DNA of 45,693 nucleotides. Source: Candidatus Saccharimonadota bacterium (GTDB lineage: Bacteria; Patescibacteriota; Saccharimonadia; Saccharimonadales; Saccharimonadaceae). Within the stretch, counting starts at the first letter, position 1. Every line of letters starts with the position of its first letter. The position numbers and the translations under genes are program-made. Shown piece by piece: positions 1 to 45,693 of the stretch. The notes beneath the pieces are model-generated. The model did not search any database. It was not told where the DNA came from and worked only from the letters and a program-made list of their open reading frames with translations. The stretch covers positions 3,296-48,988 of the forward strand of contig JAUNAL010000002.1 in assembly GCA_030527585.1 (NCBI GenBank). The letters are read 5' to 3'.

Positions 1-383
1 ACCGTAAACAAAGTCTCCCCGACATAAGTATCACCAACCGCCTCCGGCAACCCCGTCACATTCACTAGATACGGCAGCGGCACCACCTCAAACCCCTCGA
101 CAAGCCCCGACAACATCGAATCCCCGCCAATCGCCTCATAATTTCCCGGATCAATCAGGAGCCTCACATCACGATAAACCGCATCCTCCCGCCCTAAATA
201 TTGGTCAATATTCTCCTCATTAATGTTCTTATCAATCCCAAGCTCACCCCGCTGCCCCTCAGAAATCTCCGGCAAAGGTAACGTAGCTACACTTTCGCTT
301 GGGATCATAAATCGCCCCGCCAAAAATGCTACCACCGCAATCGCTAAAACTCCTAGACCAATTTTCAATGCTTTTTTTGACAT
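1..383 (-). CDS. Membrane-anchored extracytoplasmic protein, 3' part outside window
   Basis: An open frame reads from ATG at 383 to the window edge with no stop, giving about 127 residues. The first 25 residues hold a Lys-rich start and one hydrophobic segment (IGLGVLAIAVVAFLAG), so it is an anchored or exported protein. The visible outer part contains a stretch around VYRDVRLLIDPGNYEAIGG followed by VEGFEVVPLPYL, which loosely resembles rhodanese-like domains; this is a weak family guess. A GGAG ribosome site lies just before the start, and a TATAAT box lies near 410. The function is unknown. Confidence 0.6.
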   Translation of the reverse strand, partial: MSKKALKIGLGVLAIAVVAFLAGRFMIPSESVATLPLPEISEGQRGELGIDKNINEENIDQYLGREDAVYRDVRLLIDPGNYEAIGGDSMLSGLVEGFEVVPLPYLVNVTGLPEAVGDTYVGETLFT

Positions 384-419
384 ATTTTTCTCCACTTATT
401 TCCCCTAATTATAACACAA

Positions 420-1121
420 TTAAATGCCAATTGCTTTTTTTTCTGGACAATTTGAAAGAACTTTTGAAATCGCCTCTTTCTCCGCCTCTGTCACCCATAG
501 CCCATATTTATATTTTACCGAAACCTGCCTCGCCACATACTGACACCTAAATTTCTTATTCGCCGGCAACCAAGTTGCCGCATCCCCATCCGACTTCTGT
601 GCATTCGCCGGACCGTCTACTGCCAACAAATTCAACGGATCCGTCGCAATCGAATATCGCTCCTCTTTCGTCAGATTCTGCGCCCCCTTTTGCCACGCAT
701 CCGATAGCGCCACCACATGATCAATTTGCAGTTTCGAAACCTCCTCCCGCGACGAAAAAGTCATAAATTCCCCCGTATAAGGCTCCAAAAACTCCCCCGC
801 GACAACATTGCATTCCTCCAAAACCGCCGATTCCCCAAACTCCCTTTTCAAAATCCGTTGTCGTAGCGAACAACCGTCCACCGTCGGCCAACCATTATAA
901 AACTCTTCTCTCGAATACCCCGTCTTCGGCGCTCGCCCTTTAACTTCCAATTTTTCCAAAACCTCCGTCGCCAATGTTTCTCCTGCTAAAATTTCCTCCG
1001 CCCCAGTGTTCTCGATTTTAACAAAAATCTCCTCATAGCTTTCCGAATTCGCAACGATCCAAAAAATCACCAAAATTAAACAAGAAATTACCGCAACAAT
1101 CCTCCGTTTTTTCAATTTCAT
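420..1121 (-). CDS. Secreted/anchored HNH nuclease (DUF1524-like)
   Basis: A 233-residue protein with a basic start and one transmembrane or signal segment (about residues 8-25), followed by an extracytoplasmic nuclease domain. The domain shows YSREEF..GW....GCSLRQRIL, EPYTGE, the catalytic IDHVVAL (Asp134, His135), then DPLNLLAVDG.AN..K.D.....WLP and a final RCQYV. This series is typical of secreted HNH nucleases of the DUF1524/GmrSD C-terminal type. It probably degrades nucleic acid outside the membrane, which would suit an organism that must scavenge nucleotides, but that role is inferred. The -10 box TATCAT ends 6 bases before the ATG, so the message should be leaderless. It is divergent from ychF across structured element copy 1. 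Confidence 0.85.
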   Translation of the reverse strand: MKLKKRRIVAVISCLILVIFWIVANSESYEEIFVKIENTGAEEILAGETLATEVLEKLEVKGRAPKTGYSREEFYNGWPTVDGCSLRQRILKREFGESAVLEECNVVAGEFLEPYTGEFMTFSSREEVSKLQIDHVVALSDAWQKGAQNLTKEERYSIATDPLNLLAVDGPANAQKSDGDAATWLPANKKFRCQYVARQVSVKYKYGLWVTEAEKEAISKVLSNCPEKKAIGI

Positions 1122-1130
1122 AAGGTGATG

Positions 1131-1248
1131 ATATCATATTTATTTCCTAAGCGAAACATAAAGAAAACGCCAAACTGGCGTTTTCAGAGCGAGTTCCCAT
1201 AAAGACGGGGGGCGACGAGCGGGTTTCGCGTGAAAATAAATATGATAT
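1131..1248. repeat. Structured intergenic element, copy 1
   Basis: This is a nested-hairpin element between the nuclease gene and ychF. The outer arms 1131-1145 and 1234-1248 pair over 15 bases without mismatch. An inner 7-base stem pairs GCGAAAC (1151-1157) with GTTTCGC (1223-1229). A 10-base hairpin follows (1163-1172 with 1176-1185, loop AAC), then a weaker C-rich/G-rich hairpin around 1195-1210. Copies 2 (31475) and 3 (36709) share the core and fold but carry different outer-arm sequences that still pair. The right arm overlaps the ychF -10 box. RNA or DNA function is unknown. Confidence 0.75.
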
Positions 1249-1257
1249 AATACTGAT
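1246..1257 (+). promoter_or_regulatory. ychF leaderless promoter (-10 box)
   Basis: TATAAT at 1246-1251 is followed by exactly 6 bases and then the ychF ATG at 1258. Transcription should therefore start at or next to the A of the start codon. There is no Shine-Dalgarno site. The box overlaps the right arm of the structured element. Confidence 0.75.
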
Positions 1258-2286
1258 ATGAATTTGAAAATTGGAATTGTTGGCCTCCCGAATGTCGGAA
1301 AATCCACTCTTTTTAACGCCCTAACTAATGCCAGTGCTCTTGCCGCAAATTATCCTTTTGCAACCATCGAGCCGAACGTCGGCATCGTCCCAGTTCCCGA
1401 CGAACGCCTCGACGTTCTCGCCAAAATGTATGAAACGGAAAAGATTGTTCCCGCAACTGTCGAGTTTGTCGACATCGCCGGTCTCGTCCAAGGCGCCTCG
1501 AAAGGCGAAGGTCTCGGCAATAAATTCCTCGCCCATATCCGCGAATGCCAGGTCATTTGTCACGTCGTTCGTGCTTTTCAAGATAAGAATATTGTTTCTT
1601 ATGAGGAAACAAAATCCCAAGCCGCCGAAGGCGACCATAACTCCATTATAGCACAAAACCCCGAAAAAGTCAACCCTAGCCACGATATCGATATTATTAA
1701 CACCGAACTCGAGCTCGCAGACCTTGAAACTAAGGAAAAAATCGCCGCTAAACGAAAAAAAGACGCCGCAGACGAGAACATCCCTTATCTGACCGATAAG
1801 CCTGTTATCTATATGTTTAACGTCGACGAAGAAGGTCTAACCGACCAAAAGCTTCAAACCGAGCTCAAAAATCTCGTCGCTCCCACCCAAGCCATCTTCG
1901 TTAACGCCAAGCTCGAAGAGGAAATGTCTGACATGAATCCTGAAGAGAAAAAGGAATTCTTAAGTAGTTATGGCGTCGAAAATGATGCTCTCGCTGAGCT
2001 AATTAAAGCCGCCTATAAAACTCTCGGTCTCCAATATTTCCTCACCGCCGGCAAGAAAGAAGTCCGCGCCTGGACCATTAAGCAGGGTGCAACCGCCCCT
2101 GAAGCCGCTGGAACTATTCATACCGATTTCGAACGTGGTTTTATCGCCGCTAGTATTTGTAACTATGACGACCTCGTCCGCCTCGGCTCCGAAAAAGCCG
2201 TCAAAGAAGCTGGGCTCTTAAGAACTGAAGGAAAAACCTACGTTATGCGCGACGGCGATGTTGTCGAATTTAGATTCAACGTCTAA
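1258..2286 (+). CDS. ychF: Redox-regulated ATPase YchF (Obg-like ATPase)
   Basis: A 342-residue P-loop protein of the TRAFAC/Obg family. Visible are the Walker A loop GLPNVGKST (residues 9-17), the switch II motif DIAGLVQGAS, the family signature YPFATIEPNVG, and NVDEE in place of the usual NKxD, the change that gives YchF proteins ATP instead of GTP preference. The C-terminal third is the TGS domain (GKKEVRAWTI, then GTIHTDFERGFIAA). Length is close to the usual 360 residues. It is thought to act in ribosome-associated stress control. The start is fixed by the adjacent -10 box. The stop overlaps the convergent rnhB stop by 4 bases. Confidence 0.96.
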   Translation: MNLKIGIVGLPNVGKSTLFNALTNASALAANYPFATIEPNVGIVPVPDERLDVLAKMYETEKIVPATVEFVDIAGLVQGASKGEGLGNKFLAHIRECQVICHVVRAFQDKNIVSYEETKSQAAEGDHNSIIAQNPEKVNPSHDIDIINTELELADLETKEKIAAKRKKDAADENIPYLTDKPVIYMFNVDEEGLTDQKLQTELKNLVAPTQAIFVNAKLEEEMSDMNPEEKKEFLSSYGVENDALAELIKAAYKTLGLQYFLTAGKKEVRAWTIKQGATAPEAAGTIHTDFERGFIAASICNYDDLVRLGSEKAVKEAGLLRTEGKTYVMRDGDVVEFRFNV

Positions 2287-3245
2287 ATCGTAAACCAATC
2301 TTCAACTTCGAAATTCTCTCCAGCCACACTCGCCACCGCAAGTAACGGATCAAACTGAGCAAACTCCTTACGATACTTCAAAAAACTTTCCGCCGCAAAC
2401 CGCATTTTTTGTCTCTTTTTCGCATCAATCGCCATCAACCCTCCCCCAAAATCCCGATTCTTCCGATATTTAACCTCCGTAAAATAAATCTTCCCCTCCG
2501 AAACCGAAACAATATCAATCTCATAAAGCTTCGTCTTAAAATTTCGCTCTAGAATCTCATGCCCAAGTCCCACAAGATATTGACAAGTAGCCTCCTCCCC
2601 ACGCACCCCTAAACTCGTCGTATCCTTTCGCACAATTTTCTCCCGCGAAAAACCCGAGAGACTCTTACACGGCTCATAAGATTTTCGATGCTCTGGGCAA
2701 ATCCCCAGCTTAGAAATCGCTTCCATATGAACTTTTGTCCCATACCCCACATTTTTCGCAAAACCATATCCCGGGAACTTTGAATCAAGCTCGACCATAT
2801 ACCGGTCTCTCGCCACCTTCGCAATAATCGACGCCGCTGAAACCTCCCGAATTAAATCATCCGCCTTCACGACCGTCGTCACATATTTTCCCAACGCTGT
2901 CCCCGCCAAAAAATTCACTTTCCCATCAATCACTATCTGTGAAAAAGCCGCGTGAAGTCCCTGAACCGACTTCACGGCCCGTCTCGTTGCAAGTCTTAAA
3001 GCCTCTGAAACGCCCACCTTATCCAGCTCTTCTGCCGACACAAACCCCAATCCCGTCGCCGCTTCCGCCAAAATTATCTCGGACAAAGCCTCTCGTTTTC
3101 TCGCCGACAGTTTCTTCGAATCTTTCAGCTCAAAAAACCACTCCGGCTCCTCACCCTTAACAAACTTAGGCAAAACCACCGCCCCAACAACAAGCGGACC
3201 CGCTAGGGGTCCGCGTCCAACTTCGTCTATTCCGAGAATCGCCAT
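2283..3245 (-). CDS. rnhB: RNase HII fused to a YraN-like endonuclease domain
   Basis: A 320-residue two-domain protein. Residues 1 to about 200 are RNase HII, with the catalytic DEVGRGPLAGPLV start, DSKKLS, and SIIAKVARDRYM; it cleaves the RNA strand of RNA-DNA hybrids. Residues about 208-315 match the UPF0102/YraN nuclease-like fold: LGVRGEEATCQYL, then YEIDIVSV and FTEVKYRK, the conserved E-I-D...E-V-K core of that restriction-endonuclease-like family. In most bacteria yraN is a separate gene often close to rnhB, so this is a fusion of neighbours. It follows rplS by 3 bases and is probably co-transcribed with it. Confidence 0.93.
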   Translation of the reverse strand: MAILGIDEVGRGPLAGPLVVGAVVLPKFVKGEEPEWFFELKDSKKLSARKREALSEIILAEAATGLGFVSAEELDKVGVSEALRLATRRAVKSVQGLHAAFSQIVIDGKVNFLAGTALGKYVTTVVKADDLIREVSAASIIAKVARDRYMVELDSKFPGYGFAKNVGYGTKVHMEAISKLGICPEHRKSYEPCKSLSGFSREKIVRKDTTSLGVRGEEATCQYLVGLGHEILERNFKTKLYEIDIVSVSEGKIYFTEVKYRKNRDFGGGLMAIDAKKRQKMRFAAESFLKYRKEFAQFDPLLAVASVAGENFEVEDWFTI

Positions 3246-3248
3246 TTC

Positions 3249-3686
3249 CTACGCTTCGGTAGTCTCAGCTTCTTCTTTAACTTCAGGAGTCTCGACAACT
3301 TCAACCGTCTTAATCGTGTTAACTGCCACGCGGTCAAAATCTTTTGCCTTAAGGCGTGCCGACTTACCAGAACGCTCACGAAGGTAACGAAGGTTATTGC
3401 GGCGAACTTTAGCTCGCTTCGTAATCTCGATTTTCTCAACCAAAGGCGAGTGAAGAAGATAAGACTTCTCAACCCCAACCCCCGACGTTACTTTTCGGAC
3501 TACGATTCGTGCCGTATGCGATTCCTTGCGATCAACTCGAATTACAACACCTTCAAAAGTCTGCAAACGGAATTTTTCGCCTTCTTTAATTTTCTGAGTT
3601 ACCTTTACGGTATCACCAGAGCGCACATCAACAATCGCTTGTTTTTTCTGTGCATCACCAATTTGTTTTAGGATAGAAAAACTCAT
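3249..3686 (-). CDS. rplS: 50S ribosomal protein L19
   Basis: A 145-residue L19. The core (residues 1 to about 115) shows RSGDTVKV, GEKFRLQTFEGVVI, FTAR-like HTARIVVRKV, the GVGVEK segment and LHSPLVEKIEI...VRRNNLRYLRER, all typical of the family; it lies at the 30S/50S interface. The last 30 residues form an extra acidic tail rich in Glu, Val and Thr, not part of the standard 115-residue protein. An AAAGG ribosome site precedes the ATG, and a TAAAAT box lies about 33 bases upstream, so unlike its neighbours this message has a leader. rnhB follows after 3 bases. Confidence 0.96.
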   Translation of the reverse strand: MSFSILKQIGDAQKKQAIVDVRSGDTVKVTQKIKEGEKFRLQTFEGVVIRVDRKESHTARIVVRKVTSGVGVEKSYLLHSPLVEKIEITKRAKVRRNNLRYLRERSGKSARLKAKDFDRVAVNTIKTVEVVETPEVKEEAETTEA

Positions 3687-3735
3687 ATTTTACCTTTATA
3701 ATTACACAATTACCCATTATTTTAACACACTTGTT

Positions 3736-4311
3736 TTAATTTTTCAAGGCTAATTTCACTCTTTCTTCGACCGGAAGACTCGGGTCAACTTTCTCCAGCG
3801 CCGCCGTCGCCTCTTTAAGCGGAAAACCAAGCGCAATCAGCGCATCTAACGCCTCGTCCGCACGTTTCTCAGCCGTCAAAAACTTCGCCTCTGTCGCCCC
3901 ATAATGCGACGGAATCCCGACCTTATCCCGTAGATCAACAATCACCCGCTCCGCCGACTTCTTCCCAACCCCACTCGCCTTCGCAATGAACGCCGCATCC
4001 GCATTTGCAATCGCATTTCGAACCTCTTCCGCCTCAGCAAGCGACAAAATAGAAATCGCCGCCTTCGGTCCAATCCCCTGCACCGAAATCAAAAGCTCAA
4101 AAATCTTCTTCGCCGCCAAACTCGAAAAACCATACAACTCCTCCGAATTTTCCCTTACCGCATGATAAGTAAAAAACTTCTGTTCCGAGTCGAGTTCCGC
4201 CGCCTCAAAATCCGGCGTCGGCACCAACATCTCATAGCCAACTCCATTCACGTCCAAAATCAATGAATTACCAAATTTTTCTGTCAGTTTACCTCTAAGA
4301 TGTGCTATCAT
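3736..4311 (-). CDS. ruvA: Holliday junction branch migration protein RuvA
   Basis: A 191-residue RuvA: the N-terminal OB fold starts MIAHLRGKL, two helix-hairpin-helix motifs cover LLISVQGIGPKAAISIL and IAKASGVGKKSAERVIVDL, and the C-terminal RuvB-binding helices follow (DALIALGF...ATAALEKV). It holds Holliday junctions for RuvB. The frame is open 6 codons further up, but that extension would translate the promoter: TATAAT at 4318-4323 ends 6 bases before ATG 4311, so 4311 is taken as the leaderless start. ruvC is encoded 2.6 kb away on the same strand; ruvB is not in this window. Confidence 0.95.
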   Translation of the reverse strand: MIAHLRGKLTEKFGNSLILDVNGVGYEMLVPTPDFEAAELDSEQKFFTYHAVRENSEELYGFSSLAAKKIFELLISVQGIGPKAAISILSLAEAEEVRNAIANADAAFIAKASGVGKKSAERVIVDLRDKVGIPSHYGATEAKFLTAEKRADEALDALIALGFPLKEATAALEKVDPSLPVEERVKLALKN

Positions 4312-4317
4312 ACCCCA

Positions 4318-4323
4318 ATTATA
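4318..4323 (-). promoter_or_regulatory. ruvA leaderless -10 box
   Basis: TATAAT on the minus strand is followed by 6 bases (TGGGGT) and then the ruvA ATG. It decides the ruvA start, because the longer open frame would read through the promoter. Confidence 0.7.
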
Positions 4324-4327
4324 CACC

Positions 4328-4353
4328 AAAAAGTGCCCCGAAGGACACTTTTT
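4328..4353. terminator. Terminator after the 4366-5478 gene
   Basis: AAAAAGTG (4328-4335) pairs with CACTTTTT (4346-4353), with a further inner CC/GG pairing. A and T runs on both sides make it usable in either direction; on the minus strand it ends the membrane operon just before the ruvA promoter. Confidence 0.75.
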
Positions 4354-4365
4354 AATCTAGGAACG

Positions 4366-5478
4366 CTAATTACAGACCACTTCGCCAAGGAACTCAGTGC
4401 AATTTCCGCTCCCCTGGTCATAGTTAAGTTCATAGGTCTCCGAAATTAAATCGTAAAGTGCCCTCCACTCAGTCCACATCGTCGAACCGCCCGTAAATTC
4501 TAACGGCGCAACCGTCGTAATATCTGGCGCATTTTCGTCCACCCAAGCCTGAAGCTCAGACCTCTTATTATAATATTCATTCCTCAGCGTCGAACGATTT
4601 GAGTCGCCATAAGGCAAGCTATCAAAAGCCGTATAGGCGTGCGAAAGCTCGAGAGACCGCTCCAAATATCCTTCCCCATAGACCTTTAAGGTTTCATTTC
4701 CCGAGTTTATCAACGACTCTGTCGCAGCCTTAAATTCGGAGTCCGGATCACCATAGTCAAGATCGTCAACCAAAACTATAAACTTGTGCCATGCCTGGTA
4801 AAGGTCAAGTTTTTGCCCCAGCGATTCCGTATTCGGCAATGTCGCATCAAATGCCTCAAGAAAACGCCCATATTGTGCCTTAATCTTCTCATCACGCTGC
4901 ACCGCCGCCGTCGAACCAAGATCGTCAACCAATTCCTTGACCCCATTCGTCGTCTTCTTGCAGCCTTCAATGTACTCGTTATACTCTTCTATATCTCTAT
5001 AGCTCGACTTCACATAGCTTAAAACATTGCTACAATCGCTATTGAGATAGACTGCATTAATCCGGCTATTCATATCCTTCGCTTTTAGATAAGCCTCACT
5101 ATAATCAACCTTAAGAAGCATCATTACTACAACAACCGCTACCGCAGCCAAAATCGCCACACCAAGCCCAACCGAAACCCCAATAATGATCTTCTTTTTC
5201 TTCTTTGGGTCCATTGGTTGTTTTGGCGGACGCATCGGCTGCATCGGCATCTGTGGACCATACCCCGGCTGCATCATCGGTTGCCCGTAACCTGGCATCG
5301 GGCCTTGTGGCGGCATATTTGGCCCCATCTGTGGACCGAATTGCCCCTGTGGGCCCATTTGAGGCCCCTGCGGCGCATTCATCATCGGATCTTGGTTATT
5401 CGGCTGTCCGAAATTTCCCTGGCCTCCTGGGACGTTCTGTGGCCCCATCGGCTCATTCCCACCGTTATTTCCGTCCAT
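4366..5478 (-). CDS. Membrane protein with Pro/Gly/Met/Gln-rich N-terminal tail
   Basis: A 370-residue protein in three parts. Residues 1 to about 90 are low-complexity, rich in Gly, Pro, Gln and Met, with repeated GPQ/GPQM and PMQP units, and are probably disordered. A Lys-rich stop (DPKKKKK) and one transmembrane helix follow at about 97-121 (IIIGVSVGLGVAILAAVAVVVVMM). The remaining 250 residues look like a helical extracytoplasmic domain with paired cysteines (DCSNV, EGCKK, NCTEF, VVCN). Topology suggests an inside tail and an outside domain. It starts one base after the TM2 gene stop and must be translationally coupled to it. No family was recognised. Confidence 0.8.
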   Translation of the reverse strand: MDGNNGGNEPMGPQNVPGGQGNFGQPNNQDPMMNAPQGPQMGPQGQFGPQMGPNMPPQGPMPGYGQPMMQPGYGPQMPMQPMRPPKQPMDPKKKKKIIIGVSVGLGVAILAAVAVVVVMMLLKVDYSEAYLKAKDMNSRINAVYLNSDCSNVLSYVKSSYRDIEEYNEYIEGCKKTTNGVKELVDDLGSTAAVQRDEKIKAQYGRFLEAFDATLPNTESLGQKLDLYQAWHKFIVLVDDLDYGDPDSEFKAATESLINSGNETLKVYGEGYLERSLELSHAYTAFDSLPYGDSNRSTLRNEYYNKRSELQAWVDENAPDITTVAPLEFTGGSTMWTEWRALYDLISETYELNYDQGSGNCTEFLGEVVCN

Positions 5479-5479
5479 T

Positions 5480-6082
5480 TTACATCCCCTGACCGTTCAT
5501 CGGATTATTTTGGCCCATTTCCGGACCCATTTGCCCCTGTGGCGCATTCTGAGGCCCCTGGAAACCATTCTGCCCCATATTCGGGTCATACCCACCTTGT
5601 GACCCCATTGGCTGTCCCATCGGCTGCTGATAGCCTTGGTTGTAGCCATTATTCATTGGTTGTTGGTACCCCTGATTCCACCCCTGTTGCTGCATTGGCT
5701 GGCCATACCCCTGATTATAGCCCATCTGAGGAGCTGCTACTGCATACCCCTTAGCCGCCAAACCAGCATCGCCCCCAGTTAAAATCTGCACCCCTTCAAT
5801 AAAGCCCCAAAGTTCGCTACCAGCGACAAGCGCATACCCTACATAAACTAAAATCATCGGCCACATAAAGCCTCCACCCAAAAAAGCTAACGCGCCAGAC
5901 AACCCTCTAAACAAAGTATTAACCAAAATATTCCCGACAATAATCAACAAAATTGCTGCACCAAACAACGAAACATGAATCGCGCCCTTCTTCTTGTCTC
6001 CAAGATACCAGTTATGAGCGCCAACCACTCCTAGAAAAATCCCTAGCAGCCCCGCCGTCGTTGCTGATTTTGTGTTTTGCAT
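5480..6082 (-). CDS. TM2-domain membrane protein with Gln/Gly/Met-rich tail
   Basis: A 200-residue protein. The N-terminal part carries a TM2 domain: TAGLLGIFLGVVGAHNWYLG followed by a second hydrophobic segment, then more membrane segments up to about residue 100. The C-terminal 85 residues are low-complexity with tandem units such as NQGYQQPM. The start is set at 6082 because the AAGGAGG ribosome site lies inside the apparent upstream extension and ends 5 bases before this ATG. The gene shares its compositional tail with the next gene, so the two may form one complex. Its promoter contains an 11-base G tract. Confidence 0.85.
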   Translation of the reverse strand: MQNTKSATTAGLLGIFLGVVGAHNWYLGDKKKGAIHVSLFGAAILLIIVGNILVNTLFRGLSGALAFLGGGFMWPMILVYVGYALVAGSELWGFIEGVQILTGGDAGLAAKGYAVAAPQMGYNQGYGQPMQQQGWNQGYQQPMNNGYNQGYQQPMGQPMGSQGGYDPNMGQNGFQGPQNAPQGQMGPEMGQNNPMNGQGM

Positions 6083-6126
6083 GATGACCTCCTTCAAGGT
6101 GAAAAATTAAAAAATTACTTGCTTTT

Positions 6127-6156
6127 ATTATACCCCCCCCCCATGAAAAAATCAAT
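6127..6156 (-). promoter_or_regulatory. Promoter of the TM2 operon with an 11-base G tract in the spacer
   Basis: On the minus strand TATAAT (6127-6132) is directly preceded by eleven G (6133-6143). A TTGATT at 6151-6156 can serve as -35 box with an 18-base spacer. Loss of one G would give the optimal 17. Such a homopolymer is prone to slippage, so on/off or graded phase variation of the operon is plausible. Confidence 0.6.
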
Positions 6157-6188
6157 AGCATTTTGAGCCCCACCAAAAACCAGGCATT

Positions 6189-6220
6189 AAAAAGGCCCCC
6201 TCTTGGCTGGAAAGGGGGCC
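6189..6220 (-). terminator. Strong terminator of the 6.2-6.6 kb transcript
   Basis: GGCCCCCT (6194-6201) pairs with AGGGGGCC (6213-6220) with an 11-base loop. On the minus strand it is followed by a T run (6193-6189). It lies about 390 bases from the promoter at 6606-6634. Confidence 0.85.
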
Positions 6221-6358
6221 TAGGAGGTGGCGCGCTAAACCCATGAACAAAATTTGCGCGCTATAAGCTAACATGAATCCAAAAATCGAATTCATGGTGG
6301 CTATCTACTGGAATAAATTTAACGCTTATGAGTCTCCTCGGGGGAAGAAACCCACATT

Positions 6359-6475
6359 CTACCGTTTTCGGTAGACTACGTTCAGTAGGATTACGAATGC
6401 GACAATCGCAAGCGCCAGAGCCGTGGAAGCGACCTTTAATTGATTCTTTGCGTTTGCCGACAAATAAAGATTCAT
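6359..6475 (-). CDS. Small 38-residue membrane peptide
   Basis: A short frame from ATG 6475 to TAG 6359 encodes a peptide with a polar start (MNLYLSANAKNQLK), one hydrophobic helix (residues about 18-35, ALALAIVAFVILLNVVY) and a positive end (RKR). A GGGAGGAG ribosome site lies about 12 bases upstream. The frame sits inside a promoter-to-terminator unit (6606-6634 to 6189). A 6-base hairpin (CTACCG/CGGTAG) covers its stop codon. It could be a small stress or toxin-like peptide, but that is only inferred from size and topology. A competing 75-residue frame over the same bases looks less protein-like. Confidence 0.5.
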   Translation of the reverse strand: MNLYLSANAKNQLKVASTALALAIVAFVILLNVVYRKR

Positions 6476-6599
6476 AAATTATCTTCACTCCTCCCTTCTT
6501 AAGGTACTCCGCTTATTTGAAAGAAAACGTTATATTATAAAGGGGTCTCTCCTTTCTTCATATTTTTCATTAAACGTCAAACTCTTTCAATAAGCGCGT
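6476..6599 (-). promoter_or_regulatory. Structured 5' leader of the small-peptide transcript
   Basis: The predicted leader of about 124 bases starts with a long stem: bases 6583-6596 pair with 6510-6524 (8 plus 6 pairs around a single bulge). The stem encloses nearly the whole leader and leaves the ribosome site at 6488-6499 outside. An 11-codon frame (MKNMKKGETPL) lies in the loop behind an untypical site. The fold suggests control or stability, unproven. Confidence 0.5.
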
Positions 6600-6605
6600 A
6601 TAGGT

Positions 6606-6634
6606 ATATTACACTAAAATCTCATGAATGTCAA
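6606..6634 (-). promoter_or_regulatory. Consensus promoter of the small-peptide transcript
   Basis: On the minus strand TTGACA (6629-6634), a 17-base spacer, and TAATAT (6606-6611). Transcription should start near 6599. Confidence 0.85.
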
Positions 6635-6647
6635 TAATCTCCACAAA

Positions 6648-6876
6648 GGAAAAAGCCCCCCTGGGTATGTGGGGAGCTTTGATAGGAGTGCAACGCATGA
6701 GCGCTACAAAGGGGAATTTCTTGATATATAATAGTTACTAAGACCATCTCAAACTCAAAATCGAAGAATTCCCCTTGTCAATGAACAACGCATTCCGAAA
6801 GGAACCAAGCAAGAGACCGTAGAGTAGATCTATTGCGAAAATTACGACCCCCCATTCGATTCCTCTACAAATGCGT
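6648..6876 (-). ncRNA. Candidate non-coding RNA of about 229 bases
   Basis: A consensus promoter (6883-6911) overlaps the ruvC stop and a strong terminator lies at 6650-6680; between them no frame of note is open. The transcript would begin near the hairpin CTCTAC/GTAGAG. In its middle, 6763-6779 pairs with 6705-6722 over roughly 14 base pairs with single bulges, enclosing a loop of about 40 bases. A GGGG stretch near the 5' end can pair with CCCC in the terminator stem. The long imperfect hairpin recalls 6S RNA, but no family signature of 6S, SRP, tmRNA or RNase P RNA was found, so the identity is open. Confidence 0.55.
6650..6680 (-). terminator. Terminator of the candidate RNA
   Basis: On the minus strand AGCTCCCC pairs with GGGGGGCT (one G-T pair) around a 9-base loop and is followed by TTTTT. 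It separates the candidate RNA from the next promoter only 16 bases further on. Confidence 0.85.
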
Positions 6877-6882
6877 AGAGTT

Positions 6883-6911
6883 ATTTTATCTTACCTCCTA
6901 ATTTATGTCAA
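6883..6911 (-). promoter_or_regulatory. Consensus promoter at the end of ruvC
   Basis: TTGACA (6906-6911), 17-base spacer, TAAAAT (6883-6888) on the minus strand. The -35 box lies in the last codons of ruvC. It should start the candidate RNA near 6876. Confidence 0.85.
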
Positions 6912-7383
6912 GCCCTTTCATCAAAGAGTGTGTAATCGCTGCCGCCAGACCATCCGCCGCATCATCCGGCCTTGGTTTTTTCTCTAACCCTAAAGTCACC
7001 CTAACCATTTCCTGCATCTGCGGCTTTCCCGCCGCCCCATACCCAGTTAAAGCCTTCTTAATTTCATTTGGCGTATACTCAAAAACCGGCACCTCATTTT
7101 GTGCCGCAACTAGTAGAACTAACCCTCTTGCTTCCGCCACCATAATCCCAGTCGTAATATTCTTCGAAAAAAACAGCTTTTCAACCGAAACCACATCTGG
7201 CTTCGATGTCTCAAAAACCTCCACCAAACTTTCATATAGTTCCTTTAGCCGCCCCGGCAATTCCGCATTCATCGTCGTTGTAATGACCCCAAAATCCAGC
7301 GCCCTCATATTTGCCCGGCTTCTTGTCTCAATCAATCCAAACCCGCAAGTCCCAATCCCCGGGTCAATCCCTAAAATTCTCAT
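6898..7383 (-). CDS. ruvC: Crossover junction endodeoxyribonuclease RuvC
   Basis: A 161-residue RuvC resolvase with an RNase H-like fold. The acidic catalytic residues are visible: Asp7 in ILGIDPGIGTCGFG, Glu in DVVSVEKLFF, and the Asp pair in KPRPDDAADGLAAAITH. It cuts Holliday junctions held by RuvA and RuvB. Length matches the family (about 165). Its start overlaps the radA stop (ATGA type), so the two are co-translated. The last codons contain a promoter for the downstream candidate RNA. Confidence 0.96.
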   Translation of the reverse strand: MRILGIDPGIGTCGFGLIETRSRANMRALDFGVITTTMNAELPGRLKELYESLVEVFETSKPDVVSVEKLFFSKNITTGIMVAEARGLVLLVAAQNEVPVFEYTPNEIKKALTGYGAAGKPQMQEMVRVTLGLEKKPRPDDAADGLAAAITHSLMKGLDIN

Positions 7384-8729
7384 TTCACATACCTAATTAA
7401 CGTTTCGCGCAAGTCTTTCGACGGTGCCACAAATTTATCCTTCACCGTCGCCGGACCAATCGCTCGCGAAAACCCTAGTTTCTTCGCCTCCGCAATTCTC
7501 TGGTCTGCCCGAAATGCCGACCGAATCTCTCCCCCAAGTCCAACTTCCCCAAACACCACATATTCTTCATCGAGCTTTCGTCCTGCCACCGCCGATGCAA
7601 TCGCCATGCAAATCGCCAGGTCCGCCGCCGAATCATTCAGCTTCATCCCCCCAACTACATTAATAAAAATATCCTTATCTGACAATTTTAACTTCGTTCT
7701 CCGCTCAATCACCGCAATCAAAAGATTCAACCGATTAATATCGAACCCACTCGCCGTTCTTTTCGGATAACCAAAATTCGACGTCGTCGCGAGTGCCTGA
7801 ATTTCCACTAAAATCGGACGATTCCCTTCCAGCGTCGCGAGTATCACCGATCCATCCGTATTCGTCCTCTCCGCGAGTAACGCCGCCGACGGATTCTGGA
7901 CCTCTTTCAATCCCTCACTCGCCATCTCAAAAATCGCTACCTCATTTGTCGAGCCAAACCGATTTTTAATCGCCCTAACCGTCTTAAAACCACCATACCG
8001 ATCCCCCTCAAAATTCAACACCACATCCACCAAGTGTTCCAACACTTTCGGCCCCGCTAAAGTCCCGTCTTTTGTCACATGTCCCACAATCACTACCGCT
8101 GTATCCGTCGCCTTCGCCGCCCGAATAATCAAGTTCCCACAATTCGTCACCTGCGAAACCGTCCCCGGCGCCGAAGAAATCTCATCCATCGAGAGCGTCT
8201 GGATCGAATCGATAATCACCAAATCAAATTCCCCGGTTTCAATCGTCTTTGCAATATCATTTCCCGACGTCGAAGCCGCAAAATTCAACTTTTCTGATTT
8301 CGCCCCCAGTCTTTCCGCCCGAAGCTTCACCTGCCCCGCCGATTCCTCCCCCGAAATATATAAGACATTGTGTTTTTTAGCCACTTCTGCCGAAATCTGC
8401 ATCAGGAGTGTCGATTTTCCAATTCCTGGCTGCCCTGCTAAAAGTGAAACCGACCCCATCAAAATCCCCCCACCTAAAACTAAATTAAGATCTGGGAATT
8501 CCGTCAAAAGCCTCGCTTTCGCATCCGACGGCACAACCGACGACAGCTTCACGAAATCCAACTTCTTTCCTGATAATTTCCCCTTTTCTAAAGCCGATTT
8601 TTTCTCCGCCGCCGTCTCCGCAACCTGTTCAACCAGCGTATTCCACGCCGAACAATTCGAACACTGTCCAACCCACTTTGCTGAGCTCCAGCCACAACTC
8701 TGGCAAACAAATTGACTCCTCACTTTCAT
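7380..8729 (-). CDS. radA: DNA repair protein RadA
   Basis: A 449-residue RadA/Sms protein. The N-terminal C4 zinc finger is CQSCGW...GQCSNCSAW; the RecA-like ATPase has Walker A GQPGIGKST and the RadA signature KNRFGSTNEVAIF; the C-terminal 170 residues are the Lon-protease-like domain (GGMKLNDSAADLAICMAIAS...GEVGLGGEIR). It drives branch migration in recombination. A TAAAAT box ends 6 bases before ATG 8729, so the radA-ruvC message should be leaderless. Confidence 0.97.
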   Translation of the reverse strand: MKVRSQFVCQSCGWSSAKWVGQCSNCSAWNTLVEQVAETAAEKKSALEKGKLSGKKLDFVKLSSVVPSDAKARLLTEFPDLNLVLGGGILMGSVSLLAGQPGIGKSTLLMQISAEVAKKHNVLYISGEESAGQVKLRAERLGAKSEKLNFAASTSGNDIAKTIETGEFDLVIIDSIQTLSMDEISSAPGTVSQVTNCGNLIIRAAKATDTAVVIVGHVTKDGTLAGPKVLEHLVDVVLNFEGDRYGGFKTVRAIKNRFGSTNEVAIFEMASEGLKEVQNPSAALLAERTNTDGSVILATLEGNRPILVEIQALATTSNFGYPKRTASGFDINRLNLLIAVIERRTKLKLSDKDIFINVVGGMKLNDSAADLAICMAIASAVAGRKLDEEYVVFGEVGLGGEIRSAFRADQRIAEAKKLGFSRAIGPATVKDKFVAPSKDLRETLIRYVK

Positions 8730-8735
8730 ACCCCC

Positions 8736-8741
8736 ATTTTA
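8736..8741 (-). promoter_or_regulatory. radA leaderless -10 box
   Basis: TAAAAT on the minus strand, then GGGGGT (6 bases), then the radA ATG. A second TATAAT lies about 15 bases further upstream and is an alternative. Confidence 0.6.
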
Positions 8742-8751
8742 TCACGCTAGA

Positions 8752-9975
8752 TTATAAAATACCAAGTTTTTCCCGAAGCCAACCATCTGCTGGTCCCGCC
8801 GTCATCAAAACCACCAAATACCCCTCATCTCGCCATCGCATCATTTCCTCAAACAACGCAGCATCAAGCTGAACTGCTTCCGCCTTCTCTCGATTCGAAA
8901 GCCCAGCGATCAATTCTTCCGCTGATAAAATCGGCAGATCCGGATTCTCTCTAGTCAAATACGTCGGCAACCATAAAATCTTATCCGCCCCCTGAAAAGC
9001 ATCAATATATCCACCCCTCACTTCGTGCTGTCTCGTATTTTGATGCGGCTGATAAACCACAACCACCCCTTTCATTCCTCGCATCCTCGCTTCGTCTTGC
9101 GCCACATCAATCGTCGCCTCAATTTCCTCCGGATGATGTGCATAATCCGAATAAATCCCCTCAAAAACTCGCTCAAATCTTCTTCCAATCCCCGGAAATT
9201 CATTCAAAACTTCGATAATCCGTTCTTCCGAAACCTCTGGTGCCATCTTTAAAATCGCCGAAAGTGCCAAGGCCGCATCTTTCCTCCTAACTTCACCAGC
9301 TATCTTAAACATATCTGGCGAAACCACCGGCTCCCGAATCGTCATCCCGCTTTGCTCCTCAAATCGCAAGAACGCCGACAAGTAGTCTTCCTTTGTCGGG
9401 TAAATATCCGGGTGGTCATAAGAAACCACCGTAAACACCGACAACCATGGATGATACTTTAAGAAATTCCGGTCATATTCATCCGCCTCATAAATAAAAT
9501 ATTGGTCGCCCTCTTTATAAGACCCACTCGGTGCAAATCCCAAAGTCGTCCCCACAATATACGAAATTGGTAGCCCTAACTTAAGCGCGGCAAACACAAT
9601 CATCGCCGTCGTCGTTGTTTTCCCATGCGTCCCCGCCACCGCCACCATTTTTAATCCCAATTTCTCAACCAAAAACGCGGTGAGCTCGTCTCTTTTTGAA
9701 CATTTAATCCCCGCCTCACGTGCTAAAACTAGCTCCGCATGCGTCTCCGGAAGCGCCGACGTATAGACAAACCAGTCCACCCCCTCAGCTAATTTTTCCT
9801 TCAAAAACTCCCCGTCCTGTTCTCCGATAGAAACCTGAATTCCCGCCCGAGTCAGCTCATCATAAACCGCCCCCGCCGCCAAATCCGAACCGAAAACCGT
9901 GATTCCCGCTGCTTTTGCCATCAATGCCAAAGGACCCATCCCCGTTCCCGAGATTCCAGAAATATATATCTTCAT
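8752..9975 (-). CDS. murC: UDP-N-acetylmuramate--L-alanine ligase (MurC), short form
   Basis: A 407-residue Mur ligase. Order of motifs: Rossmann start ISGISGTGMGPLA, P-loop AGTHGKTTTTA, central YEADEYDRNFL, then PGIGRRFE and DYAHHPEEIEATI, the MurC/Mpl hallmark, and VYQPHQNTR. The C-terminal ligand-binding domain ends MTAGPADGW. It adds L-Ala to UDP-MurNAc in peptidoglycan synthesis. It is 50-80 residues shorter than typical MurC; Mpl is an alternative name. Divergent from tsaE with only 14 bases between the start codons. murB is also in this window at 36.8 kb. Confidence 0.9.
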   Translation of the reverse strand: MKIYISGISGTGMGPLALMAKAAGITVFGSDLAAGAVYDELTRAGIQVSIGEQDGEFLKEKLAEGVDWFVYTSALPETHAELVLAREAGIKCSKRDELTAFLVEKLGLKMVAVAGTHGKTTTTAMIVFAALKLGLPISYIVGTTLGFAPSGSYKEGDQYFIYEADEYDRNFLKYHPWLSVFTVVSYDHPDIYPTKEDYLSAFLRFEEQSGMTIREPVVSPDMFKIAGEVRRKDAALALSAILKMAPEVSEERIIEVLNEFPGIGRRFERVFEGIYSDYAHHPEEIEATIDVAQDEARMRGMKGVVVVYQPHQNTRQHEVRGGYIDAFQGADKILWLPTYLTRENPDLPILSAEELIAGLSNREKAEAVQLDAALFEEMMRWRDEGYLVVLMTAGPADGWLREKLGIL

Positions 9976-9989
9976 GTTATAATTATCTC
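9976..9989. promoter_or_regulatory. Fourteen-base bidirectional leaderless promoter, murC / tsaE
   Basis: The whole intergenic space is 14 bases. On the plus strand TATAAT (9978-9983) ends 6 bases before tsaE ATG 9990. On the minus strand GATAAT (9982-9987) ends 6 bases before murC ATG 9975. The two -10 boxes overlap by two bases, and each -35 region must lie inside the other gene. Confidence 0.7.
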
Positions 9990-10403
9990 ATGAAAGTCCA
10001 TACTGAGCAAGAAATGTTAGATTACGGCTTTACTTTTGCTGAAAAAATCAAAACTCTAGACAGACCCATCATCATCGAATTAATTGGCGATGTTGGCGCC
10101 GGAAAAACCACTTTTACTCGCGGTCTTGCCAAAGGCCTCGGTATCAATCAGCCTATCACCAGCCCGAGCTTTACTATCTCAAAGACCTACGCCTACGATG
10201 ACAATAAAACCCTCACTCATTACGATTTTTATCGTCTCCCCGACCCAGGTCTCATGCAAGAAGACCTTGAAGAATCCCTAAAAAATAGCCAAGTCACCAT
10301 CGCTGAATGGGCCAACTCCGTCTCAAGCATTCTCCCCGAAAACCGGCTTAAACTCGAAATCAAATTAAACGACGACGGCTCCCGCGAGGTAGCTGAACTA
10401 TGA
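9990..10403 (+). CDS. tsaE: tRNA threonylcarbamoyladenosine ATPase TsaE
   Basis: A 137-residue P-loop ATPase. Walker A is GDVGAGKTTF; then the family motifs SPSFTISKTY, HYDFYRL and ITIAEW-like VTIAEWANSV are present. TsaE works with TsaB and TsaD to make t6A37 on ANN-decoding tRNAs. The frame is open upstream to 9915, but that region lies in murC and contains the promoter, so ATG 9990 is chosen; the -10 box sits 6 bases before it. tsaB overlaps the stop (ATGA). Confidence 0.95.
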   Translation: MKVHTEQEMLDYGFTFAEKIKTLDRPIIIELIGDVGAGKTTFTRGLAKGLGINQPITSPSFTISKTYAYDDNKTLTHYDFYRLPDPGLMQEDLEESLKNSQVTIAEWANSVSSILPENRLKLEIKLNDDGSREVAEL

Positions 10404-10732
10404 AACTTTATCTCGACACCAGCACAAAAGCCACAATCCTCAAACTCGACAACAAAACCTACGAATGGGAATCCGGCCGCGATCTCGCCGAAAATCTTCT
10501 AAAATTTATTAAAGACAAGCTTGCCGAAAACGGTAAAACCTGGACCGACCTAACTGAAATTACCTTTATGTCCGGCCCCGGTTCCTTTACTGGTCTTCGC
10601 ATCGGTGCAACCGTCGTCAATACTCTAGCCAGCGAGCTAAAAATCCCTCTAAAAAATCACAAAAATGAAACTGTAAAAATTATTCTTCCCGAATACGGTC
10701 GCGGCGCGAATATCTCGACACCAAAGAAATAG
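10400..10732 (+). CDS. tsaB: TsaB-like protein, N-terminal half only
   Basis: A 110-residue protein starting inside the tsaE stop codon. It shows the N-terminal ASKHA lobe of TsaB: MKLYLDTST, then the signature FMSGPGSFTGLRIGATVVNTLA. Usual TsaB has about 220 residues in two lobes; here the second lobe is absent and the reading frame simply ends, with no leftover of the missing part downstream. TsaB dimerises with TsaD through the N-terminal lobe, so a reduced form could still work. The last 53 bases overlap the 3' end of the convergent surface-protein gene. Confidence 0.88.
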   Translation: MKLYLDTSTKATILKLDNKTYEWESGRDLAENLLKFIKDKLAENGKTWTDLTEITFMSGPGSFTGLRIGATVVNTLASELKIPLKNHKNETVKIILPEYGRGANISTPKK

Positions 10733-11771
10733 TTAAGAGAAACAAAAGCATCAACGCCCCAAGCAACGCAATCTGAGTCACCGCCGAAACCAAAATCGCC
10801 CGACTAACATTTGGCTTAACCGTCAAACTCTCGCCAAGCGGCGCCACAAATGACGGATTCTCTGGATCATAAGCCACCTGGACCTCACCACTCGCCAGAG
10901 TGCTCGAATTTGTAATATTAAGTAGCATGTTCGAAAACCTTAGCTTAAAAACCGACTCACCGCTATTCCGATTCGCATGGAAAACCCTAATTACCGCCCC
11001 CTCCCCCTCAGAAACTTTCACCCCCGAATAAGCCAAGCTCTCTTTTCCAACCGCCGTATAAACCTCGCCATTCTCCATAATCTTTAGTCGCCCCTCCATC
11101 GGCTCATGCACGCCACCCATATCTAAAACCAACTCCGACCCCAAATAAACAAACGTGTCATCATCCGCCGTCACCGAAAATTCCTCTCGCCCATCCGCCA
11201 AAACCGAAATCGGCACCCCAAGATTCAACGTAAATAACTCCCCTCCACCCTCTACAATCTTCTCCAAAGGATAAAATTCTTCATCCTCATACACGAAGCT
11301 CGCCTCATCCGCCAAATAAGAAAGCGTCAAAGTTCCACCATAATTCTGGCTCAGCCCCGGAACCGCCGAAAACCACCTCGAAAAGTCCAATCCTCGATTC
11401 GGCAACAGCTTCCCCACGGCCGCCACTGGCAAAAACTCTTCATTTAGATCTGGCTCGGTTAGCCCCGTCTCGTAAGCCGAGTTATAATATCCACACTCCG
11501 CCCATTCAAACTGACGCCCAGCCGAATCCCCCAACGTATCATACAGATTAACACAAGCATCTTTCTCCTGGCTATAATACAAAATTGGCACCGTCACCGC
11601 TGCCCGATCCGAAATCTCCGCCGACGTCAAAATCACGTCCGCCTCGCTCCGCCCCATCTCAACCGACAACTCTTTCACCGTATTCGATAAACTAAAGACT
11701 GTAAACCCTACCGCCGCCATCACCGACGCCAGCATCACTAGGCTTACCGCAAAAAATCTTTTTTGCTTCAT
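10680..11771 (-). CDS. Surface protein with fibro-slime-like domain
   Basis: A 363-residue protein with an N-terminal membrane segment (about 6-28), a large outer part and a C-terminal transmembrane helix (about 326-350) followed by a basic tail (RYSRRDRIREE). Residues about 198-280 read FSVTADDDTFVYLGSELVLD, then MGGVHEPMEG and IRVFHANRNSGESVFKLRFS, matching the fibro-slime (PA14-related) domain pattern of F..DDD..V.....V.D.GG.H...G and FHA.R. Such domains occur in adhesins, so binding to a host or surface glycan is plausible. Upstream codons are rejected because TATACT ends 6 bases before ATG 11771. Confidence 0.8.
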   Translation of the reverse strand: MKQKRFFAVSLVMLASVMAAVGFTVFSLSNTVKELSVEMGRSEADVILTSAEISDRAAVTVPILYYSQEKDACVNLYDTLGDSAGRQFEWAECGYYNSAYETGLTEPDLNEEFLPVAAVGKLLPNRGLDFSRWFSAVPGLSQNYGGTLTLSYLADEASFVYEDEEFYPLEKIVEGGGELFTLNLGVPISVLADGREEFSVTADDDTFVYLGSELVLDMGGVHEPMEGRLKIMENGEVYTAVGKESLAYSGVKVSEGEGAVIRVFHANRNSGESVFKLRFSNMLLNITNSSTLASGEVQVAYDPENPSFVAPLGESLTVKPNVSRAILVSAVTQIALLGALMLLFLLTISLVSRYSRRDRIREE

Positions 11772-11777
11772 ACTTTT

Positions 11778-11806
11778 AGTATAGTTCGAAAAACCTAAAT
11801 CGTCAA
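11778..11806 (-). promoter_or_regulatory. Promoter of the fibro-slime gene
   Basis: TTGACG (11801-11806), 17-base spacer, TATACT (11778-11783), then 6 bases to ATG 11771. It is leaderless yet has a good -35 box. Its -35 is only 11 bases from the -35 of the divergent operon promoter. Confidence 0.8.
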
Positions 11807-11817
11807 CCCCGTTTATC

Positions 11818-11846
11818 TTGACTTTTTCCCTGTTTTGTGCTATACT
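11818..11846 (+). promoter_or_regulatory. Promoter of the vWA/AdSS-like operon
   Basis: TTGACT (11818-11823), 17-base spacer ending in TGC, TATACT (11841-11846). The start should be near 11853, leaving a leader of about 50 bases with an AGAAGG ribosome site. An open frame starting at 11837 overlaps the -10 box and is therefore not used. Confidence 0.8.
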
Positions 11847-11902
11847 TAGAACAGTGGCTTGCTTTTGCATGCCAAGAAAATTTACAGAAAGAAGGTGTTA
11901 TT

Positions 11903-12739
11903 TTGTTAGTTTATGACCAACTTGGCACTGCTAGATGTGAAATTGCTGACCCAGAAAAAGATTTACTTTTTCGCGGAGACGGCTATAGTTTGTATTTAGC
12001 AACCGACCCAACCGATGAAAAAACCGGTTTTTTACGCTTGCCACGCGACCGCCTAGGCAACGCAAAGATGCAACTCGAGGTTGAGAAATTACAGTTTATG
12101 GCTAACGCTTCTGAAGAATTTGAACGCGCTTACCAAACACTAGGAAACGACCCCAACGCTCGCATCCATTATGCTTGGCTGTTCCCGAAACTCGAGTACA
12201 GTTTTATCTGCGACGAAAGCCAAGGCAAACGCCAGGCCAATTTTCTTACTGCCGTTGATGCCGAGTTGAAGGACTTTTTTCCTTTTCCTCGCCTCACCGC
12301 AAAGTATAAAGTTGACGCTAAAACCGGCGCCTGGATTCTCGGAAGGTTTTATAAGCTCCAGGCTTTCGCTGATGCGGTAGACCTAAGCTTTAACTTTTAT
12401 TCCGACCAAGTCGTGATTGAACCACGTTTCCATCGCATGATTTATCTTGGCTGGAACCTCGATAAAAAACAAGATGATTGGTACTGGAACAATATCGCGC
12501 GCATGACGAAGTGCATCGTCGACTTCATTGAGCCAGATAATTCTCGTGAGACTCAAGGCTTTCTTTTTAGCCTAATACCTCTAACCGAAGAATTTGGCAC
12601 AAAAGGCGAAGAAGCACATCGCTGGCTCTACACCACGATCGAAGGACTTTGGGGACACAAGTATCATCCCTTCACTTACTTTGATCGAAGTTCTAACACT
12701 TGGCACAGTTTAACTGATGCTGAAATTCCAAAACCATAA
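11903..12739 (+). CDS. Unknown protein, first gene of the vWA/AdSS-like operon
   Basis: About 278 residues. TTG 11903 is chosen as start because AGAAGGTG ends 6-7 bases before it and the promoter excludes earlier codons. The protein is soluble, without signal or membrane segments. It is rich in aromatic residues (HYAWLFPKLEYSF, WILGRFYKL, DDWYWNNIARM, HRWLYTTIEGLWG), which suggests a compact folded domain that may bind a ligand or partner. No family was recognised. The next gene begins 15 bases after its stop behind an AAAGGGGG site, so it belongs to the same operon and probably the same complex. Confidence 0.75.
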   Translation: MLVYDQLGTARCEIADPEKDLLFRGDGYSLYLATDPTDEKTGFLRLPRDRLGNAKMQLEVEKLQFMANASEEFERAYQTLGNDPNARIHYAWLFPKLEYSFICDESQGKRQANFLTAVDAELKDFFPFPRLTAKYKVDAKTGAWILGRFYKLQAFADAVDLSFNFYSDQVVIEPRFHRMIYLGWNLDKKQDDWYWNNIARMTKCIVDFIEPDNSRETQGFLFSLIPLTEEFGTKGEEAHRWLYTTIEGLWGHKYHPFTYFDRSSNTWHSLTDAEIPKP

Positions 12740-12754
12740 AGGGGGTAAAAAATT

Positions 12755-13963
12755 ATGGGGAAAAATATCTTCACTCATTACAGTTATGCAGCAGAAACTA
12801 AGAAAAGAGAGATCAGCTTCGAGCACAGTAGCTCCGGTGAAGTGCGCGCTAGCAAAACCGTGGCCGAAAAGGCAAGGCAACAAGCTACCGAAACGAACAA
12901 ACTTGATCCGAGCGTCGATCCTGCCGTTCAGGCAATCCACCGCTCTTTGATCCGTTTTGAGCCTCATGGTGAAAAATTCAGAGTTACGGTTGGCTGTCCA
13001 ATGAATATCGAGTCAGTTTGCGACGTAACTGGTAGCATGGGCGAAAACGTCCAAATCATGTTTGGTGTCTTGCCAGAAACCTACGATTTAATCGCAAAGG
13101 CTCTTCCCGGCTATGACCCACAACTTTCACTCGGAGTTTTTGGCGACGTAGTCGATGACTACGTTCTGATGCGTCCTCAATTTGAGATGACCGCAGAAAA
13201 AATCGTCGAATATTGTAGTCATTTGTTCCAAAGTGGAACTGGCGGCGACAGCCCCGAAGATCCACAATACGCAATGTACGGCGCAGCTTATTTAACTAAC
13301 GCCTATGTCAATCGTATCGGTCTTAAAGGCTACCACTTCTTGATTACTGATGCGCCTATGCACGGAACTCTCAGTTTATCAACCTTGAAAAGAGTCTTTG
13401 GTCATAATGTTCTCGAGCTAGTTGCTGAAAATAATCATCAAGATGCAGCCGAGGTCGCAGCAATCGATCCAGCCATCAAGGGACTCTGCAATGCGGCTCT
13501 TGAAGGATTAACTGGACGCGAAATTCGAGATTTAGAAATGGGTCAGCTGCATCAAGATTTATCAAAAATCTACCATGCTTTCCTTATCATGGTCGGCGAC
13601 CAAAGCTACGATTGTTGGAAAGAATTATATGATAAAAATCATACAATTCATATCGGCAGCACGAGATACTTGCCACAAGTCCAAGCCGCTATTATCGGCT
13701 TAACCGAAGCGACCATTGAGCCGTGCGACATTGAGCAATTCTTGGTTAATTCGCAAGTTCCAAAGAATCAAGCCCAAGAGCTGACTCGTCAGCTCCTCAA
13801 AGTTCCATACGGCGAGCAACGCAGACTCGAAGAAACCTCTGGTTTGAAAATCCCGAAAAAAGGCGACCTTTTCGCCTCAAAACAGGATCTCCAGCCATGT
13901 GGTTTCATAGATGACGATGTAGCTAATAAGGTTGAAGACGTTCCATCTGGAACTTGGTTATAG
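12755..13963 (+). CDS. von Willebrand factor A (vWA) domain protein
   Basis: A 402-residue soluble protein. The vWA domain spans about residues 75-300. The metal-site (MIDAS) motif is CDVTGSMGEN (Asp90, Ser94), the second motif is GTGGDSPEDP (Asp165), and a hydrophobic strand ends in FLITDAP (Asp199). The GGDSPE form is typical of intracellular bacterial vWA proteins. Such domains bind partners in a metal-dependent way, often with AAA+ or other NTPases. The last 100 residues are unassigned. The start is set by an AAAGGGGG site 9 bases upstream. It lies between the unknown gene and the AdSS-like gene, whose start is 13 bases after its stop. Confidence 0.9.
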   Translation: MGKNIFTHYSYAAETKKREISFEHSSSGEVRASKTVAEKARQQATETNKLDPSVDPAVQAIHRSLIRFEPHGEKFRVTVGCPMNIESVCDVTGSMGENVQIMFGVLPETYDLIAKALPGYDPQLSLGVFGDVVDDYVLMRPQFEMTAEKIVEYCSHLFQSGTGGDSPEDPQYAMYGAAYLTNAYVNRIGLKGYHFLITDAPMHGTLSLSTLKRVFGHNVLELVAENNHQDAAEVAAIDPAIKGLCNAALEGLTGREIRDLEMGQLHQDLSKIYHAFLIMVGDQSYDCWKELYDKNHTIHIGSTRYLPQVQAAIIGLTEATIEPCDIEQFLVNSQVPKNQAQELTRQLLKVPYGEQRRLEETSGLKIPKKGDLFASKQDLQPCGFIDDDVANKVEDVPSGTWL

Positions 13964-13976
13964 AGGAGGGATTGGC

Positions 13977-15296
13977 GTGATAACTAAAATTTATCGCGTC
14001 ACCGATCTTGGACCAGGCGACGGCGGTAAGGGCGGAATCATCCAAGCCCTCACTCAAAAAGTGAACGCCAAACTTGTCATCAAAGAAGGTGGCGCACAGG
14101 GGTCGCATGGCGTAGTCGGGAGATACGGAAACTTCTGTTTCTCTCAATGGGGATGCGGAACACTAGACAGAGTTCCAACTTACCTCTCTCCGAACTTCGT
14201 CATGTCACCAACCGGCATCATCTTAGAGGCGGAAGCCTTAGAGATGTTTGACCCAGGTCTTAAACCATTTAGTTTAATCTCAGTGGCAGGCAACTGTGTC
14301 TGTGCGACTCCTTATCATCAGGCATGGTCCAATCTTTACGAACTATTGCTCAAAGATAAGCCGCACGGAACCGTCGGAACTGGTGTCGGAAAAGCTTTTA
14401 AAGAATTTCTCGAGTCACCAAACCGTGTAATCTATGCAAACGAGTTGAAAAACGAATTTATCGTTCGAGAAAAACTCAAAGCCTCACGCGAGTTTCTTTT
14501 GAAAAAATATAGCGGCGTATACTATGCCGATGTTTTGCCAAAAGATATTAAACGTTTACATGAGAGCCAAGAAATCCTAAACAAAGATGAGATCTTCGAG
14601 GACATTGTTAAGAAGTTTCTTTTCGTCGGCGAAAAACTCGTAATTGAGCATTTCGAAGACGTCTTAAAACGTTTTAATGGCAATGCCCTCATCGAGCGTT
14701 CTCATGGTGTTTTAACCGACCGCAAAGCTGGCTTTAAGCCGCACGTCAGCAATCTTCGTACTTTACCCAATGTATCGGACGAGATGTTAAAAAACGCAAA
14801 CTGGACTGGCCAAGTCATCAATCTCGGCGTTCATCGTGCCTACGAAATTAGACATGGTGCCGGACCAATGCCAACTACTGACGACAAAATCCGAGCTTCT
14901 CTCCTGCCAAACAGCCATAAAATGGCCAATCGCTGGCAAGGCGAAGTTAGGGTTGGCGCTCTCGATGTTAATTTATTGCGCTACGCATTAAATGCTTGTG
15001 GAGGCGCCGATTATTTCGACGGTCTTTGCATCACCTGGTTCGACCAAATCATCAAGAACAAGGAATGGAAAATTTGCACCCATTATCTCCTGGATGGCAA
15101 AATCTATCCAGAAAATGGCGAGCTAACTACCGAAATCTTGAATCGCGTCGAGCCGGTCATTACTTCCCTTATCATCCCAGAGCTTAGTCAAAACGAGCTA
15201 GTGGATTGGTGCCAGGAAGTACTTTCTAACTTTATCGGACTGCCCGTGCGCCTGGTCTCTTTAGGACCAGCGCCGGAGCATAAAATTTTTATTTAA
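13977..15296 (+). CDS. Divergent adenylosuccinate synthetase-like enzyme
   Basis: A 439-residue protein with PurA-type order of motifs. DLGPGDGGKGG (residues 10-20) matches WGDEGKGK and keeps the catalytic Asp15 and Lys18. GGAQGSHGVV matches GGHNAGHTLV and keeps the catalytic His44. GTVGTGVGKAF (131-141) matches GTTGRGIGPAY but has lost the Arg. RHGAGPMPT (292-300) is well kept. The guanine motif TKxD is TWFD (353-356), and the final GPDR is GPAPE. GTG 13977 is the start behind GAGGAGGG. Catalysis seems retained with changed base or acceptor choice. It is not a plain purA: no purine pathway gene lies nearby. Confidence 0.85.
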   Translation: MITKIYRVTDLGPGDGGKGGIIQALTQKVNAKLVIKEGGAQGSHGVVGRYGNFCFSQWGCGTLDRVPTYLSPNFVMSPTGIILEAEALEMFDPGLKPFSLISVAGNCVCATPYHQAWSNLYELLLKDKPHGTVGTGVGKAFKEFLESPNRVIYANELKNEFIVREKLKASREFLLKKYSGVYYADVLPKDIKRLHESQEILNKDEIFEDIVKKFLFVGEKLVIEHFEDVLKRFNGNALIERSHGVLTDRKAGFKPHVSNLRTLPNVSDEMLKNANWTGQVINLGVHRAYEIRHGAGPMPTTDDKIRASLLPNSHKMANRWQGEVRVGALDVNLLRYALNACGGADYFDGLCITWFDQIIKNKEWKICTHYLLDGKIYPENGELTTEILNRVEPVITSLIIPELSQNELVDWCQEVLSNFIGLPVRLVSLGPAPEHKIFI

Positions 15297-15309
15297 GGGG
15301 GACATAAAA

Positions 15310-16503
15310 ATGTCAGAACAAGAAAAAGATGTAACTAACGAAACAACTGCAACCGAAATCACAGCACCAACCGAAAACCCGGAAGAAACTGCGCTTGAGA
15401 AAATCATCCGCGAGTACGGCGGTGCTCTCAATACCTCGACGGCTTTAGGCAAACTTGGTGTCGAAAATGTTGAAGATTTAAAGATGCTCACAGTAGAAGA
15501 ACTTTGCGAAGCCGGATTTACGCTCGTAAAAGCGCGCAAACTCCTCGACTCATTCAAGACAGACGAGAAAGCTGAAGCAACCTTAGCGCCAGCCGCTAAA
15601 ATCCCAACTCCAGTCGCTCCAATCAGCATTGATATTCTGCCAAACATTCCCGATGAAGGTTCATGGCTGAATTCTTTAAAAACTGGTGGCGTTTTGAAAG
15701 TCAACGATGCAACCTATATCGGCGCGATTCGCGTCGCCATGGCTTCTCGTTGCGGCCTCTACGACGTTCCGGAAAAACTTTTAAAGAAGCTCGAGGAGCA
15801 CGCTGAGTCTTTAGACGAACCAGTTGGCGACGATTATTACAAAACTCGCAAAATGATTACACGTCGTAATTATGCGGAAATTTTCGAAGCCATCGATGGA
15901 GTAGATGGGCCATACGCAACCACCAAAGAACGTCGTAGCAAATTCTTAAAGAGCCTGGGTTCAATCTTTTGGCCAGCTATCAAAAAAGCTTTCGACGAGC
16001 TTGATGCTTGGTATGACTCAGCTCGTGCTTCAATGAGCGATCCTGGAGTGCTTTTCGCTGCTTTCAGCGGACAAAGTATCGGCGGCCTCGGCATGAGCAT
16101 GCCGTCCGTCGACGCTATTTCTAGTGCTTGCGACGACTTAAAAGACGAAATCAACAAAGTCTTCCGTGGTACTGCAATTCCAGTTTCCGCTGCGCTCGCT
16201 TATGATGCCCAAAAAATCAACGAGGTCCTTTCCATCTCCACGCTTCCAGCCCAAGTTGGCGCTACAAATCGTGACCAGATGCTAAAAATGCTCGGTGTCG
16301 GCATCAACTCAAGCTACACCCGCCAGGAACAATGCATCGTTCGCTTCGTTTTAAGCTTCCTCAAGTTTAACGACGCTGCCGTTGGCAACGAAATCCAATA
16401 TCTCGGTGCCCTCTGGCAACTCGGTCGCCAAATCTCTTGGGAGAGCTTAGGCATGGGAACCGCTGGACGAGTTAAAAGTGCCGGAAATAACACCTATCTT
16501 TAA
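15310..16503 (+). CDS. Protein with SAM-like N-terminal domain, last gene of the operon
   Basis: A 397-residue protein. Residues 1-27 are a Thr/Glu-rich tail. Residues about 29-81 form a small helical domain (YGGALNTSTALGKLGV, ENVEDLKMLTVEELCEAGF, then TLVKARKLLDSF) that resembles sterile alpha motif or helix-hairpin-helix adaptors, with the typical L..LT.EEL...G....KARKLL pattern. A short Ala/Pro linker leads to about 300 residues of unassigned, mostly helical sequence with a Gly/Met patch (FSGQSIGGLGMSMP). An AAGGGGG site precedes the ATG. A SAM-like domain suggests oligomerisation or docking to an operon partner. A terminator follows at once. Confidence 0.8.
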   Translation: MSEQEKDVTNETTATEITAPTENPEETALEKIIREYGGALNTSTALGKLGVENVEDLKMLTVEELCEAGFTLVKARKLLDSFKTDEKAEATLAPAAKIPTPVAPISIDILPNIPDEGSWLNSLKTGGVLKVNDATYIGAIRVAMASRCGLYDVPEKLLKKLEEHAESLDEPVGDDYYKTRKMITRRNYAEIFEAIDGVDGPYATTKERRSKFLKSLGSIFWPAIKKAFDELDAWYDSARASMSDPGVLFAAFSGQSIGGLGMSMPSVDAISSACDDLKDEINKVFRGTAIPVSAALAYDAQKINEVLSISTLPAQVGATNRDQMLKMLGVGINSSYTRQEQCIVRFVLSFLKFNDAAVGNEIQYLGALWQLGRQISWESLGMGTAGRVKSAGNNTYL

Positions 16504-16509
16504 AAATTA

Positions 16510-16532
16510 GGGTCCCTTCGGGGGCCCTTTTT
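16510..16532 (+). terminator. Terminator of the vWA/AdSS-like operon
   Basis: GGGTCCC (16510-16516) pairs with GGGGCCC (16521-16527) around a TTCG tetraloop, followed by TTTTT. It lies 6 bases after the last stop codon. Confidence 0.9.
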
Positions 16533-16542
16533 CACGCGCATG

Positions 16543-16575
16543 AAAAATCCCCTGGCCAAGACCAGAGGATTTTTT
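16543..16575. terminator. Bidirectional terminator, mainly for the nucleotidyltransferase gene
   Basis: AATCCCCTGG (16546-16555) pairs with CCAGAGGATT (16562-16571), one mismatch, with A and T runs on both sides. On the minus strand it lies just after the 16592 stop. Confidence 0.85.
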
Positions 16576-16591
16576 AAAAGGGGGTAGTATA

Positions 16592-17809
16592 TCAAACCCA
16601 AACTTGTGGGATGAATACATACTTCGCATAAAGCTTCGTCGCGACCTGACGATAATACGCATCATAAAATGCACTCGCACCGTCAATGTCCTTAAATTTC
16701 TTCGTCGCTTCCGACAACTTTTCACCATATACATACGGAAATCCCTTATGCATTAAACGGAATTGCAATAAATCCATTTCTAAACGGTTCAAACAATCGC
16801 GCCGAATCGGCGAATCTGCCGGAAGCTCCATGTACTTCCGCGCAATCGCCGCCCGTTTTGTCTCAATTTCCGGATTAGAGCTAATCCAAAACATATCAAA
16901 GACGAAATGCACCTTATCCGGATCAACTTGTTCAAGCTCCGAAAGCTCAAACGTATAGATATCATAATCCGAATCCGGCAGGTTATAACCCTTAGCTCGC
17001 GATCCACCAATCACAACAACCTTATCAGGCTCCAGATAATCTCCCGTTTGCTTTCTCATCACGTCAAACAATTCATCATAGTCGACATTTTCTGAAAACG
17101 GCCCGCATACTCTCTCCAAAGAGAATTTGATGCCATGATGGCTAGCACGTTTAAGTTCACATTGCCAAGCCTTTCTCTTTTCCGTCTCATGCAAAAGTTT
17201 TGGCTGCGGACGACGATAATCGAAGTTCGCATATCGCTCCTTCAATTCATCAAGCTCGTCCTCCATCAAACAGTCCCATTCCTCAAAAATCTCCAGACAA
17301 TCATAAACACAACTACAAAACAGCTCATCATCCTCATGCTCATCCAAAAGTTCAAACAATTCGTCCGCGCGGAGTAGTCCCCCTTCGACCAACCACGGCA
17401 ACAAATGCAGACATTTTACAACTCGCTCTGGCTCCCCCTCACTAGCCTCGCTCTCATAAATGTCTCCGATGTTGAAACTTTCTCGCGCATCTCGATGCGT
17501 TAGCAGCTGCCGCCACGCCTCCATATAACCGGTTTGAATTTTCGACCAGTTCGAATACGCCAACGTCAGCGGCACATAAAGCGCCAGACGAGCTGAATTC
17601 TCGTCTTGGTTCATAATCTCCACGAGATTTTGGTAAGTCGACTTTCCCCTAAAGTCTGACTTTGAGATTTCTTCCGCACGCTTAAATCGATCTTCAACTT
17701 CCTTAATCGCCGAAACATCAGAACGAAACAGCTTGCGAAATTTCTCTGGATCGTTTATCGTCTCGATAAACGGTGCAAGGATTTTCACCTTTGTTTTTGC
17801 TTCTGTCAT
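16592..17809 (-). CDS. Nucleotidyltransferase-fold protein with long helical N-terminus
   Basis: A 405-residue protein. The C-terminal part carries a polymerase-beta-type nucleotidyltransferase signature: VVVIGGSRAKGYNLPDSDYD (264-283), with the Gly-Gly-Ser turn and metal-binding Asp281 and Asp283, and a possible third acid in FVFDMFW. Residues 1-220 are an unassigned acidic helical region with a cysteine cluster (CSCVYDCLEIFEEWDC). The fold is shared by MNT toxins, AbiEii-like enzymes and cGAS-like synthases; no choice is possible by eye. It converges on the vWA/AdSS-like operon, and has the same TTGACT-17 promoter type and a ribosome site (AAGGGG), which suggests one module. Confidence 0.8.
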   Translation of the reverse strand: MTEAKTKVKILAPFIETINDPEKFRKLFRSDVSAIKEVEDRFKRAEEISKSDFRGKSTYQNLVEIMNQDENSARLALYVPLTLAYSNWSKIQTGYMEAWRQLLTHRDARESFNIGDIYESEASEGEPERVVKCLHLLPWLVEGGLLRADELFELLDEHEDDELFCSCVYDCLEIFEEWDCLMEDELDELKERYANFDYRRPQPKLLHETEKRKAWQCELKRASHHGIKFSLERVCGPFSENVDYDELFDVMRKQTGDYLEPDKVVVIGGSRAKGYNLPDSDYDIYTFELSELEQVDPDKVHFVFDMFWISSNPEIETKRAAIARKYMELPADSPIRRDCLNRLEMDLLQFRLMHKGFPYVYGEKLSEATKKFKDIDGASAFYDAYYRQVATKLYAKYVFIPQVWV

Positions 17810-17870
17810 TACAAAAACACCCCTTTCTAGTAAGTTTCATGCGTGGCATCAAAAACCACACACTGCCCGC

Positions 17871-17899
17871 ATTATATCACACTTACCCTAAAAAGTCAA
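17871..17899 (-). promoter_or_regulatory. Promoter of the nucleotidyltransferase gene
   Basis: TTGACT (17894-17899), 17-base spacer, TATAAT (17871-17876) on the minus strand, with a leader of about 55 bases. It lies just behind the clpP stop at 17913, without an obvious clpP terminator between them. Confidence 0.85.
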
Positions 17900-17912
17900 G
17901 AAAACCCCGGGC

Positions 17913-18497
17913 CTAGCCCTCGATAATCTCGTCGATAATCCCGTATTCTAACGCCTCTTCCGCGCTCATCCAATTATCCCGGTCCATATCTTTCTCAACC
18001 TGCTCAATTGGCTTCCCCGTATTCTTCGCAAAAATTTCCGCGAGTCGTTTCTTCAAGAAAATCCCCTCTTTAAGCATAATTTCCTGATCCGTAATCTTTC
18101 CCTCTGTCCCCGAAGACGGCTGATGAATCATCACCCGCGCATTCGGAAGACAAAATCTCTTCCCCTTCGCCCCGCAGGACAATAACATCGCACCCATCGA
18201 CGCTTGAAGCCCAATCCCAATCGTCTCAACTTCCGGTTTAATATAATTCATCGTATCAATAATCGCCAGTCCATCATAAACCGAACCGCCCGGCGAATTA
18301 ATATAAAGCTTAATAGGTTTTTTTGGATCTTCGTGCGCCAAGTACAAAAGCTGTGCCACCACCAAATTCGCCGTGTGAGAATTAACATCTTCGCCAAGGA
18401 AAATAATCCGATCATTGAGAAGCCGCGAATAAATGTCATACGCCCGCTCACCCTTATTCGTCTCCTCGACCACCGTCGGCACCAAATAATTTTTCAT
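17913..18497 (-). CDS. clpP: ATP-dependent Clp protease proteolytic subunit
   Basis: A 194-residue ClpP serine protease. The oxyanion strand [15 protein letters not shown], the catalytic Ser in [12 protein letters not shown] and the catalytic His in [10 protein letters not shown] are visible. The usual E. coli-type motif MAASMGAFLL is changed to [10 protein letters not shown] but the Ser-Met-Gly core stays. It forms a tetradecameric chamber fed by ClpC, whose gene ends at the base before this ATG; the GGAG ribosome site lies in the clpC 3' end. It would therefore share the CIRCE control of clpC. Confidence 0.96.
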
Positions 18498-20975
18498 TTA
18501 TTTTTCTCCTTTCGCTAATTTCAATTTCCCGCCCACAAGCTTCAGGGTCGGAATATCACCTTTTACAAATTCCCCCGCAATCAACGCCTCAGACAACAGC
18601 GACTCAACCTCATCCTCAATCTTCCGCCTGAGGGGTCTCGCCCCATTCTTCGGATCATAGCCTTTTTCAATCAGATAGTTCTTCGCTTCTTTAGTTACTT
18701 TCAGCCCAACCCCCTTCACCGCCAACCTCTTCTTTAAATCGCCAATCAAATTATCAAAAATTCGTTCAACATCTTTCTTCGTCAAAGCGTGAAATACTAA
18801 AATATTATCCAACCGATTTATCAGCTCCGGCCGCATTACTTTCTTCAGTGCTTTCATCGCATACGATTTATTTTCTTCATATTCCTCCGCCAAAGCCTTT
18901 TTATCTTTCGCCGTCTTCGCCGTAAACCCAAGCTCACTCTCACGATACATATCCGCCGACCCAAGATTCGATGTTAAAATCACAATCGTATTATTAAACT
19001 TGATTTTACTACCCTGTCCATCCGTCAAAACTCCATCTTCCAAAACCTGAAGCAGCAAATTAAATACATCCGGATGCGCCTTTTCAATCTCATCAAACAA
19101 AATCACCGAATATGGTTTTCGCCTAACCGCTTCTGTTAGTTTTCCACCATCATCATATCCAACATATCCCGCCGGCGCACCTACAAGTCTCGAAACATTA
19201 TGCTTCTCGCCAAACTCCGACATATCGATTTTAATAAGCGCCGATTCACCCCCAAAAACTTCCCTCGCGATCACCCGCGCCAGCTCCGTCTTTCCTACTC
19301 CCGTTGGGCCCATAAACAAGAACGAACCAATCGGCCTTCTCGCATCCTGAATCCCCGAACGCCCCCGCCGAATCGCTTTCGAAACCGCCGAGATTGCCTC
19401 TTCCTGCCCAACAATCGATTTCTTCAGCTCATTTTCAAGCGAAAGTAACATCTTCATTTCTGAACCATGCACTTTCGTCACCGGAATACCAGTCTTAAGA
19501 GATACTGCCGTTGCTAAATTCTCCTCCGTTAGCTTCGGATTCTCGATATCCTTTGCTACGCTCGATTTTTCAAACTTCTTAATCTCTTCCTCGAGTTTCA
19601 AAAGCTCAGTTTTCAAATTCGCAGCTTTTTCATAATCCTCTTTTTCCGCCGCCTCAACAATTTTTTCTTCAAGCGATGCCTTGGTAATTTTCATTTTCTT
19701 ATATTTACCACCGCCTTTTTTATCCGCCGCCACTTTACAAATCGCCGACGCTTCATCAATAATATCAATCACCTTATCCGGCATAAATCGATCGTTTATA
19801 TATCGCTGAGACATTTGAACTGCAGTTTCTAGAATCTCGTCCGGAATAATTACTCCGTGATGATTCTCGTAATGCGACTTAATCCCCTTCAAAATTCGAA
19901 GCGTCACCGCCGCGCTCGGTTCCTCAACCATCACAGTCTGGAACCGACGGGAGAGCGCCTTATCTTTTTCGATCGTCTTACGATATTCATCTAGAGTCGT
20001 TGTTCCAATCAAATTAATCGAGTTTCTAGCAAGCGCCGGCTTCAAAATATTCGCCGCATCCATCGAACCTTCCGAAGACCCCGCCCCACAAAGCAAATGC
20101 AACTCGTCAATGAATAATAATACCGAATCATTTCCAGTCGCCTCGTCGATAATTCCTTTAATTCGCTCCTCGAACTCCCCCCGGAACTTCGTCCCCGCCA
20201 CAACCGACGACAAATCAACTTGATAAATATGTTTACCAATCAATCCTCCCGGGACTTCCGATTTCACAATTCGCATCGCCAGCCCTTCAACAATCGCCGT
20301 CTTACCAACGCCAGCCTCGCCGATTAAAACCGGGTTCGACTTCGTCCTTCGCGACAAGACCGTAATCACCCGCTCAATTTCATTCTCTCGTCCAATCACC
20401 GTATCAAGTTTTCCAGCCCTCGCCTCTTCCGTCAAATCTTTCCCAAACTTATTTAAGAATTTTAGCCCCGAACCCTTCACATATTTCGCCTTCTCAGCCT
20501 TTAATTTTTCGTCTTTTGTTTGCTCTTCAACTAAATCCTCGATTTCGTCGGCCAAATCTTTCGTATCAACTTTTAGCCCTTTCAAAATCAAAGACGCACG
20601 CGAATTTGGCTGATTTAAAAGTGCATATAATATATGCTCTGTCCCAATTACCGAAAGCCCCTGCTCATGCACAAAACTCTGCGCCATTCGGAGCGTTAAA
20701 ATCACCGCCTCCGAAAGCGACATCATCGCCATATCTGAACCAGCCACCTCAACCGCAACTTTATTCAAAGACTTCTCAACCTCCTCAAGCGAAACTCCTT
20801 CGTCTCGGATTAGTCGCGCCCCCTCCGACGTATCAATCGCCATAATACCGAGGAGTAGATGCTCCGTCCCCATATAACCATTATTATATCTTTTACTATA
20901 AAAATCCGCCCGCTGCAGCGCGAACCGCGCATTCTCAGACAAACGATTCATAATTTCACTAAATTCTTCCTGCAT
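18498..20975 (-). CDS. clpC: Clp protease ATPase ClpC
   Basis: An 825-residue Clp/Hsp100 unfoldase. The N-terminal double Clp repeat ([13 protein letters not shown]...GTEHLLLGI) is followed by AAA+ domain 1 ([25 protein letters not shown]), a middle region with a UVR-like segment ([19 protein letters not shown]), AAA+ domain 2 ([26 protein letters not shown]) and the C-terminal D2-small domain. It feeds substrates to ClpP. The longer frame from a TTG at 20993 reads through the promoter, so ATG 20975 is chosen; TATAAT ends 7 bases before it. A CIRCE operator directly upstream indicates HrcA repression and heat-shock control. Confidence 0.96.
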
Positions 20976-20982
20976 ATTCCCC

Positions 20983-20988
20983 ATTATA
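20983..20988 (-). promoter_or_regulatory. clpC leaderless -10 box
   Basis: TATAAT on the minus strand, 7 bases before clpC ATG 20975. The CIRCE palindrome starts 6 bases further upstream and covers the -35 region. Confidence 0.7.
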
Positions 20989-20993
20989 CACAA

Positions 20994-21020
20994 TTAGCAC
21001 TCTTTCCGCAAGAGTGCTAA
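20994..21020. promoter_or_regulatory. CIRCE operator (HrcA site) of clpC
   Basis: A perfect match to the CIRCE consensus: TTAGCACTC (20994-21002), a 9-base spacer, GAGTGCTAA (21012-21020). It lies across the spacer and -35 region of the clpC promoter, so HrcA binding should block transcription of clpC-clpP until heat shock. hrcA is not in this window. Confidence 0.95.
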
Positions 21021-21038
21021 TTTACAAATCTTAACCTT

Positions 21039-21359
21039 TTATCTCTTTCTTCTATCCGTCATATATAACACCAAGAAAACAAATGCCGCAAACGAAACTA
21101 AAGCCTCAGTCTGCAATCCCTGATCATGATTTATTGAGCCCTCCAGCACTATCCGCTCACACAAAATACTCACCGCCCCGTCATCCTGCACTCTATCATC
21201 TTGTCCAGCCGCTATACAAGAGGCATTCATCGCATTTCGATCATATCTATTAATTTGCATAATCGTCACGGCCCCGTTTAAGAGTGCCAACGCCGCAAGT
21301 ATCCCACAAATTACCTTTTTGATACCACCCCCACATTTAGCTTCTTTATCTGTTTTCAT
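21039..21359 (-). CDS. Small two-helix membrane protein
   Basis: A 106-residue protein with a charged start (MKTDKEAKCGGGIKK), a first membrane helix (about 16-36), an outer loop with NASCIAAGQDD and ISILCERI (two cysteines likely to pair), and a second helix (about 82-100) ending in DRRKR. The loop pattern with Cys, DD and LC is shared with the broken gene at 21945-22260, so the two are paralogues. TATACT lies about 34 bases upstream of the ATG, with a weak AGGA site. Function unknown. Confidence 0.75.
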   Translation of the reverse strand: MKTDKEAKCGGGIKKVICGILAALALLNGAVTIMQINRYDRNAMNASCIAAGQDDRVQDDGAVSILCERIVLEGSINHDQGLQTEALVSFAAFVFLVLYMTDRRKR

Positions 21360-21474
21360 AATTTATCCTATAATTAATCACTCTTTTAGTATAGCATTTT
21401 TCATATTTGTTTTGCTATAATAATCCAGCTAGGGCTTTTCTAAAAATAAAAAATTAAGAGGTATGCACCTTATC

Positions 21475-21885
21475 ATGAAAAACTTAAAGAAAATTTGTTC
21501 CTTATTTGTCATTTTGGCTCTCACTTTGTCGATGGGCAATATTCCAGCTTCTGCCGCAGCACCAGACGACGAGGCAAGCCCCGCTATGACCGTATTTGCG
21601 CTAAACGGAGAGTATACAGTAGTTGCTTCTGGCGCCGCAGCAACAAACCGCAGTGTCACCATAATATGTTATAACGACGCTTCGGTTCACCATAACGATG
21701 TCCGCATGAGGGACATCAATGGCAACGTTCTTTGGGAAGAATACGGAGCGATCCCCCATAGTGGCTCCAGGACATTTATTTGTGGCAGCGACGTATACTA
21801 TGTAGAGGTTCGCATTGCCGCTACGAACATTTTCGACGATCTTTTTGTCCAAAAGAGCGGCTTTTGTAACGTAACCTACAACTAA
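21475..21885 (+). CDS. Small secreted protein
   Basis: About 136 residues. The start KNLKKICSLFVILALTLSM and PASAAAPDD form a classic signal peptide with an Ala-X-Ala cleavage site near residue 29. The mature part of about 107 residues is polar, beta-rich in look, with three cysteines (IICYND, FICGSD, GFCNV) and no recognised family. ATG 21475 is chosen over ATG 21463 because the AAGAGG site touches the earlier one. A TATAAT box lies near 21415. It sits between two paralogous membrane genes on the opposite strand. Confidence 0.75.
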   Translation: MKNLKKICSLFVILALTLSMGNIPASAAAPDDEASPAMTVFALNGEYTVVASGAAATNRSVTIICYNDASVHHNDVRMRDINGNVLWEEYGAIPHSGSRTFICGSDVYYVEVRIAATNIFDDLFVQKSGFCNVTYN

Positions 21886-21900
21886 AACCCATAGCCCCAG

Positions 21901-21926
21901 CCCCAGCCTATTCGGCGGGGATTTTT
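21901..21926 (+). terminator. Terminator of the secreted-protein gene
   Basis: CCCC (21901-21904) plus GCC (21906-21908) pair with GGC (21914-21916) plus GGGG (21917-21920), one bulged base, followed by A and TTTTT. Confidence 0.75.
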
Positions 21927-21944
21927 ATGCTTCGTTAATTTAAA

Positions 21945-22260
21945 TTATTTATTCTTCTTATAGCTAAACGCAAACAATGTCAGCACAATACAAGTTACAA
22001 ACATCAGCATCACTTCAACAACTTTAATCTCATTAAAAAGATGCCCGAAGAAAATCACCTCATCCCGACAAAGATACGTAATCGCTTGGTCTCCCCCGAA
22101 GTAGGCCTCCGAAAAACAATAATTCGAGAACGTGTTATAATCCGACTTATTAATTACTAGAATATTAATAATCCCCCACGCCAAAGCAAACACCGCCATA
22201 GCCAAAACTAAAATCTTAACAACGCAAAACTCCGCGACTCCCCTTTTTTGCCTGTTTCAT
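21945..22260 (-). pseudogene. Frameshifted paralogue of the 21039 membrane protein
   Basis: From ATG 22260, preceded by an ideal AAGGAG site, the frame reads MKQAKKG and stops after 14 codons. After an A6G4 run (22240-22249) a +1 change of frame opens a segment (EFCVVKILVLAMAVFALAW..., then KSDYNTF..YC, ITYLCRDE, and a second helix ending in YKKNK) that resembles the 106-residue protein at 21039. Joined, the product would have about 104 residues. One base too many in the run explains the break. The cause may be a real mutation, slippage-based switching, programmed frameshifting, or a sequencing error. Confidence 0.65.
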
Positions 22261-22292
22261 AATTCTCCTTGTGCTTATTTAATTCCAAATTA

Positions 22293-22869
22293 TCATTTTT
22301 TCCTGCTTTTTACCATCATTTCAACCCGCCCAACCAACGCTAACTTTATAATCTCATCCTCGACCAACGTTATCGAAAACGTCTTATGCCCAATCCGGTT
22401 CATACTCGCCCCACAATGGTAAACTTTCCTCTCATCAATAATAGAATAGCGATCGTGAAAAGTATTGTTATAAACTACCCGCAAATTATTATATTGTTTA
22501 TTATCCGCCGATATATTTTCGCATTGCGACGAAAGCATTAATAATCTTTATATTCATTCTTACCGCAACGTCACTTTTCAACAACCCAGACAACATCATG
22601 ACGCCTTGTTCCGTTAAAGCATGCGGCAAATATCTCGCACCGCCATAACCCCTTCCTCCTAAACTTGAGGTCGCAAATTGCGACCTCAAGTTTAGAGCGT
22701 TAACTTCTTCCCTTGTTAGCTGAAAACAAAATTCCTCCGGAAATCTATTTTGATTCCTTTTAATCGTCTCGTTAACTCTTTTCGTTTCGGCTTCATAAAG
22801 TATAGAAACATCATTCGCCAACATCACCTGCTTCCCACGAACCTCAAAAACCATTTCCCGGACATCCAA
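22293..22869 (-). pseudogene. Broken ORF6N-domain protein
   Basis: The N-terminal frame (22869-22501, 122 residues) is a clear ORF6N domain: FEVRGKQVMLANDVSILYEA, TKRVNETIKRNQNRFPEEF, CFQLTREE, LRSQFATSS, HALTEQGVMMLSGLL, then FVAMRKYIGG and a stop. The C-terminal part continues in another frame (22538-22293): NKQYNNLRVVYNNTFHDRYS, IIDERKVYHCGASMN, HKTFSITLVEDE. In intact relatives I know of, these parts flank a middle region of roughly 130 residues, which is missing here. So an internal deletion plus frameshift has inactivated the gene. ORF6N proteins are phage-associated and DNA-binding. Confidence 0.75.
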
Positions 22870-22971
22870 TTTTTCCAGTTCCGTATAATCTCCTATTTTA
22901 GTTTAGGGAATTATAGTCACATACTCTCAAAAATTACAACCCCAGCCCCAAAATTAAACCACAACCAAAAT

Positions 22972-24663
22972 TTATTTCTCTTCCACCAATTCCTTCGCCA
23001 TTCGCTCGAGCTTCCTAAAATCGGTTTTATTCGCCTTCGTTAACGGCAACTCGTCCAAGAATACAACTCTTCTCGGCAATTCATAACTCTTTAGAGTAAT
23101 CCGCCGCTTCCCAATATAAAACGTCTTCGTCGCATCCGTCGTAATTTGCCGCCTTGAAACATTATTCTTCCCAACCCCCTCTTTCGGAACCACAAATGCA
23201 CACGCCGACCAACCCAACTTTGCATCCGGCATCTTCACCACATAGCATTTCGAGACCAAGTCCGACTTCGCCACCGCCGCACGCACTACCTCATAATAAA
23301 CTTTCGCCGGCGTATTGTTAATAAAGAATGTCGCCCGTCCAAGCAAAGTCACAAATCCCGTTTCCGAAACCGTCGCAAGATCTCCCGTATTCACAAACCG
23401 TCGCCCTTTAACAGTCACAATCTTCTCCTCATCCAGTTCCGGACGATTAAAGTATCGCTTCAAAACATGTTTGCCAGAAACATGGAGTAATCCAGTCTTA
23501 CCAAAATCTAGCTCTTCACCAGTTTCCGGATCCAAAATCATCACATGTGCCCCCGGTACTACTCGTCCAACCGTATCCGGATTATAAGTCGAGCCAACCG
23601 CAACCGTAATACTCCCCAAGCATTCGCCGACTCCATAGCCATTACACATTTTCACCGTTGCACCATGCTCCTTAAAAAACTCAATCGTCGAATATGACAA
23701 ATCTTTCTCGAGCCGCTCCCCACCCGAAATCACCATTTTCACACTAGACAAATCAAAACCTTCCGGCAACAACTTCGGCAAAAGTTCCAAAAGTAGCGGC
23801 ACACCCTGCACGCAACTAATTTCCTTACCGAAATAATACTCAAAATTCGACGGCTCAATATCCGGCGTCAAAATCACCGAACTCCCCCCGATAATCGGCG
23901 TCAAAACTGACGTCCAAAAACCATACGGACAATCAAACTTCACAAATGAAAACCAGGTCTGAATTTCCTTATCCCACATTTTAATTCCCGACGCCGCCTT
24001 CGAAAACAACGCCGCCGCAATCAAATTCTCATTCGTAAACACCATCGGTTTTGGACCGGAAGTCGAACCAGACGTAAATGAAATCAATGCTTCCTTTTTA
24101 CCGCCCAATATCCCAAGCGGCACTCGCCCCTTATACTTTTCCGCATATTTCGTAATCGGCGTCTTCCCGATCATAAACGTATCGAGAATCGACTTATATT
24201 CCATCCCCTCAACCGTATCATCATAACCCTCAAGATTAATCACCGTCTTAACCGTCTTTGCATCTTTCTTCAAATCCTTAATTCGCGAGGCAGTCTTTTT
24301 GTAAGTAACCAAAATCTTCGACTCAAACTCATCTAAATAATGGATCAAAGTATCTCGTGTCACTTTTTCATCAAGAAACGAAACCACCGCACCAATTTTA
24401 TTTGCCGCTAGAAAAATCAAAACATTATCATACATCGAGCGCCCCGTCGCAACCGTAATAATGTCCCCTTTCTTGACTCCCAATTCCAAAAACGCTTTCG
24501 CTAGAATCTTTCGATCGCGTTTCACTTCACGCCTCGTCACATTCATTTCTTTTTGATTAATAACAACCGACTTCCAGTGTCTGAAACTCGACAAATCGAA
24601 TAACGCCGAAATCGAAAGCGGCGGAACAATTGGATCACTCTTCTGATTCTTGATTTTTAACAT
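22972..24663 (-). CDS. AMP-forming acyl-CoA synthetase / AMP-ligase family protein
   Basis: A 563-residue member of the ANL superfamily. The phosphate loop is SFTSGSTSGPKPMVF, the adenine motif is NGYGVGECLGS, and VNTGDLATVSETG followed by LGRA marks the hinge; the C-terminal Lys lies in LTKANKTDFRKLE. It should activate a carboxylic acid as an acyl-adenylate. The substrate is not evident, and no acyl-carrier or fatty-acid genes lie nearby. A GTGAGGT ribosome site and a TACAAT box precede the ATG. It follows the galU-like gene on the same strand with a 34-base gap. Confidence 0.9.
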   Translation of the reverse strand: MLKIKNQKSDPIVPPLSISALFDLSSFRHWKSVVINQKEMNVTRREVKRDRKILAKAFLELGVKKGDIITVATGRSMYDNVLIFLAANKIGAVVSFLDEKVTRDTLIHYLDEFESKILVTYKKTASRIKDLKKDAKTVKTVINLEGYDDTVEGMEYKSILDTFMIGKTPITKYAEKYKGRVPLGILGGKKEALISFTSGSTSGPKPMVFTNENLIAAALFSKAASGIKMWDKEIQTWFSFVKFDCPYGFWTSVLTPIIGGSSVILTPDIEPSNFEYYFGKEISCVQGVPLLLELLPKLLPEGFDLSSVKMVISGGERLEKDLSYSTIEFFKEHGATVKMCNGYGVGECLGSITVAVGSTYNPDTVGRVVPGAHVMILDPETGEELDFGKTGLLHVSGKHVLKRYFNRPELDEEKIVTVKGRRFVNTGDLATVSETGFVTLLGRATFFINNTPAKVYYEVVRAAVAKSDLVSKCYVVKMPDAKLGWSACAFVVPKEGVGKNNVSRRQITTDATKTFYIGKRRITLKSYELPRRVVFLDELPLTKANKTDFRKLERMAKELVEEK

Positions 24664-24697
24664 ATTTACCTCACTTTTAATGTCATTGTATCACAAT

Positions 24698-25522
24698 TTA
24701 TCCGCAAACAACATTATTTGCATGAAGCCAACCTTCAACCGATCCCCCGTCAAGATATTCCCCCGTCGTCGGCGCCACTCGCATCACCCCGCCCTCACGA
24801 ATAAATTCATCGATCGGATCCGTCACCATATATTCCTGATCCTTCGGCCCAAAATCATTTTCATTCACATATCGAACAATTTTCTTCAGAAGTTCTGGCG
24901 ACATAATATACTTCGAGACATTAATCAAATTCGATGGCGCCTCTTCCGGTGTCGGCTTTTCAACTACTGAAATTAGCTTTCCGTCTTCCGCTGACAACAC
25001 GCCATATTTTTCAACTTCCGAACGGTCAATCTCAACCCCAAGAATCGCCGATTCACCTTCTCCTGCAGCCTTAATTAACGCTTCCGCTGCCGACTCACCG
25101 CCCGGATTCCAAATAAAATCATCACCCATAAACACCAAAACCGGCTCGTTTATACTATATTCCTCAACCACCATCGCAATCGGCACCGCCGTCCCATATT
25201 TCGAAGACGGATCTTGAACCGTATAATGAATCGTCACGTCATCCGGCAAAGTCTTCGCTTTCGACAACTTATCTTCTTTCCCACGCTCAACCAAATACCG
25301 CGTCAACGCCAAATTCTCCTGATAAAATTCCCGCACCTGGCACGGCTCAACGTTCGAAATCACCATATAAATATCTTTTACGCCCGCCCTAATCAACTCC
25401 TGAACCGAATAATCAACCAGCGGCCGATTCCCAACTGGCAACATCGACTTTTCAATGATTTTAGTAATCGGCAATCGTCGCGTCCCCCACCCCGCAACTG
25501 GGATAATAGCTTTCGTAATCAT
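24698..25522 (-). CDS. galU: UTP--glucose-1-phosphate uridylyltransferase-like protein
   Basis: A 274-residue sugar-nucleotide transferase. The G-loop is PVAGWGTRRLPITKIIEKSM with LPVGNRPLVDY, the metal Asp lies in VFMGDDF, and VEKP and NVSKYIM follow as in GalU. It would make UDP-glucose or a related sugar nucleotide for surface polymers. GalU usually has about 290 residues. The frame is open seven codons upstream, but TATAAT at 25532-25537 lies there, 9 bases before ATG 25522, so the message has a leader of at most a few bases. Confidence 0.85.
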   Translation of the reverse strand: MITKAIIPVAGWGTRRLPITKIIEKSMLPVGNRPLVDYSVQELIRAGVKDIYMVISNVEPCQVREFYQENLALTRYLVERGKEDKLSKAKTLPDDVTIHYTVQDPSSKYGTAVPIAMVVEEYSINEPVLVFMGDDFIWNPGGESAAEALIKAAGEGESAILGVEIDRSEVEKYGVLSAEDGKLISVVEKPTPEEAPSNLINVSKYIMSPELLKKIVRYVNENDFGPKDQEYMVTDPIDEFIREGGVMRVAPTTGEYLDGGSVEGWLHANNVVCG

Positions 25523-25548
25523 AATGTCCCCATTATACCACAAGAATC

Positions 25549-25878
25549 CTAGATTCCTAGCTTTTCATCCGAAAGCGCCTCTTCCGAAAACGGCTCGGCA
25601 TAAGCATCAATCGCCCGAATCTCAACTTCCAATTTCTCAAGATACTCATCCAGAACTTCCATCGTAATCTCCCCGGTTTGCGAAAAATCATAATTCCCCT
25701 CCGGATCATTTTCCTCTTCCCGAACTTCTTCCTCATCCGGCAAATACCCTGGTCGCGACCGATCCAAATAAATATCCCCGGAAACTCGATAAATTGTCAG
25801 TGAAATTGTCGTAAGCACCAATGTAACCACCACCGAAACAACCCCCAAAATCGTCAAATTCCGCCCGCCTTTCGTCAT
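25549..25878 (-). CDS. Small single-pass membrane protein
   Basis: A 109-residue protein with one membrane helix (about residues 8-30, LTILGVVSVVVTLVLTTISLTIY), then an acidic outer part (DEEEVREEENDPEGNYDF) and a helical end (EVLDEYLEKLEVEIRAIDAY). It overlaps the stop of the preceding gene by 4 bases (ATGA), so the two form an operon and are translationally coupled. No family recognised. Confidence 0.75.
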   Translation of the reverse strand: MTKGGRNLTILGVVSVVVTLVLTTISLTIYRVSGDIYLDRSRPGYLPDEEEVREEENDPEGNYDFSQTGEITMEVLDEYLEKLEVEIRAIDAYAEPFSEEALSDEKLGI

Positions 25879-26423
25879 AGCTTACTCCTCAATTCTCCAA
25901 CCAGCCCCTTCTGGCTAGAAACCAACCCTCTCATTTTCAAAGCATCAAGATTTACAATCTCCCTACCCGCCCTCACGTCTTCCAATTTTTCATAAAACCC
26001 AGCCGGATCCTCTTTACAATCAACCAAAATTAACTCCTCAAGCCCTCTTTGATAGTCACTATAATCATTTCGAAAAGTCTCAAACGCAGTCGCAAACGCC
26101 CCCTGAACCTCAAACAACTGACCATCAAACATATTATTCTCCACCAAACGCAAATTTAGCGGCTTCACAAACTTCTCTAAAATCGTATTATAATACGGTC
26201 CAATATGCGTCCGGACAATCGAGTCTTCCCGTTGCACCCGCTTCAAACCTTCTCGAATCGTTTCACAATTCTCCTGAACAGAAAACAATTTCTCCGCCGA
26301 AACCCCACCATCCTCAACCACCATTTCATCTTCCGAAACCGCAAAAACCCCTACCCCAACCCCAAAAACTTGACAAAATAAGAAAAGTATGCTACAATAG
26401 AAAGATATACTTCTTTTCTTCAT
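25875..26423 (-). CDS. Secreted or anchored small protein
   Basis: A 182-residue protein with a signal peptide (KKRSISFYCSILFLFCQVFG, cleavage region near VFAVSEDE). The mature part is helical and charged, with two cysteines (ENCETI, VDCKED). ATG 26423 is chosen because TATAAT (26430-26435) ends 6 bases before it; the frame upstream would translate the promoter. The promoter lies at the 3' edge of lepA. It is coupled to the 25549 gene. Function unknown. Confidence 0.75.
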   Translation of the reverse strand: MKKRSISFYCSILFLFCQVFGVGVGVFAVSEDEMVVEDGGVSAEKLFSVQENCETIREGLKRVQREDSIVRTHIGPYYNTILEKFVKPLNLRLVENNMFDGQLFEVQGAFATAFETFRNDYSDYQRGLEELILVDCKEDPAGFYEKLEDVRAGREIVNLDALKMRGLVSSQKGLVGELRSKL

Positions 26424-26429
26424 ACTCTT

Positions 26430-26435
26430 ATTATA
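26430..26435 (-). promoter_or_regulatory. Leaderless -10 box of the 25875-26423 gene
   Basis: TATAAT, then AAGAGT (6 bases), then ATG 26423. It lies only 6 bases past the lepA stop codon. Confidence 0.7.
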
Positions 26436-26440
26436 ACACA

Positions 26441-28219
26441 CTAGTCACGCTTGAGCATCACTGTAAACGCTTCAGCCGGAATATCAACTTTCCCAAACCT
26501 CTTCATCCGCGCTTTCCCGCGCTTTTGTTTTTGTAACAACTTCGCTTTTCGGTCACGGTCCCCCGTATGAATCTTCACCGTCACATCTTTCCGATATGCA
26601 CCAATTGTCTCACGCGCAATAATTCGCGCCCCGATTGCCGCCTGAAGTGCCACCTCATAATTCTGACGCGGAATCACTTCCTTTAGCTTCTTCGTCACTT
26701 CTCGCCCAATTCCATCCGCCTCACTTCGATGCGCCATCACCGAAAGCGCATCCATTTTATGTCCTGCCACCAAGAAATCAACCCTAACCAAATCCTCCGC
26801 CCGATAGCCATTAATCTCATAGTTAAACGACGCATAGCCCGACGTCGCCGACTTCAGCTGATCATAAAAATCCGTCAAAAGATTCGCCATTGGTGCCTCA
26901 AAATCAATCACCGCCCGATCCTCAATATACGAAAGGTTAGTCTGGTGTCCCCGTTTCCCGTTAATCAGCTCCAAAACATTCCCAATCATTGACTTTGGCA
27001 AAATAATCTCTCCCTTAACCCAAGGCTCCCGAATCTTAGAGATCTCGCTTACATCCGGCAAATCCGCCGCCGACTTAATCTCCGTAATCTCTCCATTCGC
27101 CATCACGACCTCATAGTTCGTCGATGGATTAGTCACAATCAAATCTAGCTTAAACTCTCGTTCCAAACGCTCGCGGATAATATCCATATGAAGAAGCCCC
27201 AAAAATCCAATCCGAAGCCCAAATCCTAAAACCGGCGAATTCTCCGGCTCGAATCGCAAAGCCGAATCAGACAGCGACAATTTCTCAATCGCCTCCTTTA
27301 ACTCTTTATATTGGTCATTCGAAACCGGGAAGAAGCCCGCATAAACAAACGGTAACACATTCTTATAGCCCGGAAGCGCCGCCAAAGCTGGTTTTTTCGC
27401 CAAAGTCACCGTATCACCAACTTTCGCCTCCCGTGTCGTCTTCAAGTTCGTCACGATATAGCCAATTTCCCCCTCAAAAAGCCCAGCTTTCGGCGACATT
27501 TTCGGCGTCAAAGTCCCAACCTCAAGTGCCAAGCCCTTCGTCCCTGCTGCCATCATTGAAATCTCCGCATTTTTCAAAATCTCCCCCTCAAAAATCCGAA
27601 CATACAAAACCACCCCCCGATAATCATCAAAATACGAATCAAAGATCAGTGCCCGTGTCCCCTGACCTGCGTCAAAAGATTTAGGCTCTGGACCGACCTG
27701 AACAATCCGATCCAAAACCTCCGGAACATTTAACCCGGTCTTTGCCGAAACCCCAATAATCTCTTCCCTCGAACAACCAAGCAGATTCATAATCTGGGTC
27801 GCCGTTTTTTCCACATCCGCCGCCGGCAAATCAACCTTGTTAATCACCGGGATAATCGTCAAATCCTGCTCAATCGCCAAATAGACATTCGCCAGCGTCT
27901 GAGCCTGAATCCCCTGCGTCGCATCAACCACCAGAATCGCCGACTCAACCGCTTGTAAACTTCTCGAAACTTCATACGAAAAATCCACATGCCCCGGCGT
28001 ATCAATCAAATTAAGCTGAATCCCCTTCCATTCCATCGTTACCGGCGTCAGCTTAATCGTAATCCCTTTTTCACGCTCAAGCTCCATCGAATCGAGAAGC
28101 TGGGATTTCATCTCCCGCTTCTCAACCGTCCCTGTGAGCTCCATCATTCGGTCCGCCAACGTCGACTTCCCATGATCAATGTGAGCAATGATACAAAAGT
28201 TCCGAATCGCCTGACCCAT
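26441..28219 (-). CDS. lepA: Elongation factor 4 (LepA)
   Basis: A 592-residue translational GTPase. G1 is AHIDHGKSTLADRM, G3 is DTPGHVDF, G4 is NKVDLP, and the LepA-specific C-terminal domain ends with GDRDRKAKLLQKQKRGKARM. It back-translocates or remodels stalled ribosomes. Length matches the family. It follows pnp with an 11-base gap and a GGGGA ribosome site, so the two should be co-transcribed. The downstream envelope gene has its own promoter. Confidence 0.97.
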   Translation of the reverse strand: MGQAIRNFCIIAHIDHGKSTLADRMMELTGTVEKREMKSQLLDSMELEREKGITIKLTPVTMEWKGIQLNLIDTPGHVDFSYEVSRSLQAVESAILVVDATQGIQAQTLANVYLAIEQDLTIIPVINKVDLPAADVEKTATQIMNLLGCSREEIIGVSAKTGLNVPEVLDRIVQVGPEPKSFDAGQGTRALIFDSYFDDYRGVVLYVRIFEGEILKNAEISMMAAGTKGLALEVGTLTPKMSPKAGLFEGEIGYIVTNLKTTREAKVGDTVTLAKKPALAALPGYKNVLPFVYAGFFPVSNDQYKELKEAIEKLSLSDSALRFEPENSPVLGFGLRIGFLGLLHMDIIRERLEREFKLDLIVTNPSTNYEVVMANGEITEIKSAADLPDVSEISKIREPWVKGEIILPKSMIGNVLELINGKRGHQTNLSYIEDRAVIDFEAPMANLLTDFYDQLKSATSGYASFNYEINGYRAEDLVRVDFLVAGHKMDALSVMAHRSEADGIGREVTKKLKEVIPRQNYEVALQAAIGARIIARETIGAYRKDVTVKIHTGDRDRKAKLLQKQKRGKARMKRFGKVDIPAEAFTVMLKRD

Positions 28220-28230
28220 AAAGTCCCCGC

Positions 28231-30405
28231 TTAATCTAGCCCCTTCATCGTTAATGACAACTTTCCTTTATCATCAATCGCCACAAGCCTTACTCGAACC
28301 TTATCTCCAACATGCAAAACCTCATCAACCGACTTCAAACGCTTATCCGCAATCTGCGAAATATGAAGCATCCCATCAATCCCCGGCATAATATTCACAA
28401 ACGCCCCAAAATCCTTAATCGTGACAACCGTTCCTTCGTAAATCTTGCCGACTTCCGGCTCCTCCGTCAAGCCCTTAATCCAAAGAACCGCCTTCTGAAT
28501 CTTTTCCGGATCATTCCCCGCAATAGTCACCAACCCAGACTCATCAATATTAACTTCCGCTCCGGTTTCCGAAGTGATTTTATTAATCGTCTCACCGCCT
28601 TTGCCAATCACTGCACCAATCTTATCTTTCGAAATCATCAATTTCTCAATTTGCGGTGCATATTTCGAAATCTCCGCTCTTGGCGCCGCAATAACTTCTT
28701 TAATATGGTTAAGAATAAACATCCGCCCCGCATGACTCTGCTTAATCGCCTTCTCTAAAATCTCAACTGGCAAACCATGCACCTTCATATCCATCTGAAG
28801 CGCCGTAATTCCTTGATCCGTTCCTGTCACCTTAAAGTCCATATCCCCTGCAAAATCTTCCGCATCCATCAAATCCGTCAGAACATACGCCTTATCAATA
28901 TCATCCGCCGTAATCTCCGCTCCCTTCGGGACATCAACCATCAACCCCATCGCCACGCCAGACACCGATCGTTTAATCGGCACGCCCGCATCCATCAAAG
29001 CCATACACGAAGAACAGGTCGCCGCCATCGAAGTCGAACCATTTTGCGACATAATCTCAGTTACGCTCCGAATCGCATAAGGGAACTCCTCCTCAGTTGG
29101 AAGAACCGGAATAAGCGCTCGCTCTGCAAGATAACCATGCCCAATCTCGCGTCGTCCCGGCGAACCAATCCGCCCTGGCTCCCCAACCGTATAAGACGGC
29201 GCATTATAATGATGCATATATCGCCTCGTCCCATCCGTCACTTCCATCGTATCAACCACCTGCGCATACGACAAAGGCGCCAAAGTCACGATATTCATCG
29301 CCTGTGTTACACCCCGCGTAAAGAGCGACGAACCATGTACCCGCGGCAAGATTCCCGTTTGTGAAGAAAGCGGTCGCACTTCATCAAGTTTTCGCCCATC
29401 TGGACGCACGCCATCCTCAACAATCCCTCGCCGAACTTCCGCATGAACCGCAAGCTCAAACGCCTGATCATAAACATCACGCAAATTCGCATCATACCAT
29501 TCAACCTTCTCATTATCCGTCTCGCCCTCACCTTTAGACAACGCAAACTCATCATGCATCTGATATTTAATCTCATCCAAAATCTGCGCCCGCTCCATGA
29601 CGTTCCCACGCACTTTCGAACCAAACTTCCCCGCCGTATATTCTTTAACCTCAGCCAAAATCGCCTCATCCGGCAAGACCAATTCATATTCCTGCTCTTT
29701 CGTCGCCACCAATTTCGCAAGTTCTCTCTGCAAATCCAAAACCGGCTGGACATTCGAGACCGCCCAGTGCATCGCCTCGATAATCGTTTCTTCTGGAACC
29801 TCTTTCGCCCCAGCCTCAACCATCACAACCTTGCCATCTTTACAGGCCACAACCAAATCAAGCGGCGAGGTTTCTCGCTCTTCCGGCGACAAAAACGCCT
29901 TGAACTCTCCCCCGATTCTTCCAATCCGAACCCCAGCAATCGGCCCATCAAACGGCACACCCGCATTCATCAAAGCCGCACTCGCTGCAATCATCGCCAC
30001 ACAATCCGGACGGAAATTAGGATCCATCGACAAAACCGTCGTCACAACCTGAACTTCCTGCCTGTATCCTTTAGGGAACAATGGTCGAATCGGTCGGTCA
30101 ATCAACCGCCCAACCAAAACCGCTTCATCCGCTGGCTTTCCCTCACGCTTAATAAATTTCGAGCCTGAAATCTTGCCCGCCGCATAAAACTTTTCTTCGT
30201 AATCGATCGAGAGTGGGAAAAAGTCCTGCACAACCGGCTTCGTCCCCACGACAACCGACCCCAAAACTACAGTATCGCCATAAGTCACCAAAACCGACGA
30301 CGTCGAACGAAAACCAACTCGGTTAACCTCGAGTGTCAAAGTTCGCCCCAGCCACTCCGTCGACACATTCATCGTCCGTTTTCCATTAGGATTTATAATT
30401 TCCAT
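28231..30405 (-). CDS. pnp: Polyribonucleotide nucleotidyltransferase
   Basis: A 724-residue PNPase: two RNase PH domains (first with GKISGSKFIKREGKP and ALIDRPIRPLF-like RLIDRPIRPLFPKGY, second with GGSEITHGYLAERAL-like GRREIGHGYLAERAL and TSMAATCSSCMALMDAG), then a KH domain (DKIGAVIGKGGETI) and an S1 domain (GKIYEGTVVTIKDFGAFVNI, MPGIDGMLHIS). It degrades RNA from the 3' end. ATG 30405 is chosen because an AGAAAGGA site precedes it; upstream codons to 30438 lie in a leader of about 85 bases starting behind a TATAAT near 30499. Confidence 0.97.
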   Translation of the reverse strand: MEIINPNGKRTMNVSTEWLGRTLTLEVNRVGFRSTSSVLVTYGDTVVLGSVVVGTKPVVQDFFPLSIDYEEKFYAAGKISGSKFIKREGKPADEAVLVGRLIDRPIRPLFPKGYRQEVQVVTTVLSMDPNFRPDCVAMIAASAALMNAGVPFDGPIAGVRIGRIGGEFKAFLSPEERETSPLDLVVACKDGKVVMVEAGAKEVPEETIIEAMHWAVSNVQPVLDLQRELAKLVATKEQEYELVLPDEAILAEVKEYTAGKFGSKVRGNVMERAQILDEIKYQMHDEFALSKGEGETDNEKVEWYDANLRDVYDQAFELAVHAEVRRGIVEDGVRPDGRKLDEVRPLSSQTGILPRVHGSSLFTRGVTQAMNIVTLAPLSYAQVVDTMEVTDGTRRYMHHYNAPSYTVGEPGRIGSPGRREIGHGYLAERALIPVLPTEEEFPYAIRSVTEIMSQNGSTSMAATCSSCMALMDAGVPIKRSVSGVAMGLMVDVPKGAEITADDIDKAYVLTDLMDAEDFAGDMDFKVTGTDQGITALQMDMKVHGLPVEILEKAIKQSHAGRMFILNHIKEVIAAPRAEISKYAPQIEKLMISKDKIGAVIGKGGETINKITSETGAEVNIDESGLVTIAGNDPEKIQKAVLWIKGLTEEPEVGKIYEGTVVTIKDFGAFVNIMPGIDGMLHISQIADKRLKSVDEVLHVGDKVRVRLVAIDDKGKLSLTMKGLD

Positions 30406-30541
30406 GAATTCCTTTCTCGGGAAAACTCCAGATACCAAAGCTCAAATTTTAAGCCTAAATATCTGCCGTCTTCCCCTTGTTAATGTTACCTTAATTATAC
30501 CAAATTTTTCCCTGATTTCAACCAGAAAAACCCTAAAAGTA

Positions 30542-30570
30542 TTGACTTTCTAACTAAAGTATGCTATAAT
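30542..30570 (+). promoter_or_regulatory. Promoter of the 30629 gene
   Basis: TTGACT (30542-30547), 17-base spacer ending TGC, TATAAT (30565-30570). The leader of about 50 bases contains a small hairpin (TAGTAGAG against CTCTGCTA, one mismatch). Confidence 0.85.
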
Positions 30571-30628
30571 TAAAGATGATAGTAGAGTTAGGGGCTCTGC
30601 TATTGTATTTTCAAAGGAGGTTGTCGAT

Positions 30629-31105
30629 ATGCAAGACAAAAACAACATAAGGTTCTCAGCAAAGGGGAGTAATGGTATCGGTATTATTACTATCGAAGGC
30701 TTAGTCTTCCCCGAACACAAATTCTTTGACCCACTCGGGGGATTGTGGGCAAAGATGCGCAAAATCGTTCGCAAAAATACTGGGGTAGATTCAACAGGTA
30801 TTTTCGCCTACGATACAGAGCAGAAGTTAATAAGTTGCAGCTTTATTCTAAACACTGCAATCTTAGAAAAAGGCTCTGGCAAACAAGAGCAAGAAGAATA
30901 CCAAAAGAAGTTTGAGGAAATTTTCCCTCAACAAGCGGAATTCTTCGAGCAAACGATTTTAAGATTCATCAATGAAGATTACTATCGAGATTATTGCCAG
31001 ACAATTTGTAGCAGACTGGATAACAAGCAAAAAGAAAAGGCCATTAAAGGTCTTCTGAAAAAATTTACTAGCTCATTGATGATGGATTTCGATACACCCC
31101 TCTAA
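30629..31105 (+). CDS. Unknown soluble protein (158 residues)
   Basis: A stand-alone gene with a consensus promoter, a textbook AAAGGAGG ribosome site and its own terminator. The product is soluble. The N-terminal half looks beta-rich (IRFSAKGSNGIGIITIEGLV, STGIFAYDTEQKLISCSF), the C-terminal half helical and charged (EQEEYQKKFEEIF, INEDYYRDYCQTICSRL). No family was recognised. Its promoter type matches the 11.8 kb operon and not the leaderless housekeeping genes around it, so it may be acquired or stress-controlled. Confidence 0.75.
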   Translation: MQDKNNIRFSAKGSNGIGIITIEGLVFPEHKFFDPLGGLWAKMRKIVRKNTGVDSTGIFAYDTEQKLISCSFILNTAILEKGSGKQEQEEYQKKFEEIFPQQAEFFEQTILRFINEDYYRDYCQTICSRLDNKQKEKAIKGLLKKFTSSLMMDFDTPL

Positions 31106-31137
31106 AATGCCTCCGCCCCGTGCGGGGGGCATTTTTT
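31106..31137 (+). terminator. Terminator of the 30629 gene
   Basis: ATGCCTCC near 31107-31114 pairs with GGGGGCAT near 31125-31132 (one G-T pair), with a GC-rich inner part and TTTTTT after it. Confidence 0.85.
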
Positions 31138-31146
31138 ATGTGCAAC

Positions 31147-31170
31147 AAAAAAAGCTCCTAAACGGAGCTT
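31147..31170. terminator. Terminator of rpsO (bidirectional)
   Basis: AAGCTCC (31152-31158) pairs with GGAGCTT (31164-31170), loop TAAAC, with A and T runs on both sides. It lies directly behind the rpsO stop on the minus strand. Confidence 0.85.
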
Positions 31171-31173
31171 TTT

Positions 31174-31440
31174 TTACTTACGCAAACCAAGCTTTGCTAC
31201 GGTCTCTTTGTAAAGCGCGAAATCGGTATTTTCGAGGTATTTAAGAAGCTTTTTCCGCTTCCCAACCATCTGCATTAAACCTCTTTTAGCCATAAAGTCA
31301 TGTTTATTATTCTTGACGTGCTCCGTAACTTCTTTAATACGAGCGGTAAGAATAGCCACTTGAACTTCAGGAGAACCGACGTCGTTCTTATTCCGAGCGA
31401 CCTTGGCAATAGCTTCCAATTTATTCTCTTTTGTTATCAT
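31174..31440 (-). CDS. rpsO: 30S ribosomal protein S15
   Basis: An 88-residue S15 with the four-helix family pattern: GSPEVQVAILTARI, HVKNNKHDFMAKRGLMQMVG and KRKKLLKYL. It binds 16S rRNA early in 30S assembly. A 12-codon open extension upstream is rejected because TATAAT (31448-31453) ends 7 bases before ATG 31440. Gene and terminator form a single unit. The usual rpsO-pnp pairing is loosened here: pnp lies downstream on the same strand with the 158-residue gene in between, and has its own promoter. Confidence 0.96.
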   Translation of the reverse strand: MITKENKLEAIAKVARNKNDVGSPEVQVAILTARIKEVTEHVKNNKHDFMAKRGLMQMVGKRKKLLKYLENTDFALYKETVAKLGLRK

Positions 31441-31474
31441 GTCGCCAATTATACCACACCTCTTAATATTTTTC

Positions 31475-31579
31475 AAGCAAACTTTCTAGGGCAAACGTAA
31501 AGAAAATGCGAAGCTCGCTTTTTCAGAGGCGAACCCCGTGAAGACGGGCGCGAGACGGGTTTGCCGTGGAAGTTTACTT
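31475..31579. repeat. Structured intergenic element, copy 2
   Basis: It lies between rpsO and truB. Outer arms 31475-31486 and 31568-31579 pair over 12 positions with one mismatch and one wobble. The inner stem is GGCAAAC (31490-31496) with GTTTGCC (31559-31565): compared with copies 1 and 3 (GCGAAAC/GTTTCGC) two base pairs are changed on both sides. The hairpin 31502-31511/31515-31524 has one mismatch. CCCGT-GAAG-ACGGG forms the next hairpin. The core from the first hairpin on is nearly identical to copy 3. Confidence 0.75.
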
Positions 31580-31589
31580 TAAATTCTGT

Positions 31590-31595
31590 TAAAAT
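31590..31595 (+). promoter_or_regulatory. truB leaderless -10 box
   Basis: TAAAAT, 6 bases, then truB ATG 31602. The right arm of structured element copy 2 ends 10 bases upstream. Confidence 0.65.
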
Positions 31596-31601
31596 AATAA
31601 A

Positions 31602-32246
31602 ATGGAAGATAGAATTATCTTAGTTGATAAACCAGCCGGGATTTCATCATTTGGCGTTGTTGCTAGAGTGCGCCGAAAACTTAGTGAAGAGTTTGGGCAT
31701 AAAGTCAAAGTCGGTCACACCGGGACCCTCGACCCTTTCGCGACCGGACTTTTAATTCTCCTCTCTGGGAAAATGACTAAAAAATCTAACGACTTTCTGA
31801 AACAAGACAAAGTCTATGAAGCAACCCTAAAACTCGGCGAGACCTCGACTACCGGTGACCCTGAAGGCGAAATCGAAAAAGTTAGCGACAAAATTCCAAC
31901 CAAAATCGAAATCGAAACCTGTCTAAAATCCTTCCTCGGCGAAATCGAGCAAACCGTCCCAAAATTCAGCGCCGTTAAAATCAACGGTCGTCGCGCCTAC
32001 GAACTGGCTCGCAAAGGCCAAGATTTTAAAACCCCAACCCGCCCGGTCACAATTTACGATATTAAAATCATAAACTACAACTACCCAACCTTAAAAATCG
32101 AAGCCCATGTCTCCTCCGGAACTTATATTCGCACTCTCGCCGAAGATATTGGTAAAAAACTCGGCACCGGCGCTTACTTAACCGCCCTCCGCCGCACAAA
32201 AATCTCCAATTTTGACGTTAAAGATGCTATAATAAACTTATGTTAG
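31602..32246 (+). CDS. truB: tRNA pseudouridine(55) synthase TruB, short form
   Basis: A 214-residue pseudouridine synthase. The catalytic Asp lies in KVGHTGTLDPFATGLL, preceded by VDKPAGISSF; RAYELARKGQDF and VSSGTYIRTLAEDIG are further family motifs. It makes pseudouridine 55 in the tRNA T-arm. E. coli TruB has 314 residues; this one lacks the C-terminal PUA-like part. A leaderless start is indicated. The next gene begins inside the last codons. Confidence 0.95.
   Translation: MEDRIILVDKPAGISSFGVVARVRRKLSEEFGHKVKVGHTGTLDPFATGLLILLSGKMTKKSNDFLKQDKVYEATLKLGETSTTGDPEGEIEKVSDKIPTKIEIETCLKSFLGEIEQTVPKFSAVKINGRRAYELARKGQDFKTPTRPVTIYDIKIINYNYPTLKIEAHVSSGTYIRTLAEDIGKKLGTGAYLTALRRTKISNFDVKDAIINLC
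32228..32233 (+). promoter_or_regulatory. Internal leaderless -10 box at the end of truB
   Basis: TATAAT inside the last truB codons, then AAACTT (6 bases), then ATG 32240 of the PRC-barrel gene. The downstream gene can thus be expressed alone. Confidence 0.65.
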
Positions 32247-32827
32247 TAAGCGGAAACCGTTTAATCGGAACACCAATTCTTAGTATGCAAGCAGCTGGGC
32301 AAATCGCTACCATTAGCTCTGCCATTATCGACCCAGACACTTTAAAAATTTTAGGCTTCAAACTTTCTGGTCCCCTCATCGCGAAATCCTCCGCAAATAT
32401 CTTAGACGTTAAATCAATTCGTGAATACTCTCGCTATGGCTGCATTATTGACAATATCGACGAACTCGTCGAAAAAGATGACGTTATTAAAATCAAAAAA
32501 GTCCTCGACCTAAATTTTGATCTCCTCGGTCTTAAAGTCGAAACCAAAAAAGGCTCAAAGCTAGGTCGTGTTTCCGATTTTACCGTCACAAGCGAAGACT
32601 TCATGATCCAACAAATTATCGTGAGGCGCCCAGCCCTAAAAGCCTTGATTGATCCAGAGTTGACCATCCCCCGTCGCGAAATCGTCGAAATCACCGACTA
32701 TAAAGTCATTATTAAAGACGAGGAAAAAGCCATCAAAGAACGTGCCGAAAAAGAAGATTTCATCCCAAATTTCGTCAACCCATTCCGCAAAAACGGCGAA
32801 TTCGCCCCATCCGATAAAAAAGATTAG
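32240..32827 (+). CDS. PRC-barrel domain protein
   Basis: A 195-residue soluble protein with two PRC-barrel-like halves: residues about 1-80 ([20 protein letters not shown], then KILGFKL) and about 85-165 ([19 protein letters not shown], then IPRREIVEI). A charged tail follows. PRC-barrels occur in RimM and photosynthetic reaction centre subunits and bind RNA or proteins; with two copies and next to truB a role in RNA or ribosome metabolism is possible but unproven. It overlaps the truB stop by 7 bases and the convergent DUF1653 gene by 4. Confidence 0.85.
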
Positions 32828-33069
32828 TCTTTAACACTTTTAATATCCTGAAGCTCAAACCGATACTTTTGTTTAACTTCCGGATATTTTTCATGGTCAA
32901 CTTCCGAGATAAACATTTTGTATGGTCTAACATATAATCTACAATCTCCATACAACGCCCGATACACTACGCACTCCTCTCCTGTTTCACTATGCTCCGC
33001 AATTCCCTCGACTAAATACAAATCCCCTTTAAAATGTCGATAAATCGCATTAACTTTTATTTCATTCAT
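32824..33069 (-). CDS. DUF1653 family protein
   Basis: An 81-residue protein with the full DUF1653 pattern: [35 protein letters not shown], and [13 protein letters not shown]. The molecular role of this family is not known. ATG 33069 is chosen: a GGAG site lies just upstream and the ATG overlaps the stop of the preceding rhuM remnant (ATGAATGA). It ends an operon reading recA, Nudix, recX, rhuM, DUF1653. Confidence 0.85.
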
Positions 33070-34111
33070 TTTTTTCTCCATTTTTTTCAATCTCCTCCAA
33101 CAGTAAATCAAAATCCGACTTATAAATTCGGTCTTGCTTAATCCGATATTTTTCAAACTCCGTTAAAGCCTTATCGCAGGCAATCTCATGCGAAATCTTC
33201 CCCGCATTCTTCAAAATATCCAAATCGTCTGCAAGTAAAAACTTGTCAATCCTCACTACCCAATCCTCCATCGTCATCGGGATATGATTCCGCGCTCGTC
33301 GCTCTGCCAAATCCAAGAACGCCGAAACAATCAGCTCCAAATCTTGAAGCTCCTTTTCTGACAACTAATTTTTCGCAATCACAACATCATATTTGTGTAT
33401 TTTTTCGTATGGCGACCCCTCCCAACTTTTCAAACCCATATTTTCAGCCTCGGCATTCGCCCTACTATAAATAACTTCCGCCGCCGTCTGCTTGTGTACC
33501 GCATAATGCATTTTATCTTGCACAGTTTTAAAAAACTGTCGAGTAGTTTTAGCGTCTTTATCGTAGTCTATGCTTGTCGCATAAATGTCGGTCACCTTTT
33601 GATAAAATCTTCTCTCCGAAAGTCGTATTTCCCTGACTTTCTCCAATAATTTATCAAAATATTCTCTCGTCAAAATCGAACCACTGTTCTTTAGACGCTC
33701 ATCATCTATTGCCCAACCCCTGATAGTAAAATCTTTTACAATCTGATTAGCCCATTTTCTAAACTGCACAGCTTTTTCATTGTCGACTTTAAACCCAATC
33801 GCAATAATCATCTGCAAATTATAGTGTATGACTTCTCTTTCTACTTTCCTGGAACCCTCTTCTTGAACTATTCGAAATTTTCGAACAGTTGAAACTTCGC
33901 TTAATTCTCGCTCTTCGAATATCTTTTTTATATGATAATTAATTGTATTAACCTCAACATCATATAACATGGCCAACATTTTCTGGGTCAACCAAATGTT
34001 CTCGTCTTCATATCTAATTTCCAACTCGACATCATTCTCCCCAACTGCCGCAACATACGTTAAATATTCGGCAGCACTCGACCGCACATCAATACTATTG
34101 TTCTTTTTCAT
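33062..34111 (-). pseudogene. rhuM: RhuM family protein interrupted by an in-frame TAG
   Basis: The first 249 residues (34111-33368) are typical RhuM: IWLTQKMLAMLYDVEVNTIN, YHIKKIFEE.EL, YNLQMIIAIGFKV, ILTREYFDKLLEKVREIRLSE, and HKYDVVIAKN, then TAG at 33365-33367. The same frame goes on without a gap: LSEKELQDLELIVSAFLDLA, MTMEDWVVRIDKFL, HAGKIS-like KNAGKISHEIACDKA. In intact relatives I recall a Tyr at the TAG position (AKNYL), so one base change explains the stop. Together the parts give the normal length of about 350. RhuM is a phage- and island-associated family of unknown function. Readthrough cannot be excluded. Confidence 0.8.
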
Positions 34112-34965
34112 CAATTATTTTCCTCTCCTTCTATTATATACTCCTTCGCCAATTCATAACTAAACCCCTGCCGCACCAAATACGCCAGCAACTTCTGTGG
34201 ATCATCATATTTCGCCCGCTTTTTTGCGACCATCTTTAAAATCTCTCCTCTCTCATCCCTTCCCGAATTCGTAAAAACTTCCGCGACGATCTCCTTCGAA
34301 ATCCCCTTCTTCAAAAGTTCCATCTCGAGCCGCCGCATCGAAACACCTTTTTTTACAAACCGATTTTCAACATAATATTCCGCGAACTTCAAATCATCAA
34401 GATAGCCGCGTTCTAAAAGTCTTTCAAAAACTAAGCCGGAAAGTTCACTCGAAATCTCCGGCAGCTCCTTTAACGGCGTTTTATATTCTCGCATCCGCTG
34501 TATACCCTCAACATCGCCTGCCTTTTTAAGCTCCGCCATTCTTTCCCGATTCCGTTCCCGCTTCAAATTCTCCAGCCGCCGTTTTTGCACCCGCTCTTTC
34601 AAATAATCTTGTGTCTCTTTCAGTGACCGCGGCCGAATTAAAACCCATTCTAGCGCCCGCTGATACAATTTCCCAAATTCCGACGCCTGCTTAAATCGTT
34701 CTAATTCCTCTTCCGAAATTACAAGACCAATTTTAATTTTCAAATCAACCAACTGCGCAATGTCTAACGAAAATTCATATTTCCCATCAACAAAAACATT
34801 CACCCGATTCTCGTCTCGCGCCGCCGCCCGAATATCCGTTATCTTTTTTATACTAGAATCATACTCCGCACCCCCAGAATCATAACCCCGCTTTTTACCC
34901 CTGTCAGAAAAATCATACTCCGAATCTTCAACATCATAGTCCGAACTTAGATTAATTATTTTCAT
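34111..34965 (-). CDS. recX: RecX family regulatory protein with extended N-terminus
   Basis: A 284-residue RecX-like protein. Its helical repeats are visible: ALEWVLIRPRSLKETQDYL, FERLLERGYLDDLKFAEYYV, SMRRLEMELLKKGISKEIV, LLAYLVRQGFSYELAKE. RecX modulates RecA filaments. Typical RecX has 150-210 residues; here residues 1-45 are an extra Asp/Tyr/Ser-rich stretch, and the middle has a long charged helix (KRRLENLKRERNRERMAELK). ATG 34965 overlaps the Nudix stop (TGATG), and its own stop overlaps the rhuM start, so translation is coupled along the recA operon. Confidence 0.88.
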   Translation of the reverse strand: MKIINLSSDYDVEDSEYDFSDRGKKRGYDSGGAEYDSSIKKITDIRAAARDENRVNVFVDGKYEFSLDIAQLVDLKIKIGLVISEEELERFKQASEFGKLYQRALEWVLIRPRSLKETQDYLKERVQKRRLENLKRERNRERMAELKKAGDVEGIQRMREYKTPLKELPEISSELSGLVFERLLERGYLDDLKFAEYYVENRFVKKGVSMRRLEMELLKKGISKEIVAEVFTNSGRDERGEILKMVAKKRAKYDDPQKLLAYLVRQGFSYELAKEYIIEGEENN

Positions 34966-35522
34966 CAAATAATCCCATGCCGCAAGAACCATTCGTTAAA
35001 CAAATCAAAAACTACCGCGTCCCGCTTTAAAGGCTCCTTCGCAAATTTCATCCGAAACTCATCGACCTCCGCCCATGGCACCCATCTTACTTCCGATACT
35101 TCACCATCGTCAAACTTAAACGAATCTTCTCGCCCCGTCCAATTCACCATATAAACCCAAGCCAACCGGTTCCTATTGAACGAATGGAGCGCCGCAAGCT
35201 CTAAATCTTCCTTCGAAATCTCCGCCCCAATTTCTTCATAAGCTTCTCGAACTGCCGCATCAACCAGGCTCTCGCCTAAATTAATATGCCCACCCGCCGA
35301 AATATCAAAATCTCCCGGGTAACGATCAATTTTTTCAGACCTTTTCTGCCACAGCACCTCAAGCCCCCCCCTATCACTTATCCGATACAAAAATACGATC
35401 GCAACCCCCACAATTTTATCACTACCCGTTACCTCCGGATTGCCTAATTCAGCCGGCCAACCTTCCCCTACAATTGGTTCGCCATTAGAATAATAAGTCT
35501 GCCAAGTTTCATCTTTATGCAC
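34965..35522 (-). CDS. Nudix hydrolase
   Basis: A 185-residue Nudix protein. The Nudix box GX5EX7REUXEEXGU is complete: GHINLGESLVDAAVREAYEE followed by IGAEI. The N-terminal GEPIVGEGWPAELGN and LWQKRSEKIDRYPGDFDISA resemble the YfcD/isopentenyl-isomerase-like branch. It hydrolyses a nucleoside diphosphate derivative, substrate unknown. An 8-base G run (35364-35371) encodes Arg-Gly-Gly in a loop. It lies 21 bases after recA and is coupled to recX. Confidence 0.88.
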   Translation of the reverse strand: MHKDETWQTYYSNGEPIVGEGWPAELGNPEVTGSDKIVGVAIVFLYRISDRGGLEVLWQKRSEKIDRYPGDFDISAGGHINLGESLVDAAVREAYEEIGAEISKEDLELAALHSFNRNRLAWVYMVNWTGREDSFKFDDGEVSEVRWVPWAEVDEFRMKFAKEPLKRDAVVFDLFNEWFLRHGII

Positions 35523-35543
35523 CTAAACCTCCTCGCACAAAAA

Positions 35544-36572
35544 TTATCTATTCGCTTCTTCCGCTTTCTCGCGTACCTTCGCCTCAATCTCCGCCATAAA
35601 TTCCGGCTTTTCCTTGAACAAACGTTTTACCGCTTCGCGACCCTGCCCAATCGTCTCACCATTATACTTAATAAATGCCCCTGCCTTATCAAGCACACCA
35701 TATTGCACACCAAGATCCAAAACATCCCCCGCCTTCGAAATCCCCTCGTTATACATAATATCAAATTCCGCAGTCCGAAACGGCGCCGCAATCTTATTCT
35801 TCACAACCTTAATTTTCGTCCGGTTCCCAGCAATATTTTCGCCATCTTTAATCTGACCAATTCGGCGAATATCAACCCGAACCGACGCATAAAACTTCAA
35901 CGCATTTCCGCCCGTTGTCGTTTCTGGGTTTCCAAACATTACGCCAATCTTCATCCGAATCTGGTTAATGAAAATCACCGTCGCTTTCGACTTTGAAATA
36001 ATACCAGTCAATTTTCGCATCGCCTGTGACATCAACCTTGCCTGAAGCCCCATCTGTGCATCGCCCATGTCACCGTCAATTTCTGCCTGTGGCACCAATG
36101 CCGCAACCGAGTCCACCACAATCAAATCAACCGCATTCGAACGAACAAGTGTCTCACAAATCTCAAGTGCCGACTCCCCATTATCTGGCTGCGAGATTAA
36201 AAGGTTCGCCGTATCAACTCCAATTTTTTTCGCATAAGCTGGGTCCAAAGCATGCTCCGCATCAATAAAAGCCGCCTGCCCACCCTGCTTTTGGATTTCC
36301 GCAATCGCATGAAGCGCCAACGTCGTCTTACCCGAAGACTCCGGTCCATAAATCTCAATAATCCTACCCTTCGGATAACCCCCACCAAGCGCCAAATCTA
36401 GCGCCAACGACCCAGACGGCAAAAGTTCCACATCCATCTTCGGCGTATCGCCCAGCTTCATAATCGAACCATCACCAAACTGCTTCGTAATCTGCTGGAG
36501 CGCGAGCTTCAACGCCTCAGACTTTCCGTCATTCTTTACATTTTTTTCGTCCACCGCATCCTTTTTTGCCAT
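35544..36572 (-). CDS. recA: Recombinase RecA
   Basis: A 342-residue RecA. Walker A is [13 protein letters not shown], Walker B is [12 protein letters not shown], loop L2 is [27 protein letters not shown]. It forms filaments on single-stranded DNA for recombination and repair. Unlike many neighbours, it has a leader: TATAAT at 36600-36605 and an AAGGAAGG ribosome site before ATG 36572. No LexA-like operator was recognised. Structured element copy 3 lies about 140 bases upstream. Confidence 0.98.
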
Positions 36573-36708
36573 TGTATTACCTTCCTTATAGTTAGTTTAA
36601 TTATACCATAAGTCGCAAACCCGCACCAGCATTCGCGACTTGCTCCCTCTATAGCATACCTGAAAATTTTCCACAACCCCCTTCCCCTTACTTATGCTTA
36701 TTAAGATA

Positions 36709-36819
36709 AGGCAATCATTATTCTGAGCGAAACATAAAGAAAATGCGAAGCTCGCATTTTCAGAGGCGAGCCCCGTGAAGACGGGCGCGAGACGGGTTTC
36801 GCATGAATAATGATTGTCT
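36709..36819. repeat. Structured intergenic element, copy 3
   Basis: It lies between recA and murB. Outer arms 36709-36723 and 36805-36819 pair over 15 positions (one G-T). Inner stem GCGAAAC (36727-36733) with GTTTCGC (36796-36802). Hairpin 36739-36748/36752-36761 (10 perfect pairs, loop AGC). Hairpin CCCGT (36772-36776) with ACGGG (36781-36785), loop GAAG. This is the best-paired copy and a good reference for a model. Confidence 0.8.
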
Positions 36820-36823
36820 ATGT

Positions 36824-36829
36824 TATAAT
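36824..36829 (+). promoter_or_regulatory. murB leaderless -10 box
   Basis: TATAAT preceded by TGT (extended -10 form), then 6 bases, then murB ATG 36836. The right arm of element copy 3 ends 4 bases upstream. Confidence 0.75.
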
Positions 36830-36835
36830 AACATT

Positions 36836-37834
36836 ATGAAAATTCGCGAAAACGTCAACATTTCCGAACTAACGACCATGCGTCTCGGCGGTCCCGCAAA
36901 ATTCGTTATCGAAATCGAAAACGAATCCGATATCGAGTCTGCCTTTAATTTTGCAATTGAAAAAAATCTTAAAGTCTTCGTACTCGGCGGTGGCGCCAAC
37001 ACTCTCGGCTATGACGAAGGCTTCAACGGCGCCATCATCACTAATAAAATCAAGGGCTTAAAAGACGAAAACGGAATTATTACCGCCATGGGTGGTGAGG
37101 AGTGGGATAATGTTGTCGCTTTCGCAACCGAAAAAGACTATACCGGAATCGAAGCCCTCTCAAAAATCCCAGGCTCTGCCGGTGCCGCTCCGGTCCAAAA
37201 TATCGGCGCCTACGGCCAAGATATTTCCGATACTTTCCTTGAAGCCAGAGTTTACGACCGCAAAGAAAAAACCTTTAAAACCTTAAAAAAATCCGACTTC
37301 GATTTCTCTTATCGGAAAAGCATCTTAAACACTACCGACAAAGACCATTATTTCGTCATCTCAATCTCCCTAAAACTCAAAAAAGGCGAGATGGAACGCC
37401 CATTCTATAATTCAATCGAAAAATATATCGCCGAAAACAACGAAACTGATTTCTCTCCAAAAAATATCCGTAAAATCGTCTCAGAAATTCGTAAAGATAA
37501 ACTCCCAGACCCGAAAGTTAGAGCTTCCGCCGGCTCATTCTTTAAAAATGTTTATCTAAACGAAGTGGAAGCAAGCTTCGCCGAAGAAAAAGGTCTCCCA
37601 GTTTACCATGGTCACGACGGGCTAAAAATCAACTCTGGTTTTCTCATTGAAAAAGCCGGCCTAAAAGGAAAACTTCTTCACGGTATGCGCATTAGTGACA
37701 AAGCAGCCCTCGTTTTAATCAACGAATCCGCAACTTCCTATGCCGACCTCGCTGCCGCCCGTGCCGAGATTAAAGAAGCCGTCAAAAACGATTCCGGCTA
37801 TGAACTTGAACAAGAACCCGTGGAGCTAGTATGA
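36836..37834 (+). CDS. murB: UDP-N-acetylenolpyruvoylglucosamine reductase MurB
   Basis: A 332-residue FAD enzyme of peptidoglycan synthesis. Motifs: LTTMRLGGPAKF, the FAD-binding FVLGGGANTLGYDEGF, IPGSAGAAPVQNIGAYGQDI and the catalytic Ser in RASAGSFFKNV. The frame is open 11 codons upstream but this crosses the promoter, so ATG 36836 is used. folD overlaps its stop by 4 bases. Confidence 0.95.
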   Translation: MKIRENVNISELTTMRLGGPAKFVIEIENESDIESAFNFAIEKNLKVFVLGGGANTLGYDEGFNGAIITNKIKGLKDENGIITAMGGEEWDNVVAFATEKDYTGIEALSKIPGSAGAAPVQNIGAYGQDISDTFLEARVYDRKEKTFKTLKKSDFDFSYRKSILNTTDKDHYFVISISLKLKKGEMERPFYNSIEKYIAENNETDFSPKNIRKIVSEIRKDKLPDPKVRASAGSFFKNVYLNEVEASFAEEKGLPVYHGHDGLKINSGFLIEKAGLKGKLLHGMRISDKAALVLINESATSYADLAAARAEIKEAVKNDSGYELEQEPVELV

Positions 37835-38628
37835 AAATCTTAGATGGAAAAGAACTCGCCGGCTTTATTAAGGAACGCCAAGCTTACGAAGTTCGTGTTT
37901 TGAAAGCTGAAAAGAAAAAACCGAAACTTCTTATCATTCGCGACAGCGAAAATCCAGTCATCGAAAAATATGTGAATCTAAAAATTAGATATGGCGAAGA
38001 TATCGGAGTTATTGTTGAAGAAAAGCTCGCAAATTCCGACGATGAAATTTGTGAAATTATTGAAGCCGCAAATAAAAATCCCGAAATTCATGGTATTATC
38101 CTCCAACTCCCAATCAAAAATAAAGAAAAAACCGACGAGATTACAAATCTCATCGCGCCCGAAAAAGATGTCGACGGTCTTTTCGGCTCCGGCAATTACG
38201 ATTCCGCCACCGCAACCGCCGTTAATTGGCTCCTTGCCGGCTACGACATTAATCTTAAAGACAAGAAAATCGCCATTGTTGGCCGCGGTAAACTCGTCGG
38301 CGCCCCACTTTTTAAGATGTGGACAAACTCCGGTTTTAACGTCGAACTCTTCCATCGTGGTTCAGACTTGACAAAACTCACCGAGTATGATATACTGGTA
38401 ACTGCAACGGGTTCCCCAGACCTGATTCTTTCTGAATACGTAAAACCGGGCGCAGTCGTAGTCGACGCTGGCACAGCCAGCGAAAAAGGCATTCTAAAGG
38501 GTGACGTCGATGGAAGCGTCCGCAAGCGCAAGGACCTCGCCGCCATCACCCCAAAACTCGGCGGCGTCGGCCCCCTAACCGTTACTTGTCTTTTCGACCA
38601 CGTCATCCGCGCCGCGAAAAACTCCTAA
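37831..38628 (+). CDS. folD: Methylenetetrahydrofolate dehydrogenase/cyclohydrolase FolD
   Basis: A 265-residue bifunctional folate enzyme. The active-site Tyr and Lys lie in YVNLK; GIILQLPI, EKDVDGLF, the nucleotide loop VGRGKLVGAPL and the closing PKLGGVGPLTVTCLF are all present. It interconverts methylene-, methenyl- and formyl-tetrahydrofolate with NADP(H). It starts inside the murB stop (ATGA type). A bidirectional terminator follows. Confidence 0.95.
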   Translation: MKILDGKELAGFIKERQAYEVRVLKAEKKKPKLLIIRDSENPVIEKYVNLKIRYGEDIGVIVEEKLANSDDEICEIIEAANKNPEIHGIILQLPIKNKEKTDEITNLIAPEKDVDGLFGSGNYDSATATAVNWLLAGYDINLKDKKIAIVGRGKLVGAPLFKMWTNSGFNVELFHRGSDLTKLTEYDILVTATGSPDLILSEYVKPGAVVVDAGTASEKGILKGDVDGSVRKRKDLAAITPKLGGVGPLTVTCLFDHVIRAAKNS

Positions 38629-38640
38629 ACCGCCCTCAAG

Positions 38641-38669
38641 AAAAACACCGAGATTCATTCTCGGTGTTT
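38641..38669. terminator. Bidirectional terminator between folD and the secretion cluster
   Basis: AACACCGAGA (38644-38653) pairs with TCTCGGTGTT (38659-38668), loop TTCAT, 10 perfect pairs with A and T runs. It serves folD and the convergent 38683 gene. Confidence 0.88.
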
Positions 38670-38682
38670 CTACCTATATTTA

Positions 38683-41600
38683 CTACTTCGGCGGATTATG
38701 TTTTATATTCACCTCTACCGATTCAATTTGCTTACCACCAGCATTAAAGTTCTGAACTATGTTAACCGACTCAGGTGTAGCTGCAGACCAAGCAGCAATC
38801 AGATCTCTGTCTATCACTGCACCCGAAGCTTGCGTCGCCGCGCTGGAGAAATTATTGCTCATCCACTGTTTCACTTGATCCTTAATCGCCACACTTGGAT
38901 CAAAGTTAACTCCATTCGCCACCGCGCTAAGCATCAACTTCTTATCCACCGATAGATTCGGATTCTCAACAATCGCCCGCTGTGCCATTGAAGCATCAAC
39001 CAAACCACTCGTAAGCATACCAGCCATACTGTCTCCAGACATTTGCCCGAAATCACCTGGTTTAATATCATCCATGCCAATCTCAGCCTTAGCCCAATCA
39101 CCATAATTGCCAAGCGTTCCTGCCCCGCCAGATTTGCTCATGCCGCCTTTTCTTGCAAAATCGTTCAACTCGAAATCGGTCGACATAAAGTCATTCCCAT
39201 ATTTCTTCGCCAAATCGCGCATATACGAAGCCCTCTCGTTGGCCCCCATGCTACCTCTAAACGTTCCGTCATTTTCAGCTGTACGTACGACACTTGCGAT
39301 ATCCTTAGCTTTCATATTAGACGAGCGCATCGCCTCAATCGCCGAATTCATGCCAGTAATATCTCCCCGCTTAGCCGCATCTCGGAAACGCCCTTCATAA
39401 TACGCTCTTTCGCCACCAGCTTTAGCAATTCCTTCCTTTGCCATTTCGTTAATCAACGCCGCCCCAGCCGCCTCGTCCTCAGTTCTAGTTTTACCAGCCG
39501 CCGCCATACCTCTAGCTTGGCTCCTAGCTACACCACCCAGCATGAAACGCCCGATTCCTTTCTTTGCAAAATCGCTCTGCGCACTTTGCGCTCGCCACTT
39601 ACCAAGTCGAGTTAAATTGCCGTTTCGGTCAACCCCGGCCCGAGTCCTATTGCTCATATCCTTGAATCCTTCTGAATTTCTAATCCCGCTAGTTGTCGCC
39701 CCTCGCATCCGATTCCCAAATCCAGAAATCGTCGCCCCCAAATTCCCAAGCGCCGCAAACGAACCTTTAAGCACCGTCGGGATAAAGAAGATAGGAATAA
39801 TACCAACGAGCATTGCCACAATCGCGGACCACAGACCAGCGCCAGCAACACCAGTTGAAAGCATCAACCTCGAAACATAGTCGCCACCACCAACCAAAAG
39901 TCCAGCAATAGGGTACACCATCAAAAGCCCCTGCCCCATCTTTAGCCATTTATCAAACAACTTCTTCGTATTCGGCAACATATAACATGCAAACGCAAGC
40001 GGTGAAATTACAGTCAGAACGACGATCGCCGCCTCACGCCCTGCAAGCAGAATAAAGAGGAAGAAAATTGATATAAAGACACCCAGTAATGCCACCGCAA
40101 ATGAGAGCAGAATCGCTGGGTTAGCCCAAATCGCCGCGCCAGCCGCCATGACAATCCCCACGATAAGAACAAAGGAAAGCCCCGTAGACGCAATAGACTC
40201 TACGACATCACCAGCATCACCTTGATAAGAAATGCCCGCATTCGACGGCAAACCACTGAACATTGCCTGTAGTCCATTCCCGACGATATTAGAAATATCA
40301 ACCGCAATCAAGCAAATATAATATGAAAGATTAATTAGGATTGCCGCGATAATCAATTTTGGCAAAATTCGTTTCACTCCATAATTATCGATGCCAATAC
40401 CCGTCAACTGCGAGAAAATGACTACCATGAACAAGATAATGAAACAGATATTCGCAATTGCCTGGAAAACATTCCAAGCCTGTTTCGTTGAGCTATTCGG
40501 ATCGTTATTGCCAAACAACTCCGGGCTGATCTGCAACAACGGCTTAATAGTTTCATTATACATTTCTTCAGTAGCATTCCCCATCCAATTCAGAAGCGGA
40601 CAAACAATCCACCCAAGTGACTCCGCCCCACCAGAATTCGCACAGGTCGGCGGCGTCTCTGCATCTTCCTTGCCTGGATCACTAATATCGACCGCCCCAG
40701 ATTCATAATTCTCAACATTTATATTCAATCCATCAATATTCGCACACTGATACAATTTCCCCTCATCGCTATCCTCTGTTCCAGAAGATTCCACATACTT
40801 ATTATTATCAATGATATCGTTCAACTTTTCCAAATTAGCCGTTGCATCAGCTTTTAGCTCTTCACTTGACTCTGGATCATCAATAATTTCCTGCAATTTC
40901 GTTTTCAATTCCGTCCAACCATTATTCCCGTCCGCCGTCTTAGCATTCTTACAAGCATCCTCAAGCTCTGCTAAAATATTCCCACCATATCCAGCCGTTC
41001 GTTTATTACGTTCAATTCCGTTAAAAGTATTCTCCAAAGTAGAGACACGATCTAGGAGCCCTTGACAACTTTTAGCTGGATTATCCGACGAAAGCGAATA
41101 TTTCCAGGTTTTATTGTCATTGACGTGATAATATAATGTCTGCGCTTTAACCGACTTATCGCTTACCGTATACTGCGTGATTGGCGTATAATCCGTAGAA
41201 GACTGTTTCGAAGAAACCGTCTCTTTATCCGCACTGCATTTAGCATTAAAATCTGCAATATATGCAAAATACCCATCCACATTATTAAATTTACCAAGAT
41301 CATCATATTTTGGAAGAAATGGATTTTCCTTTACCGCATCATTCCTCCATTTTGTATATAATGCCTTAAACTTATCAGCTGCATCTGAAGCTTTTAGCCA
41401 ATACCCTGAATCATTAAAACTATTACAATTTTTGTCAGCATCCAATTTATATACCCATCCAGTAATAGCCCACCAATCTTTCTTTGCGCGTTGCAATATA
41501 CCATGCGAACCTCCATCGCAAACCCAAAATTTGTAATCGGTTTCCGTCACTATTGTTAATTGCTTAAACACGTTATTTTCACCACCCTCATCACAATAAA

Positions 41601-41943
41601 CTGCACTATCCGTTGCCTCACCCGTGATTGCCTCTTCTAGCCAAAGAGAAGCAGAAATTGCCGTATTACCACCATCGAATATATCGTAATTTTTAATCTC
41701 ACCAGCATCTAGTGATCCAGTCCACCAAAAGCTATCGTCTTCGTCCCATATGTGCGAAATACATTTTTTAAATGTATTGGCAGTCACGTTAACATTCGCT
41801 GCTGCTTTTAATTGATTATAGATATCATCCCGCGATGCCGAAATATCAATATTCGCCGCAAACGAATCGCTCGGGAATAAAGTCACCGCAGCGACCAATA
41901 CCATAGCCGCAAAAGTCAATATAGCTTTAATTCTATTCTTCAT
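38683..41943 (-). CDS. VirB6/TrbL-like type IV secretion membrane protein
   Basis: A 1086-residue protein. A signal peptide (ending DSFAANID) leads to a roughly 460-residue extracytoplasmic domain with many cysteines and tryptophans. Residues about 490-730 hold several membrane helices (AWNVFQAIANICFIILFMVV, LIIAAILINLSYYICLIAVD, LLSFAVALLGVFISIFFLFI, then LWSAIVAMLVGIIPIFF), in the style of VirB6/TrbL proteins of this phylum. A basic Gly/Ala/Ser-rich C-terminal tail of about 340 residues follows, presumably cytoplasmic. It could form the inner-membrane part of a DNA or protein export or uptake channel. Its start overlaps the preceding gene by 11 bases. Confidence 0.75.
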   Translation of the reverse strand: MKNRIKAILTFAAMVLVAAVTLFPSDSFAANIDISASRDDIYNQLKAAANVNVTANTFKKCISHIWDEDDSFWWTGSLDAGEIKNYDIFDGGNTAISASLWLEEAITGEATDSAVYCDEGGENNVFKQLTIVTETDYKFWVCDGGSHGILQRAKKDWWAITGWVYKLDADKNCNSFNDSGYWLKASDAADKFKALYTKWRNDAVKENPFLPKYDDLGKFNNVDGYFAYIADFNAKCSADKETVSSKQSSTDYTPITQYTVSDKSVKAQTLYYHVNDNKTWKYSLSSDNPAKSCQGLLDRVSTLENTFNGIERNKRTAGYGGNILAELEDACKNAKTADGNNGWTELKTKLQEIIDDPESSEELKADATANLEKLNDIIDNNKYVESSGTEDSDEGKLYQCANIDGLNINVENYESGAVDISDPGKEDAETPPTCANSGGAESLGWIVCPLLNWMGNATEEMYNETIKPLLQISPELFGNNDPNSSTKQAWNVFQAIANICFIILFMVVIFSQLTGIGIDNYGVKRILPKLIIAAILINLSYYICLIAVDISNIVGNGLQAMFSGLPSNAGISYQGDAGDVVESIASTGLSFVLIVGIVMAAGAAIWANPAILLSFAVALLGVFISIFFLFILLAGREAAIVVLTVISPLAFACYMLPNTKKLFDKWLKMGQGLLMVYPIAGLLVGGGDYVSRLMLSTGVAGAGLWSAIVAMLVGIIPIFFIPTVLKGSFAALGNLGATISGFGNRMRGATTSGIRNSEGFKDMSNRTRAGVDRNGNLTRLGKWRAQSAQSDFAKKGIGRFMLGGVARSQARGMAAAGKTRTEDEAAGAALINEMAKEGIAKAGGERAYYEGRFRDAAKRGDITGMNSAIEAMRSSNMKAKDIASVVRTAENDGTFRGSMGANERASYMRDLAKKYGNDFMSTDFELNDFARKGGMSKSGGAGTLGNYGDWAKAEIGMDDIKPGDFGQMSGDSMAGMLTSGLVDASMAQRAIVENPNLSVDKKLMLSAVANGVNFDPSVAIKDQVKQWMSNNFSSAATQASGAVIDRDLIAAWSAATPESVNIVQNFNAGGKQIESVEVNIKHNPPK

Positions 41944-42943
41944 TTTCGCCTCCTACCGCAACATAAAGTTCATCCAAATACCACGTTACCGACCCCTCTC
42001 CACTATATTGAAAACCATCAAAAGCGGCAGAATAACTGTCCTTCAGGATAATCTTATTCTTCATAAATTCTTTATTTGCCTTTTCCGCAACCGACTCTAA
42101 ATCTATACAGGCTGCACTTGAAACATTTGCACAATTATTTTGTTCATAGTTCAAACTAGCTTCATCTCGCATCTCAAAATAATCATCAATATATACCGCA
42201 AGACTATACATTTTTTCATATTCCGCCAACAGTTCAACCGCTTTCTTCTCCCCCTTGCTCTCAAAAACTTCGTAAATTTTAATAGTTATATTTGCGAAAG
42301 TTTTATAATTTCCCAAATCTCTAAACAGCGATTCCTTGAGCCCCTCATAGCTAGCCCCTAAGTCAATCCCAGCGATAATCCCACTCAAAACTGGACCCTC
42401 CTGAACCCTCTGGTTAATCGCTTCTAAATCTAAAATGGCGTCACTTAGCTCCTGTATGCTTTCTGTATATTCACTTTCCGACATCATAAAACTCTGCATC
42501 GAAAGTTTGCCGTTCAGGAAACCGTCCATAAGCGTAGACAAAACAACAACACCGTCTCGATGCTCCACCAACACTTCATAAAACGCCTGATTTTTCTTCC
42601 CCTCGCTCTCCCCAAACTTCAACACCCCAGTTCCAAACAAAGCCCCAACAACTCCCCCAACACCCAAAATCAACGCCAATATAATCCCGGCAATCAACCC
42701 TTTCCTACTTTTCCTTCCCCCACTTGGCGTTAAAACAATATCCCCAGTCCCACTCGAAATTGGCGCCGACTGCAAACTAGGAACCGTCGGCTGAGAGAAC
42801 GGAGCAGCTGGGTCCCCACTTACGATTGGCGCCTGCTCAGCAGCCGAGCCCCCAGATGTAATCGGAGCTTGTCCCGACGAAAGCCCCGCATCAAAATCAC
42901 CCTGCGAAAGCCCATTAAAAGCATTGTTATTTGACGGATCCAT
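41933..42943 (-). CDS. Single-pass membrane protein of the secretion cluster
   Basis: A 336-residue protein. Residues 1-75 are Ser/Pro/Gly-rich and disordered with repeated APITSGG, APIVSGD, APISSGT units. A Lys/Arg stop (GGRKSRKG) and one membrane helix (LIAGIILALILGVGGVVGALF, about 82-102) follow. The outer part is helical and acidic. Architecture resembles that of the 4366-5478 gene (disordered tail, basic stop, helix, helical outer domain). A TAAAAT box lies 9 bases before the ATG. It is coupled to the VirB6-like gene. Confidence 0.78.
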   Translation of the reverse strand: MDPSNNNAFNGLSQGDFDAGLSSGQAPITSGGSAAEQAPIVSGDPAAPFSQPTVPSLQSAPISSGTGDIVLTPSGGRKSRKGLIAGIILALILGVGGVVGALFGTGVLKFGESEGKKNQAFYEVLVEHRDGVVVLSTLMDGFLNGKLSMQSFMMSESEYTESIQELSDAILDLEAINQRVQEGPVLSGIIAGIDLGASYEGLKESLFRDLGNYKTFANITIKIYEVFESKGEKKAVELLAEYEKMYSLAVYIDDYFEMRDEASLNYEQNNCANVSSAACIDLESVAEKANKEFMKNKIILKDSYSAAFDGFQYSGEGSVTWYLDELYVAVGGENEE

Positions 42944-42997
42944 ATTACCCCCATTTTACCATAACCATTTTCAAAAATCCACAAAAAATCTAAAAAT

Positions 42998-43021
42998 AAA
43001 TGCACCCCGAAGAGTGCATTT
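42998..43021. terminator. Bidirectional terminator after the 43104 gene
   Basis: AAATGCAC (42998-43005) pairs with GTGCATTT (43014-43021), loop of 8, with A and T runs on both sides. A short CCAGA repeat (around 43046-43081) lies between it and the gene end. Confidence 0.8.
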
Positions 43022-43103
43022 TTTCTAAGAAACCACCCCATCATCCAGACCAGCCCAGCATAAATCGCCAGACCAGACCAGACCTCAACGTGAAGCGGTC
43101 AAC

Positions 43104-44360
43104 TTACATCAATTTTTTGCGGCTAGCAATATAGTAACCGAGTGCGGTAGTCAAAGAACCTGCACCAAGCACAGTTCCAGCTATCTCGCCAGCACCAGTT
43201 CGAACAATCGTCCCTGGCGTCTCTCCCGGCGTCGTCTCTGGAGTCGGAGTTGGCGTCTCGCCTTCCTCACAAATTCCACCTTCAACCATCACCGAAGCGT
43301 CATCCTTCACAACCCGACCCGAAACCGTAGCTGAAGCCCAGTTAACAAGCTGGTTAGAACTCTCACACTTCAAATCATTATCAACCACCTTAGCCGTAAA
43401 GCGAACATAGGCATTACCTTTCGCATTATAGCTACCAATATTAATCCCCGAAGTCGTCACAGTGTTATCCTTAAGCAAAACACCACTCTGATAATTCGAG
43501 TTATAAAGATAGGTCGAATCAGCCACATATTCCATATTCGTTGGCAAAACATCGCGAATCATCACATCGTCAACCTTCGAACCGAGTAAGTTAACATACT
43601 CGATCTGGAACTCAACCTCATCACCAACCTTAGCTTCAACCGACTCCGCGAACTTATCACCCGATCCTTTAATTCGGACCGTCTTCGCAAGTTTCGCAGA
43701 AACCGATTTATGTGCCTTAACTTCAATCGTTACGACACCATCATATTCGAAACAACCTGGAATCTCACCATTCAGCGAGTCATAACCAAGTTTCGCACCA
43801 CCGATAATTACATTATCTGAAAGCGCAACCGTTCCCATCTTAGCATTCGTATACTTTGCCGAACCTTTTACATACTCAACATAAAAGTCCTCCGACGAAA
43901 CGAACTTAACTTCATCCCAATAACGAGTTGGGGCTGCATTACTCGAGTTAAGATAACCAATAATCGTTTGCGTTTTACCAACCGTGGTTGGAAGCGAAAT
44001 CTGTGCCGTCACGTCTTTCGCCACAGCTTCTAGGCCTTTCGGGCTGTTATTGTGAACATAAAGACGAACCGTATAAGTTTCGCCATCTTTCACCTGAATT
44101 TCGTCCGCATTCCAAACATTGGACGAAGAAGAGCCAACCTTAGCCCCAACGAAGTTTTTCTCATCCCCGATTTTACCGTTCGAAATCGAGTTAAACGTAA
44201 TCGTATCGCCAAGCTTACCTTCCTCAATTTGTGAGATCGTATAGCTTGGACGACCATTATTCGAATCACCCCACGCATTGACTAGCGTTGGAGTAATCGT
44301 TGCGCCCGCGACAATCGCCGCAGCCGTAACGGAAAGAATAGTTTTATAAACTTTATTCAT
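43104..44360 (-). CDS. Cell-surface protein with C-terminal anchor
   Basis: A 418-residue protein with a signal peptide (NKVYKTILSVTAAAIVAGAT, end near LVNAWGD), beta-rich outer domains including a DUF11-like repeat (KFAESVEAKVGDEVEFQIEY, then VMIRDVLPTNMEYVADST), a Thr/Pro stalk (TPTPTPETTPGETPG) and an anchor of the form IVRTGAGEIAG plus hydrophobic helix plus RKKLM. The anchor looks like a degenerate LPxTG sorting signal, with IVRTG in place of LPxTG. ATG 44360 is chosen because GAAAGGA precedes it. It may be a major surface or S-layer-like protein. Confidence 0.8.
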   Translation of the reverse strand: MNKVYKTILSVTAAAIVAGATITPTLVNAWGDSNNGRPSYTISQIEEGKLGDTITFNSISNGKIGDEKNFVGAKVGSSSSNVWNADEIQVKDGETYTVRLYVHNNSPKGLEAVAKDVTAQISLPTTVGKTQTIIGYLNSSNAAPTRYWDEVKFVSSEDFYVEYVKGSAKYTNAKMGTVALSDNVIIGGAKLGYDSLNGEIPGCFEYDGVVTIEVKAHKSVSAKLAKTVRIKGSGDKFAESVEAKVGDEVEFQIEYVNLLGSKVDDVMIRDVLPTNMEYVADSTYLYNSNYQSGVLLKDNTVTTSGINIGSYNAKGNAYVRFTAKVVDNDLKCESSNQLVNWASATVSGRVVKDDASVMVEGGICEEGETPTPTPETTPGETPGTIVRTGAGEIAGTVLGAGSLTTALGYYIASRKKLM

Positions 44361-44531
44361 AATTTTCCTTTCATTAAAAATAACATTTTTGGTTGTTGCT
44401 AGCCGAATTGTTAATATTCGTCTGCCGAACAACCGAATCATCTCAAACTTCAAACTTGGGTTAGACCCAGCGGATAATCCGCCGGGCCCAGTAAAGAACT
44501 TTTGGACTTTCGCCCTGCCTATAAATGTATT
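44361..44531 (-). promoter_or_regulatory. Leader/promoter region of the surface-protein gene
   Basis: A non-coding gap of 171 bases. A hairpin near 44467-44487 pairs CCCGGCGGA with TCCGCTGGG around loop TTA (minus strand). No T run follows it, so it may be an attenuator or an RNA-stabilising stem and not a terminator. No clear consensus promoter was seen. Confidence 0.4.
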
Positions 44532-45693
44532 CTACGCGTCCGGAGGACCCCCCCAGGCCTCTCCAGCGCCGTTAGAATCTACACTTTCACCATTCGTGGT
44601 GGTCGCCGGCTTCGTAATTTGAGTCGGCTTATTAATACCCTCACTTCCGGTGCCTTCTTTCTGAGTTTCATTGATGTCTTTTAAATCATCAATTACTTTC
44701 TCATATTCCTGATAAGTCGGCAAATTAACGCTTGCCTCAGGCTGTTGTTCCTTAGACTCCGTCGCCCCTTTACCATTATTGGTGTCAGGACCAGGTCCAG
44801 GGTTATCGTTCGGCCCAACTACATCGCCCTGAGTCCCCTTAGTCGGGTCCTTCTTATAGGTCGGCTTCGTCGGGCCTGGATCCTCCGAACTCGGATTGCT
44901 CGTCGGAGTCGTCGAAGTCTTCGGCTTTTCCTGCGGTTTGATATTCATTACCTTCTCGACATTCGTCGGTTGGTAACCGCAGTCCGTCCTATACATCACA
45001 ACCTTAAGGTTCCCCTTAATCTTGAACGTATAGGCAAGGAACAGACCCTTATCTTGGTCTGTCCTCAAAACGATAATGTCTGGAATTCCAGATTCCGTAT
45101 ATGGATTCATATACATCTGGTCCTCAATGCCCTTACCATTCTTCAGGTCAACGCTTGCCGTATCCAGAAAAGCAAAGAAAGTTTTTAACTTTTCTTTATA
45201 ACCTTCCTCGTCATCAATCCAGCGTTCCGCCGCAAGGTTCATGGTCGAAGCCCACTCGCCTTTACATTCATCATAGAATGCACCGAGATAGCGCGTGCCA
45301 ACATTCGCGTCAACCCACGCTATTACCGCGGCCCCAAGCTTCGGGTCAATTGACATACGTTCCCTCAGGTCCGCATCGTAATCGACCGCCTCAAGGTCGG
45401 CTTCGAAATCCGCCAAGTTATATCCGAAATCGAAATTATTGTCTTCGGTTTCGTCATTTAACAAGGATGGATTATAAAACCCATACCATGTCGTCTCAAC
45501 AGCTGGATTTTCATCTCCGCCGTTGCCAGAACCGCCCTCAGGCTTTCCGCCCCAATCCAATCCGAAGATTAGAAGCAGAATCAGTGCAATCGCAAGGATC
45601 GCACCTAAAATCCAAGGAAGAGCTTTAAAAAGCTTCGCCTTCCTCTCTTCAGCTTTCGCCTTCTGCTCAGGGGTCTTCTCCTTTTTCGGCTTC
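44532..45693 (-). CDS. Large anchored protein, N-terminus outside window
   Basis: The frame is open to the window edge, giving at least 387 residues. The visible N-terminal part is Lys/Glu-rich (KKEKTPEQKAKAEERKAKLF), followed by a membrane helix (PWILGAILAIALILLLIFGL), a Gly-rich linker, a folded outer domain (about 150 residues, with Cys pairs in DECKGEW and RTDCGY), and a long Pro/Thr/Asn/Gly-rich stalk to the end (GGPPDA). The internal TTG start at 45560 would lose the helix and is not used. No family recognised. It precedes the surface-protein gene on the same strand. Confidence 0.75.
   Translation of the reverse strand, partial: KPKKEKTPEQKAKAEERKAKLFKALPWILGAILAIALILLLIFGLDWGGKPEGGSGNGGDENPAVETTWYGFYNPSLLNDETEDNNFDFGYNLADFEADLEAVDYDADLRERMSIDPKLGAAVIAWVDANVGTRYLGAFYDECKGEWASTMNLAAERWIDDEEGYKEKLKTFFAFLDTASVDLKNGKGIEDQMYMNPYTESGIPDIIVLRTDQDKGLFLAYTFKIKGNLKVVMYRTDCGYQPTNVEKVMNIKPQEKPKTSTTPTSNPSSEDPGPTKPTYKKDPTKGTQGDVVGPNDNPGPGPDTNNGKGATESKEQQPEASVNLPTYQEYEKVIDDLKDINETQKEGTGSEGINKPTQITKPATTTNGESVDSNGAGEAWGGPPDA

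Follow-up and report, generated by a model that had tools for sequence, protein, structure and literature searches.

Three intergenic regions of the window (the whole 45,693-nucleotide stretch that was analysed, part of a draft genome of 598 kb in 37 contigs) carry copies of a palindromic repeat element of roughly 105 bases (Table 1). All three were found where the initial annotation had placed them (1131–1248, 31475–31579 and 36709–36819). Each copy has an outer stem of its own, a 7 bp inner stem, a 10 bp hairpin and a C-rich/G-rich hairpin. The annotation had proposed one fold common to the three, and folding and covariation bear this out. The inner stem is GCGAAAC/GTTTCGC in copies 1 and 3 and has swapped pairs in copy 2, as described there. 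The hairpins said to be shared are present as a fold, but the second hairpin of copy 2 contains one mismatch (GAAAATGCGA/TCGCTTTTTC) and copy 1 has an additional GGG inside the C-rich/G-rich hairpin. Within the window there are two occurrences of the core string CCCGTRAMGACGGG, against 0.00 expected.

Table 1. Repeat copies in the window and their parts
Feature	Position	Strand	Remarks
Copy 1 insert	1137..1242	+	Borders set by the empty site in G192; between a GmrSD_C-domain gene (-) and ychF (+)
Copy 1 outermost left arm	1130..1136	+	Belongs to a target inverted repeat already present
Copy 1 outermost right arm	1243..1251	+	With a TATAAT box (1246-1251) ahead of ychF
Copy 1 common core	1151..1229	+	Three stems: inner, hairpin, C-rich/G-rich hairpin
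Copy 1 core parts	1151-1157/1223-1229; 1163-1172/1176-1185; about 1189-1219		Inner stem; hairpin; C-rich/G-rich hairpin
Copy 2 insert relative to G192	31477..31586	+	Between rpsO (-) and truB (+)
Copy 2 common core	31490..31565	+	Swapped inner stem GGCAAAC/GTTTGCC (31490-31496 with 31559-31565)
Copy 3	36709..36819	+	Arms AGGCAATCATTATTC / GAATAATGATTGTCT plus core; between recA (-) and murB (+)
Copy 3 common core	36727..36802	+	Inner stem GCGAAAC/GTTTCGC (36727-36733 with 36796-36802)

The neighbouring genes (rpsO encodes S15) are divergent at all three positions, as had been reported, but this setting is not general among the other copies of the genome. These lie between convergent, divergent and co-directional gene pairs alike, and some arms hold stop or start codons. 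The TATAAT box ahead of ychF is a putative promoter, judged by eye. The longest murB open reading frame starts within copy 3 (36803); a TATAAT at 36824 and the sequence of a relative suggest a true start at 36836. Elsewhere in the window, at 22659–22695, there is a perfect 18 bp inverted repeat with a 1 nt spacer (CTAAACTTGAGGTCGCAA/TTGCGACCTCAAGTTTAG), whose sequence is unlike the palindromic element.

Size and distribution of the family

The element is found many times over in gut Saccharibacteria genomes. The number of copies given in the initial annotation, three, holds for the window, but a covariance model built from 13 copies brings the genome total to 17 close and 3 diverged copies. 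Two further loci suggest decayed or chimeric copies: at L267 of the same genome, and at L009 near 3016 on the minus strand, fragments (CTTCCAGGCAAAACATAAAGAA, and AAGCGAAACATAAAG followed by other sequence) resemble the element's 5′ portion.

The search of related genomes, proposed earlier as a check, turned up many further copies with paired changes. With 55 genera sampled, the covariance model has matches in 59 of 150 relatives, every one from the same genus. An exact core, GAGCCCCGTRAMGACGGGCGCGAG, is present in at least 119 stretches of a collection with one genome per species; the matches listed are all from Candidatus Saccharibacteria, mostly of ruminant gut and some of termite gut. Allowing up to one mismatch, the core is present in 80 of 393 genomes of the class; these represent 5 of 152 genera, which belong to one family, and the reversed core string has no match among the same 393 genomes. 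The range thus takes in this genus and a small number of its sister genera in one Saccharibacteria family, and among the genomes sampled the element was not found outside that family. Copy number is uneven from genome to genome. Carriage by phage is unsupported, as viral contigs gave no exact match to the core. Among the listed open-access papers on Saccharibacteria that use the term "palindromic", none was seen to describe such elements. The nearest relative found, G192, has a YchF that is 90% identical and DNA that is about 80% identical; it contains nine close copies, of which three are at sites common with the genome of the window.

Paired changes between copies

The covariance model and statistical test of covariation that had been suggested were run on 13 copies of the genome. 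The covariation score is 0.416, as compared with 0.135 ± 0.015 for shuffled alignments, none of 500 of which reaches it, and 0.05–0.12 for slid controls. The compensatory changes noted in the window are therefore real. In the same 13 copies, 91.9% of cells are paired and 25 pairs are altered on both sides. The outer arms had been described as specific to each copy and still paired, and in agreement with this both sides vary in 15 of the 16 outer-stem pairs.

Copies in open reading frames

By core string, 175 distinct copies were collected, the own genome included; as the relatives were gathered with one fixed string, subfamilies with other cores are under-represented in this set. Twelve copies lie at locus edges and 163 could be scored. 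Open reading frames of at least 120 codons read through 125 of the 163 (87 sense, 38 antisense). Among the 38 copies outside such frames, only two have a common protein match on both sides, which is at most a hint of a split gene. The host genes are often housekeeping genes and include those for LeuRS, synthetases similar to ValRS/IleRS, YchF and a Der-like GTPase; they were recognized from conserved motifs in the translations, and YchF by search. For 63 of the copies in open reading frames there is a homologue free of the insert, in which the extra residues are missing.

Copies outside the own genome have a given frame open about 48% of the time, and random insertions into genes would be expected to leave about 16% of copies open in frame (one third × 0.48). 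As gene-breaking copies are nearly absent, insertions of that kind appear to have been lost. In the subfamily of the window only 13% of frames are open, in keeping with its intergenic position.

YchF was matched in all 147 of 147 genus genomes. About 16 of these have an insert near residue 209, all of them open and some 25–45 residues long; at least six of the approximately 16 belong to the palindromic family of the window, and others are different palindromic units. Residue ∼209 of YchF is thus a hot spot for several palindromic families. In-frame units with other cores are seen there in L214, L220, L221, L226, L227, L218 and L215, and these units (for example GGACGGG..GGGGGACCCCC) also have long copy-specific arms. 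An AlphaFold prediction for a YchF bearing the insert has a mean pLDDT of 61.7, too low to be relied on; in it the insert (about 197–231) and the N-terminal domain are the most disordered regions. Over the 63 copies with an insert-free homologue, arm residues identical to the homologue number 59 of 361 on the left and 58 of 357 on the right, which shows no bias toward either arm as the ancestral one at the large distance of these homologues.

Occupied and empty sites

Homologous sites that are filled in one genome and empty in another give information on the origin of the arms. The site of copy 1 is empty in G192, where ATTATATCA|TGGTATAAT forms an inverted repeat holding divergent TATA-like boxes; copy 1 occupies the centre of such an inverted repeat. 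The G192 site of a second copy, L026, is also empty and is arranged in the same way (ATTATATCA|TGTTATAAT). A direct target duplication is found at neither of these two empty sites. For L030 and L238, a terminator-like hairpin occupies the site in the genome that lacks the copy. Within the LeuRS gene (L082), the homologue L139 has AGAGGC..GCCTCT at the site, and the flanking protein sequence is identical.

At other sites an arm resembles host sequence in inverted form. This is clear at L025, whose left arm coincides with the end of the adjacent gene (AKIKFL, AKIEFL in G192) and whose complementary right arm is missing in G192. It is likely at L028, at copy 2 of the window (L037, where the G192 site reads TTTTTCAA-CATCTA-TGTTAAAATA) and at the ychF loci L217/L224, where one arm resembles the opposite flank turned round. 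The comparison gives no clear arm origin at L027, L032, L036, L234 and L237. The first of these is copy 3 of the window, whose site is empty in G192 at a divergence too great for borders to be placed. At the site of the own copy L024, G192 has a different palindromic sequence (L253) flanked by AAATAGTTAATT/AATTAACTATTT.

With insertion points placed by hand, 13 empty sites show an excess of inverted repeats over randomly drawn windows from their loci (Fisher p 3e-4) and a weak excess over shuffles (p 0.03). The empty sites are at best about 80% identical, so that an ancestral hairpin or arm could have vanished in the relative. Taken together, the comparisons suggest that the outer stem derives from a prior hairpin at some sites and from an inverted host flank at others.

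This bears on the meaning of the paired changes. The initial annotation took them as an argument for a selected structure. That paired change on its own points to selection is not supported. Where an empty site can be compared, the outer pairing is often accounted for by a prior target hairpin or by an arm that is an inverted flank. The alternative set out in the annotation, a random set of palindromic insertions, comes near the best explanation, except that the set is not random but forms a family sharing a conserved core. The filled and empty states of homologous sites, together with the number of near-identical cores per genome, suggest that the copies move; differential loss of old copies may account for some of the sites.

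Upkeep of pairing in orthologous copies

Nine orthologous pairs were compared with each sequence folded singly, and the pair-cells were counted in both directions. RNAalifold pair counts hide broken pairs by construction, and the counts were therefore redone with single-sequence folds. Among changed pair-cells, 51 are compensated on both sides, 41 are still paired after one change and 66 are broken. Three diverged pairs supply most of the compensated changes. By the authors' estimate, not a simulation, few compensated cells would be expected from independent change of the arms at these distances. As both arms change together beyond this expectation, pairing appears to be renewed or kept, by copying or by selection. 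In L029/L239 several adjacent pairs are replaced together, a pattern that template switching would give and that selection could give too.

Origin of the copies

The three features are probably copies of a multiplied palindromic family of Saccharibacteria that works like the Rickettsia palindromic elements (RPEs), with arms made by hairpin-primed template switching. The common unit is a core of about 75–80 nt, consisting of the inner stem, a hairpin and a hairpin ending in CCCGTRAMGACGGG. This core appears to lie within or next to a short host inverted repeat, such as divergent promoter boxes, a terminator hairpin or a chance hairpin within a gene, or else beside a plain flank, part of which appears to recur inverted across the core. 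In either case each copy has its own stem of about 12–30 bp. At the replication fork, the nascent strand may fold on the core hairpin and copy its own flank, which would create new outer arms and re-match the arms after one of them mutates. Template switching is known both to make and to repair hairpins (PMC8794818). Within genes, the present-day copies are those that keep the frame and lack a stop; the subfamily of the window, with stops in most frames, is found between genes.

A dispersed functional RNA (a cis-regulator, a terminator-like element or a small RNA), in which selection keeps the arms paired, would account for the strong covariation. It would also fit the position of the window copies, all of which precede ychF, truB and murB and are oriented like those genes, and the frequency of copies at terminators or promoters. 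The gene setting, however, is not fixed, copies in relatives lie mostly within open reading frames and on both strands, and species differ in whether a homologous site is filled or empty. A regulator of ychF, truB or murB does not fit such varied settings and in-frame copies on both strands. A cis-regulatory leader RNA was rejected because position and orientation upstream of related genes are not constant, and no Rfam covariance model matched the element even at E values up to 1. A functional RNA is thus quite unlikely, and the copies probably have no function for the host. A non-autonomous transposon of MITE or REP-like type, with a host transposase acting on hairpin ends and preferring palindromic targets, would explain short palindromic units that are amplified and inserted at the centres of palindromes. 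The best-resolved empty sites (copy 1 and L026), however, lack a target site duplication, and the ends are copy-specific arms and not conserved terminal inverted repeats, so that a MITE was rejected. In a search for the PF01797 family, in which control genomes were positive, the Y1 transposase (IS200/RAYT type) was absent from the own genome and from 58 of 60 genus genomes, being found in two; a REP/RAYT or IS200/IS605-related repeat was set aside because the own genome lacks the enzyme. Transposition of this kind is accordingly unlikely.

A further possibility is spread at the RNA level, by reverse transcription of the folded RNA into new sites; an RNA route has been proposed for the hairpin elements of Allomyces mitochondria (PMC2800124). 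Of 60 genus genomes, 40 have RVT_1 reverse transcriptases (for example L275 and L276), mostly as open reading frames of 350–450 amino acids. This route is nevertheless highly improbable for the present element: mean core matches are 4.2 in 21 genomes with a reverse transcriptase and 4.9 in 14 without, and the own genome has only a weak match. For copies within genes, removal from the RNA or skipping by ribosomes (intron-like or byp-like) might be envisaged, as a long copy-specific stem that could join the ends encloses the insert, essential genes are affected, and palindromic bypassed elements are known, such as byp of Magnusiomyces mitochondria (cited in PMC6649704). But the frame and the stop-free state are kept almost without exception, which would be needless under removal or skipping, and many of these copies are antisense; this explanation is barely credible. 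As Y1 is nearly absent and reverse transcriptase does not track copy number, template switching is favoured for the arms. Several points weigh against the template-switching account. Arm copying alone does not explain how the core reaches a new site, five sites have arms without clear origin, the hairpin excess at empty sites is weak when set against shuffles, and broken pairs outnumber doubly compensated ones in orthologues.

Relation to other palindromic elements

By its behaviour the element is analogous to the RPEs, in an unrelated phylum; common descent is not claimed. RPEs and similar elements of Wolbachia are palindromes of about 100–150 nt, with several families per genus; many of their copies lie in frame in conserved genes of unrelated kinds, and other copies are intergenic (PMC10969869). 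The Saccharibacteria element is likewise a short dispersed palindrome with many copies and a conserved core. Its copies in relatives are in frame and stop-free within conserved protein genes, and those of the window are intergenic. It differs in having copy-specific outer arms that appear to be host-derived, and in that its orthologous copies seem to renew their pairing, whereas RPEs are said to lose repeat identity over time (PMC6649704).

Template-switch products (quasipalindromes) show the same inverted adjacent sequence, stems formed in one step and several compensating changes at once (PMC8794818). The known cases are local, whereas here a dispersed repeat core would be at the centre of each event. 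The mitochondrial hairpin elements, i.e. the double-hairpin elements of Allomyces and the RHEs of sponges, are also dispersed, short, non-coding hairpins found between and within genes. They differ in residing in organelle DNA, and flank-derived, copy-specific arms are not described for them in the passages of PMC2800124 consulted. The coding palindromes of Nematomorpha mitochondria resemble the element in that long inverted repeats are present in translated genes, and a conversion process has been suggested to keep them paired (PMC6649704). They have no common core and both arms encode conserved protein, in contrast to the inserted repeat core of Saccharibacteria.

The Saccharibacteria family bears on how RPE-type repeats move and why they are in frame within genes. 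Its copies are numerous and many species of the genus have been sequenced, so that filled sites can be set beside empty ones and show directly where the arms come from. A tentative and rather doubtful proposal is that the family spreads without an enzyme of its own: the core hairpin would provoke template switching at the fork, seed at host hairpins and build and repair its stem from the adjoining DNA, and in this way peptides would be added to essential proteins throughout the genus. There is also a caution for the study of repeats. Paired change between repeat copies is usually read as a sign of selected RNA, and part of it here can arise from the making of the stem.
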